From a virus: DNA of 64,000 nucleotides. The DNA is taken from positions 1 through 64,000 of the IMG/VR virus record IMGVR_UViG_3300033984_000293, one strand, 5' to 3'. Both the position numbers and the translations under genes were made by a program. Shown here piece after piece: positions 1 to 64,000 of the stretch (within the stretch, counting starts at the first letter, position 1; each line of letters starts with the position of its first letter). The notes beneath the pieces were generated by a model. The model was not told where the DNA came from and ran no database searches. It saw nothing but the letters and a program-made list of their open reading frames with translations.

Positions 1-2680
1 CGCTAGTTCCTGAAGTACCGCTTGTACCTGAAGTACCATCTGTACCGCTAGTTCCTGAAGTACCGCTTGTACCTGAAGTACCATCTGTACCGCTAGTTCC
101 TGAAGTACCGCTTGTTCCCGAAGTTCCTGAAGTTCCACTTGTACCTCCGGTACCATTCGTTCCTGAAGTACCGCTAGTTCCTGAAGTACCGCTAGTTCCT
201 GTTGTTCCCGAAGTTCCCGAAGTTCCCGAAGTACCATCTGTACCGCTAGTTCCTGAAGTACCGCTTGTACCTGAAGTACCATCTGTACCGCTAGTTCCTG
301 AAGTACCGCTTGTACCTGAAGTACCATCTGTACCGCTAGTTCCTGAAGTACCGCTTGTTCCCGAAGTTCCCGAAGTTCCCGAAGTACCATCTGTACCGCT
401 AGTTCCTGAAGTACCGCTTGTCCCTGAAGTTCCTGAAGTACCATCTGTACCGCTAGTTCCCGAAGTACCATCTGTACCGCTAGTTCCTGATGAACCACTT
501 GTACCTGAGGTACCTGTAGTACCACTTGTTCCACTTGCTCCGTTAACACCTGAAGAACCGCTAGTTCCTGATGTTCCACTTGTACCTCCGGTACCATTCG
601 TTCCCGAAGTTCCTGATGTACCGCTAGTTCCTGAAGTTCCTGAAGTTCCTGATGTACCGCTTGTTCCCGAAGTTCCACTTGTACCTCCGGTACCATTCGT
701 TCCTGAAGTACCGCTTGTTCCTGATGTACCTGAAGTACCATCTGTACCGCTAGTTCCCGAAGTACCATCTGTACCGCTAGTTCCTGAAGTACCATCTGTA
801 CCGCTAGTTCCCGAAGTACCATCTGTACCGCTAGTTCCTGAAGTACCGCTTGTTCCCGAAGTTCCTGAAGTACCGCTAGTTCCTGAAGTACCGCTAGTTC
901 CTGTTGTTCCCGAAGTTCCCGAAGTTCCCGAAGTACCATCTGTACCGCTTGTTCCCGAAGTTCCTGAAGTTCCACTTGTACCTCCGGTACCATTCGTTCC
1001 TGAAGTACCGCTTGTTCCTGATGTACCTGAAGTACCATCTGTACCGCTAGTTCCCGAAGTACCATCTGTACCGCTAGTTCCTGAAGTACCATCTGTACCG
1101 CTAGTTCCCGAAGTACCATCTGTACCGCTAGTTCCTGAAGTACCGCTTGTTCCCGAAGTTCCTGAAGTTCCACTTGTACCTCCGGTACCATTCGTTCCTG
1201 AAGTACCGCTAGTTCCTGAAGTACCGCTAGTTCCTGTTGTTCCCGAAGTTCCCGAAGTTCCCGAAGTACCATCTGTACCGCTAGTTCCTGAAGTACCATC
1301 TGTACCGCTAGTTCCTGAAGTACCGCTTGTACCTGAAGTACCATCTGTACCGCTTGTACCTGAAGTACCATCTGTACCGCTAGTTCCTGAAGTACCGCTT
1401 GTTCCTGATGTACCATCTGTACCGCTAGTTCCCGAAGTACCATCTGTACCGCTAGTTCCTGAAGTACCGCTTGTCCCTGAAGTACCGCTTGTCCCTGAAG
1501 TTCCTGAAGTACCATCTGTACCGCTAGTTCCCGAAGTACCATCTGTACCGCTAGTTCCTGAAGTACCGCTTGTACCTGAAGTACCATCTGTACCGCTTGT
1601 TCCTGATGTTCCATCTGTTCCACTAGTACCTGAAGTACCATCTGTACCCGAAGTTCCATCTGAACCTGAAGTTCCACTAGTACCTGAAGTTCCGTCTGTC
1701 CCGCTCGTTCCTGAAGTACCTGAAGTACCTGAAGTACCATCCGTACCACTTGTTCCTGAAGTACCATCTGTACCCGAAGTTCCATCTGAACCTGAAGTTC
1801 CACTAGTCCCTGAAGTTCCGTCAGTACCGCTAGTTCCCGAAGTACCATCTGTACCACTTGTACCTGAAGTTCCGTCTGTTCCGCTAGTTCCCGAAGTTCC
1901 GTCTGTTCCGCTAGTACCTGAAGTACCATCTGTTCCGCTAGTACCTGAAGTACCATCTGTTCCGCTAGTACCTGAAGTACCATCTGTTCCGCTAGTACCC
2001 GAAGTACCATCCGTACCACTTGTTCCACTTGTACCGTCTGAACCTGATGTACCACTAGTACCTGAAGTTCCATTATTACCTGAAGTACCCGAAGTACCTG
2101 AAGTACCATCTGTACCACTAGTTCCTGAAGTTCCATCTGTTCCGCTAGTTCCTGAAGTTCCATCTGAACCTGAAGTTCCTGAAGACCCGTTATTACCTGA
2201 TGTACCGCTAGTACCCGAAGACCCGTTATTACCTGATGTTCCACTAGTACCTGAAGTTCCATTATTACCTGAAGTACCCGAAGTACCTGAAGTACCATCT
2301 GTACCACTAGTTCCTGAAGTTCCATCTGTTCCGCTAGTTCCTGAAGTTCCATCTGAACCTGAAGTTCCTGAAGACCCGTTATTACCTGATGTACCGCTAG
2401 TACCCGAAGACCCGTTATTACCTGATGTTCCACTCGTTCCCGAAGTTCCATCTGTCCCACTAGTACCGGAAGTTCCATCAGAACCTGAAGTCCCTGAAGA
2501 CCCATTATTACCTGATGTTCCACTTGTTCCCGAAGAACCATTATTACCTGAAGTTCCGCTTGTACCTGAAGTTCCACTTGTACCCGAAGTTCCTGTTGTT
2601 CCATTTGAACCACTAGTTCCATCCACACCACTAGTACCTGATGTTCCGTCAATACCACTTGTACCTGAAGTACCGGCTTG
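1..2680 (-). repeat. Nested tandem repeat encoding Gly-X-Y triplets
   Basis: Nine-base units encoding Gly-Thr-Ser are arranged into longer units. At the left edge a 45-base block (15 residues, GTDGTSGTSGTSGTS) repeats head to tail, and blocks of several hundred bases recur with small changes (compare 700-1150 with 1150-1600, and 2040-2250 with 2250-2440). The reading frame is kept throughout. The array is prone to slippage and to assembly collapse. Confidence 0.9.
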
Positions 2681-3007
2681 AGCAATTAAACCCCAATTAA
2701 AATTAGTATCCGGAGCACCTCCACCAGCAGGAATTATTGTTGTTGCAAGATATGAACTACCATTATAATAAACAACATCCCCATCATCATAATTAATTGA
2801 AGGAGACCAAGTACCTTTCCAAATGAAACTTTTTCCACTTGTACCTGATGTACCCGAAGTACCGGAACTAAATTGTGCGGTTAAGGCTGAATAATATATG
2901 TAATTTGTTTGTCCGGTAGGTACCAGGTCATAGTTTACTATAACTAAAAGAGATTCCGGAAATGCCGAAAACGCTTGAGGTAACTGTGAAATAGGTATAT
3001 TTGCCAT
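1..3007 (-). CDS. Collagen-like Gly-Thr-Ser repeat fibre protein (partial, runs off left edge)
   Basis: The frame is open from the ATG at 3007 to base 1, so at least 1002 residues are present and the C-terminus lies outside the window. The first ~110 residues are non-repetitive (MANIPISQLPQAFSAF...) and probably attach to the virion. Then come almost uninterrupted Gly-X-Y triplets, mainly GTS, with GTD, GND, GSS and GSD variants. Such collagen-like triplets form trimeric shafts in many phage tail fibres. The high Thr/Ser content leaves many sites for O-glycosylation, but this is inference. It is separated from the next gene by a terminator and has its own TATTTAT motif. The role as a fibre or adhesin shaft is inferred from composition and from neighbouring virion genes. 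Confidence 0.85.
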   Translation of the reverse strand, partial: MANIPISQLPQAFSAFPESLLVIVNYDLVPTGQTNYIYYSALTAQFSSGTSGTSGTSGKSFIWKGTWSPSINYDDGDVVYYNGSSYLATTIIPAGGGAPDTNFNWGLIAQAGTSGTSGIDGTSGTSGVDGTSGSNGTTGTSGTSGTSGTSGTSGNNGSSGTSGTSGNNGSSGTSGSDGTSGTSGTDGTSGTSGTSGNNGSSGTSGTSGNNGSSGTSGSDGTSGTSGTDGTSGTSGTDGTSGTSGTSGNNGTSGTSGTSGNNGSSGTSGTSGNNGSSGTSGSDGTSGTSGTDGTSGTSGTDGTSGTSGTSGNNGTSGTSGTSGSDGTSGTSGTDGTSGTSGTDGTSGTSGTDGTSGTSGTDGTSGTSGTDGTSGTSGTDGTSGTSGTDGTSGTSGTDGTSGTSGTSGSDGTSGTDGTSGTSGTDGTSGTSGTSGTSGTDGTSGTSGTSGSDGTSGTDGTSGTSGTDGTSGTSGTDGTSGTSGTSGTSGTDGTSGTSGTDGTSGTSGTSGTSGTSGTSGTSGTDGTSGTSGTDGTSGTSGTSGTSGTDGTSGTSGTDGTSGTSGTSGTSGTDGTSGTSGTDGTSGTSGTSGTTGTSGTSGTSGTSGTNGTGGTSGTSGTSGTSGTSGTSGTDGTSGTSGTDGTSGTSGTDGTSGTSGTDGTSGTSGTSGTSGTNGTGGTSGTSGTSGTSGTDGTSGTSGTSGTTGTSGTSGTSGTSGTSGTSGTSGTSGTDGTSGTSGTDGTSGTSGTDGTSGTSGTDGTSGTSGTSGTSGTNGTGGTSGTSGTSGTSGTSGTSGTSGTSGTSGTNGTGGTSGTSGTSGSSGVNGASGTSGTTGTSGTSGSSGTSGTDGTSGTSGTDGTSGTSGTSGTSGTSGTDGTSGTSGTSGTSGTSGTSGTDGTSGTSGTSGTSGTDGTSGTSGTSGTSGTDGTSGTSGTSGTTGTSGTSGTSGTSGTNGTGGTSGTSGTSGTSGTSGTSGTDGTSGTSGTSGTSGTDGTSGTSGTSGTS

Positions 3008-3032
3008 CTATATGTCTAAAGTTATTTATCCT

Positions 3033-3039
3033 ATAAATA
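3033..3039 (-). promoter_or_regulatory. TATTTAT motif, candidate late promoter
   Basis: Reads GTATTTAT on the minus strand, 25 bases before the collagen-like gene's start codon. Member of the window-wide class described in the findings. Confidence 0.5.
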
Positions 3040-3070
3040 CTTGTGAAATCAGTATTTACTCAACAAACTA

Positions 3071-3105
3071 AAAAAATAAATCCCCCCATTTAATTTGGGG
3101 GATTT
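3071..3105 (-). terminator. Intrinsic terminator
   Basis: A hairpin with an AAATCCCCC / GGGGGATTT stem (3078-3105). On the minus strand it is followed by a T-rich run (3071-3077). It ends the operon whose last gene is the oxygenase-like ORF at 3114. Confidence 0.75.
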
Positions 3106-3113
3106 AATATTTG

Positions 3114-3749
3114 TTAATTATTATTTTTTTGAAAATAGTTTTCAATTCTACGGCTTAATCTTATTCTTGGGTCATTTTCATTTCTACCTAAAACATTGTA
3201 TGGTACTAAAAAACCAAAACTTAAAAAAACTCTTCGAGAGTTAAACTCCTCTGTCCAATGTTTAAATAAAGACGCTTCAAAACAATATAAATCTTTTTGT
3301 TCTATAGTTGGGGATGATTTATCTATGAAAATTTTATAATCTTCAGATAAAACACTTATATTACATTTGTAATTAATGTATCCTTCAACAGATGCGTCGT
3401 AATGTGGTTGTATTCTACCACCTTTATTCATATCAACCGCTTGAAGAAATACATTGTCAAGAGGTATATTATTTTCCTTTGAAATTCTTTCAAAGATGTC
3501 CATTATAATTTGTGGGACTTCTTGTTTTGAAACTTTAGAAACTGATTGAAAATTTGTAATGTAGTTTGTAAGTTCAGTATTTGAAATGTCTATAATACAA
3601 GATTTACCCTTTAGTGCTTTTGAAATTTCACTTAAGTGATAATTGGGGTCACCATCTTCCGGATTTAACGAATCAACCCAACTAACGATTTGTAAAACCT
3701 CATCGTCATTAATAAACCCTTTTACTATTTTATAATCTTCACTCCCCAT
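3114..3749 (-). CDS. Putative 2-oxoglutarate/Fe(II)-dependent oxygenase
   Basis: A 211-residue protein. The second half carries a spacing typical of double-stranded beta-helix oxygenases: H116-Y-D118, a second histidine at H164, and R172/R173 followed by VFLSFGF, where the 2-oxoglutarate-binding arginine is expected. In this family the HxD...H triad binds iron. The substrate is unknown. It is last in the minus-strand fibre operon, next to the collagen-like fibre gene, which makes a virion protein a possible substrate, but collagen-type proline targets are largely absent from the GTS repeats. It overlaps the upstream gene by 25 bases. An AlkB-like repair or nucleotide hydroxylase is an alternative. 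Confidence 0.6.
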   Translation of the reverse strand: MGSEDYKIVKGFINDDEVLQIVSWVDSLNPEDGDPNYHLSEISKALKGKSCIIDISNTELTNYITNFQSVSKVSKQEVPQIIMDIFERISKENNIPLDNVFLQAVDMNKGGRIQPHYDASVEGYINYKCNISVLSEDYKIFIDKSSPTIEQKDLYCFEASLFKHWTEEFNSRRVFLSFGFLVPYNVLGRNENDPRIRLSRRIENYFQKNNN

Positions 3750-3973
3750 TTATTAAGGAATTCTTTTGGACCGATTCCTAACTCCATTATAGATAAGTTT
3801 TTTTTATTGTAAATCAGCATCATTTTTTCTTCAGAACCGGCCATTGTACAAAACCAATGAGTTGCAGGTTCTTCTCCTGTTGGGGAACAAGGTATTTTCA
3901 TAACATTTTTATTTACCCAAGATTCTCTAACTTGTTCTACCTTATCGTTTTCTGTTAAAATATTTATTCTCAT
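3725..3973 (-). CDS. Hypothetical protein, 82 aa
   Basis: Not recognised. A small soluble protein with a CSPTGEEPATHWFCTMAG stretch containing two cysteines and a histidine. Its 3' end overlaps the oxygenase gene by 25 bases and it starts 1 base after the upstream gene, so it is translated within the same operon. Confidence 0.6.
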   Translation of the reverse strand: MRINILTENDKVEQVRESWVNKNVMKIPCSPTGEEPATHWFCTMAGSEEKMMLIYNKKNLSIMELGIGPKEFLNKWGVKIIK

Positions 3974-3974
3974 A

Positions 3975-4217
3975 TTATTTATTTTTTAATAAATTAAGGG
4001 ATTCTTTCTTTTCTTCTCTTGACTTCGGTTTACTCTTAAACATATTAAAAACTTCCGTAATTTCTTCAGAAGTATATGTATTAAGTAATGTAGTTTTAGT
4101 GTCCTCACACTCTCTGTGTGTCATTTCATAAGCATCTTTTGAGTTATCAACCCAAACATCATTTTCTAAAGATTGTAGAAACTTATTATCACTTTTTCTT
4201 TTAATATATTTTATCAT
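3975..4217 (-). CDS. Hypothetical protein, 80 aa
   Basis: Not recognised. Lysine-rich with an acidic middle and a basic C-terminal tail. It sits in the minus-strand operon between a fibre-type protein and an 82-residue ORF, with a 24-base gap upstream. Confidence 0.55.
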   Translation of the reverse strand: MIKYIKRKSDNKFLQSLENDVWVDNSKDAYEMTHRECEDTKTTLLNTYTSEEITEVFNMFKSKPKSREEKKESLNLLKNK

Positions 4218-4241
4218 TTTTTTTCAGTTTTAATTTTTTTA

Positions 4242-5204
4242 TTAGTCATTGAAAACATAAAATGTTAATGTGCTATTAGCACAGAACTGAGTTTCAAGAT
4301 TTGTTGACATAGTTAAAATTATGTTCCCACCATCGTCAGAAAACGTACCAAGAAAACTTGTATTAGTATCTGTATTCAATACGGTAACAACTTCAGATAT
4401 GTCATTAACAATAGTACCACCACTTGTGTAAAAAGATTGAATAAACATATCTCCACAATAAAACTCAACACTTACATTTGTGAAAGGAAATGATGTTGTA
4501 GTTCCACTTATTACTGTTGGTGTGGTATCTAAATCTTGTAGAATTTGAATTTCAATCGAGTAGTAGTATAAACTATTGTCAACTGGTTCAGGAACACTTA
4601 AATCAACAACAAAAAGAATAATACTATCGTCTTTCTCATTAAAATTATTAGGAAATATAAAAGTTTCTATTGGGTTAGGTCCAAAAATGGGTGTTTGATT
4701 CCCACCTAGAAGGAATGTTGAATTTCTATTAAAAGTATTATACAGTGGGCCTGTAGTTGAATTAAACCCTACATAAACTCCTGTAAAATCCTTAATCCAC
4801 TCAATATCGAATCCCAAGTTATTTTCTAATACTGTTACCACTAAAGTAGCACTAGATACTAAAGTAGAACCGTTATTCCAATTTGTTGGGGTTTCCCCTG
4901 TTGCAATGAATATACATCCCGTTGTGTCTATAACTCCACTTGTTACATTAGCAATATTACTAAAACTATCACCACTAACATAATTGACTATCGTGTAAGT
5001 TTCACCTATAATAAAACCACCATTAAGACCACCAAAATCATTTAAGGTTGTGCCGGTCTGAGAACCTATATCAGTTAATAACGCTTTGTAAGTCGCCAAA
5101 TTTCCTGTTGTTACACCTGTAACACTTAAATTCCCATTTATGGTTACATTACCATTTATCGTTTGCCCCGATAAATTATCTACAATATATTTTGTTCTTG
5201 CCAT
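4242..5204 (-). CDS. Tail-fibre or virion-surface protein, 320 aa
   Basis: The N-terminus (MARTKYIVDNLSGQTINGN, then alternating ING/VTI and LSVTG) is the short beta-strand repeat common at the start of phage fibre and knob proteins. The rest is Thr/Ser/Asn-rich with few charges, as in beta-structured virion proteins. It starts 2 bases after the beta-solenoid gene stops, so the two are co-translated neighbours and perhaps partners. No enzymatic motif is seen. Confidence 0.6.
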   Translation of the reverse strand: MARTKYIVDNLSGQTINGNVTINGNLSVTGVTTGNLATYKALLTDIGSQTGTTLNDFGGLNGGFIIGETYTIVNYVSGDSFSNIANVTSGVIDTTGCIFIATGETPTNWNNGSTLVSSATLVVTVLENNLGFDIEWIKDFTGVYVGFNSTTGPLYNTFNRNSTFLLGGNQTPIFGPNPIETFIFPNNFNEKDDSIILFVVDLSVPEPVDNSLYYYSIEIQILQDLDTTPTVISGTTTSFPFTNVSVEFYCGDMFIQSFYTSGGTIVNDISEVVTVLNTDTNTSFLGTFSDDGGNIILTMSTNLETQFCANSTLTFYVFND

Positions 5205-5206
5205 TA

Positions 5207-7807
5207 TTATTCGTTTATATTTATTATGTTTAATACATCACTTCCATCGTAGTAAGATAACCTATTTGATAATGCAGAATTTTTGAAGATATTACAAGTA
5301 TATAACTCATAAACTGAAGGGTTTTGACTAATACTTGTAACCGTAATGATTACATCATCAGAATAAACGGATTCAACAATTATGGTTATGTCTTCCGTAC
5401 TACCAAACACATCTCCAGATATTGTTAATAGCTCTCCAACTAAATAACCTGTGCCTCCCTGATTTAACACTACACTACTAACTACTCCGCTAGTAACTGT
5501 AACATCAAAAGATGCGTTTTCACCACTACCCGTACCTTGTGCAAATATATTAGGATATGAACCTGTAACCCCTGTTATTCCAATCCCATTCCCTGAAAAT
5601 GTAGTAATAACACCTGTGTCACCACCAATAGATGTACCTAATATTGTTATTGTATCACCAATAACATATAATTCACCCGCGTTGTTTATAGTAACCCCCG
5701 TTACAGTCCCACCTGAAACCACAATAGTAAATGTTGCGTTAACACCTAAACCGTTAGTTGTACCTGCAATGGCCGTGTATGTATTATTAGTTGTCCCTGT
5801 TCCTAAATCATTATAAGTAATGCCACTTATGTTCCCATAATTTGTTGTAAAATCAACATTATTTACATAGGTATCAACAATATTCCATTGAAAATAATCA
5901 CCAATAATATTGTTATAGAAGTTATCAGGAATTGTATTGTTGTAAAAGTATTCACCAATAGTATTATTATTAAAATAATTTCCAATTCTATTTCCCTGAT
6001 TATATGAACCTCCAAAACCAAATCCATCTTGAATATCATTACTTCTAAAATCTGTTCCCAGTGTATTGTACGAAAATGAACCATAACAAGTATTAAATTC
6101 AAAATAATCTCCGATATTGTTATGTATTGTGACTCCACTAAAAGTATTAGGCACACACCCAAATCCTATATTATTATATCCAAACTCCTCAAATATATCA
6201 TTACCCTTAAAATCTGTTTTAATTTGGTTACTCCAAAAATTACCTTGAATGTCGTTACCCTTAAAATTATTCATAATTTGGTTGTTTTCAAAAGTAAGTA
6301 AGTTGTCAACTCCACCAATTGTGTTTAGATTGAAACCATTTAATATTGAATTTTTTCTAAAGTCAAAATATATGGTATTAGCATTAAAATCATCACCTAT
6401 ACTATTTGAGTAGAAAGAGTTTGGTATGATATTGTCATAAAAATTATCACCTATAAAATTGTCATTAAAGGACTGATTAATAATTAGGTTTTGAGAAAAG
6501 TCACCGACAATAGTATTGTTTTGGAATCCACTATCTATGAGGTTATTATTAAAGCTGTCCCCAATATTATTATTTTGAAAATCGCTATTATTAAACGTTA
6601 AGAAATTATTTGTGAAATATGAACCTATTCGGTTAAAATCAAAATCTTGTCCATCGGCATCTCCTAACATATTATGTTGAAAATAGTTACCAATCTGATT
6701 TGAGTCCATATCACAATCAATAATGTTGTATTGAAAATATGAACCTATAATATTTCCGTCAAAATTATTTGTTATTATATTATATTGACAATACGGTCCG
6801 ACTATATTTGAGTTCATAACATCATTGAAGGTATTACCTACCACATTTCCACCGAATGTGTTATTTTCATATGGCCCACTTAAAAATACGTTATTTGATA
6901 ATATGAAAATATTATAATCAATATTATTCCCCAAGTATGTGTTATAATTATTCCCATCATTAAATGTATAATACTCCGCAAATTCATCATTAGTTGTTCC
7001 TGTGATATTACATTGGAATGGATTCATATAGTTAGGTAATCTTATCCCCGCAGAATAATAGACATTACTCACATTTGCTAATGTTCTACCTGTGACATAC
7101 ATTTCAACATTACTAACTATCGACGAAATTTCATAATATTGGAAACTAGCTGTCCCATTAATACCAGATGAGTAAACTCCAAAAATATCACCAACAGTAA
7201 AATCAGTTGTGAATGATGTTCCTGATTGTGCTGTAGTAACTTGTCCGGTTGTACCATCCAAATTAATTTTACCATTATAGAATTGTTCTGAAAAATAACC
7301 AACATATCTTATAAATTGAACCGCTCTGAAATCATAGTCGGCTCTGTTATTAAATTGGTCAATTCTTTCAGTAATTCTACCTTTAGCCGGTCCACCTGTT
7401 ACTTCTGTTATATTCCAAGTTATATCGTAAGATATTTTGTCTTGTGGGTGTAATGTTGAGTATACCGTAGGGGAGAATCCTGTTGTTGATATCGCTAACA
7501 ATAATATAGGTTCTGTTGACCCTGTCTTATAATTACCGGTAGCTATTGGGGTACCATTAACATCATAGTTTGGTTGGTCGTAACACGTTTGGAAGTCAGT
7601 CATTAAATAATAACTTCCTGCGGTTAGTGTTTCACCTGTGGCGAATGAATATAACTCATCGTAAGTTCCTTCGTTATAGTTTGAATTAGTGAATGCCGAA
7701 TATGCTATATGGTATGTATCCCCGCTCAATTCTACGGGAAATAATGTATCGTTTGTTAGAAATTGTAAAAGAGATAATTCTCCGATTGTTTTACCTGTTA
7801 ATGCCAT
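5207..7807 (-). CDS. Beta-solenoid tail-fibre/adhesin protein, 866 aa
   Basis: The N-terminus (MALTGKTIGELSLLQ) resembles the first residues of the collagen-like fibre (IPISQLPQ) and probably anchors the protein. Residues ~280-650 carry about 30 copies of a short repeat, F-x-x-N-x-I-G/x-x-x, for example SFNDNFIGDNFYDNIIPN. Regular Phe, Asn and Ile spacing of about ten residues is expected for a right-handed beta-helix with an Asn ladder. A Gly/Thr-rich domain follows (~residues 660-800). It has a TATTTAT motif 17 bases upstream. A receptor-binding or glycan-binding role is inferred. Confidence 0.7.
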   Translation of the reverse strand: MALTGKTIGELSLLQFLTNDTLFPVELSGDTYHIAYSAFTNSNYNEGTYDELYSFATGETLTAGSYYLMTDFQTCYDQPNYDVNGTPIATGNYKTGSTEPILLLAISTTGFSPTVYSTLHPQDKISYDITWNITEVTGGPAKGRITERIDQFNNRADYDFRAVQFIRYVGYFSEQFYNGKINLDGTTGQVTTAQSGTSFTTDFTVGDIFGVYSSGINGTASFQYYEISSIVSNVEMYVTGRTLANVSNVYYSAGIRLPNYMNPFQCNITGTTNDEFAEYYTFNDGNNYNTYLGNNIDYNIFILSNNVFLSGPYENNTFGGNVVGNTFNDVMNSNIVGPYCQYNIITNNFDGNIIGSYFQYNIIDCDMDSNQIGNYFQHNMLGDADGQDFDFNRIGSYFTNNFLTFNNSDFQNNNIGDSFNNNLIDSGFQNNTIVGDFSQNLIINQSFNDNFIGDNFYDNIIPNSFYSNSIGDDFNANTIYFDFRKNSILNGFNLNTIGGVDNLLTFENNQIMNNFKGNDIQGNFWSNQIKTDFKGNDIFEEFGYNNIGFGCVPNTFSGVTIHNNIGDYFEFNTCYGSFSYNTLGTDFRSNDIQDGFGFGGSYNQGNRIGNYFNNNTIGEYFYNNTIPDNFYNNIIGDYFQWNIVDTYVNNVDFTTNYGNISGITYNDLGTGTTNNTYTAIAGTTNGLGVNATFTIVVSGGTVTGVTINNAGELYVIGDTITILGTSIGGDTGVITTFSGNGIGITGVTGSYPNIFAQGTGSGENASFDVTVTSGVVSSVVLNQGGTGYLVGELLTISGDVFGSTEDITIIVESVYSDDVIITVTSISQNPSVYELYTCNIFKNSALSNRLSYYDGSDVLNIININE
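5880..6960 (-). repeat. Repeats encoding F-x-x-N-x-I solenoid coils
   Basis: Degenerate ~30-base repeats within the 866-residue gene. They are easily seen on the plus strand as recurring ttattgaaatt/attatc-like blocks. The protein pattern is conserved better than the DNA, so this is an old coding repeat rather than a recent duplication. Confidence 0.65.
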
Positions 7808-7824
7808 AATTTGTTTTTTATTTT

Positions 7825-7831
7825 ATAAATA
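7825..7831 (-). promoter_or_regulatory. TATTTAT motif, candidate late promoter
   Basis: Reads ATATTTATAAAA on the minus strand, 17 bases before the beta-solenoid gene. Confidence 0.5.
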
Positions 7832-7845
7832 TTTTTAATTTTATT

Positions 7846-8340
7846 TTAATACATTAAATAAAAATTATCACCAACAATAATATATTCATCATTTTCAGTT
7901 ATAATTGGATTAATTAAAATGTCAATTGGTGTTGAAGGTGTAGGAGTTGGTGTAGGAGTGCTTGTCAATGTTGGTGTTGGGGTACTTGTAAATGTAGGTG
8001 TCGGTGTGAGTGTTGGAAATGGAACACATTTTGTTTCAGTTGGTGTTGGAGTAGGCGTAGATGTTGGGGTTGGTGTTGGAGTTCTTGTTTGAGTTGGGGT
8101 TGGTGTTGGAGTAGGTCTAACAACATTTAATATATTTGGACATTCAATACCGTTTACAATAACAACAATTGTGTAAACACCATAAACATCTATAGGTGGA
8201 GTTAATAAATAAGGTCTAAACAAAAATGGTAATGTTTGTTGCCCCAAATTAATTACTACATTATCAACATCAGGGGTAAAGATTATATTAGCAATCTCCC
8301 CGTCGTAATTTATACTATTAATTGTTATTGATTGTGACAT
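7846..8340 (-). CDS. Virion protein with Thr-Pro linkers, 164 aa
   Basis: An N-terminal beta-rich module of ~75 residues is followed by two Thr-Pro stretches ([18 protein letters not shown] and a second run) flanking a KCVPFP segment. A short hydrophobic C-terminal module ([18 protein letters not shown]) ends the protein. Similar Thr-Pro linkers occur in the next gene upstream and at 47454-48137. The linkers should be extended and could be O-glycosylated. Function unknown; a surface protein of the virion is likely from context. Confidence 0.6.
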
Positions 8341-8357
8341 ATTAAATTACTTATTGA

Positions 8358-10583
8358 TTATATTATTGTTGTTGTAACAGGAATTGTCGTTGTTGTTGTG
8401 GTTGAAATATTCCCTATTGTGTATGTGAAATCATCCGGAGGACAAATTTCAGTACTACAATCAGGACAATCAGGGTTAAACATTCTAAACGTATTTTTCA
8501 ATATATTAAAATTGTGTTTAACTTCCGGAGCCGATAATGGTGTTACATACATTCTAAATTGAGAAATACCCCCTTCAAATGTTCCTGCGAAATTTTGTTC
8601 AATAACAATATTTGTATTCATTCCATTAAATGTAGTTCCCGTTAAATCATTAACAGGAAAACATTCAGGGTCTTGTTGATATGGTCCATAAGGTAATGTA
8701 CAAGATGAAAATGTTAAATTTTCTCTCAATCCTTGAGTCCCTCCACCCCATGATATATTAAATGGAACACCAACTTGTTTTTCTTTATCCGTACTTAAAG
8801 CTCTTGGAATAATTTCTTCAAAATCTTCAATCGTGTAAAATATTTTACCATTGATATAAATTTTTAATCTTCCTCTTCTATATTTTTTTTCATCTAACCA
8901 TCTTTCGTTTAAATTAACTAATTCAATTTTTGATGGTTCAATACCGTCAGGTTGTGTATAAGGTACTGTAATTAATGATATTGAATTATGTGCCAATGAC
9001 TCCAAATATTTCTCTTGAGTTATAATCCCCAAACCACCACGATACCATAAATCGCAATCATCTAACCAAGTGTATCTTTCCCATACAGCATCTAATTGAA
9101 ACCAGTGTTCTTCTTCTAACCAAGCCGGGTTATCAACTAAACAAGTTGGGTAAATTCCACCAGGAGAACAATATTCTGTTACCGTATACCCTGTAGTATA
9201 TGTAATTCCACTAGTTGAACAACTTCCACTAGTTTCACACCCTCCTGTAAATCTTAAAACTTTAACACCTATCTGAGGATTTTTAGGGTCTCCACATAAT
9301 TTAAACGATAATGCGTTTGACATCGCATCATATAATGGATTTGTCTCACACGTATACTCTATTGACGTAAACCCTGTTGGTTTACAGGTTAAACAATTTC
9401 CAAAATCATAACATGTTGAACAACTATAACAAGTGTTAGTACACACAGGCGTTACAGAGTCACAATTTGTTGGTGTTGATGTTGGACTCGGAGTAGGTGT
9501 AGGTGTAGGTTCTATAATTGAACCACAAGTATGAGTTTGACATTCCCAACCACAAGTTTCACATGGACCTAAATTACAATCACAACCACAGGTTATTTTT
9601 TGTTGAGGGTTACCGTTACACTCATCACAACCATAATTAACGTGTGGGTCATGAATATTATCTAAAGACCTTGGCGGATATACGTAGATACATCGACTAT
9701 TAGTTATTGTTCTATTACAACACGCACAAGTTTGAATACAATTATATAAATCTGAAGTTACACGAGTATATCCTGTAAAACAATTAGGGTGACCATCGGC
9801 ATGATGATAAAATTTATTTTCAGCTCTTGCCCCTAAATAAAAAAATATGTTTTTATTCTGAGGATAAATCTCGTTTAATGTTGTTTCATCTGATGATGGT
9901 GCGTATTCGTTGTATAATCTTGGTTTTAATAACATTTCAACAGACCATCCTCTGTTCATTCTTTCGGGAAATATTTCATAGTCATACCCAAATAACTTAT
10001 AGAAACCTTGATAAAAACCTCCATATAATTCATGGTATCTACCTTCATAAGGACTATACTTACTTACAACTTCATATAAAACAGTTTTATTAAATCCTGA
10101 AAATCTAACATTAGGTGATTGAGTATTACCTGTAACTTGGAATAATTTTAATCTTCTATCAAAATGTAATCTATCAAATTTTAAATAATCTGAAAATATT
10201 CCTTCTGTAAAAGTTATAGTTTCTCCGGTCATTTTGGTCACTAAACCATTATCAATTCCTGTTAACCCTATATCACAAGATGTGTGAGAATTAAAACAAG
10301 TTATATCCAATTCTTTAGGGTTATAATAATTTTGAGAAACAAAAATATTGTTTTGATTATAACTTTTATAATTTAATGTTAAATCTTGAACACAAGAAGG
10401 GTTATCAATGTCAAAATAAAATGGTAATCTATTACCATAGGTCTGAGCAATCAAATATGGGGAGAACACAACCTCTTGATTGTAGTCTCTTTCATCGGAT
10501 GTTATAGACATATCATAGGATTCTAAAGCAAAATTTAGACCCCAATTTGGATAGACGTATTGATTTATATTTTGTTGTGCCAT
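8358..10583 (-). CDS. Large cysteine-rich virion protein with LamG/ConA-like region
   Basis: A 741-residue protein, first gene of the minus-strand fibre operon. Residues ~270-360 are very rich in cysteine (CACCNR, CGCDCNLGPCETCGWECQ), unusual for a phage and suggesting metal binding or disulphides. A TPTPTPSPTSTPT linker follows. The C-terminal third (ISQFRMYVTPLSAPEVKHNF) resembles the end of laminin-G/concanavalin-like jelly-roll domains seen in phage tail proteins. It ends in a threonine run. It is probably a tail, fibre or adhesin component. The TATTTAT motif lies 10 bases before the start. Confidence 0.6.
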   Translation of the reverse strand: MAQQNINQYVYPNWGLNFALESYDMSITSDERDYNQEVVFSPYLIAQTYGNRLPFYFDIDNPSCVQDLTLNYKSYNQNNIFVSQNYYNPKELDITCFNSHTSCDIGLTGIDNGLVTKMTGETITFTEGIFSDYLKFDRLHFDRRLKLFQVTGNTQSPNVRFSGFNKTVLYEVVSKYSPYEGRYHELYGGFYQGFYKLFGYDYEIFPERMNRGWSVEMLLKPRLYNEYAPSSDETTLNEIYPQNKNIFFYLGARAENKFYHHADGHPNCFTGYTRVTSDLYNCIQTCACCNRTITNSRCIYVYPPRSLDNIHDPHVNYGCDECNGNPQQKITCGCDCNLGPCETCGWECQTHTCGSIIEPTPTPTPSPTSTPTNCDSVTPVCTNTCYSCSTCYDFGNCLTCKPTGFTSIEYTCETNPLYDAMSNALSFKLCGDPKNPQIGVKVLRFTGGCETSGSCSTSGITYTTGYTVTEYCSPGGIYPTCLVDNPAWLEEEHWFQLDAVWERYTWLDDCDLWYRGGLGIITQEKYLESLAHNSISLITVPYTQPDGIEPSKIELVNLNERWLDEKKYRRGRLKIYINGKIFYTIEDFEEIIPRALSTDKEKQVGVPFNISWGGGTQGLRENLTFSSCTLPYGPYQQDPECFPVNDLTGTTFNGMNTNIVIEQNFAGTFEGGISQFRMYVTPLSAPEVKHNFNILKNTFRMFNPDCPDCSTEICPPDDFTYTIGNISTTTTTTIPVTTTII

Positions 10584-10593
10584 CTTTTTTATG

Positions 10594-10600
10594 ATAAATA
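10594..10600 (-). promoter_or_regulatory. TATTTAT motif, candidate late promoter
   Basis: Reads GTATTTATC on the minus strand, 10 bases before the 741-residue virion gene. It forms a divergent pair with the plus-strand copy at 10614. Confidence 0.5.
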
Positions 10601-10613
10601 CATTAAAACGAAG

Positions 10614-10620
10614 TATTTAT
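10614..10620 (+). promoter_or_regulatory. TATTTAT motif, candidate late promoter
   Basis: Reads GTATTTATA, 13 bases before the start codon at 10634, the first gene of a five-gene plus-strand operon. Confidence 0.5.
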
Positions 10621-10633
10621 ATGAAAAAGTTAT

Positions 10634-11491
10634 ATGATAAATTTTAATACAGAGTACTATAGTAATAATTATTACTTCTTTTTAAAAGAAAGAGAGGACA
10701 AAATATCCTTATATTATTCTATTGCGGATACTTTAACTGAATCTAGAAAGAATGATGAGAGAATTGATTTCGATAAAAAAGATTCTAAAAAAATTAAAAA
10801 TATTGTTGGGAATGTTTTAAAATCTAAAACAAAAGTTTCTAAAAACGCGTTAACTAAAAAGTTAAAAAGTATTAAACCTAAAAAAGAAATTGATGAATTA
10901 GTTGATTCTGATGGCTCAATGTTAAGTTCAAAAATACCATTTCTTAATCAAACATTAACACCTCATAAAACTACCGACCAAACAGTTGCAATGGCAAGAA
11001 TTACAAATGACCCTGTTACTAGAGGTTATAGAGTTTATTATGGTGAGAGTAAAGAAAAGTCTGATGAAGTTATTAATGAGGTAGATTATTCGGAAGCGTT
11101 TGGATATGAGGAAACAAAAGATATGGATTTTGATGATACCGTTAAAACTCTTGAAGAGATGGGTGTGGAAAACGCTATTGAACGAGCAAAACAATTTGGA
11201 AAGTTACCAAAAGAAGAAATTGAAAATGGTGAACTAAGACAGAGATTATCAGAAAAGGATAGTATTGAGGAACAACAAAAACAAAAAATGATTAAAATGG
11301 TTGAGGATATGTTAACCAAAAAATCTAAATCATCTGATGTTGTTAACAAGTCTTCAGGAAATTCTGACGTTATTAAAAATAAAGGTGTAAGTAAAATATT
11401 ATTAAAAAATATTGAGTCAATTAAAAAAATTGCAGATAAAGAAGGAATTAGTATTAATATGTTAATCAAAGCTTTGAAATCTAATGAATAA
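10634..11491 (+). CDS. Hypothetical virion-type protein, 285 aa
   Basis: Not recognised. Highly charged, lysine- and glutamate-rich, with probable coiled-coil stretches in the C-terminal half (residues ~190-285). Its start overlaps the TATTTAT region of a divergent promoter pair, and its last 8 bases overlap the next gene. First of five tightly packed genes, so it may act with them in tail or head assembly. Confidence 0.6.
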   Translation: MINFNTEYYSNNYYFFLKEREDKISLYYSIADTLTESRKNDERIDFDKKDSKKIKNIVGNVLKSKTKVSKNALTKKLKSIKPKKEIDELVDSDGSMLSSKIPFLNQTLTPHKTTDQTVAMARITNDPVTRGYRVYYGESKEKSDEVINEVDYSEAFGYEETKDMDFDDTVKTLEEMGVENAIERAKQFGKLPKEEIENGELRQRLSEKDSIEEQQKQKMIKMVEDMLTKKSKSSDVVNKSSGNSDVIKNKGVSKILLKNIESIKKIADKEGISINMLIKALKSNE

Positions 11492-11954
11492 AGATTTATA
11501 CGGAAATACCGTTCAACTACCTGAAGATGTTGTAGAATATTTACAACAATGTTTTGATTCCGCAAATACGGATGACACAACCATTGAAGGTCACAAAAGA
11601 AATCAAGAATTAAGAGATAGTCGTGAAGTTACTTACCAACAATTAAAACGAATGAAAAATTGGTTTGATAATTTTAATGGACTTGAGAACGATTTACCAT
11701 TTATCTTAAACGGTGGTCATTATGTTAAGAATTGGGTTAACGATACTTTAGGGGGGATGAGAGACAATGTTTATCTTGGTAAGAAAGCAAAAGCAGAAGT
11801 ATTACCAAATCAATTCATACAAACACACACGAAAGATAATTTAAATAATATGAATAGGTCAAGTAAAAACCATAATTCAACTGTTGGAGATATTAATAAA
11901 AATATCACAGAAAATTTAAAAAGAATAAACGAATTAATAAAAAAAATAATTTAA
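11484..11954 (+). CDS. Hypothetical protein, 156 aa
   Basis: Not recognised. The N-terminus (MNKDLYGNTVQLPEDVVEYLQQCF) is followed by a helical segment with LRDSREVTYQQLKRMKNWFDNF. It has no membrane segment or catalytic motif. It starts 8 bases inside the previous gene and stops 1 base before the next, so it is translationally coupled. Confidence 0.6.
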   Translation: MNKDLYGNTVQLPEDVVEYLQQCFDSANTDDTTIEGHKRNQELRDSREVTYQQLKRMKNWFDNFNGLENDLPFILNGGHYVKNWVNDTLGGMRDNVYLGKKAKAEVLPNQFIQTHTKDNLNNMNRSSKNHNSTVGDINKNITENLKRINELIKKII

Positions 11955-11955
11955 C

Positions 11956-12249
11956 ATGGCAAATTTAGAACCTTTAGATTTCGCACAACCTGAAAACGAA
12001 TTATCTGCAATTGCGGATATGCAAAGAAAAATGTTATTTCCTAAAAATGACTTTAAAATTACTAATCAATACTCATCCGTTAATCCTGATGCTTTAGCAG
12101 ATGGAGATACTCAAGGTAAAGGTACAGGAGGGTTTTTAGATGTTTACAATCAAAATGCGGGAGCAATTCAAGACATTATGGAAAGAAAGTCTGAACTAGT
12201 TGTTAACGAATACAAAGAAGACAAACCATACACGACACCAAGTGCATAA
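11956..12249 (+). CDS. Hypothetical protein, 97 aa
   Basis: Not recognised. A short acidic protein with a mostly disordered composition. Its stop overlaps the start of the next gene by one base (TAATG), typical of operon coupling. Confidence 0.55.
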   Translation: MANLEPLDFAQPENELSAIADMQRKMLFPKNDFKITNQYSSVNPDALADGDTQGKGTGGFLDVYNQNAGAIQDIMERKSELVVNEYKEDKPYTTPSA

Positions 12250-12932
12250 TGAAACTTTACAACACATTTAAATCACTTATTTTAGAAATAGCGTCTGTTG
12301 ACTCTATAGTCGACGCTATAAAAAAACGAGATAAGATTATAATTTACTATGATGGTGATGAACCAGGTGGTCGAGGATTACGTTTAATCGAGCCCGTTTG
12401 TTTTGGTTATTCAAAAGCGGATAACCCTGTTGTTAGAGCATGGGACTCACAAGGAGCTTCACACACTGCGTATTTAGGTGAACAACCATTACCAGGATGG
12501 AGACTTTTTAGAGCCGATAAAATATTTTCTTTCAAACCAACAGGAGAAACATTTAACGAGGCAAAACCAAACTATAATCCTAATGGGGATAAAAGTATGA
12601 ATCGAGTTATTATTAACGCAGATTTTTCTGAAGTAACCCCACAAACACCGGAAACGCCAGCCCCTGAAACAGAAACTGAAGTTGCGGTCGATGATGTAAT
12701 TAACGATGTAATTATTACTACCGTTAATGATATGATTAATAGTATTATAGAAAAAGATGGTGTTGATTCGTTAGAGGGTGTTGATTTATCAAAAGCCGCT
12801 GAATCATATAAAAGAATATATTCAGGCATTGAGGGTAAAATTCGTAGAAACTTATCCAATCAAGAAAAGAATGATTTAAGACCAAAAGTTTCAGAACTAA
12901 TAAAACAATCTCAAAGTTTAATTAAAAAATAA
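12249..12932 (+). CDS. WYL-like domain virion-associated protein
   Basis: A 227-residue protein. Residues ~25-100 match the WYL-like fold pattern: KIIIYYDGD, then RLIEPVCFGY, VVRAWDSQG and WRLFRADKIFSF, i.e. beta strands ending in the Phe-Arg-x-Asp/Lys-Ile signature. WYL domains sense nucleotides or nucleic acid ligands in bacterial regulators. Here there is no DNA-binding domain; a Pro/Glu linker and a helical C-terminus follow. The N-terminus (KLYNTFKSLILE) looks like a T4-type capsid-targeting peptide with a possible LILE cleavage site. The job in the particle is unknown. Confidence 0.6.
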   Translation: MKLYNTFKSLILEIASVDSIVDAIKKRDKIIIYYDGDEPGGRGLRLIEPVCFGYSKADNPVVRAWDSQGASHTAYLGEQPLPGWRLFRADKIFSFKPTGETFNEAKPNYNPNGDKSMNRVIINADFSEVTPQTPETPAPETETEVAVDDVINDVIITTVNDMINSIIEKDGVDSLEGVDLSKAAESYKRIYSGIEGKIRRNLSNQEKNDLRPKVSELIKQSQSLIKK

Positions 12933-12933
12933 T

Positions 12934-13527
12934 ATGACAAACGAAAATGATTTAATTCAAAAACTTATGATTTCCAAACAGATAATGGAAAAACATAATC
13001 AAACACCAAGAGGTGGTATGCCATCGATGGATTCGTATAACACTCCAGAAGTCGCAACTTATAACGCTCCTCCCGCAACATATAATTTACCTCAAGATAT
13101 GTTACAAGAAGCTTCGGTACCTGTACAACAAGTTAATCAACCAATGACTCAAGATAGAGTTATGGCATCAAAATTACCGGATGAAATTAAAAGATTAATG
13201 ATTGAACATCCAATTTCACAACCTGCTGGTATGGGAGGTCCAACATTATCTAATGATTTAATCGATAAAGCGGCAAGATTAATGAATACTGATGCTCGAG
13301 GTAATCAAGTTAATCAGGTAAAACAAAAAGTTCAAGAACAATCACAACCACAACCTAGTTTTAATAATAAACAATTAAGAGACATGTTAAAAGAAGTTGT
13401 TGAGGAAGTTTTGCAAGAAAATGGTATTTTAGCCGAATCAACACAAAAATCAAATGAAGTGTTTTCTTTTAAAGTTGGAAAACATGTGTTTGAAGGTAAA
13501 GTAACCAAAATAAAAAAAATGTCTTAA
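12934..13527 (+). CDS. Hypothetical protein, 197 aa
   Basis: Not recognised. Gln-, Pro- and Met-rich and probably disordered in the first 120 residues, with a predicted helix (QLRDMLKEVVEEVLQENGIL) and a small C-terminal beta segment (FSFKVGKHVFEGKVTKIKKM). It starts one base after the previous stop and is the last gene before a terminator. Confidence 0.55.
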   Translation: MTNENDLIQKLMISKQIMEKHNQTPRGGMPSMDSYNTPEVATYNAPPATYNLPQDMLQEASVPVQQVNQPMTQDRVMASKLPDEIKRLMIEHPISQPAGMGGPTLSNDLIDKAARLMNTDARGNQVNQVKQKVQEQSQPQPSFNNKQLRDMLKEVVEEVLQENGILAESTQKSNEVFSFKVGKHVFEGKVTKIKKMS

Positions 13528-13548
13528 ACTTTATTTACTTTAAAATTT

Positions 13549-13579
13549 AAACCCCCTAAGGAAACTTAAGGGGTTTTTT
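13549..13579 (+). terminator. Intrinsic terminator
   Basis: A hairpin with a CCCCTAAG-type left arm and CTTAAGGGG right arm, a GAAA loop, one C-A mismatch and a following run of six T. It closes the 10.6-13.5 kb operon. Confidence 0.85.
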
Positions 13580-13640
13580 ATTTCTTAATTCTTGATATTA
13601 TGATACTATTTAATTATATTTTCTGTGATAATATTAAACT

Positions 13641-14861
13641 ATGAAAGAAAAAATAAATGTTTTAGTTCTCGCGTCAGATAAAACAGGCGTAGGGAAATTC
13701 AGGTCTTTAGACCCACATATTAAGTTACAAAATCTATATCCTGACGATTTCCACGTTGATATTGATTATGAACCAAGAATAAATGATATAAAGTATTGGG
13801 ATAAATACCAAATAATCCATGTGCATCGAAATATTGGTAGTCACTATGACCAAACACCATCAATTGTTAAATATTTAAAATCAATTGGTAAAGTGGTTGT
13901 TATTGATATTGATGATTATTGGTTACCAACTATTGACCATCCAATACATAGTATTATTGTTCAAAATAAAATTCACGAGAAAATTGTCGCAAACTTAAAA
14001 GAAGCTGATTGGGTTACAACCACAACTGACATATTCGCCAATGAAATTCGTAAAATCAATAAAAATGTTTTGGTATTACCAAACGCTATTGACCCTAATG
14101 AACAACAATTTAATCAACCAACACCACCGTCAGATAAAATCAGAATTGGTTGGTTAGGAGGGTCTTCACATTTACACGATTTAAATTTATTAGGTGATTT
14201 CGTTCAAAAGAATCAAGACATTAATGATAAATTACAATATGTAATTTGTGGGTTCGACACAAGAGGTTCTGTAACTGAAATTAATCCACAAACAGGTGAA
14301 CAAAAGAAAAGAGATATTCTTCCACACGAAACTGTATGGGTTAATTATGAGGGTATCTTTACAAATAATTACAAAACATTAGATGAAAATTACATTAAAT
14401 TCTTAAAGGAATTTAAAGAGAATGAATATATTTCAGATAAAGAATTACCATACGTTAGAGTTTGGACAAAACCGGTTAATTCTTACGCTATGAATTATTC
14501 AAAATTTGATATATCTTTGGCACCGATTAAAAATCACATCTTTAATAGAATGAAATCTCAATTAAAAGTAATTGAGGCAGGATTCTATAAGAAAGCATTA
14601 ATTGCGTCTGAAATTGGACCATATACTATAGATTTAAAACATTGTTTAAAAAATGGGGTATTCACCGACGAAGGAAATGCGATTTTAATCCCTGAAAGTA
14701 GGAACCATAGTGATTGGTCTAAATCAATTAAAAAATTAGTTCAGAATCCTGAAATGATAACTGAGTTAGGAGAGAGATTATATAATACCGTAAAAGACAA
14801 ATATGACCTTAATAAAGTAACGGTTACAAGAGCGGAGTTTTACAAAAGTTTAATCAAATAA
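13641..14861 (+). CDS. Glycosyltransferase, GT4/GT1 type (GT-B fold)
   Basis: A 406-residue protein. The N-terminal domain ends in VLVLPNAIDP, and the C-terminal Rossmann domain starts with IRIGWLGGSSHLHDL, the usual hinge and sugar-nucleotide domain start in GT-B enzymes. SQLKVIEAGFYKKALIAS occupies the position of the donor-binding EAxxxGxPVV motif. The transferred sugar is not predictable. A free-standing transcription unit begins here after the terminator. Such enzymes in phages modify virion proteins, host glycans or DNA; given the other glycan genes nearby, virion or host surface glycan is most likely. Confidence 0.75.
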   Translation: MKEKINVLVLASDKTGVGKFRSLDPHIKLQNLYPDDFHVDIDYEPRINDIKYWDKYQIIHVHRNIGSHYDQTPSIVKYLKSIGKVVVIDIDDYWLPTIDHPIHSIIVQNKIHEKIVANLKEADWVTTTTDIFANEIRKINKNVLVLPNAIDPNEQQFNQPTPPSDKIRIGWLGGSSHLHDLNLLGDFVQKNQDINDKLQYVICGFDTRGSVTEINPQTGEQKKRDILPHETVWVNYEGIFTNNYKTLDENYIKFLKEFKENEYISDKELPYVRVWTKPVNSYAMNYSKFDISLAPIKNHIFNRMKSQLKVIEAGFYKKALIASEIGPYTIDLKHCLKNGVFTDEGNAILIPESRNHSDWSKSIKKLVQNPEMITELGERLYNTVKDKYDLNKVTVTRAEFYKSLIK

Positions 14862-14871
14862 AAAACAAAAA

Positions 14872-15582
14872 ATGATAAAAATACCTTTAACTAAAATATT
14901 ATTTTTAGATATAGAAACTGTTGGAATTGAAAAAGATTATGACACTTGTTTAGAAAAGAGACCTGAACTCGCTAAACAATTTGACAAATATTACGATTGG
15001 TTTTTAAAACGATTTCCTGAAGATAAGGAAATTGAAGTTAACCAAAAAAATACAGTGTTTGCAACAAGAACAGCTTTAGTTCCTGAATTTGCAAAAATTG
15101 TTTGTATGAGTGTTGCGTTTGTAATGGATAATGGAGATATAAAAAAAACAACCTTTTCCGGAGACAACGAAAAAGAGGTATTAAAAGAATGTCAAAAATT
15201 ATTAGACCGTTGTGGTAAATTAGATTTTTTTCTATGTGGACATAATTTAAAAAACTTTGACATTCCAATGACAGCTAAAAGAATGATTATTAATGGATTA
15301 TTACCCCCATCAATTCTACCTTCTTACGATACAAAGCCGTGGGAAATCAAAGCTATTGATACTAGAGAAATTTGGCAATATGGTGCTTATACAGCGATTG
15401 GGTCATTAGACTTGATGTGTACTTCAATGGAAGTTCCATCACCAAAAGAGGGTGAAGTTACCGGAGATAAAGTACACGACGCATATTGGAACAAAGATAT
15501 GTTAGAAGAAATATCTGCATATTGTGAACGTGACGTATTAGTCTTAATTGACATAATAAAAAAATTAAAAGAATTAGAATAA
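14872..15582 (+). CDS. Predicted 3'-5' exonuclease, DnaQ/PolB-like
   Basis: A 236-residue protein with all three exonuclease motifs of the DEDDy type: Exo I D13-I-E15 (FLDIET), Exo II in CGHNLKNFDIP, and Exo III in YCERDV near the C-terminus. It probably trims or proofreads DNA, acting with replication or repair enzymes. Its stop overlaps the start of the dUTPase gene by one base, placing it with nucleotide-metabolism functions. Confidence 0.8.
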   Translation: MIKIPLTKILFLDIETVGIEKDYDTCLEKRPELAKQFDKYYDWFLKRFPEDKEIEVNQKNTVFATRTALVPEFAKIVCMSVAFVMDNGDIKKTTFSGDNEKEVLKECQKLLDRCGKLDFFLCGHNLKNFDIPMTAKRMIINGLLPPSILPSYDTKPWEIKAIDTREIWQYGAYTAIGSLDLMCTSMEVPSPKEGEVTGDKVHDAYWNKDMLEEISAYCERDVLVLIDIIKKLKELE

Positions 15583-16262
15583 TGTTTAACGAAGATTTAG
15601 ATTTTTTAAAAAACAAAGCGGAAGAATTAAAAAAATTAGCGAATATTGATTTAGATGATTTAAGTTATGATGATATAATGAGTGAATTTGGTTTGGATTT
15701 AAAACAACTTGAAGAAGATATGTTAAATTCAAAAACAAGATTACCATTAGGATTTGTAAAAATTCATCCCGACGCAATAACCCCGAAATATAATTATGAT
15801 AGTGATTCAGGTTTTGACCTACATTCTGTTGAAGATGTTACCATAGAAGCTTTCGGTCGAGCGTTAGTTCCTAGCGGACTATCCTTTGATATTAAAGATG
15901 GATATGAGATTCAAGTTAGGACTAAAAGTGGTTTAGCCATTAATCAGGGTCTTATGGTTTTAAACTCACCTGGAACTGTGGATTGTTTTTCAGAAGATAT
16001 GAAAATACTAACAATTAAGGGTGAAAAAACGATAAATGAATTAAATCTTAATGATGTTATCTTTTCATTTAATGAAAAGACATTAGAAATTGAAAAAGAT
16101 ATTATTACCAACATTTTTAACACGGAAGAACAGGAAATAATTGTTTTTGAAACTGACAATGGAATATTAGAGGTTACACCTAATAGTGAAGTTTATACTA
16201 AAAGAGGGTTATTGTTGGCTAAAGATGTGAAAGAAAATGATGAGATTATTGTTTTTTATTAA
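15582..16262 (+). CDS. dut: dUTPase N-terminal half fused to N-terminal split intein
   Basis: A 226-residue protein. Residues 1-50 are an acidic N-terminal extension. Residues 51-134 are trimeric dUTPase up to the active site: motif 1 SDSGFDL (75-80), motif 2 RTKSGLA (113-119) and the start of motif 3, LNSPGTVD (127-134). Residues 135-226 are an N-intein: Cys135 starts block A (CFSEDMKILT), then GEKTINELNLNDVIFSF. Block B is LEVTPNSEVYTKRG, in which the usual TxxH histidine is Ser202. The ORF stops at the point where inteins normally carry an endonuclease. dUTPase hydrolyses dUTP to dUMP; activity here needs joining to the C-half at 17170. Confidence 0.88.
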   Translation: MFNEDLDFLKNKAEELKKLANIDLDDLSYDDIMSEFGLDLKQLEEDMLNSKTRLPLGFVKIHPDAITPKYNYDSDSGFDLHSVEDVTIEAFGRALVPSGLSFDIKDGYEIQVRTKSGLAINQGLMVLNSPGTVDCFSEDMKILTIKGEKTINELNLNDVIFSFNEKTLEIEKDIITNIFNTEEQEIIVFETDNGILEVTPNSEVYTKRGLLLAKDVKENDEIIVFY

Positions 16263-16271
16263 CCTGTGTAA

Positions 16272-16278
16272 TATTTAT
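16272..16278 (+). promoter_or_regulatory. TATTTAT motif, candidate promoter of the endonuclease gene
   Basis: Reads ATATTTATC, 20 bases before the endonuclease start codon and just after the N-intein stop. It suggests that the endonuclease can be transcribed on its own. Confidence 0.4.
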
Positions 16279-16298
16279 CAATAAAGATAAAGGGTATA

Positions 16299-17183
16299 AT
16301 GGTAAAATGTTTAATTTGTGGGGTAGAAAAAAAATGTTCAATTGTTGAACATTTAAAATTTGTACATCAATTAAAATCTGATGAGTATAAAAAAATGTTC
16401 TTTGGTTCAAAAGTTAAATCAGATGACGAACTATTAAAAATGTCGGATAGAGCCAAAAAAAATTGGAGTAGTCCTGAGTATAAAGAATCTCAAATTAAAA
16501 TTAGAAAAATTACACATCAAGACCCAATTTTTAAAGAAAAGATGTCTGAAACTTTAAAGAAAAAACATAAAGAAAATCCGGAGTTATTCACAGGATTTAC
16601 TCAATGGTCTAAAACTGAGAAATATAAAGAATGGGTTATATCAAAAGAACGAACAGATAAAATATCTAAAACTAGTAAAAAAAGATGGGAGAATGACGAA
16701 TATCGAGAAAAAACCATCAATTCTATTAAGAAATCATTAAATGATGGAAGGTGTGATAAATCGTTAGAGTTTAGAGAAAAAATGTCAATAATTATTTCAA
16801 AATTATATGCAAATGGTACAATATCTAACGAATCAAATAAATATAAAACAGGTAAATATAATTCAAAAACAAATGAGGTATTTTTATATTCCTCATCATA
16901 TGAATTGGAATCTATGGTATTATTTGATGATTCCAACAATATAAAAAGTTGGACTAATAAACATGGAATTAGAATTAAATATTTTTATAATAATTTAAAT
17001 AGAAATTATGTTCCCGATTTTTTAGTTGAGTTTATAAATGGAGTTACTTATATTATTGAAATGAAAGGATGGAACACTGAAGAGGTTGATATTAAAGAAT
17101 ATTACACAAAAAAAACATACCCTAACTATAAAATATTCTATAGTGTTAACGAATTAAAACAATTTATAAATGAAAACAACTAA
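16299..17183 (+). CDS. Free-standing homing endonuclease between intein halves, PD-(D/E)xK type
   Basis: A 294-residue protein. The N-terminus has a zinc-finger pattern (CLICG...HLKFVH). The middle holds repeated helix units such as KISKTSKKRW and FREKMSIIISK, like the NUMOD DNA-binding modules of homing enzymes. The C-terminus has a restriction-like catalytic pattern: YELES, then VPDFLVEF and YIIEMKG, giving E...PD...ExK. It is in the same frame as the N-intein, separated by two in-frame stops, with its own ATG. Its 3' end overlaps the C-intein ORF by 14 bases in another frame. The likely role is to cut intein-less dUTPase genes so the whole insert spreads. Confidence 0.8.
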   Translation: MVKCLICGVEKKCSIVEHLKFVHQLKSDEYKKMFFGSKVKSDDELLKMSDRAKKNWSSPEYKESQIKIRKITHQDPIFKEKMSETLKKKHKENPELFTGFTQWSKTEKYKEWVISKERTDKISKTSKKRWENDEYREKTINSIKKSLNDGRCDKSLEFREKMSIIISKLYANGTISNESNKYKTGKYNSKTNEVFLYSSSYELESMVLFDDSNNIKSWTNKHGIRIKYFYNNLNRNYVPDFLVEFINGVTYIIEMKGWNTEEVDIKEYYTKKTYPNYKIFYSVNELKQFINENN

Positions 17184-17475
17184 AATACTTAAAATTTCAA
17201 AAACAAGAAAACAAACTTATGATATTACCGTTGAAAATAATCATAATTTTTTCTGTAACAATCATTTAATTCATAATTGTGGTTATACCGGAGAAGTTAA
17301 AGGAATTATATTTAACACCAATAATCATCCTGTAACAATAACTAAAGGAATGAAATTTGGTCAAGCGGTGTTGTGTCCCGTTGTAAATGGGGGTTGGGTT
17401 CATTTGGACCAAAGAGACAAAGTTACAGATAAAGAAAGAGGTGATAATGGGTTTGGCTCAACAGGATTAATATGA
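17170..17475 (+). CDS. dut: C-terminal split intein fused to dUTPase C-terminal half
   Basis: A 101-residue protein. Residues 1-36 are a C-intein: block F TYDITVENNHNFFCNNH and block G LIHN, ending with His35-Asn36. Cys37 is the +1 nucleophile. From Cys37 the dUTPase resumes with CGYTGEVKG, the second half of motif 3, and continues to motif 5 with GFGSTG at the C-terminus. Joining D134 of the N-half to C37 rebuilds VDCGYTGE, matching the canonical motif IDSDYRGE. It starts inside the end of the endonuclease gene and overlaps the next glycosyltransferase gene by 4 bases. Confidence 0.88.
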   Translation: MKTTKILKISKTRKQTYDITVENNHNFFCNNHLIHNCGYTGEVKGIIFNTNNHPVTITKGMKFGQAVLCPVVNGGWVHLDQRDKVTDKERGDNGFGSTGLI

Positions 17476-18980
17476 TAACAGTAATATACTCAACACATAA
17501 AGATGAACAATATAATAACAAATTTAAACAACATTTGTTACAAACCGTTGGTTTAAAAGACGTTCAAATTTTAGAATACAAAAACAATAATGAATTTAGT
17601 TTGGCTGAGATTTACAATAAAGGTATTTCTCAATCAATTTTTGATATTGTAATTTGTTGTCATAACGATATCAAATTAGAAAATGGTTGGGGAAAAAAAT
17701 TATTAAAAGATTTTTCAAATAACCCTGATTATGGGATTATTGGAAAAGCCGGTTCTTGTTATTTTCCTGAATCAGGGGTGTACTGGGAACGTATGCAACA
17801 AACAATGGTGGGACAAGTTTATCACCATCCCGATGGTCAAAATAAATGGTTAAGTAAATATTCTTTAAAATTACCATATTTAATTCCAGTAGTAACTATT
17901 GATGGGTTATTTATATCATTTGATAAAACAAAAATTAATCATCAATTTGATGAAACAATTGGAAGATTCCATTTTTACGACCATTTATTCTGTATTCCTA
18001 ATTATATAGATGGTATTAAAATTGGTGTAACATCTTCTTTTGAAATTACACATCAGTCCGTTGGGAGACCGAATCAAGAATTTTGGGAAAGTAAAGATAA
18101 ATTTATTGAAAAGTGGGGAAGTAATTTGCCATTAGATTTAAAACCTGAAAAAATTTACATTCCTGAAATAAAAGAAAAACCAATTAAGAATATTGGTAGA
18201 GTTGCGGTTATAATCCCAACCAAAGGAAATGTTGAAATGTTAAAAGAATGTGTTGATTCATTTTACAATTATTGTAATTCTGAGTTATTTGATATTTTTA
18301 TTGCGGACACCGGTTCTACGGATGATGAAAAAGAAATATTAAAAAACAATATAAAAAATTATAACAACATAAAACTAATTGAGTACGATTACTATAATTT
18401 TTCAAAAATTAATAATGATGTTGTAAAAAATCACGTAACAAATAAACACGAATTTTTATTATTCTGTAATAATGATATTAAATTATTAAATAATGTTATT
18501 TATGGAATGTTAAATATTTTTAAAACAACACCCAAAGTTGGTACCGTTGGGTGTCGACTTCATTTTGAAGATAATACTATTCAACACAACGGTGTTATTT
18601 TAGCTATAAATTCAAATAATATTTTTAATATTGGTCATGAAAATTTTAGTTGTTACTATAATTATATAATAAATAAAACAGAGGTTATTGGAAATACTGC
18701 AGCACTGATGATGATTAAAACAAATATATTTAAAGATAATGGTATGTTTAATGAGAATTATCTTGAGTGTTTTGAAGATGTAGAATTAAATTTTAAATGT
18801 GTAATAAGTGGATATAAAAATTATATGTGTGGTGATTTAGTTGGTTATCATTATGAAAGTAAAACTAGAAATAACGATAACAATAAATTAACAAAACAAA
18901 ACGAAGATTACTTAAAAAGATTATTACCATTTTTAAATAAAAATTATCTTAAACTATTAAAACTAATTAAAAAAAATTAA
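17472..18980 (+). CDS. Two-domain glycosyltransferase, second domain GT2 (GT-A fold)
   Basis: A 502-residue protein. Residues ~1-230 form a first GT-like domain (VICCHNDIKL, a DxD-like site). Residues ~240-500 form a clear GT2 domain: VAVIIPTKGN, then DTGSTDDE, FCNNDIKLL (DxD equivalent) and LECFEDVELNFK near the acceptor site, as in rhamnosyl- and related transferases. It begins a run of tightly packed glycan genes; its ends overlap both neighbours. Donor and acceptor sugars are not predictable. Confidence 0.78.
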   Translation: MITVIYSTHKDEQYNNKFKQHLLQTVGLKDVQILEYKNNNEFSLAEIYNKGISQSIFDIVICCHNDIKLENGWGKKLLKDFSNNPDYGIIGKAGSCYFPESGVYWERMQQTMVGQVYHHPDGQNKWLSKYSLKLPYLIPVVTIDGLFISFDKTKINHQFDETIGRFHFYDHLFCIPNYIDGIKIGVTSSFEITHQSVGRPNQEFWESKDKFIEKWGSNLPLDLKPEKIYIPEIKEKPIKNIGRVAVIIPTKGNVEMLKECVDSFYNYCNSELFDIFIADTGSTDDEKEILKNNIKNYNNIKLIEYDYYNFSKINNDVVKNHVTNKHEFLLFCNNDIKLLNNVIYGMLNIFKTTPKVGTVGCRLHFEDNTIQHNGVILAINSNNIFNIGHENFSCYYNYIINKTEVIGNTAALMMIKTNIFKDNGMFNENYLECFEDVELNFKCVISGYKNYMCGDLVGYHYESKTRNNDNNKLTKQNEDYLKRLLPFLNKNYLKLLKLIKKN

Positions 18981-19540
18981 TGATAACGTTTTTAGCAACA
19001 GCATATAAAGAGACAACAGATTCTTATCAATTTATAAGTTCTTTAATATTACAACAAAACCCAAATTGGGAGTGTATAATTCATTGTGATGAAAAAAATG
19101 AATATCTTGAAAAGTGTGTTAATTTTTTTAATTCGGATAAAATAAAAGTGATATATAATGAAACACCAACGTCTTATTGGGGACATTTTAACCGAAAAAA
19201 TACATTAGAATTAGTGAGTACTGAGTTTGTAATTCAAACGTCTATTCAGGACTATTATACACCTAACACCGTAAGTGAATTATTGTCAAATTTGACTGAT
19301 TGTGATATGGTTATGTATAATTGTATCCATAACCATTTTAATTATAATGTGTTAGACTCTACACCTATTAGATGTAGAATTGATTGGGGTTCATTTGTCA
19401 TAAGAACAGACATAGCCAAAAAAGTGGGGATTAATCATCCTGAATCACCATTTTGCGATGGTATTTTTGTTGAAGAATGTTTAAAACATCCAAATATAAG
19501 AACGAAAAAAATAAATAAAATATTAACTGTACATAATTAA
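18980..19540 (+). CDS. Short GT2-family glycosyltransferase
   Basis: A 186-residue protein with a GT-A type start (MITFLATAYKETTDSY, SLILQQNPNWECIIHCD). At about 190 residues it is shorter than usual GT2 enzymes (~250-300). The SIQDYYTP segment occupies the metal-binding site position. It may be a minimal domain or a reduced enzyme. It overlaps the upstream gene by one base and abuts the next. Confidence 0.65.
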   Translation: MITFLATAYKETTDSYQFISSLILQQNPNWECIIHCDEKNEYLEKCVNFFNSDKIKVIYNETPTSYWGHFNRKNTLELVSTEFVIQTSIQDYYTPNTVSELLSNLTDCDMVMYNCIHNHFNYNVLDSTPIRCRIDWGSFVIRTDIAKKVGINHPESPFCDGIFVEECLKHPNIRTKKINKILTVHN

Positions 19541-20530
19541 ATGAAGATATCGATTATTGGAACAGGGTGGGTTGGATGTCATTTGTCTAATGTGTTAAAA
19601 AACGAACACGATGTCACGCTATATGAAAAAAATGACAAAATATTTAATGGCACTTCTTACTATAATCAAAATAGATTACATTATGGTTATCATTATGCGA
19701 GAAACTACGAAACCAGAAATTTGTGTAAAACAACTTTTTATAGGTTTATAAACGACTATGGGTTTTGCGTGACCGATATTGATAAAAACTTTTATTGCGT
19801 ACCTAAAAAATTATCTTTAATTGATTTAAACACATATTTAAAAATTTTTGATGAGTATCCGTCTGAATTAACTTCCCATAATTTTAGTAATACTGAAGGA
19901 TGTATTTTAACAAATGAAAAACATATTAATTTTAAAAAAGTTAAAAATTATTTTCAAAAAGAATTAGATGGGTTAATAAAATATGAAACAATAGATAATG
20001 TAAAATTAGAACAACTATCTAAAAACTCGGATTTAGTTATTGATGCGACAAATAATTTTATGGGATTAATAAATACTGATTTTTTTTATGAGTTAACCAT
20101 AACATTAATTTATGATAAAATTAAATCAACTAATTTCGATTCTGTGACATTTGTTGATGGTGAACTATTTTCTATCTACCCTTATAAAGATAATAAGTTT
20201 ACATTAACCGATGTTAAATTAACACCATTAAAAAAGTTTTCATCAGTTAATGAAATCGATGAATATAAAAAATTAATAAATGATGAATTTATTTTAAATA
20301 AAATTAAAGAATTTGAAAATCGAGTTATGACATTTATGCCGGAATTCAACGAATACTTTAAATATGACTCTTATTTTTTATCAATAAAAAGTAAAGTAAA
20401 TGATGAGTCGGATAGTCGATATCCAGTAATAAAACAAACAAACAATATAATTTCATGTTTTACCGGAAAAATACAAGGAATTTATATTATTGAGGATTAT
20501 ATTTTAAACATAATTAATAATGACAAATGA
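19541..20530 (+). CDS. FAD/NAD-binding flavoprotein, possibly UDP-galactopyranose-mutase-like
   Basis: A 329-residue protein. It has an N-terminal dinucleotide-binding motif (ISIIGTGWVGCHL, GxGxxG) followed by an acidic end of strand two (VTLYEKN), as in FAD enzymes. SYYNQNRLHYGYHYARN, rich in Tyr and His, and a C-terminal CFTGKIQGIY resemble the flavin and substrate sites of small sugar-modifying or DAO-type flavoproteins. UDP-Gal mutase-like activity would fit the glycan cassette but is not proven. It overlaps the next gene by 11 bases. Confidence 0.55.
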   Translation: MKISIIGTGWVGCHLSNVLKNEHDVTLYEKNDKIFNGTSYYNQNRLHYGYHYARNYETRNLCKTTFYRFINDYGFCVTDIDKNFYCVPKKLSLIDLNTYLKIFDEYPSELTSHNFSNTEGCILTNEKHINFKKVKNYFQKELDGLIKYETIDNVKLEQLSKNSDLVIDATNNFMGLINTDFFYELTITLIYDKIKSTNFDSVTFVDGELFSIYPYKDNKFTLTDVKLTPLKKFSSVNEIDEYKKLINDEFILNKIKEFENRVMTFMPEFNEYFKYDSYFLSIKSKVNDESDSRYPVIKQTNNIISCFTGKIQGIYIIEDYILNIINNDK

Positions 20531-21566
20531 AGAATTATCGTTTCTATTTAACAAATACTTGAATAGAAATTTTACAAACCATGAACTAATTGTTCATGGT
20601 AAAAAAACAGTAAGTTTTTTAGAAAATGAAATATTAAATTGTAACGAATATTTAAAATTACCCACAAGAAATACTAACATAAATGATTTGAAAGTTGCCA
20701 TTTTATTAAGTGGTCATATCAGAAAAAACTCAATATTAAAAGGGATAAATCAATTTTGTAATAATGAAAATTTTCATGTTTTTATACATACATGGGATAA
20801 TATAGGATTGAAAGGTAGTGAAACCTTATTAAACGATTTATCCGCCGAAACTTCCGTGATTTCTGAAATAAACAAATTCACTAATATGAAAAACCATGAA
20901 ATAGATAATAATAAATATTGGATTGAATCTCAAGAAATTAAAGATAACTATTTTAATTTTTCATCTCCAGAAATTTTTATTAAATCTCAATTATATTCTA
21001 TTAATAAATCATATAAATTAATGGAACAATATTCAAAAGAAAATAATATTGAATATGATGTGGTTTTAAAAATAAGATTTGATTGTGATATGACAGAATT
21101 TAATTTAACAGATAAAATAATCTCAGACATAAAAACTCATGATATTATTTTTACCCCTAATATTGATAATCAACATACTCACATGGACTATGGTACATCT
21201 TGTTGGGCATGTGACAGTTTATATTATAAACATAATAGAAAAATGGTTCATATTTTTGACCACACAAATGTTATATGTGATTTATTTGCGTATGGGAGTA
21301 AAGATTCAATGAAACAATATTGTGATTTATATAATAATTATGATGAACTAAACAAATCTTTTTTTGATAAAAATCTAAAGCAATTTAAAAGAGTCCCTAA
21401 AAATATTGTTCATGAAGGTGGTAATTATAACTTAAAAGGTCATGAAGGTCACGTAGATTCATTATATTATTACTATTGCTCATATCCGGAAAGATTACTA
21501 CAATTTCAATTAAAAGATTATATGTTAGTTCAATCAAAAGAAATTAAATTAAACTTAGTTCGATGA
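20520..21566 (+). CDS. Putative glycosyltransferase-like protein, 348 aa
   Basis: After a ~55-residue N-terminal extension, KVAILLSGHIRKN is followed by FHVFIHTWDN and YDVVLKIRFDCDM. This order is seen in a family of poorly characterised GT-A-like proteins in polysaccharide clusters (SGxxR at the start, RxDxD as metal site). The sugar is unknown. It overlaps its neighbours on both sides (11 and 4 bases), so it is part of one operon. Confidence 0.55.
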   Translation: MTNEELSFLFNKYLNRNFTNHELIVHGKKTVSFLENEILNCNEYLKLPTRNTNINDLKVAILLSGHIRKNSILKGINQFCNNENFHVFIHTWDNIGLKGSETLLNDLSAETSVISEINKFTNMKNHEIDNNKYWIESQEIKDNYFNFSSPEIFIKSQLYSINKSYKLMEQYSKENNIEYDVVLKIRFDCDMTEFNLTDKIISDIKTHDIIFTPNIDNQHTHMDYGTSCWACDSLYYKHNRKMVHIFDHTNVICDLFAYGSKDSMKQYCDLYNNYDELNKSFFDKNLKQFKRVPKNIVHEGGNYNLKGHEGHVDSLYYYYCSYPERLLQFQLKDYMLVQSKEIKLNLVR

Positions 21567-22324
21567 AAATATTAATAGGAAACACCGGTTTAGTAGGGCA
21601 AACTTTAAAAGAAAGTATAAATTTTGAATTTGAATATAATTCAAAATCAATTCATAATTATTTACCACCTGATGGATGTGACTTGTATTTATCTTGTTTA
21701 CCTTCAACAAAATGGTTAATTAATAAAGATACGAAGTCAGATATTGAAACTGTGGTAGACATTATTAAATTAATAGGCGATGTTAAATATAAAAATGTAT
21801 ATGTAATATCTACGATTGATGTATATGGGAATTCACCTGTAGGTGTTGACGAAGATTTTGAACCAATATTCAAAGATTTTTCTTATGGGTCGAATAGATA
21901 TCTTTTTGAAAAAATGGTTGTAAAACACTTAAACTATGAGAATGTAAAGATTTTTAGATTACCAGCTTTATTTAGTAAAAATATTAAAAAAAACATATTA
22001 TACGATTTATTGAATAATAATAACATTCATATGATTAATAAAAATTCATCATTCCAATGGTATAATTTAAATGATTTGGTGAGTGATATAAATTTGTATG
22101 GTAAAAATTACTCTAACGAAATAGTTTTTAATTTATTTACGGAACCATTGGAAAGTGAAGAAATCATTAATTTATTCCCGTCTCATAAAGAAAAAGTTAT
22201 ACATTCCGAAATTAAAATACAGTACGATTATACGACCAAATATTCGTCAACCGGATACATAAAACCTAAAGAGGTAATATTAAATGAAATTAAAAAATTG
22301 GTAAACGAAATTGCTCTTAAATAA
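21563..22324 (+). CDS. NAD-dependent epimerase/reductase (short-chain dehydrogenase type)
   Basis: A 253-residue protein. It has a GxxGxxG-like nucleotide-binding start (ILIGNTGLVGQTL), then YVISTIDVYG and SYGSNRYLFEKMV. The family's YxxxK catalytic pair appears as Y108-GSN-R112, an arginine replacing the lysine. The pattern is nearest to dTDP-4-dehydrorhamnose reductase or nucleotide-sugar epimerases. It is probably part of activated-sugar synthesis for the cassette. It is the last plus-strand gene before a gene on the opposite strand. Confidence 0.65.
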   Translation: MKILIGNTGLVGQTLKESINFEFEYNSKSIHNYLPPDGCDLYLSCLPSTKWLINKDTKSDIETVVDIIKLIGDVKYKNVYVISTIDVYGNSPVGVDEDFEPIFKDFSYGSNRYLFEKMVVKHLNYENVKIFRLPALFSKNIKKNILYDLLNNNNIHMINKNSSFQWYNLNDLVSDINLYGKNYSNEIVFNLFTEPLESEEIINLFPSHKEKVIHSEIKIQYDYTTKYSSTGYIKPKEVILNEIKKLVNEIALK

Positions 22325-22326
22325 TA

Positions 22327-23427
22327 TTATAAAGTCATTCTATTTGAATGATTAGATTTTATTTTTTCCATTGAGATTTCAATTGGTAAACACTTGTCAC
22401 TAAAATAATTTATTTGGTTAAACAATGTTTCATGGTTTTTAATCTTGTTAACATAATTATTTGTATCTAATAGTTCTTCAGTTAATATTTCATCAACAAT
22501 TTTTGAGTATTCTATATTGGAAATACCTTCCTTATTTGGTAAAACTAAACAACTTTCTTTTAAATCAATATCTTTAGTGAATATTTTTTGGTATAATAAC
22601 AATTCTTCTTCGGATAGTATTGGTACTATATTATAAGCAAAACACTGATAAAAAGATATTCTAGTTGGGGTATCCCCTCTTAACACAAACAAATATTTTG
22701 TTTTCATTAATTCCTCTTCTATATTTAACATACTACCAATATAAACTTCTGTTTTTAATTGTAGTATAAAACTTCTAATTCTATTAAGTAATGGTCTAGA
22801 CTCTGAATGTAAAGAACCAATAAATGTTAGGTCATATTTTTTTTCACAACTTATAATTTTTTTTATAGAAGGAAGTGAAAATAAACTATTACTATTCAAC
22901 ACATATGGAATCGTAATTATTCTGTCGTATGTACCCATTTTAAAAGTTGTGGTAGTATTAAAAAAAGATACCTCATCCTCATAGCTTAAAATAAAAATAT
23001 CCTTGTCGATTGATTCAAAAGAAGTTTCAAATAAAACATAACTATATAAAATAAAATGCGGAATTTTTAAATTTGATTCTACGTTATTTTTAATAAAATT
23101 ATCCCAATAAAATTTAATAAAATTTTCTTTATACCCAACACCAAACGTAGGTGGTTGAACTTTTGGGATTAAATCAGAATACTTGTCATAACTTTTTAAA
23201 TGAATAAAAAGTTTGTTATGATTACTAGGGGTTATAGACCCATAAATCAATCTAATAAAGTCTATCGGTATGAAAGCAATATCAGATTCATTGATATCAT
23301 CAACCACTTCATATTTTAATTTTAGTTTATCCAAAAATATATTGTATAAATCCATTTCAGGTGGTAAGGACTCAAAAAATGACATAATTTTTTCTAATTC
23401 TTTGATATTATAAATAAAAATCTTCAT
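22327..23427 (-). CDS. Exostosin-like (GT47) glycosyltransferase
   Basis: About 366 residues from the ATG at 23427; an in-frame ATG at 23472 would add 15 residues but overlap the divergent gene, so the inner start (MKIFIYNIKELEK) is preferred. Exostosin-type features are: an N-terminal segment with SDIAFIPIDF, the FIGSLHSESR transition, and a donor region YLFVLRGDTPTRISFYQCFAYNIVPIL, equivalent to the FxLxPxGxxxxSxRxxEAxxxGCIPV motif. GT47 enzymes are mostly eukaryotic or from bacterial glycan clusters and are unusual in phages. It is divergent from a second GT47 gene. Confidence 0.7.
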   Translation of the reverse strand: MKIFIYNIKELEKIMSFFESLPPEMDLYNIFLDKLKLKYEVVDDINESDIAFIPIDFIRLIYGSITPSNHNKLFIHLKSYDKYSDLIPKVQPPTFGVGYKENFIKFYWDNFIKNNVESNLKIPHFILYSYVLFETSFESIDKDIFILSYEDEVSFFNTTTTFKMGTYDRIITIPYVLNSNSLFSLPSIKKIISCEKKYDLTFIGSLHSESRPLLNRIRSFILQLKTEVYIGSMLNIEEELMKTKYLFVLRGDTPTRISFYQCFAYNIVPILSEEELLLYQKIFTKDIDLKESCLVLPNKEGISNIEYSKIVDEILTEELLDTNNYVNKIKNHETLFNQINYFSDKCLPIEISMEKIKSNHSNRMTL

Positions 23428-23448
23428 ACTTATTAAATATAAGTCTAT

Positions 23449-24459
23449 ATGTCTAATAATAAATGTTTTCACATATTAAATATTAATCCCGAATTTAATT
23501 CAGACTTATTACCAATACACATAAATGATAATGAAATAATTAATAATCATTTTATTAAATTTGACGATTATAAATTTTTACGGTCACAATATTCTTTAGA
23601 GATAGTGTTACATAATATGTTTAGAGAACACAAAAATTTAATAAATAATTATGAAAATTCTGACATCGTATTCATCCCTATTTATTTATTTTGCACCGCA
23701 TGGTCAAAGAAATATTTTTATGATGTTAATCAAATAATTAATAAAATAAATTTAATCTTACCGTTAATTAATAACTGTGTTAATGATGGTAAAAAAGTTA
23801 TTATTACTTATTCAGATGTTATGTGGGAGGATAATAGATGTTTTTTAAATTACTTTAATTTCCATGAAAACATTTATGTTATTTGTTATGAAGATGTGAT
23901 AAGTACAAACAATCAAATCCCGGTACCATATTGTACTCATATTAAAAAAAACCCAAAAGATTATATTATACCTCAAAACATTAACAAAAAACACTTAATA
24001 AGTTATGCAGGTAGATATAGAAAAGAAATTGATTACTTTAATAATATTCAGGTATTAAATACAAATACAGTAATCGATGATAAATGGATTAGCATTAATA
24101 ATGTGGACACATACAATGAAATTGATGAGCTTTATTTAAATAGTCATTTTTCGTTACAACCACATGGGGATAAACAATCGAGAAAAGGGTTCTATCATAG
24201 TTTATTACTTGGATGTATACCCGTAATATTTGATGACAATTATGGTATATATGAAAAAGTGTTAAATGGCATTGTTAATATTGAAGATATTTCTGTAATA
24301 TTAAACAAACATGAAAACAATTTTGAAGACGTATTGAATAAAGAATTAATAAACATTAATTCAAAGATTGAAAATATTAATAAAATAAAACATTTATTAT
24401 TGTACGATGAGAATGATTTATCAATTGTTGATTTTATTTTAAATAAAATTAAATTTTAA
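23449..24459 (+). CDS. Exostosin-like (GT47) glycosyltransferase
   Basis: A 336-residue protein. The motif FSLQPHGDKQSRKGFYHSLL, followed by GCIPVIFDD, is the classic exostosin donor-site signature. The N-terminal half has NSDIVFIPIYLF, matching SDIAFIPIDF in the divergent neighbour, so the two are distant paralogues. The 21-base intergenic gap between the two start codons holds a divergent promoter region without a clear consensus. The acceptor is unknown. Confidence 0.75.
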   Translation: MSNNKCFHILNINPEFNSDLLPIHINDNEIINNHFIKFDDYKFLRSQYSLEIVLHNMFREHKNLINNYENSDIVFIPIYLFCTAWSKKYFYDVNQIINKINLILPLINNCVNDGKKVIITYSDVMWEDNRCFLNYFNFHENIYVICYEDVISTNNQIPVPYCTHIKKNPKDYIIPQNINKKHLISYAGRYRKEIDYFNNIQVLNTNTVIDDKWISINNVDTYNEIDELYLNSHFSLQPHGDKQSRKGFYHSLLLGCIPVIFDDNYGIYEKVLNGIVNIEDISVILNKHENNFEDVLNKELININSKIENINKIKHLLLYDENDLSIVDFILNKIKF

Positions 24460-24481
24460 AATATACAAATATATTAAAAAT

Positions 24482-25240
24482 ATGAAATTATCATTAAGTA
24501 ACTTAGCGTGGGATATCTCCGATAACGACCAAATCTTAACTATATTAAAGACTAAAAATATTCATAATATTGAAGGTGTTCTAACTAAAATTAATGAATG
24601 GGATAAATTATCTAACGATGTTTTAATAGAGTATAAAAAAAAGTTAGACTCTTACAATATTAAAATGGAGTCAATTCAGTCAATATTTTATGATGTTAAA
24701 TGTGATGGAATTAAAGATACGAAAATAGTTTATAAACATATTGACAGACTAATTGAAATATGTAAAATATTAGGGGTTAAGGTTATGGTTTTTGGGTCTC
24801 CTACCATTAGAAATGGAATCGTTGATGATTCGTTATCTAAAATATTTAAAAGGATTGATAATTCACTTAACAATACAGGTATTGCTCTAACTATTGAACC
24901 TAACTCTAAAGTTTATGGGGGGAATTATTTTTATAATATAGAAGAAATTGTTGATTTTATTAAAAATAATAAATTTATTAATATTAAAACAATGATTGAT
25001 ACCCATAACTTAAAATTAGAAGGTTACGACCCAATTATTGAATTAAGTAAGTATTATGACTATATTAATCATATACATATTTCGGAAATAAAATTGACAC
25101 CAATTATAAATCCTGATATACATATAAATTTCTCAAATGAACTTAAAAAATTAGGATATAATCAAATAATCACATATGAGGTTTTAAAATGTGATAATAT
25201 TGAATCTGAAATAAAAAAATTTGTTGAGATTTACAACTAA
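24482..25240 (+). CDS. Sugar phosphate isomerase/epimerase-like TIM barrel
   Basis: A 252-residue protein with the AP-endonuclease-2/xylose-isomerase-like barrel pattern: LSNLAWD at the start, LGVKVMVFGSP, LTIEPNSKVYGG, TMIDTHNL and HIHISEIKL, where Glu, Asp, His and Glu metal ligands are expected. Members isomerise or epimerise sugars or sugar phosphates. It is transcribed with the GT47 gene and likely supplies a precursor for the cassette. Confidence 0.68.
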   Translation: MKLSLSNLAWDISDNDQILTILKTKNIHNIEGVLTKINEWDKLSNDVLIEYKKKLDSYNIKMESIQSIFYDVKCDGIKDTKIVYKHIDRLIEICKILGVKVMVFGSPTIRNGIVDDSLSKIFKRIDNSLNNTGIALTIEPNSKVYGGNYFYNIEEIVDFIKNNKFINIKTMIDTHNLKLEGYDPIIELSKYYDYINHIHISEIKLTPIINPDIHINFSNELKKLGYNQIITYEVLKCDNIESEIKKFVEIYN

Positions 25241-25257
25241 ACAATTAAAAAAATAAA

Positions 25258-26001
25258 ATGGCTGAACAGCGAAAAAAGAAACCAACAACAACTCCGAACT
25301 CGGAAGTGACCGGTAAACCGGTAAGTAAAAAAGATTTAATTGCTCAAATTATTAAAAGAAAAACTAAAGAAAAGTTTTTAACTTTAAATCAAAAAAAATA
25401 TTACGATACTTTAATTGACAGTGAAATCACAGTTTGTTCGGGACCAGCGGGTGTCGGTAAAAGTTATATAACAATGAAAGCTGCGATTGACTTACTTTCA
25501 GACCCAAAAACCCCTTACGAAAAAATAATAATTGTTAGACCAGCTGTTGAGGCTGAAGAAAAATTGGGTTCACTACCAGGTAATGTTGAAGAAAAGTTAG
25601 ACCCATATATCTTCCCATCTTATTACCTATTAAATAAAATTATTGGTAAAGAATGTCGAGAAAAACTTAAAGAGATTGAAGTTATTGAAGTGTTTGCGTT
25701 AGCGTTTATGAGAGGTATGAATATTGACAATTCAATATTAATATTTGAAGAGGGTCAAAATGCGTCCCCGAGTCAAATGAAACTTCTTTTAACAAGAATA
25801 GGTTATAATAGTAAATTTTTTATATCAGGAGATGTTGAACAGTCTGATAAATATAAAAATAAAACATTAAGTGGGTTATGGGACGCAATTGAAAAATTTA
25901 GAGATGACGACTATGTTTCCACATTTGAGTTTAAAGATAAAAATGATATCGTTAGAAATCCATTAATAAGTAAAATATTAGAAAAATACGAAGATAAATA
26001 G
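25258..26001 (+). CDS. phoH: PhoH-family ATPase
   Basis: A 247-residue protein. Residues 62-69 are the Walker A motif GPAGVGKS; KIIIVRPAVEAEEKLGSLPG and SILIFEEGQNASPSQMKLLLTR (Walker B region) are the PhoH signature blocks. FISGDVEQSD completes the family pattern. PhoH proteins are RecA-like ATPases common in large phages, with probable RNA-related roles; the exact phage function is unsettled. The N-terminal 35 residues are basic and Thr-rich. A terminator follows, separating it from the HAD-like gene. Confidence 0.9.
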   Translation: MAEQRKKKPTTTPNSEVTGKPVSKKDLIAQIIKRKTKEKFLTLNQKKYYDTLIDSEITVCSGPAGVGKSYITMKAAIDLLSDPKTPYEKIIIVRPAVEAEEKLGSLPGNVEEKLDPYIFPSYYLLNKIIGKECREKLKEIEVIEVFALAFMRGMNIDNSILIFEEGQNASPSQMKLLLTRIGYNSKFFISGDVEQSDKYKNKTLSGLWDAIEKFRDDDYVSTFEFKDKNDIVRNPLISKILEKYEDK

Positions 26002-26026
26002 AATTAAAAACATTAATTTAATAGAG

Positions 26027-26068
26027 AAGATAAGTGACTATATTTTAGTTTACTTATCTTTTTTTTTA
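26027..26068 (+). terminator. Intrinsic terminator
   Basis: An AGATAAGT / ACTTATCT stem with a ~16-base loop, then a run of nine T. It ends the transcript through phoH. Confidence 0.7.
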
Positions 26069-26084
26069 TATAACTTTTATTGAT

Positions 26085-26687
26085 ATGAGAATCGGTATAG
26101 AAATTAATGGAGTATTACGAAATACTTTGGGGAAAATTGAACAAACTTATCAAAAATTTTTAATTGATAAAACAGATGGTATAGAGAATGAAGACTCTTT
26201 TGAATATAAGATGACTTATCCGATAAACAGTTTAACGTTAAATGAACATTTCTCATTTCCGGATGAAGATGAATTATTTTCATTTTTATATGAAGAATTT
26301 GCTATGGAAATTTTTGGTCACGCACAGTCTTCAGAATATAACACTTTTACTGATTTAAACGAGGTTTACGTCTCTTTAAGAGATAATAATGATTTACTGA
26401 TAGTTTCTGATGAAATAGGTAAATCAAAACCTGCATCACTATTCTTTTTATCCAAATTTGGTTGCCAATTAGAAAAAGTAAAATTTTATAGTAATTCAAC
26501 AATTAATTCAATGTGGGATGAAATTGATATTTTACTTACATCAAATCCCATCTTATTATTGGAATATCCCTCAGATAAAATATTAATAAAATACGACACT
26601 GAGTATAATGAGAATATTAACACAATCCATTCTATAAAATCAATAAAAGAATTGGAGGATAAATTAAAACAAATTTTAGAATGTTAA
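26085..26687 (+). CDS. HAD-like hydrolase, possibly catalytically altered
   Basis: A 200-residue protein. The N-terminus MRIGIEINGVLRNTLGKI matches the first HAD motif of phage nucleotidase-like proteins (usually IDxDGVL), but the nucleophile Asp is Glu and the second Asp is Asn. LLIVSDEIGKSKPASLFFLSKFG gives the Ser/Thr and Lys region, and WDEIDILLTSNP the last acidic motif. It may be inactive or have changed chemistry. It overlaps the next gene by 7 bases. Confidence 0.55.
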   Translation: MRIGIEINGVLRNTLGKIEQTYQKFLIDKTDGIENEDSFEYKMTYPINSLTLNEHFSFPDEDELFSFLYEEFAMEIFGHAQSSEYNTFTDLNEVYVSLRDNNDLLIVSDEIGKSKPASLFFLSKFGCQLEKVKFYSNSTINSMWDEIDILLTSNPILLLEYPSDKILIKYDTEYNENINTIHSIKSIKELEDKLKQILEC

Positions 26688-26959
26688 AAGTATTAGGAGA
26701 AAACTATTATGTAGATTTGGATAAAATAGATGACTATGTCCAAATAAAACCAAAAAAAAATATCACATCAGGTGATACTGAAGGTACCGCCATTAGTATA
26801 ATTAAATATGAAACTATCAAGTTAATGTTAGAAATAATTATGGATGAGCCTGAAGAGATTGACGAACAATTAGGGGCTAAAGGAACTAACAATTTATCTA
26901 TACCCTTTAAATTAGCGTTTAATACTCTATTATATAAAAAATTACTAAATAAAATATAA
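26681..26959 (+). CDS. Hypothetical protein, 92 aa
   Basis: Not recognised. A small mixed alpha/beta protein that starts with a strand-like segment (MLKVLGENYYVDLDKIDDYVQI), has a Gly/Thr turn and ends in a helix. It lies between the HAD-like and glycosyltransferase genes in one operon. Confidence 0.55.
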   Translation: MLKVLGENYYVDLDKIDDYVQIKPKKNITSGDTEGTAISIIKYETIKLMLEIIMDEPEEIDEQLGAKGTNNLSIPFKLAFNTLLYKKLLNKI

Positions 26960-26964
26960 TTAAT

Positions 26965-28029
26965 ATGACACAAGAACAAATTACAAAGCTAGAACAGTCA
27001 ATTCAAAACATGAAAGATAAAAAATCGAGAATTTATCTTTTAGTACAAGACACTAAAGGTAATGCAAAAGCCTCTGTTGCTTACATATACGATTTAGGTA
27101 TGACATTACTAAAAATTGGATATAATCCAATTATCTTACACGAAACACCGGATTATACTGGTGTTGGAGAATGGTTAGGTGAAGAATACATGACATCATT
27201 ACCTCATAAAACTATTGAGGGTCAAAATTTGGAAATTGCTCCTGAAGATTTAATTGTTATTCCTGAATTATATGGGTTTGTTATGAGTCAAATTGCAAAG
27301 TTACCTTGTGGTAAAATTGTATTATCTCAAGCTCACGACCATATTTTGGAAACTCTACAACCAGGTCAGACATGGTCGCAATTAGGGTTTTATAAATGTA
27401 TAACAACATCTGAAACTCAAAAAGAATATATTGAAAATCTTATGAGAGGCATTTCAATTGATGTGTTAAAACCATTTATTTCAGATAAATTTAAACCTAA
27501 TCCATTACCAGCAAAACCAATTATAGCGATTCACGCTAGAGAACAAAGAGAAGCTGTTAATATGATTAAAAGTTTTTACATTAAATTTCCACAATACAGA
27601 TGGATAACTTTTAGAGATATGAGAGGATTAACTATTGACGAATTCGCAACAGCGATGAAAGATTGTTTCTTATCTGTTTGGATTGATGAGACAAGCTCTT
27701 ACGGTACATTCCCATTAGAATCGATGAAATGTAAAATACCGGTAGTTGGTTTAGCACCAAATTTGGTACCTGAATGGATGAATGAAGATAACGGTATTTG
27801 GGTAAACAATAAAACTCAAATGGTTGATTATGTTGCCGACTTTTTACAAAATTGGTTAGAAGATAGTATTAATGAAAATTTAGAACAAGAAATAATTAAA
27901 ACATCTGAAAATTTAAGTACTAAAGAAGATTTTGAAAAAATAGCGACAAATTTATTTGAAGGATATCTAACAAAAAGATTAGAATCATTTGAAGAACAAT
28001 TAAATAAACTACAAACAATAGAAGAATAA
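26965..28029 (+). CDS. Glycosyltransferase-like protein, GT-B fold
   Basis: A 354-residue protein. The N-terminal domain contains YLLVQDTKGNAKASVAYI and LIVIPELYGF; the C-terminal domain holds SSYGTFPLESMKCKIPVVG, the donor-site motif (F/Y-G-x-x-x-x-E-x-x-x-x-x-x-P-V-V-G) of GT4/GT1 enzymes, and then NGIWVNN. The last ~60 residues are a charged helix. It is operonic with the GT2 gene that follows after a single base. Confidence 0.7.
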   Translation: MTQEQITKLEQSIQNMKDKKSRIYLLVQDTKGNAKASVAYIYDLGMTLLKIGYNPIILHETPDYTGVGEWLGEEYMTSLPHKTIEGQNLEIAPEDLIVIPELYGFVMSQIAKLPCGKIVLSQAHDHILETLQPGQTWSQLGFYKCITTSETQKEYIENLMRGISIDVLKPFISDKFKPNPLPAKPIIAIHAREQREAVNMIKSFYIKFPQYRWITFRDMRGLTIDEFATAMKDCFLSVWIDETSSYGTFPLESMKCKIPVVGLAPNLVPEWMNEDNGIWVNNKTQMVDYVADFLQNWLEDSINENLEQEIIKTSENLSTKEDFEKIATNLFEGYLTKRLESFEEQLNKLQTIEE

Positions 28030-28030
28030 T

Positions 28031-28837
28031 ATGGAAAATTACTTTGACGTATCAGTTATATTACCGATTAAATCGGCAACCGTACCATTTTTTGAGGATT
28101 ACTTTAAAAAATGTATCGAATCATTAAATAATCAAAAATTAAGAATTAATGAATTAGTCATTGTTCATACAAATGAAACACCATTAGTAGAACTTATTAA
28201 AGATTATGATTTTGGTGATTTAAATGTTGTTAAATTAGAATGGGATAAAGACCCTAATTATGCCGCACAAGTTAATCATGGTGTTAGAAATTCTAAATCT
28301 GAATGGATTTCATTATTTGAATTTGACGATGAGTACTCAAATATATGGTTTAAAAATGTTAACGTTTATGCAAACGCATATCCTAATATCGACGCATTTT
28401 TACCAATAGTTGTTGATACAGACCAAAAAGGTAAATTTGCTGGATTTACTAATGAAGCTACTTTCGCGGCAAACTTTACACCTGAAATGGGTATTTTAAC
28501 ACATGATACTTTATTAGATTATCAAAATTTCCAATCATCAGGAATGGTAATTAAAAAATCAAAATTTGTTGATTATGGATTATTTAAACCATCGTTTAAA
28601 TTAACGTTTGGATATGAATTATTCTTACGATTAACACATAATTCCATTAACATAATGTCTATACCGAGAATTGGTTATAAACATACAAATTTAAGAGATG
28701 GTTCAATCTTTTGGAATTACAAAAATGGTAGAGATATTTTAACTCCGGAAGAAGTTAAATTTTGGATTGAATCCGCAAAAAAAGAATATTTTTTCATTAA
28801 TGACAGAGCAATAAAATTTGAATCTCAAGAATCTTAA
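28031..28837 (+). CDS. GT2-family glycosyltransferase
   Basis: A 268-residue protein. VSVILPIKSATVPFFEDYFKKC begins the GT-A fold, ELVIVHTNE follows, and SLFEFDDEYSN provides the DxD-type metal site. FGYELFLRLTH is near the acceptor-site ED motif position. It overlaps the sigma factor gene by one base, so glycan and late-sigma genes share a transcript. Confidence 0.7.
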   Translation: MENYFDVSVILPIKSATVPFFEDYFKKCIESLNNQKLRINELVIVHTNETPLVELIKDYDFGDLNVVKLEWDKDPNYAAQVNHGVRNSKSEWISLFEFDDEYSNIWFKNVNVYANAYPNIDAFLPIVVDTDQKGKFAGFTNEATFAANFTPEMGILTHDTLLDYQNFQSSGMVIKKSKFVDYGLFKPSFKLTFGYELFLRLTHNSINIMSIPRIGYKHTNLRDGSIFWNYKNGRDILTPEEVKFWIESAKKEYFFINDRAIKFESQES

Positions 28838-29586
28838 TGAATGAAAATATTAATTTAACAGGAGATACAAATGTTGAGTTAAAAAAGAAAGGTAGAAAAC
28901 CAACACAAGCAAATTATTTTGATGTTAGAGAAGAATTAGCTGTAGTCAGATTTTTAGAATCATCCTCGTATGAAGAAAAAAATAAGATTTACAACGAATT
29001 TTTAAAAAAACCTTTAGACAAGATGATATCTTCAATTATTAGAAGATACAAATTATATAGAAAAGACATGGATTTCACTGATATACATGTAGACACTCAC
29101 TCGTTTTTAATGACTAAAATAGATAAGTTTAAACCTTCTCGTGAAAAGAAGGCTTATTCTTATTTTGGTACAATATGTAAAAACTATTTAATGGGTCAAA
29201 TCATTAAAGACCAAAAAGAAACCAATAGAAAAATATCGTATGAAGATATTTCATCAAATTTAGAAAATAATGAAAACTTCGCGTATTATATTGAGAATGA
29301 TAGTTTAGATTCTGAAAAAGTTATTAAACACTTTTTAATTGAATTAGAGAGATTTATCAAGGAAGAAAATTTATCGGAAAATGAGATTAAACTAGGTCAC
29401 GCTCTTTATGATATTTTTGAAAATTACGATTCAATATTTATTGGAAATGATAATAACAAATTTAATAAAAATATTATTTTATTGTCTTTAAGAGAGATGA
29501 CTAATCTTTCAACAAAAGAAATTAGAGGGTCAATGAGAAAATACAAAAATATGTATTACACATTGATTCAAAATATGGTTAATTAA
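28837..29586 (+). CDS. T4 gp55-like late RNA polymerase sigma factor
   Basis: A 249-residue protein. The central region IDKFKPSREKKAYSYFGTI, followed by CKNYLMGQIIKDQKETNRK, resembles sigma region 2 as in the reduced phage late sigma gp55 (core RNA polymerase binding plus promoter -10 recognition). A region rich in Asn/Asp follows, and the C-terminus has LSLREMTNLSTKEIRGSMRKYK, a helix-turn-helix-like segment. Proteins of this kind direct host RNA polymerase to late promoters. The repeated TATTTAT motif in this window is a candidate target. Confidence 0.7.
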   Translation: MNENINLTGDTNVELKKKGRKPTQANYFDVREELAVVRFLESSSYEEKNKIYNEFLKKPLDKMISSIIRRYKLYRKDMDFTDIHVDTHSFLMTKIDKFKPSREKKAYSYFGTICKNYLMGQIIKDQKETNRKISYEDISSNLENNENFAYYIENDSLDSEKVIKHFLIELERFIKEENLSENEIKLGHALYDIFENYDSIFIGNDNNKFNKNIILLSLREMTNLSTKEIRGSMRKYKNMYYTLIQNMVN

Positions 29587-29602
29587 AAAACAATAAATTA
29601 AA

Positions 29603-29609
29603 TATTTAT
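29603..29609 (+). promoter_or_regulatory. TATTTAT motif, candidate late promoter
   Basis: Reads ATATTTATC, only 4 bases before the start codon at 29614. If it is a promoter -10 element, the transcript would be leaderless. Confidence 0.4.
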
Positions 29610-29613
29610 CATT

Positions 29614-29991
29614 ATGGCAAGACCGACAAAAAAAGAAATTAATCTAAGTAAAGAATCAATGTTATCATTGATGCAAGAAATCTATAATGAACTTGTAGAA
29701 CAAAGAAGCACTGCGATTAGAATTCAAAATAAAATGTTAACAATGATGAAAAACCCTGAGGACATGACTTTAATCGGTCCCGTTATTGAAAAACAACAAA
29801 AAATAATTAACGATTGTGTTGAAAAAAAATTAACCCTTTCAAAACTACAAGCAGGAATGTGGGAAAAATCAAATACAGGTACGAGTGAAAGTTTTTCAAT
29901 TTCAGATTTAGGTGTTGATGATGAGATGTTAAAAACTTTAATTGAAAAAGACGCATCCAAAACTGAAGGTTCCTATAAAATGAAAAAATAA
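29614..29991 (+). CDS. Hypothetical helical protein, 125 aa
   Basis: Not recognised. Mostly helical with a basic N-terminus (MARPTKKEINLSKE) and an acidic/Ser C-terminal part (SISDLGVDDEMLKTLIEKD). Its position directly after the late sigma factor makes a gp33-like late co-activator conceivable, but there is no sequence signature I can point to. The start at 29614 sits just behind a TATTTAT motif and opens a tail-gene operon. Confidence 0.5.
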   Translation: MARPTKKEINLSKESMLSLMQEIYNELVEQRSTAIRIQNKMLTMMKNPEDMTLIGPVIEKQQKIINDCVEKKLTLSKLQAGMWEKSNTGTSESFSISDLGVDDEMLKTLIEKDASKTEGSYKMKK

Positions 29992-29997
29992 TTTGTT

Positions 29998-31911
29998 ATG
30001 GCGTCATTAGATTTAGGATTTGATTATAAAAAAATACAAGACAAAATTACCGCAACTAGAAATTATAACGAGTTAAAATCTCAATATGATGATACTAGAA
30101 AACAAGCCGGAGATGCGTTTGAACAAAAAAAATCTGCAGTTACCGGTCAACTTGGAAAAATTAAAGAACAAACTAAACGTTATCAAAAAGAAATTAAAAA
30201 TCAATTTGAACAACTTTTAGATATTAATAATACAACCGGTGGTAAAGGAAGTAATTCAACTAAATACATTAAAAAATTATTAATTACCGCAATTAAGAAT
30301 GTTGAACCAAGACTTTCTGAAATTGTTATGGAAGAATCACTAAACGCTGTTGGTTGTGACCAACAACAAGCTTATAATGGGGGTGCAACATATTATATAA
30401 AAGTGAAATCTATCGACCTTTTAAATATACTAACTTTAGACCCTAAAACTGAAGGTAAACCTCTATACGAAAAATCTCCAATATTAGTTCAGGATTATCC
30501 TTTTTCAATGAATAAGGAATTATATCAATTAATACAAACGGGTCAACCATACTCAACAGATAATGGACAAAATTACATTGGTCAATCTGGACAAGATTTA
30601 TTTAATATTCAATATGTTGATACAAATCTTCAAGGTGAAACAGGCCCTTGGTTTAAAGTTGATTTATCAAATAGAGTTAATGGTGTTAATAAAGTTGGGA
30701 CTTTTTTAGTGGACTACTATAAAACAATTAAAGTTTCGGAACCAACTAACATTATGGCTTCAATAATGGAATCATTAAGTGGTGTTGTTTCTATGAGTGC
30801 AAGTGCTGGTGTTGGACAAGTCGAAGACCAAAGTAAATTCGACCTTTTAGTTCAAAGAATTCTTGGGTTATGTTTTGACAATAGAAGTGAAATTGATGTT
30901 AGTGGTATTGCTAAAGTACCTGAACTTGATGGTGTTGATGAAACTTTTTTTGAATTTACTGAGATTGATTTAAGAAAAATAGAACAAAGAATAACTAACA
31001 TTAAAAATAAAGTGATTGAGTTAGAAGATTGTGATGGAATATTATTACCCGTAGATTATCCGGCGGTAATTAACCAAATAAATAATTTAAATTTAATCGA
31101 GAATAATAGTGATTTTATTAATGCTGCCGATAATTTAACTCAAGTCTTAGCAGATAATCCTCAATGGGGTGCCGGTATTCAAACCAACGCACAAGCGGCT
31201 TTAAATTTAAATTTTATAAAATTAATCGCTCAAGGTATTGCAAGTGCTTTTTTAACACCTAAAATATTGTTACCAATATATGTAATGTTAAAAGCCATCG
31301 GTCAAGAAACTACGGACTCAATAAAAGGATTAGTTGATTTTACTAAACAATTCAAAAAATTCGCAATAAATTTTATTTCCAAAATAGGGGCAATATTTGT
31401 TCAAGAATTATTTGAATTAATAAAAAAAGATATTTTAGCATTGATTCAAAGAGTTATTACAGATATTGTTAAAGAAAAAATTGATAAAAGAATATCAATG
31501 ATTTTAAAACTCATTCAATTATTATTAATTGTTGCGTCTTTTATTAGTGATTGGCGAAAATGTAAAAGTGTTGTAGATGAATTATTAGCTTTATTAGATT
31601 TGATAACTAGTAGTCTCGGTTTTGGTAGTCAAATACCTTTACCATTATTATTCGCTTCACAACTATTAGATGGTTACTCAGAATCAAGAGCCTTTGTTGG
31701 AGCTATTGAAGAACTACAAAAAATTGGTATCCCAACAGGTCCTTTACCGGATGGTAGCCCTAATTTAGATATTTTAGGTAAATTTGGTCAAATGAAAGCA
31801 ATGGCAAAAGAAGATTCGGATAATAATAAATTACAAATTGCTATTGGACCATTAACAATGACACCCGCAGGTTTAACAGTACCAGCAAGTGCTTTCGGTA
31901 AAAAAATATAA
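29998..31911 (+). CDS. Large putative baseplate or tail protein, 637 aa
   Basis: A 637-residue protein. The first ~70 residues are a Lys/Glu/Gln-rich coiled coil. A mixed domain follows, with PVDYPAVINQINNLNLIENN in the centre. Two hydrophobic helical stretches follow (LIAQGIASAFLTPKILLPIY around 408, and ISMILKLIQLLLIVASFISD around 500). The C-terminus is short and Gly/Pro-rich. Its position ahead of the OB-fold baseplate protein suggests a baseplate or hub component. No enzyme motif. Confidence 0.5.
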   Translation: MASLDLGFDYKKIQDKITATRNYNELKSQYDDTRKQAGDAFEQKKSAVTGQLGKIKEQTKRYQKEIKNQFEQLLDINNTTGGKGSNSTKYIKKLLITAIKNVEPRLSEIVMEESLNAVGCDQQQAYNGGATYYIKVKSIDLLNILTLDPKTEGKPLYEKSPILVQDYPFSMNKELYQLIQTGQPYSTDNGQNYIGQSGQDLFNIQYVDTNLQGETGPWFKVDLSNRVNGVNKVGTFLVDYYKTIKVSEPTNIMASIMESLSGVVSMSASAGVGQVEDQSKFDLLVQRILGLCFDNRSEIDVSGIAKVPELDGVDETFFEFTEIDLRKIEQRITNIKNKVIELEDCDGILLPVDYPAVINQINNLNLIENNSDFINAADNLTQVLADNPQWGAGIQTNAQAALNLNFIKLIAQGIASAFLTPKILLPIYVMLKAIGQETTDSIKGLVDFTKQFKKFAINFISKIGAIFVQELFELIKKDILALIQRVITDIVKEKIDKRISMILKLIQLLLIVASFISDWRKCKSVVDELLALLDLITSSLGFGSQIPLPLLFASQLLDGYSESRAFVGAIEELQKIGIPTGPLPDGSPNLDILGKFGQMKAMAKEDSDNNKLQIAIGPLTMTPAGLTVPASAFGKKI

Positions 31912-31913
31912 TA

Positions 31914-32135
31914 ATGAATATCCAAGAAAAATCTGAAAAAGCTAAAAATATTATTAAAGAATATAAAAATTCATCAAATAAAGATTTATCATTTGTTATG
32001 GATTTTATTCAGGAAGATTTTGTTTTAACTAAAGAATCGTTAATTAAATTAACGCACCATTTAGATAAATTAGAATTAACTTATAATACAATATTAAAAG
32101 AATATAACTCAAGAACAAAGAAAAATGGTAACTAA
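31914..32135 (+). CDS. Hypothetical protein, 73 aa
   Basis: Not recognised. Charged, helical and probably coiled. It starts 2 bases after the large tail protein and overlaps the OB-fold protein by 11 bases, so it is translationally coupled and may be an assembly partner. Confidence 0.55.
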
Positions 32136-33696
32136 TCAAATAATTTTTCCAGGAATAGTACTTAACAATGAAGACCCTATGATGTTAGGAAGACTTCGTG
32201 TTATACCTGAAACAAAAAATTATCAAGATATTATAGCAGCAATTCCAAATTGGAATGAGGAAACGGACCCCTGGACTTCAAAAGACCCTTTAATTTGTTT
32301 ATCGTTATTACCGTTTTATGTAAGTCAAGTACCTCTTAAAGATGAGTATGTTCATATAATATACTCAAATAAAGATTTCCCATTCACAAATCAATTTTAT
32401 ATTCAAGGACCATTTTCATCACCAATGATTAGTCCTTTTGAAAATTTTCAAGGAGCAAAAAAATTCTTAGCATCAGGTGACAGAATTGCTCAGGGAATTT
32501 CAATTAAAAATCAAGTAGGTGCCTATAGAAATCAAGAGAGTAAAGGAGTGTTTCCTGAACCCGGTGATAATGCGTTATTAGGAAGAGGAACTGCCGATGT
32601 GATTGTTAAGGAAAATGAAGTATTAATTAGAGCGGGTAAAACTAAAAGATTGGTGAAAGACCAATTACCATTAGGAAATGTTAATAGAGCCTTCATTCAA
32701 TTATCTAATTTTTCCCAACAAAAGACAACTAAAGACCCTGAGGGGATTACTCGATTAATTGAACAAGTTAAAGTTGTGAAAAAAATGATTATTTGGAATA
32801 TTGATAATTTAGAGAACTTATCAATACCGGGAGCATTTAACGGTTCTGTAGGGTTATATAATGTAGTTCCAAGTGTAGCAGTAAACTCAAAAAACTTTAA
32901 ATCTGATACAATAACAACTTTATCTGTTGGGACAAATTATGGCTCTCCATTAGAAGAAATTAAATTTACTGCGAAATCATTTGATGATGCGTCCGCTATT
33001 ATAAATAATTTCATACAGGGAGTGTTTAGCGGATTTATAAACATATCAGGTTATACTGTAAACAATCCTCAAAATTTTGCACCTAACGTAACATTCCCAT
33101 TAGTTATCACACCATCAAAATTAACTTATACCACCGGAAATAAATTTTCACCAAATGACCTTATAACTGAAGTCGCGGAATATGTTAATTATGTAAGATT
33201 TTATGATAAAATAACATTAAACCCTGCTAGTAAAAAATTTAAAGGATGGTTTTTAGTTTGGGAAAACAAATCGGGTAAACCAATTCTTGGTCCTCAAGCC
33301 GATTTAAAAGAAGAAGTAGTGATACCTACCGAATTTATTCCGGCAGATATTAGTTATAGTATTATGGGTTCTCAAAGAATGTATTTCTTATCTCAAGATT
33401 CTGCAGGTCCAAAAGGAAAAATTAGTTTAAGTCAAACTTTATATGGGATTCCTCAGGATAAATTTATTGGAGATGAGAATAGTATTCTTAATAAAACATA
33501 CCCTGTTGTGAGGGGTGATGAATTAATGGGATTACTTAGAAAAATTTTCTCATTTGTTACAGGACACGTTCATCCGGTTGCAACAATGGCTCCTGTTCCG
33601 GTTGCCGCGGGTAATGGGCAAACAACCTCAGAAATCAACGCAATCCTCGCAGATGCAGAAAATACAATATTAAATCAAAATATTAGAATTAATTGA
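32125..33696 (+). CDS. Baseplate hub/spike protein with gp5-like OB fold
   Basis: A 523-residue protein. The N-terminus [19 protein letters not shown] matches the OB-fold entry of T4 gp5/VgrG-type proteins (GxVxxxxDPxxxGRVRV). The C-terminus [20 protein letters not shown] is the recurring end of phage gp5-like proteins. The middle is long and lacks an obvious lysozyme motif. It likely forms part of the central baseplate that docks the tail spike. Confidence 0.7.
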
Positions 33697-33703
33697 TATT
33701 TAT
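33697..33703 (+). promoter_or_regulatory. TATTTAT motif, candidate late promoter
   Basis: Reads ATATTTATA, 15 bases before the start codon at 33719. Confidence 0.5.
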
Positions 33704-33718
33704 ATATAAAACATTTAT

Positions 33719-35197
33719 ATGTCAATTATTAATTCATATTTCAGTAAGAACAATACACTTATTTCAAATAGTTTTACCAACACAGGTAGAAATCCTGTTA
33801 TGGAACTATTCTATGGTAATGTGGCAACAACTCAATACCCAAACAATTATAGCCGTTTCATTTTTGATATAGACTTAACATTATTAAAAGAGAAAATTTT
33901 TGATGGTACTATAACCACTGGATGTACAGATACTATTACACATACATTAAGAATGACAAACACTTCAACATTTGATGTGGAATTGTTAAATACTCTAACA
34001 TCTCAAATGAGGATGAGAGCAACGTCATTTGATTTAATTTTATTTAGAATCCCTTATTTAAATAATGACCCATCAACACCCCAACTTTGGGATGAAGGTG
34101 TTGGTTATGATTTTGCGGATTTAGTTTACAAATATAGTGAATCAGATAGAAGCTTTTCTGATAGACCATCAAATTGGTTTCAAACAACAACCATTGGTGT
34201 TTGGCAACAACCCGGAATTTATAATAACAAAAATTTAGGACCGGTTCCTTTTAGCGGAATCACTATAGTTGACACTCAACATTTTGAATTTGGTAATGAA
34301 AACATTGCTTTTGATATGACAAATGAAATTAATGGTATGTTAAATGGGACAATACCAAATGTGTCAGGATGGGGAATAGCGTATAAACCTCAAGTTGAAA
34401 ATCTTACAGGTCTTACAAATAACTATGAAGTGCAATTTTTCACTCAACACACTCAAACATTCTATGAACCATATCTTGAAACAAATTATAATGACTTAAT
34501 TGAAGATGATAGAAATCAATTTACGTTAGGTAGAGTTAATAAATTGTATTTATACTTATTTGATAATGGTAACCCAATCAATTTAGATTACCCACCTAAA
34601 GTGGATATATTAGATATGATGGGGGATGTTATTCCGGGACTATCAGGGTTAACAACATGTCAAAGAACTCGAGGAGTTTATGAAGTTGTTATACCACCTC
34701 TTATGGGATATAAAACACCGTGTATGTTTTCTGATAGATGGTACAATATTAGTTACAATAACTTCCCATTACCTCAAGTGTTAAATGATTTCACATTACA
34801 ACCATTAAAAAATGCTATTCAAATGGGTGTGGTGTCTGCAAATCCTTTATTATATGGATTTGATTTTTACGGTTTAAAACAAAATGAAGAAATTGTGAAT
34901 ACCGATACACGTAAAGTTGGTGTCATAATTAAACAAGCATATACCACCCAAAATTTATTATTAAATGTTGATGCTTCATATAGAATATATGTTAAAGAAG
35001 GGACGACAGAAGTACAAGTTCAAGGATGGACAAAAATTAATAGAACCCCTAACGAATACTATTTTATATTTGACACTAGAGACAAAATACCTAACGAATA
35101 TTTTATTGACATACAAGTAATTAGTAGTGGTGAAATAAACACATATAAACGACAAATTAAATTTCAAGTAGTAAATACAAAGTATTTGAAATTGTAA
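33719..35197 (+). CDS. Virion structural protein, 492 aa
   Basis: Not assigned to a known family. Beta-rich, Asn/Thr/Tyr-rich and low in charge, with MSIINSYFSKNNTLISNSF at the start and a C-terminal region of alternating strands (TTQNLLLNVDASYRIYVKEG) like an Ig-type domain. The composition and the position after the baseplate protein suggest a tail or baseplate surface protein. Confidence 0.55.
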   Translation: MSIINSYFSKNNTLISNSFTNTGRNPVMELFYGNVATTQYPNNYSRFIFDIDLTLLKEKIFDGTITTGCTDTITHTLRMTNTSTFDVELLNTLTSQMRMRATSFDLILFRIPYLNNDPSTPQLWDEGVGYDFADLVYKYSESDRSFSDRPSNWFQTTTIGVWQQPGIYNNKNLGPVPFSGITIVDTQHFEFGNENIAFDMTNEINGMLNGTIPNVSGWGIAYKPQVENLTGLTNNYEVQFFTQHTQTFYEPYLETNYNDLIEDDRNQFTLGRVNKLYLYLFDNGNPINLDYPPKVDILDMMGDVIPGLSGLTTCQRTRGVYEVVIPPLMGYKTPCMFSDRWYNISYNNFPLPQVLNDFTLQPLKNAIQMGVVSANPLLYGFDFYGLKQNEEIVNTDTRKVGVIIKQAYTTQNLLLNVDASYRIYVKEGTTEVQVQGWTKINRTPNEYYFIFDTRDKIPNEYFIDIQVISSGEINTYKRQIKFQVVNTKYLKL

Positions 35198-35199
35198 TA

Positions 35200-35206
35200 T
35201 ATTTAT
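35200..35206 (+). promoter_or_regulatory. TATTTAT motif, candidate late promoter
   Basis: Reads ATATTTATA, 11 bases before the start codon at 35218. Confidence 0.5.
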
Positions 35207-35217
35207 AAATAAAAAAT

Positions 35218-35598
35218 ATGGAAGAATTAAATATTATAGTAACGGCAACAACTTGTGGTGAAGAATCAATACAAGTTATTATTTTACCAATAAATGGAAC
35301 TGACTTTAGTAAAGTTTATCAGTTACCAACAGGATATTGTGTAACATTAACTTCGGGTGAAACAACAACACAATTCGCTAATTCAATGTTAAGTTATGGA
35401 CCATTTGATACTTGTGACGAATGTATTGTACCATTTAGTGCAAACACAGGTGGTAATAATGGTTTAATTTGTGAAGATGACTGTAATGGTGGTAATTTAT
35501 TAATTAACCCACCACGTCCTGTTTATACAAATGGACAAAATAAAGCAATTGTACAATTAAATGCGGTCACAATTGGCGGAAATGGATTAAACTCATAA
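35218..35598 (+). CDS. Small cysteine-containing virion-type protein, 126 aa
   Basis: Not recognised. It has a beta-rich N-terminus (LNIIVTATTCGEESIQVIIL), then a cluster of cysteines (FDTCDECIVPF, GLICEDDCNGG) and a short hydrophobic end. Clustered cysteines also occur in the 741-residue fibre-operon protein, so both may be displayed on the particle surface. Confidence 0.5.
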   Translation: MEELNIIVTATTCGEESIQVIILPINGTDFSKVYQLPTGYCVTLTSGETTTQFANSMLSYGPFDTCDECIVPFSANTGGNNGLICEDDCNGGNLLINPPRPVYTNGQNKAIVQLNAVTIGGNGLNS

Positions 35599-35602
35599 TC
35601 AT

Positions 35603-36100
35603 ATGAAAAAAGTAATTAAACTATCTGAATCAAAACTTACTGAATTAGTTAAACGAATCATGTCTGAACAAGATAATGAAAGATATATGTTTTTCAGTAA
35701 TTTAGAACAAATTCATAGACAAACAGGTTTGTTATTGGAATTAAATAAAAATACCGTTGAAGGTGTTTTAGATGGGGGTCATGATTGGGCTCAAGACCAT
35801 TTATCAACCGCAAAAGAAAATATTGACCAAGTTTTTGATTTCATGATGAATGAAACTAAAAATGAAGACAATATGAATGTTTTAGAACAGGACTACTCGA
35901 CTGACGTTGAAAGACCCACAAGTGATAGAGAACGTCAAGCAAAATCTTTATTTGGTGACAAATATGGTGCATATATACCTAATGATGTTATTAGGTACAT
36001 AAGAAAAAATCCTGCACAATTCTTTAAACGACTCTACCAAATGTATGGGGACAAAGCTTATGAATATTTAGATAAATCAAAAAATAAAGGGGAAAATTAA
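35603..36100 (+). CDS. Putative packaged virion protein with capsid-targeting-like N-terminus
   Basis: A 165-residue protein. The first 23 residues (MKKVIKLSESKLTELVKRIM, then SEQ) are nearly the same pattern as those of the OmpA-like protein at 54607 (KKIIRLTESEFYKIVKRVM, then SEQ). Amphipathic leaders ending in hydrophobic-x-Glu are how T4 internal proteins are targeted and then cut by the prohead protease. The rest is helical with no known domain. A strong terminator follows the stop codon. Confidence 0.55.
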   Translation: MKKVIKLSESKLTELVKRIMSEQDNERYMFFSNLEQIHRQTGLLLELNKNTVEGVLDGGHDWAQDHLSTAKENIDQVFDFMMNETKNEDNMNVLEQDYSTDVERPTSDRERQAKSLFGDKYGAYIPNDVIRYIRKNPAQFFKRLYQMYGDKAYEYLDKSKNKGEN

Positions 36101-36117
36101 ATTTCTCCTTTTTTTTT
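36086..36117 (+). terminator. Intrinsic terminator
   Basis: An AAAGGGGAAA / TTTCTCCTTT stem (one G-T pair) with a 6-base loop and a following run of T. The stem begins inside the last codons of the 165-residue gene. Confidence 0.8.
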
Positions 36118-36150
36118 ATAAAAATATTTTTTATTCTCAAAAAATATAAT

Positions 36151-36158
36151 TACATTTG
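36151..36158 (+). promoter_or_regulatory. Bacteroidetes-type -7 promoter element TACATTTG
   Basis: Matches TAnnTTTG, 24 bases before the start at 36183. The -33 position has TTTT rather than TTTG, so only the -7 box is strong. Confidence 0.55.
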
Positions 36159-36182
36159 TACTATAAATAAATCAAGTACATA

Positions 36183-36626
36183 ATGAAAAAAATATTTAAA
36201 TTTTTTAAAAGATTGGTGATAAGACGTATTGTTAAATCAAGAAGTCAATTTGATTATCAAGACTCGGGACTATTAGGCGATGTACATATCTGCAAATCAA
36301 TATGTCGTAAGTTAATAACTAGTGAGGGGTCTAAATTTTTAATTGCCCCCCTTTCATCACAAAGATATATTAAACATTCCGAATTAGGAATATTTATTAT
36401 TCTTGATGATAAAAAAATTAGTGTAATCAATCACGAGTACTACTACAGTAATATTTTAATGTCTAACAGAGATTGGGAAAAATTAACTAAAATGTACGAT
36501 ACTAAAGTAGAACGTATTAGACAAGAACTTAAAAATGAAATGAAGTCTCAAATCAAATATTCTTTAAAAAGTATTTTAGATAGAGTGGATAGTTCCAAAA
36601 AAATAAAAACCCCTACTGTAGAGTAA
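36183..36626 (+). CDS. Hypothetical protein, 147 aa
   Basis: Not recognised. A very basic N-terminus (KKIFKFFKRLVIRRIVKSR) could bind nucleic acid or membrane. The middle has strand-like segments (LGIFIILDDKKISVINHEYY), and the C-terminal helix is charged. It stands alone between two terminators with a host-type promoter, so it is probably expressed early. Confidence 0.55.
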   Translation: MKKIFKFFKRLVIRRIVKSRSQFDYQDSGLLGDVHICKSICRKLITSEGSKFLIAPLSSQRYIKHSELGIFIILDDKKISVINHEYYYSNILMSNRDWEKLTKMYDTKVERIRQELKNEMKSQIKYSLKSILDRVDSSKKIKTPTVE

Positions 36627-36635
36627 GGGTTTCTT
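36607..36635. terminator. Bidirectional intrinsic terminator
   Basis: An AAACCCCTACT / AGTAAGGGTTT stem with one mismatch, between convergent genes ending at 36626 and 36639. It has T-rich flanks on both strands. Confidence 0.65.
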
Positions 36636-36638
36636 TAT

Positions 36639-37628
36639 TTAAAACATATCTTCTAATTTATCTAAATGTTTTCTAACAATATCCAAATCACTTATATCAG
36701 TATAGGTCATTCCTTGTTTTTTTAACATTTTAACATGGTTATGTAATTGTGTCATCATTTGTCTAATCATTCCGGACATTGTTGGGTAATTTTCAATCAT
36801 CTTATCTAAAAAATAAACTTGTTCAGGTAAGTTTAGAACATTACCAATTTTTTTAACCCATTCTTTTCCATATTTATCAGCATCCATTTCCATATCCCAA
36901 TAAATTTTGTAAAACTCCTCAAAGTCTTCAATATCTCCCATGTAAGAATCTTTCAAATTAAATTCCGACATTTGTTGTTCATGTTTCAATTCGTGAAATA
37001 AAACATATACAAATGATGCAAAATTTGAGAATGACTCAGGTGAACATATAATAATCGCCTTACTTGTTCGAACTCCTTGAAATCCTGTGTTACAGGCATT
37101 CAATACTTTTATTGTATACCCCCTATCTTGAACATAATCTTTTATTTTACTAACGATTAAATCAAACGCTTTATATTTGTCTTCAGGAATGTCTTTTCTA
37201 AATTTATCAATAACCCTTTCATAATTTGAGGTAGTTTTTAGACCGTTTGGGATGATATCTTCTAAAATCGTATCTTTGGTTATCTCAAACCATTCCGTTA
37301 CAATAGGGACTATCTTTTTCTTCCCACCGGGTGTTTGATTTAACACACCGCCTTCTTCATCATTGTCTTCAGGATGTTTTTTCACATATTTAGAAATTTT
37401 TCTAGACTCTTTTTCTATTTTTGCAATTTTATTCTTTGGTGTACTCATTTTACCATCATAACTATCAAACGCTAATTCTGCACTATCATACTTTGATGTT
37501 GGAACAATAAAGGGTTGTAATTGCTCTTTATTGAAAAGCCTAACACCAGGACTCATCGGAACTCTAAATGAACCCGAACCACCAGTACCTGTAGCTTCTT
37601 TAATTTGTTTTTTGTTATTTTTATCCAT
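36639..37628 (-). CDS. Zinc metallopeptidase (HExxH), probably packaged in the virion
   Basis: About 329 residues from the inner ATG at 37628. An in-frame ATG at 37646 lies beyond the TATTTAT motif and is not favoured. Counting from the upstream ATG, H218-E219-L-K-H222 is the zinc site in VYVLFHELKHEQQ, and E253 in YWDMEMDADKYG is a good third ligand (ExxxD-type gluzincin). The N-terminus KKQIKEATGTGGSGSF resembles the capsid protein region FLINEATSDGSSGSF, where the T4-like maturation cut (hydrophobic-x-Glu before Ala) is predicted. The protein is therefore likely packaged and trimmed. The substrate is unknown. Confidence 0.7.
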   Translation of the reverse strand: MDKNNKKQIKEATGTGGSGSFRVPMSPGVRLFNKEQLQPFIVPTSKYDSAELAFDSYDGKMSTPKNKIAKIEKESRKISKYVKKHPEDNDEEGGVLNQTPGGKKKIVPIVTEWFEITKDTILEDIIPNGLKTTSNYERVIDKFRKDIPEDKYKAFDLIVSKIKDYVQDRGYTIKVLNACNTGFQGVRTSKAIIICSPESFSNFASFVYVLFHELKHEQQMSEFNLKDSYMGDIEDFEEFYKIYWDMEMDADKYGKEWVKKIGNVLNLPEQVYFLDKMIENYPTMSGMIRQMMTQLHNHVKMLKKQGMTYTDISDLDIVRKHLDKLEDMF

Positions 37629-37634
37629 ATACTT

Positions 37635-37641
37635 ATAAATA
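37635..37641 (-). promoter_or_regulatory. TATTTAT motif, candidate late promoter
   Basis: Reads ATATTTATAAG on the minus strand, 6 bases before the metallopeptidase's inner start codon. It overlaps the longer alternative ORF start, which argues for the inner start. Confidence 0.45.
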
Positions 37642-37656
37642 TACAAAATTTTAATT

Positions 37657-37890
37657 ATGGAACAACAACAACAAGAACTATTCGGAAAATTATTTAATAC
37701 TATCCCATTATATAATGAAGACCATTTAGACGTACTACTATCAACAATGGATAAAGAACAATCAATCTATATTCTAACTCAAGCCGTTAGTTTTGCATTT
37801 CACTCAGGCGTGTTTTCATTGGGGGAATCAGAAATTATTTCAAAATCAATAAGAACATTAAATAAAATTGAAAAAAATGTTGTGGGATAA
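37657..37890 (+). CDS. Hypothetical protein, 77 aa
   Basis: Not recognised. A small helical, Gln-rich protein (MEQQQQELFGKLFNTIPLYN). It is divergent from the metallopeptidase with a 28-base gap between starts. Confidence 0.5.
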   Translation: MEQQQQELFGKLFNTIPLYNEDHLDVLLSTMDKEQSIYILTQAVSFAFHSGVFSLGESEIISKSIRTLNKIEKNVVG

Positions 37891-37910
37891 ATAATTTATA
37901 TTTACATTTG
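37880..37910 (+). promoter_or_regulatory. Bacteroidetes-type promoter
   Basis: TACATTTG at 37903-37910 matches the TAnnTTTG -7 box, with a TTG at 37880-37882 near the -33 position. It is 20 bases upstream of the secreted-protein gene. Confidence 0.6.
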
Positions 37911-37930
37911 TAAAATAAAATACAAACACT

Positions 37931-38203
37931 ATGAAAAAAATATTCTTATCACTTTTACTTATTGTAAGTCTATCCTCATTCTCTCAAGATAACCCAAAAC
38001 CAAAAAACATTGATAAAGGTATCAATGTTTTGTTAGATTCGTTATCCAATGTTTATCGTGTTAAAGTAGGTGCGGTCATTGTTAATGATTACCCAAACTT
38101 AAGAACAACAACAATCGTTTATGTTAAAAATGGTGAATTAGTTAAAAAAATTATTAAAACTGAAAAAAATCCACCAAAACGAGATATATTAAGTAAAAAT
38201 TAA
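37931..38203 (+). CDS. Small secreted protein with Bacteroidetes-type signal peptide
   Basis: A 90-residue protein. Residues 1-19 are a signal peptide: KK, hydrophobic core IFLSLLLIVSLSSF, then SQ, the usual cleavage context in flavobacteria. The mature part (~70 residues) is basic with no known domain. It is exported to the periplasm of the infected cell, so a role at the envelope (superinfection exclusion, lysis control) is possible but not shown. It has its own host-type promoter; its stop overlaps the convergent OmpA-like gene by 4 bases. Confidence 0.7.
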   Translation: MKKIFLSLLLIVSLSSFSQDNPKPKNIDKGINVLLDSLSNVYRVKVGAVIVNDYPNLRTTTIVYVKNGELVKKIIKTEKNPPKRDILSKN

Positions 38204-39357
38204 ATTGTTTTATTACACAGTGCGGTAACACTATATCCGGTTTTAATTGTATCAGTACCAATTGGTGAATAAACTCTAACAATTGATTCTCCTGATGAAC
38301 TATTGAAATTTATTTTAATAGGTGCCTCTCCTATTGTATAAATAACAAATTCTTTAACACCTTTATTACAAAGTTTTTGAAGGTCTTTTAAAGCATATTC
38401 TACTTCAATTCCACCTCTTTTAAATGTTTTTGATTTGGATGGGTCAACTAAAAGTTGTTCCAATAACTCTTGATAATTATTTGCTGTTATTTTTACAAGT
38501 TTATCACCACTAACTGACACATTATTTCTTGAATTTATAAGAGTTAATTGATAAACATATAATGGGACCCATTTAAAATCAACATATTTATGTGGTCTAG
38601 TCGTCACATAACCAGTGTCTTGAATCACCTCTTCCCCCTTATTAAGAACAACTAATCTATCGGGAATGGTTCCGGTATCAAAAGTTACAACACCATTACC
38701 ATATAATTTTTCATTAGTTAATACATAATTAAGACTTGCATCTCCTTGACCCGCCTCAATTTTTACACCAACCCAATTACAAATATCTTTGGAATCTTTA
38801 TCTTTAACTTCCCCCGTTCCTTTAATATCGAAATTAACAAACTGTTCTTGTTTGTATAATTTAATTTTTTCAGGGTTTTTATTATCACCTTTAGTCTTAT
38901 CATACGGAGTTTTACCTAATGTAACTTGATTAACATCTGTTGGAACTTGGATAGTTAAAACACCATTCTTGATTAAATCAGGAAATATCTCCTGAAAATA
39001 TTTTTTAACCGAATTTGCTCTTGCCAATGCCAAACTTCCCTTTGTCTCATATCCTTTAGGATTCGTCACATTTGATTCTCCAGATGTTATATTAACTATA
39101 AATGTCTTACCACCATTGTCTTTAATAAATTTTTCAATCTGAGGTTTTAATGCGATAATATCGTTTTTAACGGTTGGGGAATCAATCTGACCAAACCCAA
39201 ATTTATCTCCAATACTTTGTATTGGGAATTCTGTGTTAATCAACGATTGTTTTGTAGAAACTTGTTCCAGGTTTAAATATTGTCGTTTTGTCGCGCCTTC
39301 GTGAAGATTCATTATTCTATTTCTTTCCTCACTAGATATCTCAAATAAATTATTCAT
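38200..39357 (-). CDS. OmpA-like domain virion protein
   Basis: About 385 residues from the ATG at 39357; a further in-frame ATG at 39381 lies upstream of the TATTTAT motif. The leader NNLFEISSEERNRIMNLHE, then GAT, ends in hydrophobic-x-Glu, like prohead-protease targeting peptides. Residues ~80-170 resemble OmpA-type peptidoglycan-binding domains (FIVNITSGESNV, then SLALARANSVKKYF). The C-terminal half is beta-rich. A cell-wall-binding internal or tail protein is a reasonable guess. Confidence 0.55.
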   Translation of the reverse strand: MNNLFEISSEERNRIMNLHEGATKRQYLNLEQVSTKQSLINTEFPIQSIGDKFGFGQIDSPTVKNDIIALKPQIEKFIKDNGGKTFIVNITSGESNVTNPKGYETKGSLALARANSVKKYFQEIFPDLIKNGVLTIQVPTDVNQVTLGKTPYDKTKGDNKNPEKIKLYKQEQFVNFDIKGTGEVKDKDSKDICNWVGVKIEAGQGDASLNYVLTNEKLYGNGVVTFDTGTIPDRLVVLNKGEEVIQDTGYVTTRPHKYVDFKWVPLYVYQLTLINSRNNVSVSGDKLVKITANNYQELLEQLLVDPSKSKTFKRGGIEVEYALKDLQKLCNKGVKEFVIYTIGEAPIKINFNSSSGESIVRVYSPIGTDTIKTGYSVTALCNKTI

Positions 39358-39371
39358 ATTTTTCTTTTTAT

Positions 39372-39378
39372 ATAAATA
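39372..39378 (-). promoter_or_regulatory. TATTTAT motif, candidate late promoter
   Basis: Reads GTATTTATATAA on the minus strand, 14 bases before the start at 39357. Confidence 0.5.
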
Positions 39379-39412
39379 CATTATTATTTATTTAAACTTA
39401 ATATTTGTGCAT

Positions 39413-39442
39413 AAAAAAAAGGGACATATAGTCCCTTTTTAT
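39413..39442 (-). terminator. Intrinsic terminator after the capsid gene
   Basis: An AAAAAGGGAC / GTCCCTTTTT stem with an ATATA loop and a run of T on the minus strand. It lies 20 bases after the major capsid stop codon. Confidence 0.8.
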
Positions 39443-39462
39443 TAAATATTTTAAGATTTTGA

Positions 39463-41319
39463 TTATCTCAATTCTCTTAAATCGAATGTTCTAACACCAT
39501 CTACAGTAATTCTTCCGTAAAATCTGTTGTTCACCATTTTTTTCGCGTAACGAGTCATTATACCTTTAATCGGTGTAAAGTTGAATGGGTTGTACATTGT
39601 TGGTGTTAATTGTAATGGTACATACGGTGCGTAGATGTATCCTGTGTCTAACAATGATGTTCCTTTGTGTCCAATTAACACTTGGTTAGCTGGGAAGTAA
39701 GGGTCACGGTAAACTTGGTAACGTCCTGCTAATGTTCCAACTCTTTCAATACCCATGTTATATTGGTCTTGTTCAGGAGAAGCATTAGATACGTGGAAGT
39801 ACTCTAAATCATCAAAGATAGCAGAAACCTCAGAAGATACAACAATCCAGTTTGCTCCACCTCTTAAAGTAGATTTGTGGATTTGTGCAGACAATTGGTT
39901 AATTGCTGTAATTAATGTTTGGTTCCAATCTTTTTGAGTGTAAGAAGTTACTTGAGAAATTCTTCTCCAACCATTGTAATCCCATCTCAAGTTCCATGCA
40001 GCACCTTTACGTAAATCTCTTAAGATTTCACGGTCAATTTCTGCCGCAACTTGCTCAGATAATAAAGCTGTTAATTCAGCTTCAGCATCGATGTTGTGGA
40101 AAGCTGCAACGTCTTGAGCTAACTCAGGAGACCATTGTGCTCTTAATTTTCTTTCTGTAACTGATACAGTAACTGAATCTAAATCGAAAGAAACCTCACC
40201 GATTTTATCTTCAAATTCTAATTCTTCATAACGTCTGAAAACAGCTTTAAATGAAGTTGTTGCTAATGCTTCAGAAATAGTTGTACCTGTGTAACCATCT
40301 AACGATGAAGAATCACAATCAGCACATACTGGACAAGATAAATCAACTTCTAACCAAATACAACCATCAACGTCACATACATTTTTGAATGAACCACCGT
40401 TACCAGTAGATGCAAATGTTGTTTGAGTTGTGTTACCATATTTCACAATACCTCTACCATAGATTTGAGTTACAACTCTAAATAATAAAGCTCCTGTAGA
40501 TACAGCACATGGTGAACTAGCGTCAACTGTTAAACCAGCTCCTGTATAGATAATTAAATCAGATAAGAATGATTCAGTATCCATTTCGTTACCATCAGGT
40601 CCGATTAATTTTCCTGCACCTGTGTCAGCAAAACCACACATTTTAATGATAACTTTTCTTGTGTTACCTGAAGCAATTACTGCTGCTCCATCAGTTGTTC
40701 CTGAAATAACTGCATCAACTAAAACTCCACCTGTCCATTTTTGGATAGTTGTTGTTGCTGTGATAGCTGACCAACGACCTTTAGAATAATCAAATAATCC
40801 TGGTGGGTCTAAACTTGGTTCGTTACCTTCATAGAATAAATCATAAAGATTTTTTTCATATACTGGGTTGTTTGAGCCTGAACCTGCTGTGTAACCTTCA
40901 CTTGGAGAACCTGGATAATTTCCTGGAGACCCGATTGGTGCGTAGTGCTCACCTGAATACTGACCGTCAATACCGTCTTTGTATCCTTGAATTTTTGGTA
41001 CAAAATAGAATAATTTACCGATTGGTAAGTTCATTGCTTGTACAGAAACGATATCATTCGCTAATAATTTAGAGAATACTCTTCTTACGATAGGAAATAC
41101 AACAGTTTCAAATGAACCTGAAGACCCGTCAGAAGTTGCTTCGTTTATTAAGAAAGACGCTTGGTTCTCATATAATTGAGCTACGTTTTCTCTTAAGTGA
41201 CCTTTAAGACCTTCAAGAAATCCTAATTTGTCCCATTTGTTGATTGTGTCTTCTTTAATAACTTTAAGGTGTTTTAACCCGATGTTACCAACTAGACCTG
41301 ATTCTAATAATGCTCCCAT
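39463..41319 (-). CDS. Major capsid protein, T4 gp23-like
   Basis: A 618-residue protein. The segment KLRAQWSPELAQDVAAFHNI, then DAEAELTALLSEQVAAEIDREI, matches the central gp23 pattern (SIELAQDLRAVHGMDADAEL). IVRRVFSKLLANDIVSVQAMN and YAPYVPLQLTPTMYNPFNF match the N- and C-terminal HK97-fold landmarks. FLINE60-A61 corresponds to the T4 maturation site (hydrophobic-x-Glu, then Ala at residue 65/66), so the mature subunit should start at A61. It is longer than T4 gp23 (521 residues), with an insertion around residues 190-370 that includes a CDVDGCIWLEVDLSCPVCADC cysteine cluster. GC content is visibly higher than in its neighbours. Confidence 0.95.
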   Translation of the reverse strand: MGALLESGLVGNIGLKHLKVIKEDTINKWDKLGFLEGLKGHLRENVAQLYENQASFLINEATSDGSSGSFETVVFPIVRRVFSKLLANDIVSVQAMNLPIGKLFYFVPKIQGYKDGIDGQYSGEHYAPIGSPGNYPGSPSEGYTAGSGSNNPVYEKNLYDLFYEGNEPSLDPPGLFDYSKGRWSAITATTTIQKWTGGVLVDAVISGTTDGAAVIASGNTRKVIIKMCGFADTGAGKLIGPDGNEMDTESFLSDLIIYTGAGLTVDASSPCAVSTGALLFRVVTQIYGRGIVKYGNTTQTTFASTGNGGSFKNVCDVDGCIWLEVDLSCPVCADCDSSSLDGYTGTTISEALATTSFKAVFRRYEELEFEDKIGEVSFDLDSVTVSVTERKLRAQWSPELAQDVAAFHNIDAEAELTALLSEQVAAEIDREILRDLRKGAAWNLRWDYNGWRRISQVTSYTQKDWNQTLITAINQLSAQIHKSTLRGGANWIVVSSEVSAIFDDLEYFHVSNASPEQDQYNMGIERVGTLAGRYQVYRDPYFPANQVLIGHKGTSLLDTGYIYAPYVPLQLTPTMYNPFNFTPIKGIMTRYAKKMVNNRFYGRITVDGVRTFDLRELR

Positions 41320-41351
41320 TTTTTTTGGTTTTTATTAATTTTTATTTATTT

Positions 41352-42902
41352 TTATTTTAATTTTGACATTAAGTCTTTCATTCTTAAGAACTGTGGATTC
41401 TCATATGTTTTAGATTCAATTAGATTAATTGCTGAACCTGTTGAAGGTGCTTTAGCAATTGTTCTTTCTAATGACTCATTCATAGGTTGAGAAGAAGTCC
41501 CTGTAAGTTCATCCTTAATGACTTTGTATAAGTTTTTAGATTCTTTAATGTTTTCAACACCGTCAAATCTTCTTAAGATATTTATTTTTTCTTGTTTTGA
41601 TGTTGAATGTTCTGTAAACAAACGAGTAGCGTAAGCTAAGTTTGAATTAAACACTGCAACCTCATTCAATTTATTTCTAAATACGTTAAGAGCTTTTCTG
41701 TATTCTTCATTTTTTTCTCTAAGAACTGTTAACTCAGTTGTATTAGTATTCTCTTTAATTGCGGTATTAAAAGATGAGTGTGCTCTTGGTTTTGGCAAAC
41801 CACCTTTTCTGAAATTACTTCCATTACCTAATGTGCGAGAAGCCTCTTTTGTTTCAGCTTTTTTAGTTGTGTTAGCAACTTGCTCTTTTGTTTCTGTTTT
41901 TTTAACAGTTTTCATTTTACCTTCAAGATTTTCACCATCTTTGTAATCAAATTTTGCTTTTCCTGTACCCATAGTTACATTAGCAGATTTTTTTACAGTT
42001 TTGAAACCACCATTTTGATTAGGTTTAGTATCATATTTAAATTTACTAGGATTCCCTAATCCGGTTCCTTTAGGTTTTACAGTCATTTTAGATTCTACTA
42101 CTGTATCATCATCCATGTCCATATCATCTTGTTCATCTAACTCTGTGTCGTCTTCGTCATCAAAAGAAATTTCATAAACGATTTCTTCATCGTCCATATC
42201 TTCTTCTTCGTCAAATTCTGATTCAAAATCTTTGAAGTGTCCATCAACATCTCCAATTTTATGACCATTACGTCTTTTAAAATCGTGTTTGTTTCCTCCA
42301 AACGCTTCACCCATTTCTGAATCTTCGTCGTCATTATCAAATACTCTAGATATGATATCTTCGATACCTTCAGAATCATCGTCTTCATCTTCGTCTTCAA
42401 ATTCGAATTCGTCTTCGTCTTCGTCTTCGTCGTTAAATTGTTCAAACATTTCTTCATCTTCGCTCTCACCAACAATCATGTATTCTTTATTGTTCTCGTT
42501 GTCTTTTAAACTGATGTTACCAGAATCATCTTTAGTAACTACAATATTATCCTCAGGTCCCATTAATTGAAATACACGTAAGATTTCTTCATCGTCATCT
42601 ACGTCAGTAAGGTCTATGGTTTCTTCGTCATCATCCATATCTACATTATCAGTATCCATGTCGTCTTCCATATCTACATCAACATCCATGTCATCCATGT
42701 CTGTATCCATATCCATGTCATCCATGTCAACTTCAGTGTCAATCTCTTCTTCTTCTTGTTCTGTAAGAGATTCTTTTACTAGTTCTTTGATTTCTTGCGA
42801 CATTGTCGAAGCAAGTATTCCTTTTGCATTTTCAGCTACCGCTTCTTCCAAATTTTTCATTTGGATGATAGCTTCTTCAACTAAAGATTTTTCTTTTGCC
42901 AT
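41352..42902 (-). CDS. Prohead scaffold/core protein, T4 gp22 position
   Basis: A 516-residue protein between the protease and the capsid gene, as gp22 in T4. It is extremely acidic (Asp/Glu/Met repeats at residues ~50-270), followed by a basic, Lys/Thr/Gly-rich middle and a helical C-terminal part (NEEYRKALNVFRNKLNEVAV) with NLIESKTYENPQFLRMKDLM at the end. Hydrophobic-x-Glu sites are present for degradation by the prohead protease. The antisense strand encodes Ser-rich shadow ORFs only. Confidence 0.8.
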   Translation of the reverse strand: MAKEKSLVEEAIIQMKNLEEAVAENAKGILASTMSQEIKELVKESLTEQEEEEIDTEVDMDDMDMDTDMDDMDVDVDMEDDMDTDNVDMDDDEETIDLTDVDDDEEILRVFQLMGPEDNIVVTKDDSGNISLKDNENNKEYMIVGESEDEEMFEQFNDEDEDEDEFEFEDEDEDDDSEGIEDIISRVFDNDDEDSEMGEAFGGNKHDFKRRNGHKIGDVDGHFKDFESEFDEEEDMDDEEIVYEISFDDEDDTELDEQDDMDMDDDTVVESKMTVKPKGTGLGNPSKFKYDTKPNQNGGFKTVKKSANVTMGTGKAKFDYKDGENLEGKMKTVKKTETKEQVANTTKKAETKEASRTLGNGSNFRKGGLPKPRAHSSFNTAIKENTNTTELTVLREKNEEYRKALNVFRNKLNEVAVFNSNLAYATRLFTEHSTSKQEKINILRRFDGVENIKESKNLYKVIKDELTGTSSQPMNESLERTIAKAPSTGSAINLIESKTYENPQFLRMKDLMSKLK

Positions 42903-42925
42903 TTGTGTTTAAGTTATTTTAATAT

Positions 42926-42932
42926 ATAAATA
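42926..42932 (-). promoter_or_regulatory. TATTTAT motif, candidate late promoter
   Basis: Reads ATATTTATATA on the minus strand, 23 bases before the scaffold start codon. Confidence 0.5.
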
Positions 42933-43018
42933 TCTCCCATTATTAAAAAATCATTATTTTTAATAATTTGGTGTTGAGTTTTTTTATAACTATAAATATT
43001 ACCAAAAAAATAAAAGCA

Positions 43019-43047
43019 TAAAAAAAGGAGACATTTCTGTCTCCTTT
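43019..43047 (-). terminator. Intrinsic terminator
   Basis: An AAAGGAGAC / GTCTCCTTT stem with a 6-base loop and a run of T on the minus strand. It follows the small gene at 43070 and separates the protease unit from the scaffold unit. Confidence 0.8.
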
Positions 43048-43069
43048 ATTAATTATTGAATATAAATTC

Positions 43070-43279
43070 TTATTCTATCACTTCATCAATTTTGCTTTCA
43101 ACAATTGCTGTGATTCTCCATTCCATTGTATAATGCTCAAAAACTTTCGTAACTTTCGCTTCTACATCAGTTGGGTTATAACCACTAACTAATTTTTCTT
43201 CTCTTAATTTTTTAATCTTTCCTGATGCCTCATCAACTGAGTCTAAGGTAATTTTTGCAATGAAATACTTCTCGTCCAT
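43070..43279 (-). CDS. Small protein resembling DUF4494
   Basis: A 69-residue protein. The pattern EEKLVSGYNPTDVEAKVTKVF, then MEWRITAIVESKIDEVIE, follows the DUF4494 layout (LVxAxSxTDAEAKxT... FxIxxI...EI), a family found in Bacteroidetes and their mobile elements. Function unknown. It is co-transcribed behind the prohead protease and ends at a terminator. Confidence 0.55.
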   Translation of the reverse strand: MDEKYFIAKITLDSVDEASGKIKKLREEKLVSGYNPTDVEAKVTKVFEHYTMEWRITAIVESKIDEVIE

Positions 43280-43296
43280 AATTTTTTTTATTTAGT

Positions 43297-44022
43297 TTAA
43301 TGACCTAAATAATCGTTTAATTTTTTCATTAAGTCAAGTGATTTATTACCTGAATTACCAACATGTCTTTCAACACTCATTCTTTTCTCTTCATCTAAGT
43401 TTTCATCATACAAACTTTTATCCTCTTTATTTAAAAATAGGTATGCTCCCGGTGTTGAAGGTGAAGACACTAAGTCAAAACAAATTAATTCAAAATCATC
43501 TTGTACTTCGTTTTGGTCACCAATTTTTTTAAGTGACCCAACACCCCTTGATGATATACCTAAAGTAACTCCTTGTCTTAAGTAATTTGCAGCTAAATCT
43601 CCTTTAGTTGAACAGATACCTCTTTCATGGTAACCCGGTGATGTCAATAATTTAATCTTTCCCATTAAGACGTTACCTTCCCACCATACTTCAGTGATTG
43701 CATGAGAAACTCTATCTAAATCAATTAGTGATGATTCCGGGTGATTTAACTCTGATAGAGCAGTACCCTTTTTAATCATTTTTTTATAATTCTCAGATTC
43801 TCTTTTTAATATACGTTCAGGGTATAATCTACCATTTCTATTTGGGGTGTCATATTTTTGTAATACGGCATAAAATTCAAATGGTTTTGAGTGGTCCAAC
43901 ATCTCGCTAGATTCTCTAATTAAAGTTTCGTTACGATTATCCTTTGGGTTAATATAACCCGCATCGTATTCAACTAATATACCTTTTCCTGATTCATTCG
44001 GTTGTAATATTTTTAAACTCAT
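43297..44022 (-). CDS. Prohead maturation protease, T4 gp21-like
   Basis: A 241-residue protein. Landmarks of the gp21/herpes-type serine protease fold are present: FYAVLQKYDTPNRNGRLYP, catalytic His94 in LSELNHPESS, Ser157/Ser158 in LGISSRGVGS, and FELICFDLVSSPSTPGA after it. It cleaves scaffold, capsid and internal proteins after hydrophobic-x-Glu during prohead maturation. It sits between the gp68-position gene and the scaffold, as in T4. Confidence 0.9.
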   Translation of the reverse strand: MSLKILQPNESGKGILVEYDAGYINPKDNRNETLIRESSEMLDHSKPFEFYAVLQKYDTPNRNGRLYPERILKRESENYKKMIKKGTALSELNHPESSLIDLDRVSHAITEVWWEGNVLMGKIKLLTSPGYHERGICSTKGDLAANYLRQGVTLGISSRGVGSLKKIGDQNEVQDDFELICFDLVSSPSTPGAYLFLNKEDKSLYDENLDEEKRMSVERHVGNSGNKSLDLMKKLNDYLGH

Positions 44023-44038
44023 TTTAAATGTTTTAATA

Positions 44039-44045
44039 ATAAATA
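44039..44045 (-). promoter_or_regulatory. TATTTAT motif, candidate late promoter
   Basis: Reads ATATTTATTATT on the minus strand, 16 bases before the protease start codon. It abuts the stop codon of the preceding gene. Confidence 0.5.
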
Positions 44046-44516
44046 TTAAACATTTTCGGTTTGTGACGGATATTCAACGGATTTGATTTTTTTAGTTAGA
44101 TAAAAGTTAAAATAATTATTTTTATAAAAGTTATCATTAAAGATTTGATTTGTTATTTTAATTAATGAATCTTTAATTTGTTTTGATTTAAAATCGAAGT
44201 TTTCCTCAATAATAAAAAAGTTAATTTCAATATTCATAAATGATTTTTTCCCCAAATTTAAACCGCTTGACCTTAAATCTAAATCAACGATAAATTTTGT
44301 ATCAAAAATTTTATTATTTAAAGAGTCATAAACTGAGTGTTTTACTCCCCTACTTAGGTTTAAAACTGTTCGATTCCAATTATCACAATCATAGAATGGT
44401 TCGACCCATGTTTGTATATTTAAGTAAAGTGATTTTAAGTTGACAGAATCAACTGTTCCATAAACAACTTTTGCAGTTTTAAAACCGTTTAGTTGAGAGG
44501 TTTTCCCCTTTTTCAT
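44046..44516 (-). CDS. Hypothetical protein, 156 aa
   Basis: Not recognised. Beta-rich, with aromatic and Asn content in NIQTWVEPFYDCDNWNRTVL and alternating strands in FIVDLDLRSSGLNLGKKSF. It is located between bS21/gp68-position genes and the protease. An AAAGGA sequence lies ~18 bases before the start, too far for a normal Shine-Dalgarno role. Confidence 0.5.
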   Translation of the reverse strand: MKKGKTSQLNGFKTAKVVYGTVDSVNLKSLYLNIQTWVEPFYDCDNWNRTVLNLSRGVKHSVYDSLNNKIFDTKFIVDLDLRSSGLNLGKKSFMNIEINFFIIEENFDFKSKQIKDSLIKITNQIFNDNFYKNNYFNFYLTKKIKSVEYPSQTENV

Positions 44517-44608
44517 TAATTTTCATATTTTTCCTTTTATTTTTAAAAAAGATAGGTAAAAATAGGTGTTAGGTCAAATTTTTTGTTAATTTGGAATATA
44601 TGTATAAT

Positions 44609-44803
44609 ATGTTAATAATTAAATTAGATAAAAATACATCAATAGAGAAAGCGTTAAAACTCTATAAAAGTAAAGTTATTAAGACACGTCAAAGCTCTGA
44701 ACTTAATAAAAGAAAAGAATTTATTAAACCTTCCGTAAAAAAAAGAAACGTGTTAGCAAAAGCTAAACACGTTCAATTAAAATATTATTCGGATAATAAT
44801 TAA
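44609..44803 (+). CDS. rpsU: Phage-encoded ribosomal protein bS21
   Basis: About 64 residues from the ATG at 44609 (MLIIKLDKNTSIEKALKLYK); an ATG at 44600 would add three residues. The sequence follows the bS21 pattern: II-x-V/L start, (T/S)IEKAL(R/K)xxK, then ELNKRKEFIKPSVKKR and a basic tail. bS21 sits at the mRNA exit site of the small ribosomal subunit next to the anti-Shine-Dalgarno end of 16S rRNA. No Shine-Dalgarno sequence precedes this gene. It lies on the opposite strand inside the head operon; its stop overlaps the convergent gene by 4 bases. Confidence 0.85.
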   Translation: MLIIKLDKNTSIEKALKLYKSKVIKTRQSSELNKRKEFIKPSVKKRNVLAKAKHVQLKYYSDNN

Positions 44804-45519
44804 AGATTTTCTTTTAAACTTTTAAGTTTAAAATAAGTCAACTTGTCGTATTTCTCAGATATCACTTTTGTAAGTGTTTCATCAATCCTACCTTTCACTG
44901 AATTATCTTCAGATGACTCTTTCATTGCATTTAATTTATCAACCACACTTTCTTTAAGAGTGTTAAATTTAATTGATAATTCTTTATCATCTTCAGACAA
45001 CAATTTAACAATTTCTTTTTTATCAGACTCACTTAAACCATCAATATAATTTTTAATGGTTTTGTTTGCAACACTAACCATAGTTGATAATGGAAGTTCA
45101 ATACCTTTAGTTTGTATAACCGGTATTTTTTTTAAATTTTCTAAAATTAAATTTTTACTTTTAAGTCTTGATTCAATAGTTAAAACATCTGTTGAAAATA
45201 GGTTGTCAATGTTTTCATATGAATTATTTGATTTCGTATTTTTAACCCATGTATTTAATTTTTTTAAATCTGCCGGTAAAATTTTATTAACAGCATTTTC
45301 ATATAGAGTAATACATTCATGGATGTATTCTCTTGAATATGAATCATTCAAACCTTTTCTAGTGTTTAATTCATCATACATGTAGAAAATTTTACTAACA
45401 TTTTTATTTTCTAATACAAGTTTTTTAAATGTTTTTAATTCGTCTTTAAATGTATCGTTTTTATACGATTCAAGTAATACGTTTTCTATCTTCGATTTTA
45501 ATATTCCAAACTTTGTCAT
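44800..45519 (-). CDS. Putative prohead core protein at T4 gp68 position
   Basis: About 239 residues from the ATG at 45519; an upstream in-frame ATG at 45543 overlaps the TATTTAT motif, so the inner start is preferred. The leader TKFGILKSKIENVLLES resembles T4 core and internal protein leaders and offers an LLE cleavage site. The rest is Lys/Glu/Leu-rich and helical. Its place between portal and protease genes matches gp67/gp68 in T4. Sequence similarity to gp68 is not evident to me; the assignment is by position and composition. Confidence 0.55.
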   Translation of the reverse strand: MTKFGILKSKIENVLLESYKNDTFKDELKTFKKLVLENKNVSKIFYMYDELNTRKGLNDSYSREYIHECITLYENAVNKILPADLKKLNTWVKNTKSNNSYENIDNLFSTDVLTIESRLKSKNLILENLKKIPVIQTKGIELPLSTMVSVANKTIKNYIDGLSESDKKEIVKLLSEDDKELSIKFNTLKESVVDKLNAMKESSEDNSVKGRIDETLTKVISEKYDKLTYFKLKSLKENL

Positions 45520-45532
45520 TTTCTTTTTAATT

Positions 45533-45539
45533 ATAAATA
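45533..45539 (-). promoter_or_regulatory. TATTTAT motif, candidate late promoter
   Basis: Reads ATATTTATAATT on the minus strand, 13 bases before the inner start at 45519 and immediately after the portal stop codon. Confidence 0.5.
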
Positions 45540-47396
45540 TCAATCATTTAAGATTTTATCCAATTCTTTCTCGATATCACCTAAAGAATTTCTTGCTCGA
45601 GATAAATCAATATACGAATCATCTTCAGTTAAACTACGGCTTTCCAATAAAATGTTCATATTCTCCCGTGTTTTTGATTCAGGTGTTAATTCTGCTTCAC
45701 CACCAGCTTCAGGCGCTCCACCCGGTTCAGGTGCTCCACCCGGTTCAGGTGCTCCACCTAATTCAGACTCAAGACCACCTAAGGCACCTCCTCCACCAGC
45801 AGGTGGTGGTGCAGGAACAGCTCCACCAACAGCGGTTGTTCCGGATTTACTTGCGTATAATTTATCAATAGTATCAAATACTCCTGTATGAGTGATAATT
45901 GTTGCGGTATTAGTTAACTCAGCACCAACGGCTTTTTCAATACGTTGTTGTTGTAAATCTAATTTAATTTCTTCATCAGAGAATCCTAACACATGTTTTT
46001 TAGCCCATGTTACCGATACCGGAGCAATACCTTCGATAGCAGCCACTGCGTCTTTATACAATAAAATTTTCTCTTTCCAAATATCGATTTTTAATAAATC
46101 GGCTTGTGAAGATGGGTTAGTTAATGCCAATGTAAAGTTTGATAATTCATCCTCAAACCCTAATAAAAATAAATGAATAATTGCGATTTTGTTTAATTCT
46201 GCAATCATCGATTTTTGTATTCTATTAATTGTTCTTGCGAAACGAATATCCATTAATGATAGATTTTTACCATCACCAGTAACTTCTTCAAAACCTAAGA
46301 ATGCTTTAGGTACACGAAGAGCGGTTAACAATTTCTTTTGGATGTATTCAATATCCGCAATCTCAGCTAAGTTTTGTGCTCCCGGTAATGTATCAATTGG
46401 GTTTGGTGCCGCAGGGTCACGAACAGGAATAAAGTAATCTTGGTCAACAGCCATTTGATTGAATCTCATATCAACATTACCTGTTTGAGAATCCACAACT
46501 TGACTTCTTTTAAATTTATTAGCAACACGTTGTACATACGGTTCAACATCTTTATCATCCATGTTACCAACATAAACTTTAAAAACACGTCTTTCAGGTG
46601 CTCTTGATGTTCTATAAATTAACATCGCATCTTCAGACAATAATAATTGTTTCCATATACGTCTTGCTTTCTCTAACATAGAAGTACCATAAGGAAGTTT
46701 TCTATCATCACCTAGTAATCTAAAGTGAGCTATCTCCCATGAATTAAACTCCATGTCTTTAACTTTCCATTTGAAACGTAAACCCCTATTTTCAAGTGGT
46801 TCATCAACATTTGCCGCCTTCGCAGCCATACCACGTTCCAAACGTTCAATTTCAATGTTTGGTAATTGCATACATCCAACAATACCTTTTTCAGCATCCA
46901 ATTTTAGATACACAAAATTATCCCCATATTTACAAGTGTTTCTTGTCCACATAGGTAAGTTAGTATTTAAATCTAAAACATTGTTAAATAAATCCGTTAA
47001 GATACTTTTTATTCTTTTTGATTCAGAATAAATTTGTAACATATAACCATTTTGGTCAACAGTTGTTGATTCCTCACCATAGATATCTAATGCCGCAGAA
47101 ATTTCAGGAGTGTACTCCATAGATTCATAATCATAAAATGACGCTAAACGAGTTGGTTCATAATATACCGCTTGGGTATATAAGTTACTCTCAATTTTAG
47201 TCCATTGGTTGGCTAAGTAATAAGTTTGTTGTGCCTGTAATTTTTCTCTCTCGTATTCGGCTTTAGATGTGGTTTTTAATAATTCCTTCTTATCTAACTT
47301 ATATACGGGATAATCTTGGTTCAATAACGAGTTCGGTCCAAATGCTTTGGATAATCTTTGCCAAACTGTTAAATCATTATTTTGATTGTTTTCCAT
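45540..47396 (-). CDS. Portal protein, T4 gp20-like
   Basis: A 618-residue protein. Landmarks are SFYDYESMEYTPEISAALDI, GEESTTVDQNGYML, TCKYGDNFVYLKL, IAHFRLLGDDRKLPYGTSML, MLIYRTSRAPERRVFKVYVG and KKLLTALRVPKAFLGFEE, all in T4-type portal order. The C-terminus carries a Gly/Ala/Pro-rich linker with three GGAPEPGG-like repeats and then a helical tail (TRENMNILLESRSLTE). The portal forms the dodecameric DNA gate and terminase docking site. Confidence 0.93.
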   Translation of the reverse strand: MENNQNNDLTVWQRLSKAFGPNSLLNQDYPVYKLDKKELLKTTSKAEYEREKLQAQQTYYLANQWTKIESNLYTQAVYYEPTRLASFYDYESMEYTPEISAALDIYGEESTTVDQNGYMLQIYSESKRIKSILTDLFNNVLDLNTNLPMWTRNTCKYGDNFVYLKLDAEKGIVGCMQLPNIEIERLERGMAAKAANVDEPLENRGLRFKWKVKDMEFNSWEIAHFRLLGDDRKLPYGTSMLEKARRIWKQLLLSEDAMLIYRTSRAPERRVFKVYVGNMDDKDVEPYVQRVANKFKRSQVVDSQTGNVDMRFNQMAVDQDYFIPVRDPAAPNPIDTLPGAQNLAEIADIEYIQKKLLTALRVPKAFLGFEEVTGDGKNLSLMDIRFARTINRIQKSMIAELNKIAIIHLFLLGFEDELSNFTLALTNPSSQADLLKIDIWKEKILLYKDAVAAIEGIAPVSVTWAKKHVLGFSDEEIKLDLQQQRIEKAVGAELTNTATIITHTGVFDTIDKLYASKSGTTAVGGAVPAPPPAGGGGALGGLESELGGAPEPGGAPEPGGAPEAGGEAELTPESKTRENMNILLESRSLTEDDSYIDLSRARNSLGDIEKELDKILND

Positions 47397-47426
47397 ATGA
47401 AAAATTTAAATATTTTTTTATTTTAA

Positions 47427-47433
47427 TAAATAG
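47427..47433 (-). promoter_or_regulatory. TATTTAT motif, candidate late promoter
   Basis: Reads CTATTTATTAAA on the minus strand, 30 bases before the portal start codon. Confidence 0.45.
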
Positions 47434-47453
47434 TTGAGATTAATCAATTATTA

Positions 47454-48137
47454 TCATGGGATGGTTGGTGTGGGGGTTGGCATAGGATAATTTGCTGGTG
47501 GTGTTGGTATAGGGAATGGGTGACATTCAACAATTAAATTGTCATCATTTTCCGCAGTAATTCTAATATAATCCTCAGTTGCCAAGTAACAAATTTCAAC
47601 AATTGGTGACGGAGTCATAGTAGGTGTTGGTGTAGGCGTTGGAGTACTTGTTGGTGGTGGTGTCGGTGTTGGTGTCGGTGTTGGTTCAGGAGTAGGTGTT
47701 GGAGGAAGAGCTCCACTAAACACATCAATTGTTTTAGGTTTTTTGAATTCCGGTGCAAATACTTTAACACTTAAAATGTCTTGACCCGGTACAACCATTC
47801 TAGAACCTGCAAAAATATTTCCAGATTTTTTTCTATTTTCAAAACTACCACCTTTTGTGGTACTTTTGTTCAATGCGGTATAGATAATAGATTCTGACGC
47901 AAAATTAAGTCCGCCACCACTAGGTTTAAAAATTGACTCAACTCTATAACTTAAAATGTTTTGTCCCGGAACAACCATTGTCGAACCAGCGATAGCATTA
48001 CCTGATTTTTTCCTATTCTCAAATCCACCTGATTTACCAACACCAGTATTAAGTAAACCATTCGAGTACAAATCTGCATTTGCGTCAAAGGTTATACTAT
48101 TATTTAATGATGAGGTCTTTCTATCGGTGGTACCCAT
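47454..48137 (-). CDS. Virion protein with duplicated module and Thr-Pro linkers
   Basis: A 227-residue protein. Two copies of a ~27-residue unit (GGFENRKKSGNAIAGSTMVV and GSFENRKKSGNIFAGSRMVV, each followed by PGQ) occupy residues ~37-125. A Pro/Thr linker follows, then a small module EICYLATEDYIRITAENDDN and a second short Pro/Thr tail. The linker and end module recall the proteins at 7846 and 8358. It sits between terminase and portal, where T4 has tail sheath and tube genes, but it does not resemble those. Probably a decoration or neck protein; uncertain. Confidence 0.5.
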   Translation of the reverse strand: MGTTDRKTSSLNNSITFDANADLYSNGLLNTGVGKSGGFENRKKSGNAIAGSTMVVPGQNILSYRVESIFKPSGGGLNFASESIIYTALNKSTTKGGSFENRKKSGNIFAGSRMVVPGQDILSVKVFAPEFKKPKTIDVFSGALPPTPTPEPTPTPTPTPPPTSTPTPTPTPTMTPSPIVEICYLATEDYIRITAENDDNLIVECHPFPIPTPPANYPMPTPTPTIP

Positions 48138-48150
48138 TTATGTTTATTTG

Positions 48151-48157
48151 ATAAATA
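48151..48157 (-). promoter_or_regulatory. TATTTAT motif, candidate late promoter
   Basis: Reads ATATTTATCAAA on the minus strand, 13 bases before the start at 48137. Confidence 0.5.
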
Positions 48158-49927
48158 TTATCTATTCCCAAATAACCAGCCGTATTTTAGATAATCGTCT
48201 TTACTTATATTACCATTACTGAATTGACCAACTCTTTCATTGGTGTTAGGAATTACAGGGTTAAACGATATGGCTTCTCTAACATTATCATTATTACTAA
48301 TCGACCAAGAATCAATCATCGCTTTGGTATGTTCAGTCACTTTTGTTAATTTACTGAATGAAGATTCTGCAACATATGTCGCCATAGCAATCGACATAAT
48401 TAAATCGTCGTGATGACCCTTTTGATGGTCAGGTCGACCATTCATATAGATAAATGTATTCATTTCGTTATATAGTCTTGAACTATATATCCTGAACCCG
48501 TGTCTCATAACTTCTTCATAAGACGCTATAATTTGTACCCTCTTATTGTTAAAGTTAATACCAGGTATTTTTTCAGCAGCTTTTGGGTCGTACTTCCATT
48601 TGTTCGCGGAATCAACACCATCAATGTATAAATCTTTGAAATTCATTTCCTGTAACTTTCTCGCTGTCGATACTCCCATTCCACCTGTAATATCAATAAC
48701 GACAAAACAAGAATATAATGTTGCCCATTTGTGACAAATTTCCGCCATCGTATCGGGGGGTAATTTTCCAACATATTCAGCAACTTGTTCCATAGTGTCA
48801 AAATCAACAATTTGAAAAGAACTAAAATCTTCTGAATCTCCACGAGAAACGTCAACACCCATGATATATTTATGTCCAACAATAGGGTCTTTCCAAATCC
48901 AAAGAGCGTTACCCATTCTTTTACTTATTGGTTCTAAAATCATGTTTTCACGAATCTTATTCATCATAATAGAATCAAATACGTTATCACCCGAACCTAA
49001 AAAGTTACATTCTAACTCCTGAGATACTTTACGTTTATCGTATTTTAATTTTTTAACCATCGCCTCAAACCAAGAAGAACAAGGTTTAAAACCGGCATCC
49101 ATAATAATTCTTAATTCTTTGTAATTTCTATCCTCATATGGTATTTTAGCCCAATCAATAATGTCGTCCGGTTTGTAATCTTCTTTATTTAATAAATAAT
49201 GAATAACATCCTCAGTTTTAACTAAATATAAATCTTTAGTATAACGTGGGTCACGATACCAAAACATTTCTGTAATTTTGAAATCATTCATATTACGTAA
49301 TGCTTGGTCATATATCTCATAATAAATCGCGTCATAACCATTAGGTGTGGAGACAACAATTACTTTACCACCCGTAGATAGAGAAGCCATACAGGCAGCC
49401 CAAAAGTCACTATCAGCCTCAATAAAGGCTGCCTCATCAAATATAAGTATGGTTGGTGTAAATCCACGTAAGGCATCCTTAGATGTCGCAACGGCTTTAA
49501 CCTCACACCCATTTGTTAATTTATAATGTTTTTGAGAATTTTTTGTTTTGTCAAAGTCAACACCTGTCCAAGAAGGCCATTGACCAACAAACGCTTTTAT
49601 TTTATTAGCCATCTCTAATGAGGTGTCTAATTTATTGGCGATAATTAGAATTTTTTCAGGGGTTTCTTTTCTTGCGAATACAAGTTTTCGTGACATCCAA
49701 GCCGCAGTAACTGTTGATACTCCGGCTTGTCTATACTTCAATGCAATGTTTTCATTGTATTCTTCGTAATCTTGGAGTAAGGATAATTGGTCAGGAAAAA
49801 GTTCCAATGGAACATATTTTTTAACTGTATTATCGTATGTTTCTAAATACGTTTTGAGTGCGTACTCAACATCTCTACTACATTTTACGTATTCTATTAA
49901 TACTTGTTCTTTAGTTAAATTTGACAT
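48158..49927 (-). CDS. Terminase large subunit, T4 gp17-like
   Basis: A 589-residue protein. ATPase: Walker A-like RQAGVST (66-72) in ALKYRQAGVSTVTAAW, Walker B LIFDEAA (161-167), and coupling motif VVSTPNG (191-197). Nuclease: first Asp D359 in IMGVDVSRGDSEDFSS, a second acidic site in VVIDITGGMG, and HHDDLIMSIAMA near the C-terminus. It translocates DNA into the prohead through the portal and cuts concatemers. The small subunit is not identified in this window. Confidence 0.95.
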   Translation of the reverse strand: MSNLTKEQVLIEYVKCSRDVEYALKTYLETYDNTVKKYVPLELFPDQLSLLQDYEEYNENIALKYRQAGVSTVTAAWMSRKLVFARKETPEKILIIANKLDTSLEMANKIKAFVGQWPSWTGVDFDKTKNSQKHYKLTNGCEVKAVATSKDALRGFTPTILIFDEAAFIEADSDFWAACMASLSTGGKVIVVSTPNGYDAIYYEIYDQALRNMNDFKITEMFWYRDPRYTKDLYLVKTEDVIHYLLNKEDYKPDDIIDWAKIPYEDRNYKELRIIMDAGFKPCSSWFEAMVKKLKYDKRKVSQELECNFLGSGDNVFDSIMMNKIRENMILEPISKRMGNALWIWKDPIVGHKYIMGVDVSRGDSEDFSSFQIVDFDTMEQVAEYVGKLPPDTMAEICHKWATLYSCFVVIDITGGMGVSTARKLQEMNFKDLYIDGVDSANKWKYDPKAAEKIPGINFNNKRVQIIASYEEVMRHGFRIYSSRLYNEMNTFIYMNGRPDHQKGHHDDLIMSIAMATYVAESSFSKLTKVTEHTKAMIDSWSISNNDNVREAISFNPVIPNTNERVGQFSNGNISKDDYLKYGWLFGNR

Positions 49928-49942
49928 AAGTCAACTTGGTTA

Positions 49943-51310
49943 TTAGAATCCAAGAGATGATAAGTCAATATCGTCTAAATCATCAAAATCATCATTATAG
50001 TCATCATCATCACTATCTTCATCAGACATTTTTGATTCGTACTCATGTTTTTTAAGGATTTCTACAATCTCATTAACCATTCTATCAATCATCTTTTTAG
50101 CTTCCGGTTTATCTGCCATAATAGCTTTCGCTAATGTTATAAAATCTTTTGCTTCTAATTGAGACAATTTCATAAATAAATATTGTTGAAGATGTCTTTG
50201 GTCCTCTTCATATAATTTGTCAGGCCAAACATTTCTAAATTTTTCCCAAAATATTGGTCCTAACCTTGAATCCCATATTTCAGCTGGTAATGTATCTTCA
50301 GCACCAACAACCATACTTCTTTGAACAGGGTCGTTCGGTAAGCCTTGGTCACCATATAATGAGTAAATACCTTTTACAATTTCGTGAACTAATAATGGAA
50401 AGGTAAAAGCTTTTGCTTTAATTGTTGGTGGGTCAGTTTCAGGGTCTGCTTCAGATTGTCCCATTTGACCACTACCACCACCTGCCATTCCTTCCATATC
50501 AGGATATAACCAATATAAGTGTTCCATTAATGATTGTGTTACACCATATAAATTTAGTAGCTCAGGATTCAATCTATTTATTTCATCACTAACTAATGTA
50601 TACATATGACCACCTTTAAATGCCGCTCCTTGAACTAATGAATTAATCATTCTTCTTTTCGCTTTTTCTAAATTAAATTTTTCCATAGAATCCATAAAGT
50701 CTTCTATTTCTTCTTGGTGTTCTTCACTTTCTTTAAATGCTTCTTCTACGTCTTCTTCATCCGGTTCTTCAGCTTTATTTTGCATTCCCTCAGAGGCTCC
50801 CATAGAACCACTAACTAATTCAACATCAAATTGTAATTGTCCTTCAGGAATACCTAATTCTTTTTTAACTAAATTAACCGCTAAATTTTCAAGATATTCT
50901 TTATGTTGACCTTCAACTTGTTTAATTTGTTGTAAACTACGCATAACAGAACTCATTAAACCCATCATAGGGTTATTTCCTTGAATTGGTGTAGTATCAC
51001 CTAAAAACCTTCTTACTTTATCAACGGAGTCTTTAAATCGTTGAGAAGAAATTAATTCAACAAAGTCGTTATCACCATCTTGTGGTAATGCAGGGTGTTC
51101 GGCGTATGGGGTTTTTCTTTGAGTAATTTGTCTTTCAATACCCGGTTCCATTCTTTCAGGTCCTTCATAACCAACAGGAGCCTCATTTAAAAGACGATTA
51201 ATTTTTGTTAATCTAGTTTGTTGACTATTAGTCAATCCTTCATTAATCAATTTCCTATCTAAATCACTTTTGATTTTTAATATTTTTTCCATTTCTAAAT
51301 TTACGCTCAT
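49943..51310 (-). CDS. Virion-type protein with cleavable leader, 455 aa
   Basis: Not assigned to a family. The N-terminus is helical and basic (MEKILKIKSDLDRKLINEGL), with a possible maturation site LLNE43-A44. An acidic middle (EEPDEEDVEEAFKESEEHQE) and a C-terminal acidic tail (SDEDSDDDDYNDDFDDLDD) flank a domain with SLVQGAAFKGGHMYTLVSDE and LLVHEIVKGIYSLYGDQG. The gene lies directly upstream of the terminase with a 15-base gap. An internal head protein or a packaging partner is likely. Confidence 0.5.
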   Translation of the reverse strand: MSVNLEMEKILKIKSDLDRKLINEGLTNSQQTRLTKINRLLNEAPVGYEGPERMEPGIERQITQRKTPYAEHPALPQDGDNDFVELISSQRFKDSVDKVRRFLGDTTPIQGNNPMMGLMSSVMRSLQQIKQVEGQHKEYLENLAVNLVKKELGIPEGQLQFDVELVSGSMGASEGMQNKAEEPDEEDVEEAFKESEEHQEEIEDFMDSMEKFNLEKAKRRMINSLVQGAAFKGGHMYTLVSDEINRLNPELLNLYGVTQSLMEHLYWLYPDMEGMAGGGSGQMGQSEADPETDPPTIKAKAFTFPLLVHEIVKGIYSLYGDQGLPNDPVQRSMVVGAEDTLPAEIWDSRLGPIFWEKFRNVWPDKLYEEDQRHLQQYLFMKLSQLEAKDFITLAKAIMADKPEAKKMIDRMVNEIVEILKKHEYESKMSDEDSDDDDYNDDFDDLDDIDLSSLGF

Positions 51311-51312
51311 AA

Positions 51313-52305
51313 TTATTTTGTTTTTAACCCTAATTGATTAAATTTTAAAAAACTTGGTAATTCTTTTTTTATTGCCTTAGGAGCACCTTGTTTACTAGGG
51401 TCCGGAGCAAAAGGATGTTTTGGTTTAACACCAGGGCTAACTTTTGGTTTTGCTGGTGCTGTTTTAGTGTCCTCATCCATTTCATGTTTTTTTGCTTTAG
51501 GAGCTCCTTTTTTATTAGGGTCCGGTTGAAATGGGTGTTTTGGTTTAACACCAGGACTAACTTTTGGTTTTGCGGGAGCAGTTTTAGTATCTCCTTCAAT
51601 TAATTTTAAAAAATCTTGTTTAGACATTTTAGGTGTTATATGTTTTTCAACTAATCTCATGATGTGTTTTTCTATTTTGTTTTCACCAATAGTAACACTT
51701 GGAGATATTTTTGTCAAATTTTTTTTAAATCCTCCGGAGACAGCTGCCTCTAATTTCTTATCATAATCTTTAAAGTTAAAATCTTCTTTTGTTTCTTTTT
51801 TCTTTTCAGGTAATTTGTTAAATTTAGTGTTTTGGGCAAATTCATCAGCCATTCTACACCATTTATCTCTAACTTTTTTAGATTGAGATTTATCGTTACA
51901 TCTTGCAAAAAAATATTTTTGTTGACTTTTAGATTCAAATTTTTCTTGAAGTTGACTGTCAGAATCATCATCCATACCATCAGGTCCTTGAACCTGTACA
52001 GGAGATTGACTTACCTCACCTTTATCAATATCATTATTATCTACATTACTATCTTCAGTAAATTCTACTTTACCATCAGGTAACATTTTAGCCATCGTCT
52101 TTCCTTGAGTAGATACACCTTTTTTAATTTCATCCGGTGTCGCAATAACTTTAGTTGATGTAACTGTTTGAACTTCTTTAGGTTCTTTCTTACTTTCCAA
52201 TAAACGAGTAAACAATGAATTAACTTGTTTTTCTGATAAATATTGTAGTGTTGAGGCTTTAAATCCTTCTTTAATAAGTTTTAATTTTTTTTGATTAGTG
52301 TTCAT
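51313..52305 (-). CDS. Lys/Pro-rich virion-type protein with duplicated C-terminal unit
   Basis: About 330 residues from the ATG at 52305 (an in-frame ATG at 52323 is possible). The leader KLKLIKEGFKASTLQYLSEK, then VNSLFTRLLES, carries hydrophobic-x-Glu sites. The middle is acidic or disordered. The C-terminus contains two 40-residue copies starting EDTKTAPAKPKVSPGVKPKH, a basic, Pro-rich repeat that could bind DNA or scaffold. The start lies inside the preceding gene by 11 bases. Confidence 0.5.
   Translation of the reverse strand: MNTNQKKLKLIKEGFKASTLQYLSEKQVNSLFTRLLESKKEPKEVQTVTSTKVIATPDEIKKGVSTQGKTMAKMLPDGKVEFTEDSNVDNNDIDKGEVSQSPVQVQGPDGMDDDSDSQLQEKFESKSQQKYFFARCNDKSQSKKVRDKWCRMADEFAQNTKFNKLPEKKKETKEDFNFKDYDKKLEAAVSGGFKKNLTKISPSVTIGENKIEKHIMRLVEKHITPKMSKQDFLKLIEGDTKTAPAKPKVSPGVKPKHPFQPDPNKKGAPKAKKHEMDEDTKTAPAKPKVSPGVKPKHPFAPDPSKQGAPKAIKKELPSFLKFNQLGLKTK
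51361..51598 (-). repeat. Two 120-base direct repeats in coding sequence
   Basis: Units at about 51361-51478 and 51481-51598 are nearly identical over the TAPAKPKVSPGVKPKHPF part. High DNA identity suggests a recent duplication or ongoing conversion. Confidence 0.75.
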
Positions 52306-52705
52306 ATACAACTTTTTTTTCAAATTCTAAAACGATATCTCGTTCATATAATTTATTTTTTACTGATTCTTCTGTTTCTCCAAACGAGAAAACTAGTCTA
52401 GTTTGTCTATCAAAATCAACATCATCACTTTCATTTTCATACCCTAAGGCTATTATACCATCCATAGAATCAATCATTGAAAAATAATCAGAGTTTTGAA
52501 TTACTGACATGGTTACCATATCATTCTTCAAAACTCCTACTTTTTTTATGTGTTCTAAATCAGGTGGGAGAGGATATCTATTGGACGGTTTTGAGTCCCA
52601 GTTTTCCCCCCAAATGTTTTCCGAACTATCTGAGAAAATAAATTCATATATGTTATCTCCTTTATAGTTTGGACCTAATTCATTAACATATATTAAATAA
52701 CTCAT
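52295..52705 (-). CDS. Hypothetical protein, 136 aa
   Basis: Not recognised. Mixed alpha/beta with aromatic residues (NIWGENWDSKPSNRYPLPPD) and an acidic stretch (GYENESDDVDFD). It overlaps the upstream gene by 4 bases and the downstream gene by 11, so it is tightly coupled in the head operon. Cytosolic by composition. Confidence 0.55.
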   Translation of the reverse strand: MSYLIYVNELGPNYKGDNIYEFIFSDSSENIWGENWDSKPSNRYPLPPDLEHIKKVGVLKNDMVTMSVIQNSDYFSMIDSMDGIIALGYENESDDVDFDRQTRLVFSFGETEESVKNKLYERDIVLEFEKKVVYEH

Positions 52706-54015
52706 AGTACTTCACCTTTAGTGTTTACTCTAAGTTGTTTATTATTCATTTCAAATACCAAATTATTTTTATTTGTTTTACCAACTAATTTTGCGTTTGG
52801 ATATTTTATTACTAATTTAGTAGAAGCGACTTCTTGAGAAATACTTTCAGAAATTTGTTTGATTTTAGAAATTTTATTTTTTCTTTCTTCTTTAATCAAA
52901 TTAGTTTTTTGTGTTTTATTTTCTAATAATTGTTTTTCTTTTTGGTCAATTTTAAAATAACCTCTTAATACTTCATCAACTTTTGATTCTGTAAACATAC
53001 CTTCAAACATATCTTCTAAATGATTTGCGTGGTCGTCTTTCATTGTGTGAGGATTTAATCTTCTATGTCTTGGGTGAGAAGGTAATTCATCTTCTTCAAA
53101 ATCAAGTTCAAAGTCATTATCCATAAACCCTTCAGCCATTTCAGGTTCTACATCCATATCTGCTTGGATATCTTCAACTTCAGTATCATCGGTAAAATCT
53201 TCACCATCCATATCATCTTCTTGACCAAATTCATTAGCTTCATCTTCTTCAAATTTATTCATGATTTCCTCTTTATCTTCTTCATCTAAAGATTCTAAAT
53301 CTAACGCTGATAAGATTGAGTTTATAACGTATTTAACATCTTTAGATGTCATTGGTTCGTCTTCTTGAGCATCTTCAAAGGCTCTTAATTTTTGAGCCAA
53401 TTTACCTGTTAGTTTTTGGATTACTTTTAAAGTAACAATTTCATCATCTTCAGGTTCCATTTCATCGTCACCTAAATCAATTTCTTCTTCGTCATCAATA
53501 TCAAATTCATCTTCAGGTGCCGGAGCTGGAGCAGGTGCCGGAGCAGGTGCCGGAGCTGGAGCAGGTGCCGGAGCAGGAGCAGGTGCCGGAGCCGGTGCAG
53601 ATTGTTCATCAGTTTCCCCACCTTTCATTTTTAAGATATATTTTGTTGCGTCGTTTTCGTAAAATAAATTAACATTGGTTTCTTGACCTTCGTTAACATT
53701 AACTTCTTTTGCGATTAAATTAAGTCTTTTAAAAGCTTGAGAATAAGAAGAATAATATTTTCTATTTTTCATTGGCTCTAAATAATCTACTTCACCAGCA
53801 GATTCTGTTAAACTTCTTTTAATAACATAACCATTTTTTTCTTTGATAATTTGATAATTTCTACCATCAGCTAATGTTTTAGTATAATCAACTGAAGTAC
53901 TCTCATTTATCGGTGTAGGTTTGTTTTCATTATATTTTGCGATTTCCATGATACGTTGAATCTTCTCCATACCTTGTAATTTTTCGCTACCAATCGGTCT
54001 TAAATTATTTCCCAT
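52702..54015 (-). CDS. Acidic virion/core protein with Ala-Pro repeat
   Basis: A 437-residue protein. The leader (KLQGMEKIQRIMEIAKYNEN) ends in PTPINE-ST, a possible prohead-protease cut. A SPAPAPAP-type Ala-Pro stretch at residues ~139-166 is a rigid linker, followed by very acidic segments and a helical, Lys-rich C-terminus (KTQKTNLIKEERKNKISKIK). The layout is like that of the scaffold gene. First gene of the head/packaging operon, 30 bases behind a TATTTAT motif. Confidence 0.55.
   Translation of the reverse strand: MGNNLRPIGSEKLQGMEKIQRIMEIAKYNENKPTPINESTSVDYTKTLADGRNYQIIKEKNGYVIKRSLTESAGEVDYLEPMKNRKYYSSYSQAFKRLNLIAKEVNVNEGQETNVNLFYENDATKYILKMKGGETDEQSAPAPAPAPAPAPAPAPAPAPAPAPAPAPEDEFDIDDEEEIDLGDDEMEPEDDEIVTLKVIQKLTGKLAQKLRAFEDAQEDEPMTSKDVKYVINSILSALDLESLDEEDKEEIMNKFEEDEANEFGQEDDMDGEDFTDDTEVEDIQADMDVEPEMAEGFMDNDFELDFEEDELPSHPRHRRLNPHTMKDDHANHLEDMFEGMFTESKVDEVLRGYFKIDQKEKQLLENKTQKTNLIKEERKNKISKIKQISESISQEVASTKLVIKYPNAKLVGKTNKNNLVFEMNNKQLRVNTKGEVL
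53514..53602 (-). repeat. Ala-Pro coding repeat
   Basis: GCxCCx hexamers encode about 14 Ala-Pro pairs. The DNA is locally GC-rich compared with its surroundings and is likely variable in length. Confidence 0.8.
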
Positions 54016-54045
54016 TTGTTAATTTTTTATAAAATTATTTTATTT

Positions 54046-54052
54046 ATAAATA
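54046..54052 (-). promoter_or_regulatory. TATTTAT motif, candidate late promoter
   Basis: Reads ATATTTATAAAT on the minus strand, 30 bases before the first gene of the head operon. Confidence 0.5.
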
Positions 54053-54133
54053 TATTCAGAATTAAGAATGTTAAGATTCTGGTATATTTTTATGGTTTAG
54101 TAAAAACTTTTTTAAATTATTTATCTATAAATA

Positions 54134-54164
54134 GTTGGGAATTAAAAAAAAAATGTTATTTTTG
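54134..54164 (+). promoter_or_regulatory. Bacteroidetes-type promoter
   Basis: GTTG at 54134-54137, 19-base spacer, then TATTTTTG at 54157-54164, matching TTTG-N19-TAnnTTTG with one mismatch. It is 26 bases upstream of the secreted-protein start. Confidence 0.65.
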
Positions 54165-54190
54165 TATCAAACATTAAAACATTTACTGAT

Positions 54191-54574
54191 ATGAAAAAAC
54201 TAATCACCATCATCCTTTTTATTTTTATCTCAAATTTATCCTTCTCCCAAATAAAAAGGGCGGGTAGTTTTTATGAATTAACTGATTTATGGAAAAAAGA
54301 TTCTGTATCGGTTAAACAATTAATTACCAAGTTTGATTTAAATATTACCAAATTAGATACGGTACAATTCTTTAAACAATTTAACTTAAATAAAGATTTA
54401 CACACTAATTACTCATACGAATGTTATGTGTATAAATTAGATAAGAAGACTAACACTATTTCAATGAAAGAATATTTTCGTCAAAGTCTAAAACCAAAAT
54501 TAAACAAATATGTTATGATTTTCTGTTTTGATAATGATAATGGTGAAAAAATAATTAACATCAAAATATTTTAA
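54191..54574 (+). CDS. Secreted protein with Bacteroidetes-type signal peptide
   Basis: A 127-residue protein. Residues 1-20 are a signal peptide (KKLITIILFIFISNLSFSQ) ending in the FSQ typical of flavobacterial exported proteins. The mature ~107 residues have no recognised domain. It stands alone between divergent and convergent virion genes with its own host-type promoter and terminator, as a lysogeny-independent host-modifying gene would. Exported to the periplasm; target unknown. Confidence 0.7.
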   Translation: MKKLITIILFIFISNLSFSQIKRAGSFYELTDLWKKDSVSVKQLITKFDLNITKLDTVQFFKQFNLNKDLHTNYSYECYVYKLDKKTNTISMKEYFRQSLKPKLNKYVMIFCFDNDNGEKIINIKIF

Positions 54575-54608
54575 AAAAAAAGGGGTCTCGTTAAAGACCC
54601 TTTTTTTT
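54575..54608. terminator. Bidirectional intrinsic terminator
   Basis: An A-rich flank, a GGGGTCT / AGACCC(T) stem with a short loop and a run of eight T. It serves the plus-strand secreted-protein gene and the minus-strand OmpA-like gene. Confidence 0.8.
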
Positions 54609-55626
54609 ATTTCATTATTGTTGGAAGTTTAATTATTAATCTTCGATTAGGTGCGGTTTCATTTTGATTTGTTACCTCCGGGAATTTTTTACCGGGTGCG
54701 AATTGGTCTGTTTCACCAATACCTTTAGGAATAAAATTTAACTTAATTCCTGGTAAACTAGATTTAAGAGTTGTTGCAATTTTCTGAGCTCTTTTTTTAG
54801 ATAAATCCATATCATAATCTTTTCTTTTTTGACCTGATGCAACTTTACCTTCAGGGTTTCCATCTATAGATGATGAACAAATTACCTCAACATCTCCTTG
54901 AACATTAGAATAATTTGATTTAATAGATTGTACAAAATCATTAAATTCTTTTTGAGCCTCATTTGTTAGTTCAACACTATCAAAATTAAAAGGGCTTGTT
55001 ATGTTTAATTCAAATGGTTTGTCTACCGGTACTTCTTCCGGTTTATTTGAATTAAATGATGTATTGTATTGACCAGGATAGAAATTTATAAGATATGCTT
55101 TTCCTCGACTTCTATAATATGTTTTAGCTGAGATTATACCATCTTTTGATTCTTGATATCTAGAGTTATTTTTAAAATAATCCCCCGGAAATTCTTGAAT
55201 ACTCGCACCATAAACTATTGGAACACCAATAGGTGATTTTTTAGAAGGGGCATCTTGAGGTACTACAGCTATAAACGCAAAATCAAGATTTTTAGTTTGA
55301 ATAGGTGCCGCATTAGAATTTACAATTCCTTGCCAATTTTCTGTGGTAAGTTCAATATTAGTTCTAAAATTTTCATCTACAACTTCTTGAGTTTTAACAT
55401 TATATTTAAAATCGTATAAATTACCATTTAATGGTTGAGTCGGTTTAACTTCCCCATCTTCATCTACAGATACTTCATATAATTCCCCATCGATTATTTT
55501 AATATTAATTCCAGTCGCTCCAATACTATAATAAGAGTTATCATCAGAACTATTTTGTTCACTCATAACTCTTTTAACAATTTTATAAAATTCAGACTCA
55601 GTTAGTCTAATAATTTTTTTTCCCAT
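54607..55626 (-). CDS. OmpA-like domain virion protein with capsid-targeting-like leader
   Basis: A 339-residue protein. The leader KKIIRLTESEFYKIVKRVM, then SEQ, matches that of the gene at 35603. The C-terminal ~130 residues form an OmpA-like peptidoglycan-binding domain: LTNEAQKEFNDFVQSI, VEVICSSSIDG, DLSKKRAQKIATTL, GIGETDQ and NRRLIIKL. A packaged or tail protein that contacts host peptidoglycan during entry would fit. Last gene of the 54.6-57.0 kb minus-strand operon. Confidence 0.7.
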   Translation of the reverse strand: MGKKIIRLTESEFYKIVKRVMSEQNSSDDNSYYSIGATGINIKIIDGELYEVSVDEDGEVKPTQPLNGNLYDFKYNVKTQEVVDENFRTNIELTTENWQGIVNSNAAPIQTKNLDFAFIAVVPQDAPSKKSPIGVPIVYGASIQEFPGDYFKNNSRYQESKDGIISAKTYYRSRGKAYLINFYPGQYNTSFNSNKPEEVPVDKPFELNITSPFNFDSVELTNEAQKEFNDFVQSIKSNYSNVQGDVEVICSSSIDGNPEGKVASGQKRKDYDMDLSKKRAQKIATTLKSSLPGIKLNFIPKGIGETDQFAPGKKFPEVTNQNETAPNRRLIIKLPTIMK

Positions 55627-55631
55627 AATTT

Positions 55632-56381
55632 TTATTTTTTAAATAAACACCTTTCTTTTAAAGAAAGGGTTTTGTCGGTGTAGTTTGTTTGAAAGTCAAA
55701 CAATTTTTGTATATAACCATTTCTTCTTAATGTTTTAAATACCAAATTTTCGTTTGAATACTCACCCCCATCTTCAAGACCTCTAGTTCTATATTTTTTA
55801 AGTTTATCTTTAAATTTATTAATAATATTATTTGAACTTTCTAATGAAGATTCATCTTCCGCATCGGTAATAACATCGTCAATCATTTTCATCCATTCTT
55901 GGGACTTATTTTTGATTAATGTTGTATCAATTTCAACATCTTCTTTTTTTGGTTTGGTTATCCATTCATTCAATAACACTGAGTACTCACCACTACTAGT
56001 GTGAGGTTCAGTTGTGTTTTGAACATATAATTCAACATCATAACCAAAAATTGTAATATTATGTTTATCGTTAAATAATGTTTTTTTTAATCGAAACAAT
56101 TCCTCATATAAAGGTAATTCTTTTTCAGAAAATTGTTTAAAGTCTACAAGAATATGTAAATCAACATCGGAATACTGTGACCAATTATAATTAGATAAAG
56201 ACCCGGTCATAACAACATCGTCAACAATCATATCAACACCAATGAAATCAATAAATTCGTAAGCTATTTGCAACAAACGTTCCCTAACCTTTGGGGACAT
56301 CTCATCGGATGATTTCCAAATTTTAGGGTTTAACTCATCTTGTAGATGAAAGCTAGACAATATACTTTTTAAGTTACTCAT
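55632..56381 (-). CDS. Nucleotidyltransferase-fold protein
   Basis: About 249 residues from the ATG at 56381; two upstream codons (ATG at 56387) overlap the TATTTAT motif. The pattern VVMTGSLSNYNWSQYSDVDLHILVD is the GS...DxD active-site signature of the polymerase-beta-like nucleotidyltransferase superfamily, with WSQYSDVDL giving the metal-binding aspartates. The C-terminal half is helical. Substrate unknown (nucleotide transfer to RNA, protein or antibiotic-like molecule). Confidence 0.7.
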   Translation of the reverse strand: MSNLKSILSSFHLQDELNPKIWKSSDEMSPKVRERLLQIAYEFIDFIGVDMIVDDVVMTGSLSNYNWSQYSDVDLHILVDFKQFSEKELPLYEELFRLKKTLFNDKHNITIFGYDVELYVQNTTEPHTSSGEYSVLLNEWITKPKKEDVEIDTTLIKNKSQEWMKMIDDVITDAEDESSLESSNNIINKFKDKLKKYRTRGLEDGGEYSNENLVFKTLRRNGYIQKLFDFQTNYTDKTLSLKERCLFKK

Positions 56382-56386
56382 TATCA

Positions 56387-56393
56387 ATAAATA
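56387..56393 (-). promoter_or_regulatory. TATTTAT motif, candidate late promoter
   Basis: Reads GTATTTATTGA on the minus strand, 5 bases before the preferred nucleotidyltransferase start. Confidence 0.4.
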
Positions 56394-56411
56394 CTTAAAA
56401 ATGTATAATTG

Positions 56412-56654
56412 TTAAACTTTTTTGTATTTGAATTTTTTAGATATATCTGTAGTAAAGTATTTCCCTTGAGAATCAGCTAATCTAAATTTGGTATAAACAT
56501 TATGAGGTACATCTTCATATTCATATTTCGTCCCATTTTTAAATTCCGCAATCATTTTTTTAGTTGATGTATCGTACTCAGTTCTTACGATGTTTGTTGA
56601 CTCAATCTCATTAATGATTTTAGTCCCGTTTATTATTTCTCTTTTTACTGCCAT
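56412..56654 (-). CDS. KTSC-domain protein
   Basis: An 80-residue protein. The pattern ESTNIVRTEYDTSTKKMIAE, then FKNGTKYEYEDVP and ADSQGKYFTTDI, is the KTSC domain (YD...L.v.F..G..Y.Y..VP...y..l..A.S.G.yf). KTSC domains occur as small stand-alone proteins and as fusions, with a suggested RNA- or lysyl-tRNA-related role that is not settled. It overlaps the upstream gene by 35 bases. Confidence 0.75.
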   Translation of the reverse strand: MAVKREIINGTKIINEIESTNIVRTEYDTSTKKMIAEFKNGTKYEYEDVPHNVYTKFRLADSQGKYFTTDISKKFKYKKV

Positions 56655-56952
56655 TTCCTAAAGGTGTTTTTAAGTCGATTATTTTTAGTTTATCCATAAG
56701 ATAATCATTAAACTCATTAAGGTCAACATCACCGAAAAAACTTCTTATTTCAGAAAATATTCTATCTTTCGACCTTGAAAATTTTTGGAAATTACCCATA
56801 ATATCGGTTGGGTAATATGGGGGACTTTTTAAATCATCATCGCTCCACCCCTCTCGTTGGAATGCCTTACGTAAATTGTAGTAAGTATCAATTAGTTCAT
56901 TATCAACACCTAATGTATCAATATACTTCATCCAATGTTTTTTATGTGTCAT
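56620..56952 (-). CDS. Hypothetical protein, 110 aa
   Basis: Not recognised. A helical protein with Trp/Tyr-rich N-terminus (KKHWMKYIDTLGVDNELIDT) and a basic C-terminus (NGSKKRNNKRD). First gene of the small minus-strand operon, divergent from the Clp unfoldase gene. Confidence 0.55.
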   Translation of the reverse strand: MTHKKHWMKYIDTLGVDNELIDTYYNLRKAFQREGWSDDDLKSPPYYPTDIMGNFQKFSRSKDRIFSEIRSFFGDVDLNEFNDYLMDKLKIIDLKTPLGNGSKKRNNKRD

Positions 56953-56956
56953 GTTT

Positions 56957-56963
56957 ATAAATA
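56957..56963 (-). promoter_or_regulatory. TATTTAT motif, candidate late promoter
   Basis: Reads ATATTTATAAAC on the minus strand, 4 bases before the start at 56952. Confidence 0.4.
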
Positions 56964-56977
56964 TAATTCAAATTTGT

Positions 56978-57008
56978 TTTGTACACTCAATATTTTACAT
57001 TACTTTTG
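56978..57008 (+). promoter_or_regulatory. Bacteroidetes-type promoter of the Clp gene
   Basis: TTTG at 56978-56981, exactly 19 bases, then TACTTTTG at 57001-57008. It is a full match to TTTG-N19-TAnnTTTG, 55 bases upstream of the start codon. Confidence 0.75.
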
Positions 57009-57063
57009 TGGAATCATTTGAGAAAATGAATTTAATACTTATACTTAATTAAAACAATAAATT

Positions 57064-59112
57064 ATGACAGAACCTATGGATGGTGGAAGTAACGGTGGAA
57101 ATAATAAATCAGTTAAGACTGATTCATCAACACCTGTATTAGACAATTTTAGTAGAGACCTTATTAAATTAGCCGAACAAGGAAAACTTGACCCGGTAAT
57201 TGGTAGAGAAAGGGAAATCACTAGAATTGCTCAGATTCTTTCACGTAGAAAGAAAAATAACCCAATCATTATTGGTGAACCTGGTTGTGGTAAAACAGCA
57301 ATCGTTGAAGGTCTTGCCATTATGATTTATAATGGGGAATGTCCAAGAAACTTAATGGACAAACGTATCGTATCATTAGATATGACATCAATTGTTGCCG
57401 GAACCAAATATCGTGGACAATTTGAGGAAAGAATGAAAGTTATCATTGAAGAACTTCAAAACGAACCTAACATTATCGTATTCATTGACGAAATCCACAC
57501 AATAGTTGGTGCAGGAAATTCATCAGGTTCAATGGATGCGTCTAACATCTTTAAACCAGCACTTGCTCGTGGTGAGATTCAATGTGTTGGAGCAACAACC
57601 TTAGACGAATATCGAAAAAACTTTGAGAAAGACGGAGCGTTAGAAAGACGTTTTCAAAAAGTTGTTGTGGATTCAGCAACCAAAGAAGAAACTTTGGAAA
57701 TCCTTAAAAACGTAAAAGACAAATACGAGAACTTCCATAAGGTAACTTATACGGATGAAGTATTGTCTGTATGTGTTGATTTGGCTGACCGTTATATCAC
57801 TGACAGAGAATTCCCGGATAAAGGTTTTGATATCATTGATGAAGTGGGAGCAAGAAGTCAAGTTGATATTAAGATGCCGGATTCAATTGAGAAATTGAAA
57901 CAACAAGCGTCTGATATCAAACAAGAAAAGATTGATGTTGTAAAACAACAACGATATGAAGAAGCTGCGAACTTACGTGATAAAGAAAAACGTATCTTAA
58001 CCAAACTTGAGACTGAAAAGAAAAAGTTTGAAGAAGAACTTCTTACTCACAAAAAAGAAATCACATTAGATTTAGTTTATGAGGTTGTGTCTAACATGAC
58101 CAAAATTCCGGTAACCAAATTAAATGCTGATGAGACCAAACTATTATCTGAGATGGAGGCAAACCTATCTGATAAAGTTATTGGACAATCTGAAGCCGTT
58201 TCAAAGATTGCTAAGTCAATCCGTAGAAACAGAATTGGTATTAAGGACCCGAACAAACCAATCGGTTCATTTATCTTCTTAGGTTCAACAGGTGTTGGTA
58301 AAACATACTTGGCGAAACAACTAGCAAAACAAATGTTTGGTAGTGAAGATAATATGATTCGTGTGGATATGTCTGAATACCAAGAAAAACACACCATCTC
58401 AAGATTAATTGGAGCACCTCCGGGATACGTTGGATACGATGAAGGGGGACAATTAACCGAACAAGTGAAAAACAAACCTTATTCTGTAATTCTATTTGAT
58501 GAGATTGAGAAAGCTAACAAAGATATCTTCTCAACACTTCTTCAAGTATTAGACGACGGTCACCTTACCGATGGTATGGGGAGAAAGATTAACTTCAAAA
58601 ATTGTGTCATCATTATGACCTCTAATGTTGGAGCTAAAAAATTACAAGATTTTGGTTCAGGAGTTGGTTTTAAAACCGGAACAAGCACTTATGCTGATGA
58701 AGAATACAAACGTGATGTTCTTAAAAAAGAACTTAAGAAATTCTTCACACCGGAATTCTTAAACAGAATTGATGAGGTTGTTATCTTTAACACCCTAATT
58801 AAAGATGATGTTAAGAAAATTGTGAAATTGGAATTAGACAAACTATCTAAAAGATTAGTTGGTTTGAAATACGATATTACATTTGATGATACCATTTTAG
58901 ACCTAATCTCTGAAGTTGGATTTGATGAGACCTACGGGGCTAGACCAATCAAAAGAGCAATCCAAGATAAAATTGAGGATTTTGTGTCCGAAGAAATTAT
59001 CAAAGGAAATATGGTGGAGGGTGTTCCATACACCCTTATATCCGTAGAGAAAGAAGTGGTAGTTAAACCGGAAGTTGTTAAAAAGACAAGAAAGAAAAAA
59101 GAGGACATATAG
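57064..59112 (+). CDS. clpC: ClpC-type AAA+ unfoldase without N-domain
   Basis: A 682-residue protein with two AAA+ modules: Walker A GEPGCGKT (71-78) and GSTGVGKT (407-414), Walker B VFIDEIH and ILFDEIE, pore loop 1 KYRGQFE, second pore loop GYVGYDEGG, and sensor-2 [11 protein letters not shown]-like segment ([20 protein letters not shown], from ~288) marks ClpC. The ClpP-docking tripeptide VGF is present (534-536). The usual ~150-residue N-domain is absent; instead there is a short Gly/Asn/Ser start ([12 protein letters not shown]). GC content and codon use look host-like, so it was probably captured from a bacterium. No clpP gene is seen, so host ClpP would be its partner. Confidence 0.9.
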
Positions 59113-59125
59113 TCCTCTTTTTTTT
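59096..59125 (+). terminator. Intrinsic terminator overlapping the clpC stop codon
   Basis: An AAAGAGGAC / GTCCTCTTT stem with an ATATA loop, in which the TAG stop is part of loop and stem, then a run of T. A T-rich flank on the other strand may also serve the peptidase gene. Confidence 0.8.
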
Positions 59126-59126
59126 A

Positions 59127-59948
59127 TTAAAATGATTTAAAATACTTACTGTCAACTTTAAACGGGTACTTTTTATATCCCAACCCCTCAATCATCTTTT
59201 TACCTGTCTCTATTCCACTATAAACATCTTCAACAACAACATACTCATTTGGGGTGTGATAGTTGTAATAACCTATCGCAAAATTGATACAGGAGAAATC
59301 AAAGATATTCTTTAATGCGTAAACATCAGTATATGGATGTGATTGATAATCATGTCTCCCATTAAATCCTTCATTCAATGCAACATCACAAATATTAAAG
59401 AATTCACCACCTCTTTCAAACAGTTGTGTCCCCATACAATATTCGCTTACCATAACATTTCCCGGAGCGTCAAACTGAATACCGTATCCAACATTTAAAA
59501 AGAAATTTGGGTCGGCTTTTTTGGACCCATGACATCCGGTTTCTTCTGATACAAAGAAAGCGGCTTTTAAATTTGGTAATTCTTTCAATAGTTCCAAACA
59601 AGCAAAAACTCCACATTTATCGTCTCCCCCAATACCAGTTGGGTGTCCGAAATGATTATAAGCCTTTAACGATGGTTTAGGTATTTTTTGTTCATTTGGT
59701 AATATTTCCTCACGAATAATAATATTGTCTAAAGAGTGAACAGTATCTGTATGTGCAATAACACAAGGAAAGTAATCAATAAATTCGTCCGTTTGTTTAA
59801 CAGCGTAAATATTTTTATGTTCGTCCACATTGAAGGGAATCCCATTTTGTTCTAACCAATTGATTAGAAATTCTACCATAAGGTCTTCTTGATAAGTTTT
59901 TGTCGGGACCGACAAGACTTGTTTTAATAATTCATAATCTTTTTCCAT
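59127..59948 (-). CDS. M20/M28-like zinc aminopeptidase or tripeptidase
   Basis: A 273-residue protein. The metal-binding order of co-catalytic di-zinc peptidases is visible: VIAHTDTVH (HxD), GIGGDDKCGVFACLELL (bridging Asp), FFVSEETGCHGSKK (catalytic EE), IQFDAPG (Asp) and YYNYHTPNEYV (final His). This matches peptidase T/M20-type enzymes, though it is shorter than most (usually ~400 residues) because the dimerisation domain is missing or reduced. Such enzymes hydrolyse short peptides. It is convergent with clpC and could process the peptides its degradation releases. Confidence 0.75.
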   Translation of the reverse strand: MEKDYELLKQVLSVPTKTYQEDLMVEFLINWLEQNGIPFNVDEHKNIYAVKQTDEFIDYFPCVIAHTDTVHSLDNIIIREEILPNEQKIPKPSLKAYNHFGHPTGIGGDDKCGVFACLELLKELPNLKAAFFVSEETGCHGSKKADPNFFLNVGYGIQFDAPGNVMVSEYCMGTQLFERGGEFFNICDVALNEGFNGRHDYQSHPYTDVYALKNIFDFSCINFAIGYYNYHTPNEYVVVEDVYSGIETGKKMIEGLGYKKYPFKVDSKYFKSF

Positions 59949-59952
59949 AACG

Positions 59953-59960
59953 CAAATATA
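59953..59960 (-). promoter_or_regulatory. Bacteroidetes-type -7 element TATATTTG, 4 bases before ATG
   Basis: TATATTTG on the minus strand, then CGTT, then the peptidase start codon. The -33 position reads TTTA. The short gap predicts a leaderless or almost leaderless transcript. Confidence 0.6.
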
Positions 59961-59990
59961 GGGAAAATAATTAAAAATTTAAAGATAACA

Positions 59991-61355
59991 TTAATTTATT
60001 CTAATAAATCCTTCAAATAATTCAGGAGAAACTAAAAAATTATTAAATTCTTCTTCAGTGTAACTTCTATCTTCCATACCACCATCTTTTTTAAAAACTT
60101 GAACAATTATTTTATTTGTTGCCGGGTCAATTTTTCTAATAAAAAACTCTCTACCTGATTTAGTTTTATATCTATTATTCATTTTATAATTTTGAGCAAT
60201 TCGGTTATATAATTCTGAATATCCATGAATATCGGCAAACTCATCAGAATCCTCTATTTTTTCAAATATTTTATCTAATTGTTTTTCAACGACATTATTA
60301 TAATATACCTCATCAAAGTCTTCACAATATATCTCCCATCTATTTTCGTCCCATCCACCAATATTACTATCTCTGTGTCCAATATCTTTAAGTAAATCAT
60401 ATAAACTTAATGTTTTATCCCCAACACTATTATATATTGATAATAATATACCTACTGTGGTATAATATTCTCTAAAACAATTTTGTCTAATTAATCCATA
60501 ATTTGAAAAATAATCACAAACATCTCCTTCTATCCATTTTTCAGCCCCTTTATTTTTACAAGCATTTTCTTCATTAACCCAATCACTAAGTATATAATCG
60601 ATTTCGTTCGGAAACATACTTTCAACCGTTTTTGATGCCGCCGATTTTACTTCATCATTTTCCAAATTAGCCACACCTGGACTAATAAGTTTTAGTATTT
60701 GTTTAAATTTAATAAGATTTTCGTCGGAAAAAGAATGTATTAAATAACCTTCATCCCATTCATTCGATGCGTGGTCGTAATCAACAAAATCAAACATCCC
60801 ATAATCAGAATAGACTGATTCCGCAAACGAAATATCGTATTCATCAAGTTCAAATAATTTTAAGTAATCTTCCATTTCATCAAAAGAAAGTTTAACCATA
60901 CTTTTATTTGGATTTTTTTCGTTATATATAAATTTCCAAATAAGACTATCAGCCCTTTCCATTTGATTAGTAGTCACTTTTTCACCGTTTTTAACCGCTA
61001 ACAATAATTTGTACACATCTGATTGTCCAACAATATTATCAATAACTGATTTAACCTCATCCGGTAAATCTGACTCAAATTCATGACGATTCATTTCTCT
61101 ATGTCTACGAACTTCACTACCATAATATTCTATTTTATTATCTTGTGTTTTATGAATAACTGATGTTTGGATTGGCTCCTTATCTTTATCTATAATAAAG
61201 TAAGTGTCCCCCTCTCTATACTTATTCCACTCAGATTTATAGTTTTCCGGAGCGTAATATACAAAGGAATCGTAATCCAATGGGTCTACGACCATCCAAT
61301 CTTCATTATCTAATAGTATGTTTTTTGTTCCGTTAAAGTCCTTCGTATCAGGCAT
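59991..61355 (-). CDS. Hypothetical acidic protein, 454 aa
   Basis: Not recognised. Strongly acidic, rich in Asp, Glu, Tyr and Trp (DYDSFVYYAPENYKSEWNKY; FDFVDYDHASNEWDEGYLIH), with no membrane segment and no catalytic motif I can name. The C-terminus has a KSGREFFIRKIDPATNKIIV strand-rich end. DNA-mimic or virion functions are both conceivable from composition only. It has a TATTTAT motif 17 bases upstream, placing it with presumed late genes. Confidence 0.5.
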   Translation of the reverse strand: MPDTKDFNGTKNILLDNEDWMVVDPLDYDSFVYYAPENYKSEWNKYREGDTYFIIDKDKEPIQTSVIHKTQDNKIEYYGSEVRRHREMNRHEFESDLPDEVKSVIDNIVGQSDVYKLLLAVKNGEKVTTNQMERADSLIWKFIYNEKNPNKSMVKLSFDEMEDYLKLFELDEYDISFAESVYSDYGMFDFVDYDHASNEWDEGYLIHSFSDENLIKFKQILKLISPGVANLENDEVKSAASKTVESMFPNEIDYILSDWVNEENACKNKGAEKWIEGDVCDYFSNYGLIRQNCFREYYTTVGILLSIYNSVGDKTLSLYDLLKDIGHRDSNIGGWDENRWEIYCEDFDEVYYNNVVEKQLDKIFEKIEDSDEFADIHGYSELYNRIAQNYKMNNRYKTKSGREFFIRKIDPATNKIIVQVFKKDGGMEDRSYTEEEFNNFLVSPELFEGFIRIN

Positions 61356-61372
61356 TGATATTTATTTTAATA

Positions 61373-61379
61373 ATAAATA
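61373..61379 (-). promoter_or_regulatory. TATTTAT motif, candidate late promoter
   Basis: Reads ATATTTATTATT on the minus strand, 17 bases before the 454-residue gene. It sits back to back with the tmRNA promoter. Confidence 0.5.
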
Positions 61380-61387
61380 TAATTTTA

Positions 61388-61418
61388 TTTGGATTTATCC
61401 AAAAATGTATTATCTTTG
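61388..61418 (+). promoter_or_regulatory. Bacteroidetes-type promoter of the tmRNA gene
   Basis: TTTG at 61388-61391, exactly 19 bases, then TATCTTTG at 61411-61418, 14 bases before the predicted tmRNA 5' end. Full consensus match. Confidence 0.75.
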
Positions 61419-61432
61419 TGGTATCAAAATAT

Positions 61433-61826
61433 GGGAGTGACACGGAATTGACTATTCGTAATAGTTATTCGGGGCACGTAGTGAGATGTTCTCTATCACT
61501 TAAATCTATGGGTACAACAATTTAGACGGAAACGTTTTAAACAAAATGGCTCTAGTAGGTCTTGTACGTCAAGATGAGCTTGTGAACGTAGCGTAAGCAA
61601 ACACACATTGGGGTCGGTGGACATATAACCCAGCAACAGGAGTCCTTAAAAAGGTGTGGTACCTATCCGAAAAGGTACAAGTGGAGGATTAGTTCTCAGT
61701 AAACCGAACCACTCTAAAAATAAGGGAATTGTGAAATTTTGGATTGTTAGCTTAAACAATATCCTAAACGTGTAGTCCTTAATAGGTAATACAAGTAACA
61801 CCGGAGTTCGAGTCTCCGCACTTCCA
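61433..61826 (+). ncRNA. ssrA: Transfer-messenger RNA (tmRNA)
   Basis: A one-piece tmRNA of ~394 bases. The 5' GGGAGTG (61433-61439) pairs with 3' CACTTCC (61819-61825, one G-T), followed by discriminator A61826. CCA is not encoded. The T arm is CGGAG-TTCGAGT-CTCCG (61802-61818), and the D-arm-like ACGGAATTGAC follows the 5' end. The tag reading frame most likely starts at GGT (61558) after CTAGTA and ends at TAA 61594-61596, encoding GLVRQDELVNVA. The AAAATGGCT before it resembles the region upstream of the Bacteroidetes resume codon, which also begins with Gly. Known tags end in LAA; this one ends in VNVA. tmRNA with SmpB frees stalled ribosomes and tags the nascent chain. Confidence 0.88.
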
Positions 61827-61833
61827 CAAAAAG

Positions 61834-61861
61834 AAAAACCCATCATACGATGGGTTTTTTT
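61834..61861. terminator. Intrinsic terminator after tmRNA
   Basis: An AAACCCATC / GATGGGTTT stem with an ATAC loop and a T run. With the A run on the other side it can also end the minus-strand gene at 61886. Confidence 0.85.
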
Positions 61862-61885
61862 GTTATCAGTTCAAATGTTTATTTT

Positions 61886-62245
61886 TTAATCTTGTAATAA
61901 ATCCTTTGTTACCGGATTTAATTTAGTTACTAATTTATCTAATCTTGAATCAATAGTTCTATATACCTCATCAAGACCTTTGTTTGTATCCTCAGCTCTA
62001 GCATTTATATATCTATTGGTCTCAGCATACAATTCGTCGGTTCGTTTAATCTCACCATCTATACGACGATGTAGGTCATCACCTGTTCTATTTATTTCTG
62101 TGAAGATGTGTCCTTGTACTTGTTCCAATTGGGAACATTTATTTTTTAATCTTTTAATCTGAATGTACATCATAACCACAACTCCAACTCCCAGTACCCC
62201 GAGAACCAAAACTATACCCATAATGAACGATGTTAAATCTACCAT
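61886..62245 (-). CDS. Membrane-anchored coiled-coil protein
   Basis: A 119-residue protein. Residues ~6-28 (SFIMGIVLVLGVLGVGVVVM) form one transmembrane helix. The remainder is a charged coiled coil (HRRIDGEIKRTDELYAETNR). The topology would put the coiled coil in the cytoplasm if the basic KRLKNK stays inside. Spanin, holin-regulator or exclusion roles are possible, but nothing specific is seen. Confidence 0.6.
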   Translation of the reverse strand: MVDLTSFIMGIVLVLGVLGVGVVVMMYIQIKRLKNKCSQLEQVQGHIFTEINRTGDDLHRRIDGEIKRTDELYAETNRYINARAEDTNKGLDEVYRTIDSRLDKLVTKLNPVTKDLLQD

Positions 62246-62285
62246 AATTTCTTTTTTTTTATTTGTTTATTATTGAACTGATAAT

Positions 62286-62666
62286 TTATTGTTTAACTCC
62301 TCCCCACAAATAACCATCACCATATGAAGTACATATTTCTTCACCGGGTTGGATTGTTTGTAAAGAGTAAAATTGAAATGCTCGTTTAGTTGGGTGATTT
62401 CTCCACATTGCGTTATTAGTATCTGAATGATTATATATACATCCATACCCTAATGGTATCACATATTCAGTCCAATTTGGTCCTTGAGGATAACAAAATC
62501 TATAATCATCAAGTAATCTTGATTGTTCCCATTTTTTTGTTGGTAAAGTCACTAAATGACATTCTTCAATCAACTCATCTTTTTCAATGACATCAATTGC
62601 AAATACCCCCATTCCTTTTCCTGGAGAGGGTTTAATCTCTATTTTGGTCGGTATTAATAAATTCAT
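62286..62666 (-). CDS. SET-domain protein (putative lysine methyltransferase)
   Basis: A 126-residue protein covering a minimal SET domain: GKGMGVFAIDVIEKDELIEE (GxG SAM site), then GCIYNHSDTNNAMWR (NHxxxxN) and TIQPGEEICTSYGDGYLW (GEE...YG with the catalytic Tyr). SET enzymes methylate protein lysines with S-adenosylmethionine. Bacteria and phages carry few of them. Targets are unknown; a ribosomal or host chromatin-like protein is possible. It lies just downstream of smpB on the same strand, after that gene's hairpin. Confidence 0.8.
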   Translation of the reverse strand: MNLLIPTKIEIKPSPGKGMGVFAIDVIEKDELIEECHLVTLPTKKWEQSRLLDDYRFCYPQGPNWTEYVIPLGYGCIYNHSDTNNAMWRNHPTKRAFQFYSLQTIQPGEEICTSYGDGYLWGGVKQ

Positions 62667-62680
62667 AAGTAAATTATAAT

Positions 62681-62708
62681 AAAAAAAGAGACTATTTCAA
62701 GTCTCTTT
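62681..62708 (-). terminator. Intrinsic terminator at the end of smpB
   Basis: An AAAGAGACT / AGTCTCTTT stem with a 6-base loop, overlapping the last codons and stop of smpB. On the minus strand it is followed by T7. Read-through would transcribe the SET-domain gene. Confidence 0.75.
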
Positions 62709-63129
62709 TCATATCTCTTTCAATGTCCCGAGATTTAATACTGTCTCGTTTATCGTATGTCTTCTTTCCTTTGGCAAGAGCAATCTCCATCTTAACTAAC
62801 CCGGTATCATTTATGAATACACGATAAGGAACGATGGTGGTTCCGTTGATTAGTTCGTTCTCCAATTTATTAAGTTCTTTTCGTTTAAGTAATAGTTTTC
62901 TATCCTTTACGGTCTCGTGAAAGGACCCGAACCCATAATCAGAGATATTCATTCCCTTTATAAACAACTCACCATTGTTGAAGTAACAAAACCCCTCAGA
63001 TATGGAGACCTTTCCCTGACGGATGGACTTTACCTCTGAACCAACTAGTTTGATTCCCACGATTAGTGTCTGTAGGAATGAATACTCAAACTTGGCTTTC
63101 TTATTGACTATGTTAATTGATTTTTTCAT
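62692..63129 (-). CDS. smpB: SmpB, tmRNA-binding protein
   Basis: A 145-residue protein, usual length for the family. Signature regions: NKKAKFEYSFLQTLIVGIKL, then VGSEVKSIRQGKVSISEGFC, GELFIKGMNISDY, RKLLLKRKELNKLE, TIVPYRVFINDTGLVKMEIALAKGKK and the basic C-terminal tail (YDKRDSIKSRDIERDMKRDL) that mimics the codon-anticodon stem in the empty A site. It works with the tmRNA located 0.9 kb away on the other strand. A host-type -7 box lies 4 bases before its start. Confidence 0.95.
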   Translation of the reverse strand: MKKSINIVNKKAKFEYSFLQTLIVGIKLVGSEVKSIRQGKVSISEGFCYFNNGELFIKGMNISDYGFGSFHETVKDRKLLLKRKELNKLENELINGTTIVPYRVFINDTGLVKMEIALAKGKKTYDKRDSIKSRDIERDMKRDLK

Positions 63130-63133
63130 ACGA

Positions 63134-63141
63134 CAAAGATA
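63134..63141 (-). promoter_or_regulatory. Bacteroidetes-type -7 element TATCTTTG, 4 bases before ATG
   Basis: TATCTTTG on the minus strand, then TCGT, then the smpB start codon. No good -33 box. The spacing to ATG is identical to that of the peptidase gene. Confidence 0.55.
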
Positions 63142-63185
63142 ATGATTTTTTTTCTAATAATTATGACTTTTTATACTTTTTGAGA

Positions 63186-63192
63186 TATTTAT
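63186..63192 (+). promoter_or_regulatory. TATTTAT motif, candidate late promoter
   Basis: Reads ATATTTATAAT, 14 bases before the ATG at 63207. Confidence 0.45.
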
Positions 63193-63206
63193 AATAAAGA
63201 GATATT

Positions 63207-63359
63207 ATGAACCCAAGAAAAAAAGAAGAAGATAAAAAAGTAAAATTTGGAATCTGTGTTGACCCGGTAATATACCAAAAAATGGAAGATGAGATGATTA
63301 ACAAATCTCGCCTGATTGAAACACTATTGAAAGAACATTATGGAAAAAAAAGTTTGTAG
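63207..63359 (+). CDS. Ribbon-helix-helix (CopG-like) protein, 50 aa
   Basis: A short ORF not obvious by length: MNPRKKEEDKKVKFGICVDP, then VIYQKMEDEMINKSRLIETL and LKEHYGKKSL. The strand VKFGICVD, helix VIYQKMEDE, turn NKS and helix RLIETLLKEHY form the ribbon-helix-helix fold of small DNA-binding repressors. It overlaps the HNH gene by 20 bases, so it may autoregulate the pair. Start chosen by the upstream TATTTAT motif. Confidence 0.65.
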   Translation: MNPRKKEEDKKVKFGICVDPVIYQKMEDEMINKSRLIETLLKEHYGKKSL

Positions 63360-63960
63360 TAAGTGTAAAGAAGAAAAAGAGGTTTGCGAGTTTGGGAAAC
63401 GAAAAGATTCCAAAGATGGTCTGCGAAGTGAATGTAAAAGTTGTGCTAAAGAATGGAGATTAAAGAATCGAGAACATTTATTAAAATATAATAAAAATTG
63501 GAAAAATTCTAATTCAGAACACGTTTATCATTATCATAAAAAATATAAAGAAGAAAATGATGAAGAATTAAAGAAATATCAAAAAGAATGGTATCTACAA
63601 AATAAAAATATTCTTAATGAAAAAATAAAACTAAAAAAATTAACAAACCCAATATTTTTAGTTTCGTGTTCAGTTAGAAAAAGAATGTCCGAGTATATTA
63701 AAAAAAATAATATATTGAAAAAAAATAAAACTTTTAAAGTTGTTGGATTGAACCCTATTGAATTATCTCATTACTTGGAAACTCAATTTACAGAAGGAAT
63801 GTCTTGGAATAACTATGGAAAGTATGGGTGGCATATTGACCATATAATTCCGTTATCTTCAGCAAAAAATGAAAATGAACTTTATAAGTTATGTCATTAT
63901 ACTAATCTCCAACCACTATGGGCAGAAGACAATCTAAAAAAATCAAATAAACTATTATAA
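63340..63960 (+). CDS. HNH endonuclease with zinc-ribbon N-terminus
   Basis: A 206-residue protein. The N-terminus has two CxxC pairs (CSKCKEEKEVC and CKSC), a zinc-binding fold common in phage HNH proteins. The C-terminus has the HNH core: WHIDHIIPLSSA, then YTNLQPLWAEDNLKKSNK. Probably a selfish homing-type endonuclease at the end of the region. It overlaps the RHH gene and ends just before a strong terminator. Confidence 0.82.
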   Translation: MEKKVCSKCKEEKEVCEFGKRKDSKDGLRSECKSCAKEWRLKNREHLLKYNKNWKNSNSEHVYHYHKKYKEENDEELKKYQKEWYLQNKNILNEKIKLKKLTNPIFLVSCSVRKRMSEYIKKNNILKKNKTFKVVGLNPIELSHYLETQFTEGMSWNNYGKYGWHIDHIIPLSSAKNENELYKLCHYTNLQPLWAEDNLKKSNKLL

Positions 63961-63962
63961 AC

Positions 63963-64000
63963 AAAAAAAGGTGTCACAAATTAATGTAACACCTTTTTGG
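63963..64000 (+). terminator. Intrinsic terminator
   Basis: An AAAAAGGTGT / ACACCTTTTT stem with inner GTCACA/TGTAAC pairing and a T run reaching the window end. Confidence 0.8.

What the first reader, a model, noticed from the sequence alone, without database searches (positions are those of the whole stretch)
15582..17475. dUTPase gene broken by a naturally split intein in its active-site motif
The 226-residue ORF ends in a complete N-intein (Cys135-Tyr226) and the 101-residue ORF at 17170 begins with a C-intein ending His-Asn, then Cys. Joining the exteins restores VDCGYTGE, the dUTPase motif 3. Each half has its own start and stop, and a third gene lies between. This is the 'fractured gene' layout described for a few split inteins in environmental phage genes. 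I know of no described split intein in dUTPase. The halves must associate and splice in trans for dUTPase activity.
Basis: partly seen in the sequence, partly recalled or inferred. Interest (0 to 1): 0.9.

Follow-up and report, generated by a model that had tools for sequence, protein, structure and literature searches.

The report
Mobile split intein in phage dUTPase
In this uncultured phage the gene for dUTPase is cut in two at its active site by a mobile element that should make the two protein halves stitch themselves together; the same element sits at the same spot in many other phages, and every copy lacks the histidine that nearly all such elements need.

Summary
ORF 15582-16262 is the dUTPase N-half (134 aa) plus a 92-aa N-intein. 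ORF 17170-17475 is a 36-aa C-intein plus the dUTPase C-half (65 aa). Joined, the exteins score as dUTPase (TIGR00576, 5e-38), cut between the motif-3 Asp and the +1 Cys. The gene between them (294 aa) is a C2H2 plus TnsA-like PD-(D/E)XK nuclease. Phages with ~95% identical dUTPase lack the 1,294-bp insert exactly. The arrangement recurs in 38 of 38 further contigs, so it is no assembly artefact. Exteins and insert have different histories (6 label changes on the extein tree; lower dS in the insert), as homing predicts. Other lineages keep split intein halves at this site while the nuclease is frameshifted or deleted to a 65-nt remnant; the halves stay under purifying selection, the best in-silico sign that trans-splicing works. 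[quoted passage not shown] Kind known (Dassa 2009 'fractured genes'); a new variant. Splicing itself is untested.

The parts
15582..15983 (+). dUTPase N-extein (134 codons), ends ...NSPGTVD at the motif-3 aspartate
   Evidence: aligns with 95%-identical intact dUTPases up to base 15983
15984..16262 (+). N-intein (92 codons, Cys1 to Tyr92, own TAA stop 16260-16262); block B reads TPNS instead of TxxH
16263..16298 (+). 36-nt spacer; conserved in 12 alleles, possible weak hairpin before the nuclease start
   Evidence: only one covarying pair; z -0.3 to -2.3
16299..17183 (+). 294-aa putative homing endonuclease (C2H2 Ros/MucR-like finger, helical middle, TnsA-like PD-(D/E)XK nuclease)
   Evidence: omega 0.10-0.16 between close alleles
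16308..16367 (+). C4-x2-C7-x10-H18-x4-H23 finger; all four ligands invariant in 14 alleles
16902..17066 (+). nuclease active-site residues E202, (P)D240, E254-x-K256, invariant in 14 alleles
17170..17277 (+). C-intein (36 codons, own ATG overlapping the nuclease gene by 14 nt), ends LIHN
17278..17475 (+). dUTPase C-extein (65 codons) starting CGYTGE (+1 Cys), with motif 5 GFGSTG
   Evidence: intact relatives realign from 17278-17280 on

Best explanation
This is a mobile fractured-gene element: a naturally split intein with its own homing endonuclease gene, inserted between the catalytic Asp and the following residue of dUTPase motif 3. The nuclease cuts intein-free dUTPase alleles of co-infecting phages at the conserved motif-3 sequence, and repair copies the whole 1.29-kb insert together with the +1 Cys codon (inferred from tree conflict and empty sites). 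The two polypeptides bind through an acidic N-intein and a basic C-intein, splice in trans (Cys1, penultimate His, terminal Asn, Cys+1) and give a 199-aa dUTPase whose only junction change is Asn to Cys after the catalytic Asp. Shown: sequence anatomy, exact empty site, recurrence, incongruent histories, purifying selection, and decay or deletion of the nuclease with halves kept in sister lineages. Inferred: that splicing happens, that the nuclease cuts, and that the dUTPase is active.
For: Profile and fold matches for exteins, intein and nuclease. Exact empty sites in phages with ~95% identical dUTPase. The same layout in 38 of 38 contigs. +1 is Cys or Ser in all intein-bearing alleles and Asn or Ser in intact phage relatives. 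On the extein tree the intein label needs 6 changes, 5 forced by well-supported branches; the window nests among intein-free alleles and so does L089, whose insert is near-identical. dS in the N-intein and nuclease is 0.55-0.71 against 1.05-2.0 in the exteins for win/L089/L090; omega of inteins and nuclease is 0.0-0.17 for these pairs. Opposite charges in all 14 pairs (N -7 to -14, C +1 to +6). Alleles with a frameshifted nuclease (L268, L273) or a deleted one (L309-L311, L313, L314) keep the intein halves; N-intein omega is 0.06 and the C-intein has no nonsynonymous change between two nuclease-less alleles. The split gene is the only PF00692 dUTPase in 8 of 8 records.
Against: No splicing, cleavage or dUTPase assay exists. 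[quoted passage not shown] PMC6333167). Two alleles look damaged: L089 has an in-frame stop before motif 5, and L111 lacks most of the C-extein; both lie on short single contigs. Some intein profile hits are below curated cut-offs.
Confidence: 0.88

Rival explanations
1. The element is a decaying insert: the halves no longer splice, the dUTPase is dead, and the phage relies on the host enzyme.
For: Block B His is missing; L089 and L111 have damaged C-exteins.
Against: Exteins and inteins are under purifying selection, also in nuclease-less alleles, where homing cannot maintain the intein. All splicing residues except block B His are kept across 23 N-inteins and their C-inteins. No second dUTPase was found in the 8 records apart from one partial all-alpha dUTPase_2-like hit in G006.
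Confidence: 0.07
2. The halves do not ligate but associate into an active dUTPase held together by the intein halves (fragment complementation).
For: dUTPase is a trimer with active sites shared between subunits (general knowledge), and split inteins bind tightly.
Against: The break lies next to the catalytic Asp with 92 and 36 extra residues in the active site. The +1 nucleophile, terminal Asn and penultimate His would then need no conservation, yet they are kept.
Confidence: 0.04
3. The locus is an assembly artefact or sequencing frameshift of a contiguous intein or an intact gene.
For: None found.
Against: The same structure is in contigs from many metagenomes and in divergent alleles with conserved overlap and spacer.
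Confidence: 0.01

Closest known systems
Fractured genes with split inteins and embedded endonuclease genes (Dassa et al. 2009, NAR 37:2560; contents known to me from memory, cited in PMC12350094)
   Same: A conserved nucleotide-metabolism or replication gene split by a naturally split intein, with a free-standing endonuclease gene between the halves, in phage or environmental DNA.
   Different: Host gene is dUTPase; nuclease is TnsA-like PD-(D/E)XK with a C2H2 finger rather than EDxHD/Vsr-like; block B His is absent. L328, L341 and L348 carry a Vsr-looking nuclease at the same dUTPase site.
NrdJ-1, gp41-1 and IMPDH-1 split inteins (PMC7090010)
   Same: Same canonical split between a long N-intein and a ~36-40 aa C-intein (sizes of the known ones from general knowledge); NrdJ-1 is the closest solved sequence (E 1e-7).
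   Different: NrdJ-1 has a block B His in the alignment (TPDH); here TPNS.
Fractured genes in cultured phages: Klebsiella KP13-7 nrdA, Proteus PM2 uvsW, Vibrio VmeM-32 DNA polymerase and uvsX
   Same: Same general layout, related inteins.
   Different: Other host genes; block B His present in all; other endonuclease genes.
Tko CDC21-1 intein and relatives (PMC6333167, PMC7765530)
   Same: Natural inteins that lack block B His.
   Different: Archaeal intein that uses a Lys to compensate; here a family of split inteins with Ser/Thr (PxxK in three) and Asp at -1.
Bacillus phage Moonbeam endonuclease (KM236246) and TnsA (1t0f, 1f1z)
   Same: Nearest viral structure (4.5e-13) and nearest solved folds (1.8e-4) of the middle gene.
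   Different: Moonbeam's gene is not flanked by intein halves in the annotation; TnsA is a transposase subunit.

Membership tests
Naturally split intein (class 1) | N- and C-intein on separate ORFs, each fused to a part of one host protein | tested here: met
Naturally split intein (class 1) | Block A nucleophile, penultimate His, terminal Asn, +1 Cys/Ser/Thr | tested here: met
Naturally split intein (class 1) | Block B TxxH histidine | tested here: not met
   TPNS in window; absent in 23 of 23 dUTPase-site N-inteins. Rare natural exceptions are described (PMC6333167, PMC7765530), so this weakens the canonical class 1 label, not the claim that it is a split intein
Naturally split intein (class 1) | Trans-splicing activity | not testable with these tools
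   needs an assay
Fractured gene | Endonuclease gene between the intein halves, own reading frame | tested here: met
Fractured gene | Intein-free alleles at the exact site | tested here: met
Trimeric dUTPase (PF00692/TIGR00576) | Joined exteins above curated cut-off over the full profile | tested here: met
   129.9 bits vs cut-off 102.55; PF00692 73 vs 22
PD-(D/E)XK homing endonuclease | PD...ExK core in nuclease fold | tested here: met
   invariant D240, E254, K256; TnsA is the top fold match
PD-(D/E)XK homing endonuclease | Site-specific cleavage and homing | tested here: inconclusive
   mobility pattern fits; cleavage not assayed

The most novel reading that the evidence does not exclude
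Split inteins at the dUTPase active site have all given up the block B histidine because the extein takes over its role: the dUTPase's own catalytic aspartate at position -1 strains or activates the N-terminal scissile bond (or the His was lost to stop premature cleavage at Asp-1). That would be a natural case of a host-protein catalytic residue co-opted into splicing, as foreseen from mutants by Friedel et al. (PMC6333167).
Probability: 0.3. Interest if true: 0.8.

Novelty: new variant of a known kind. Interest (0 to 1): 0.64.

Why it matters
It adds a host gene and a nuclease class to the fractured-gene arrangement and supplies, at one site, all stages of the homing cycle: empty, intein plus nuclease, nuclease decayed, nuclease deleted with the split kept. 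The nuclease-less alleles make 'why do split inteins stay split' directly testable. The uniform loss of the most conserved intein residue in this family gives a natural set of 23 sequences for testing extein-assisted catalysis, and possibly new orthogonal split inteins.

Tried and rejected
Assembly error or frameshift: rejected by recurrence. A second dUTPase: none by PF00692 in 8 of 8 records; all-alpha dUTPase_2 only as one partial hit in G006. Paralogues of the nuclease or other inteins in the window's own record: none found. Split form in bacterial genomes: the scan of genome contigs gave intact dUTPases in the 11 loci read; the rest were not read. Split form in cultured phages: no annotated dUTPase among the 22 records that match the intein. 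Co-conversion tract next to the insertion: identity by distance was not clear enough to claim one. Spacer hairpin as an RNA switch: only one covarying pair and modest z-scores, so not claimed. Dassa 2009 not held. Distant nuclease relatives (L240-L280) as other fractured genes: a C-intein motif scan found none next to them except in copies of the dUTPase element (L260, L268, L273).

Full report
WHAT IS THERE. ORF A (15582-16262) carries dUTPase motifs up to ...NSPGTVD and then a 92-residue N-intein. ORF B (16299-17183) has 294 residues. ORF C (17170-17475) starts with a 36-residue C-intein ending LIHN and goes on CGYTGE... to motif 5 GFGSTG. Each half matches dUTPase alone; joined they reach 129.9 bits on TIGR00576 (cut-off 102.55) and 73 bits on PF00692. 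In the PDB the joined protein is closest to ordinary dUTPases (8hrv, 1e-33). The joined intein matches PF14890, TIGR01445 and TIGR01443, and is closest to NrdJ-1. The predicted N-intein (pLDDT 86) matches Npu DnaE split intein first (7e-4) and then inteins, intein-like domains and one Hedgehog domain.

EMPTY SITES AND RECURRENCE. Phages with 95%-identical dUTPase (L003-L005) align up to window base 15983 and again from 17280, with Asn in place of Cys at +1, so the insert is 15984-17277, 1,294 bp. All 31 intact phage relatives read have Asn or Ser there, whereas intein-bearing alleles have Cys (Ser in L139). Intact bacterial dUTPases with Cys at that position exist, so the spliced product is plausible as an enzyme. 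The split form was found in 38 contigs by the N-half, and in all 38 the order is N-half, stop, nuclease, C-half. The insert is 1293-1319 bp in 13 of the 14 alleles measured (1234 in L111, whose nuclease gene is shortened), in all three frames.

THE MIDDLE GENE. It has an invariant C2H2 finger, a helical middle and a PD-(D/E)XK core. Foldseek's three significant PDB matches are all TnsA; its nearest viral match is the Moonbeam endonuclease. Ten of 14 members hit the TnsA-like Pfam family. PD-(D/E)XK is one of the recognised homing endonuclease families (PMC6083498, PMC3943268). Omega of 0.10-0.16 between close alleles shows it is maintained as a protein.

MOBILITY. For window, L089 and L090 the insert is 85-99% identical at DNA level while the exteins are 60-78%; dS is 0.55-0.71 in the N-intein and nuclease against 1.05-2.0 in the exteins. 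On the extein tree the intein label needs six changes (five forced), with the window among intein-free L003/L006/L007/L013, L089 among intein-free L049/L051/L059/L061, and L111 sister to intein-free L082. This is the pattern of homing at a fixed site.

HOMING CYCLE. A search with the C-intein found further dUTPase-site split inteins. L297, L319 and L349 have the same type of nuclease. L328, L341 and L348 have another N-intein and a Vsr/EDxHD-looking nuclease (by eye, motif ..IECYGDYWHCNP..) at the same site. L268 and L273, two contigs with overlapping nuclease sequence, have a frameshifted nuclease. L309, L310, L311, L313 and L314 have none: 65 nt lie between the halves and hold the remains of the nuclease's 3' end. 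In the last group both halves remain separate ORFs, N-intein omega is 0.06 and the C-intein has no nonsynonymous difference between two alleles. With no nuclease to spread it, only function keeps the intein intact; this is the strongest sequence evidence for trans-splicing.

BLOCK B. Aligned with other phage split inteins, the block B TxxH of this family reads TPNS, TLNS, TSNT, TENT, TPGT or TDNT; the L328 group reads PxxK. None of the 23 dUTPase-site N-inteins has the His; all 15 loci examined at other sites (RNR, DNA polymerase and others, with near-copies among them) do, as do the cultured-phage examples. These are not 23 independent events; at least one, perhaps two, losses. The literature calls this His the single most conserved intein residue, with few natural exceptions, and reports that bulky -1 residues can make up for it (PMC6333167, PMC7765530). 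Here -1 is always the dUTPase motif-3 Asp, which is catalytic by general knowledge of dUTPases. The link is a hypothesis.

LIMITS. No activity was tested. The two intein halves could not be modelled together. Dassa 2009 and InBase could not be read; searches found no dUTPase split intein in the open library. IMG/VR records are fragments, so 'only dUTPase' means in what is assembled.

Noticed in passing
window 61433-61829, + strand: Full-length tmRNA match (RF00023, 65.7 bits, E 2e-23) in this phage; ARAGORN did not call it.
   Followed up: partly
window 16263-16298 and the same spacer in 11 other alleles: Highly conserved non-coding spacer (ATACTATTTATCAATAAAGATAAAG.GTAT) that can fold into a hairpin just before the nuclease start; might control its translation, covariation support weak.
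   Followed up: partly
L328, L341, L348: Same dUTPase site occupied by a different split intein with a Vsr/EDxHD-looking nuclease: two nuclease classes target one site.
   Followed up: partly
L268:74-805: UvsX/RecA gene next to the split dUTPase also carries a split-intein C-half.
   Followed up: no
L091:1715-2548: GIY-YIG/NUMOD-like endonuclease ORF directly upstream of the exonuclease gene near the split dUTPase.
   Followed up: no
L089:3349-3615 and L111:2076-2246: Damaged C-exteins: in-frame stop before motif 5 in L089, internal deletion in L111.
   Followed up: partly
L202 and L203 (records G004, G005): A further intein_Nterm match (42 bits) inside a 939-aa open frame.
   Followed up: no
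window 13641-21566: Island of glycosyltransferase-like and other sugar-related genes around the split dUTPase; also major head protein at 39463-41319 and portal at 45540-47396, both on the minus strand.
   Followed up: no
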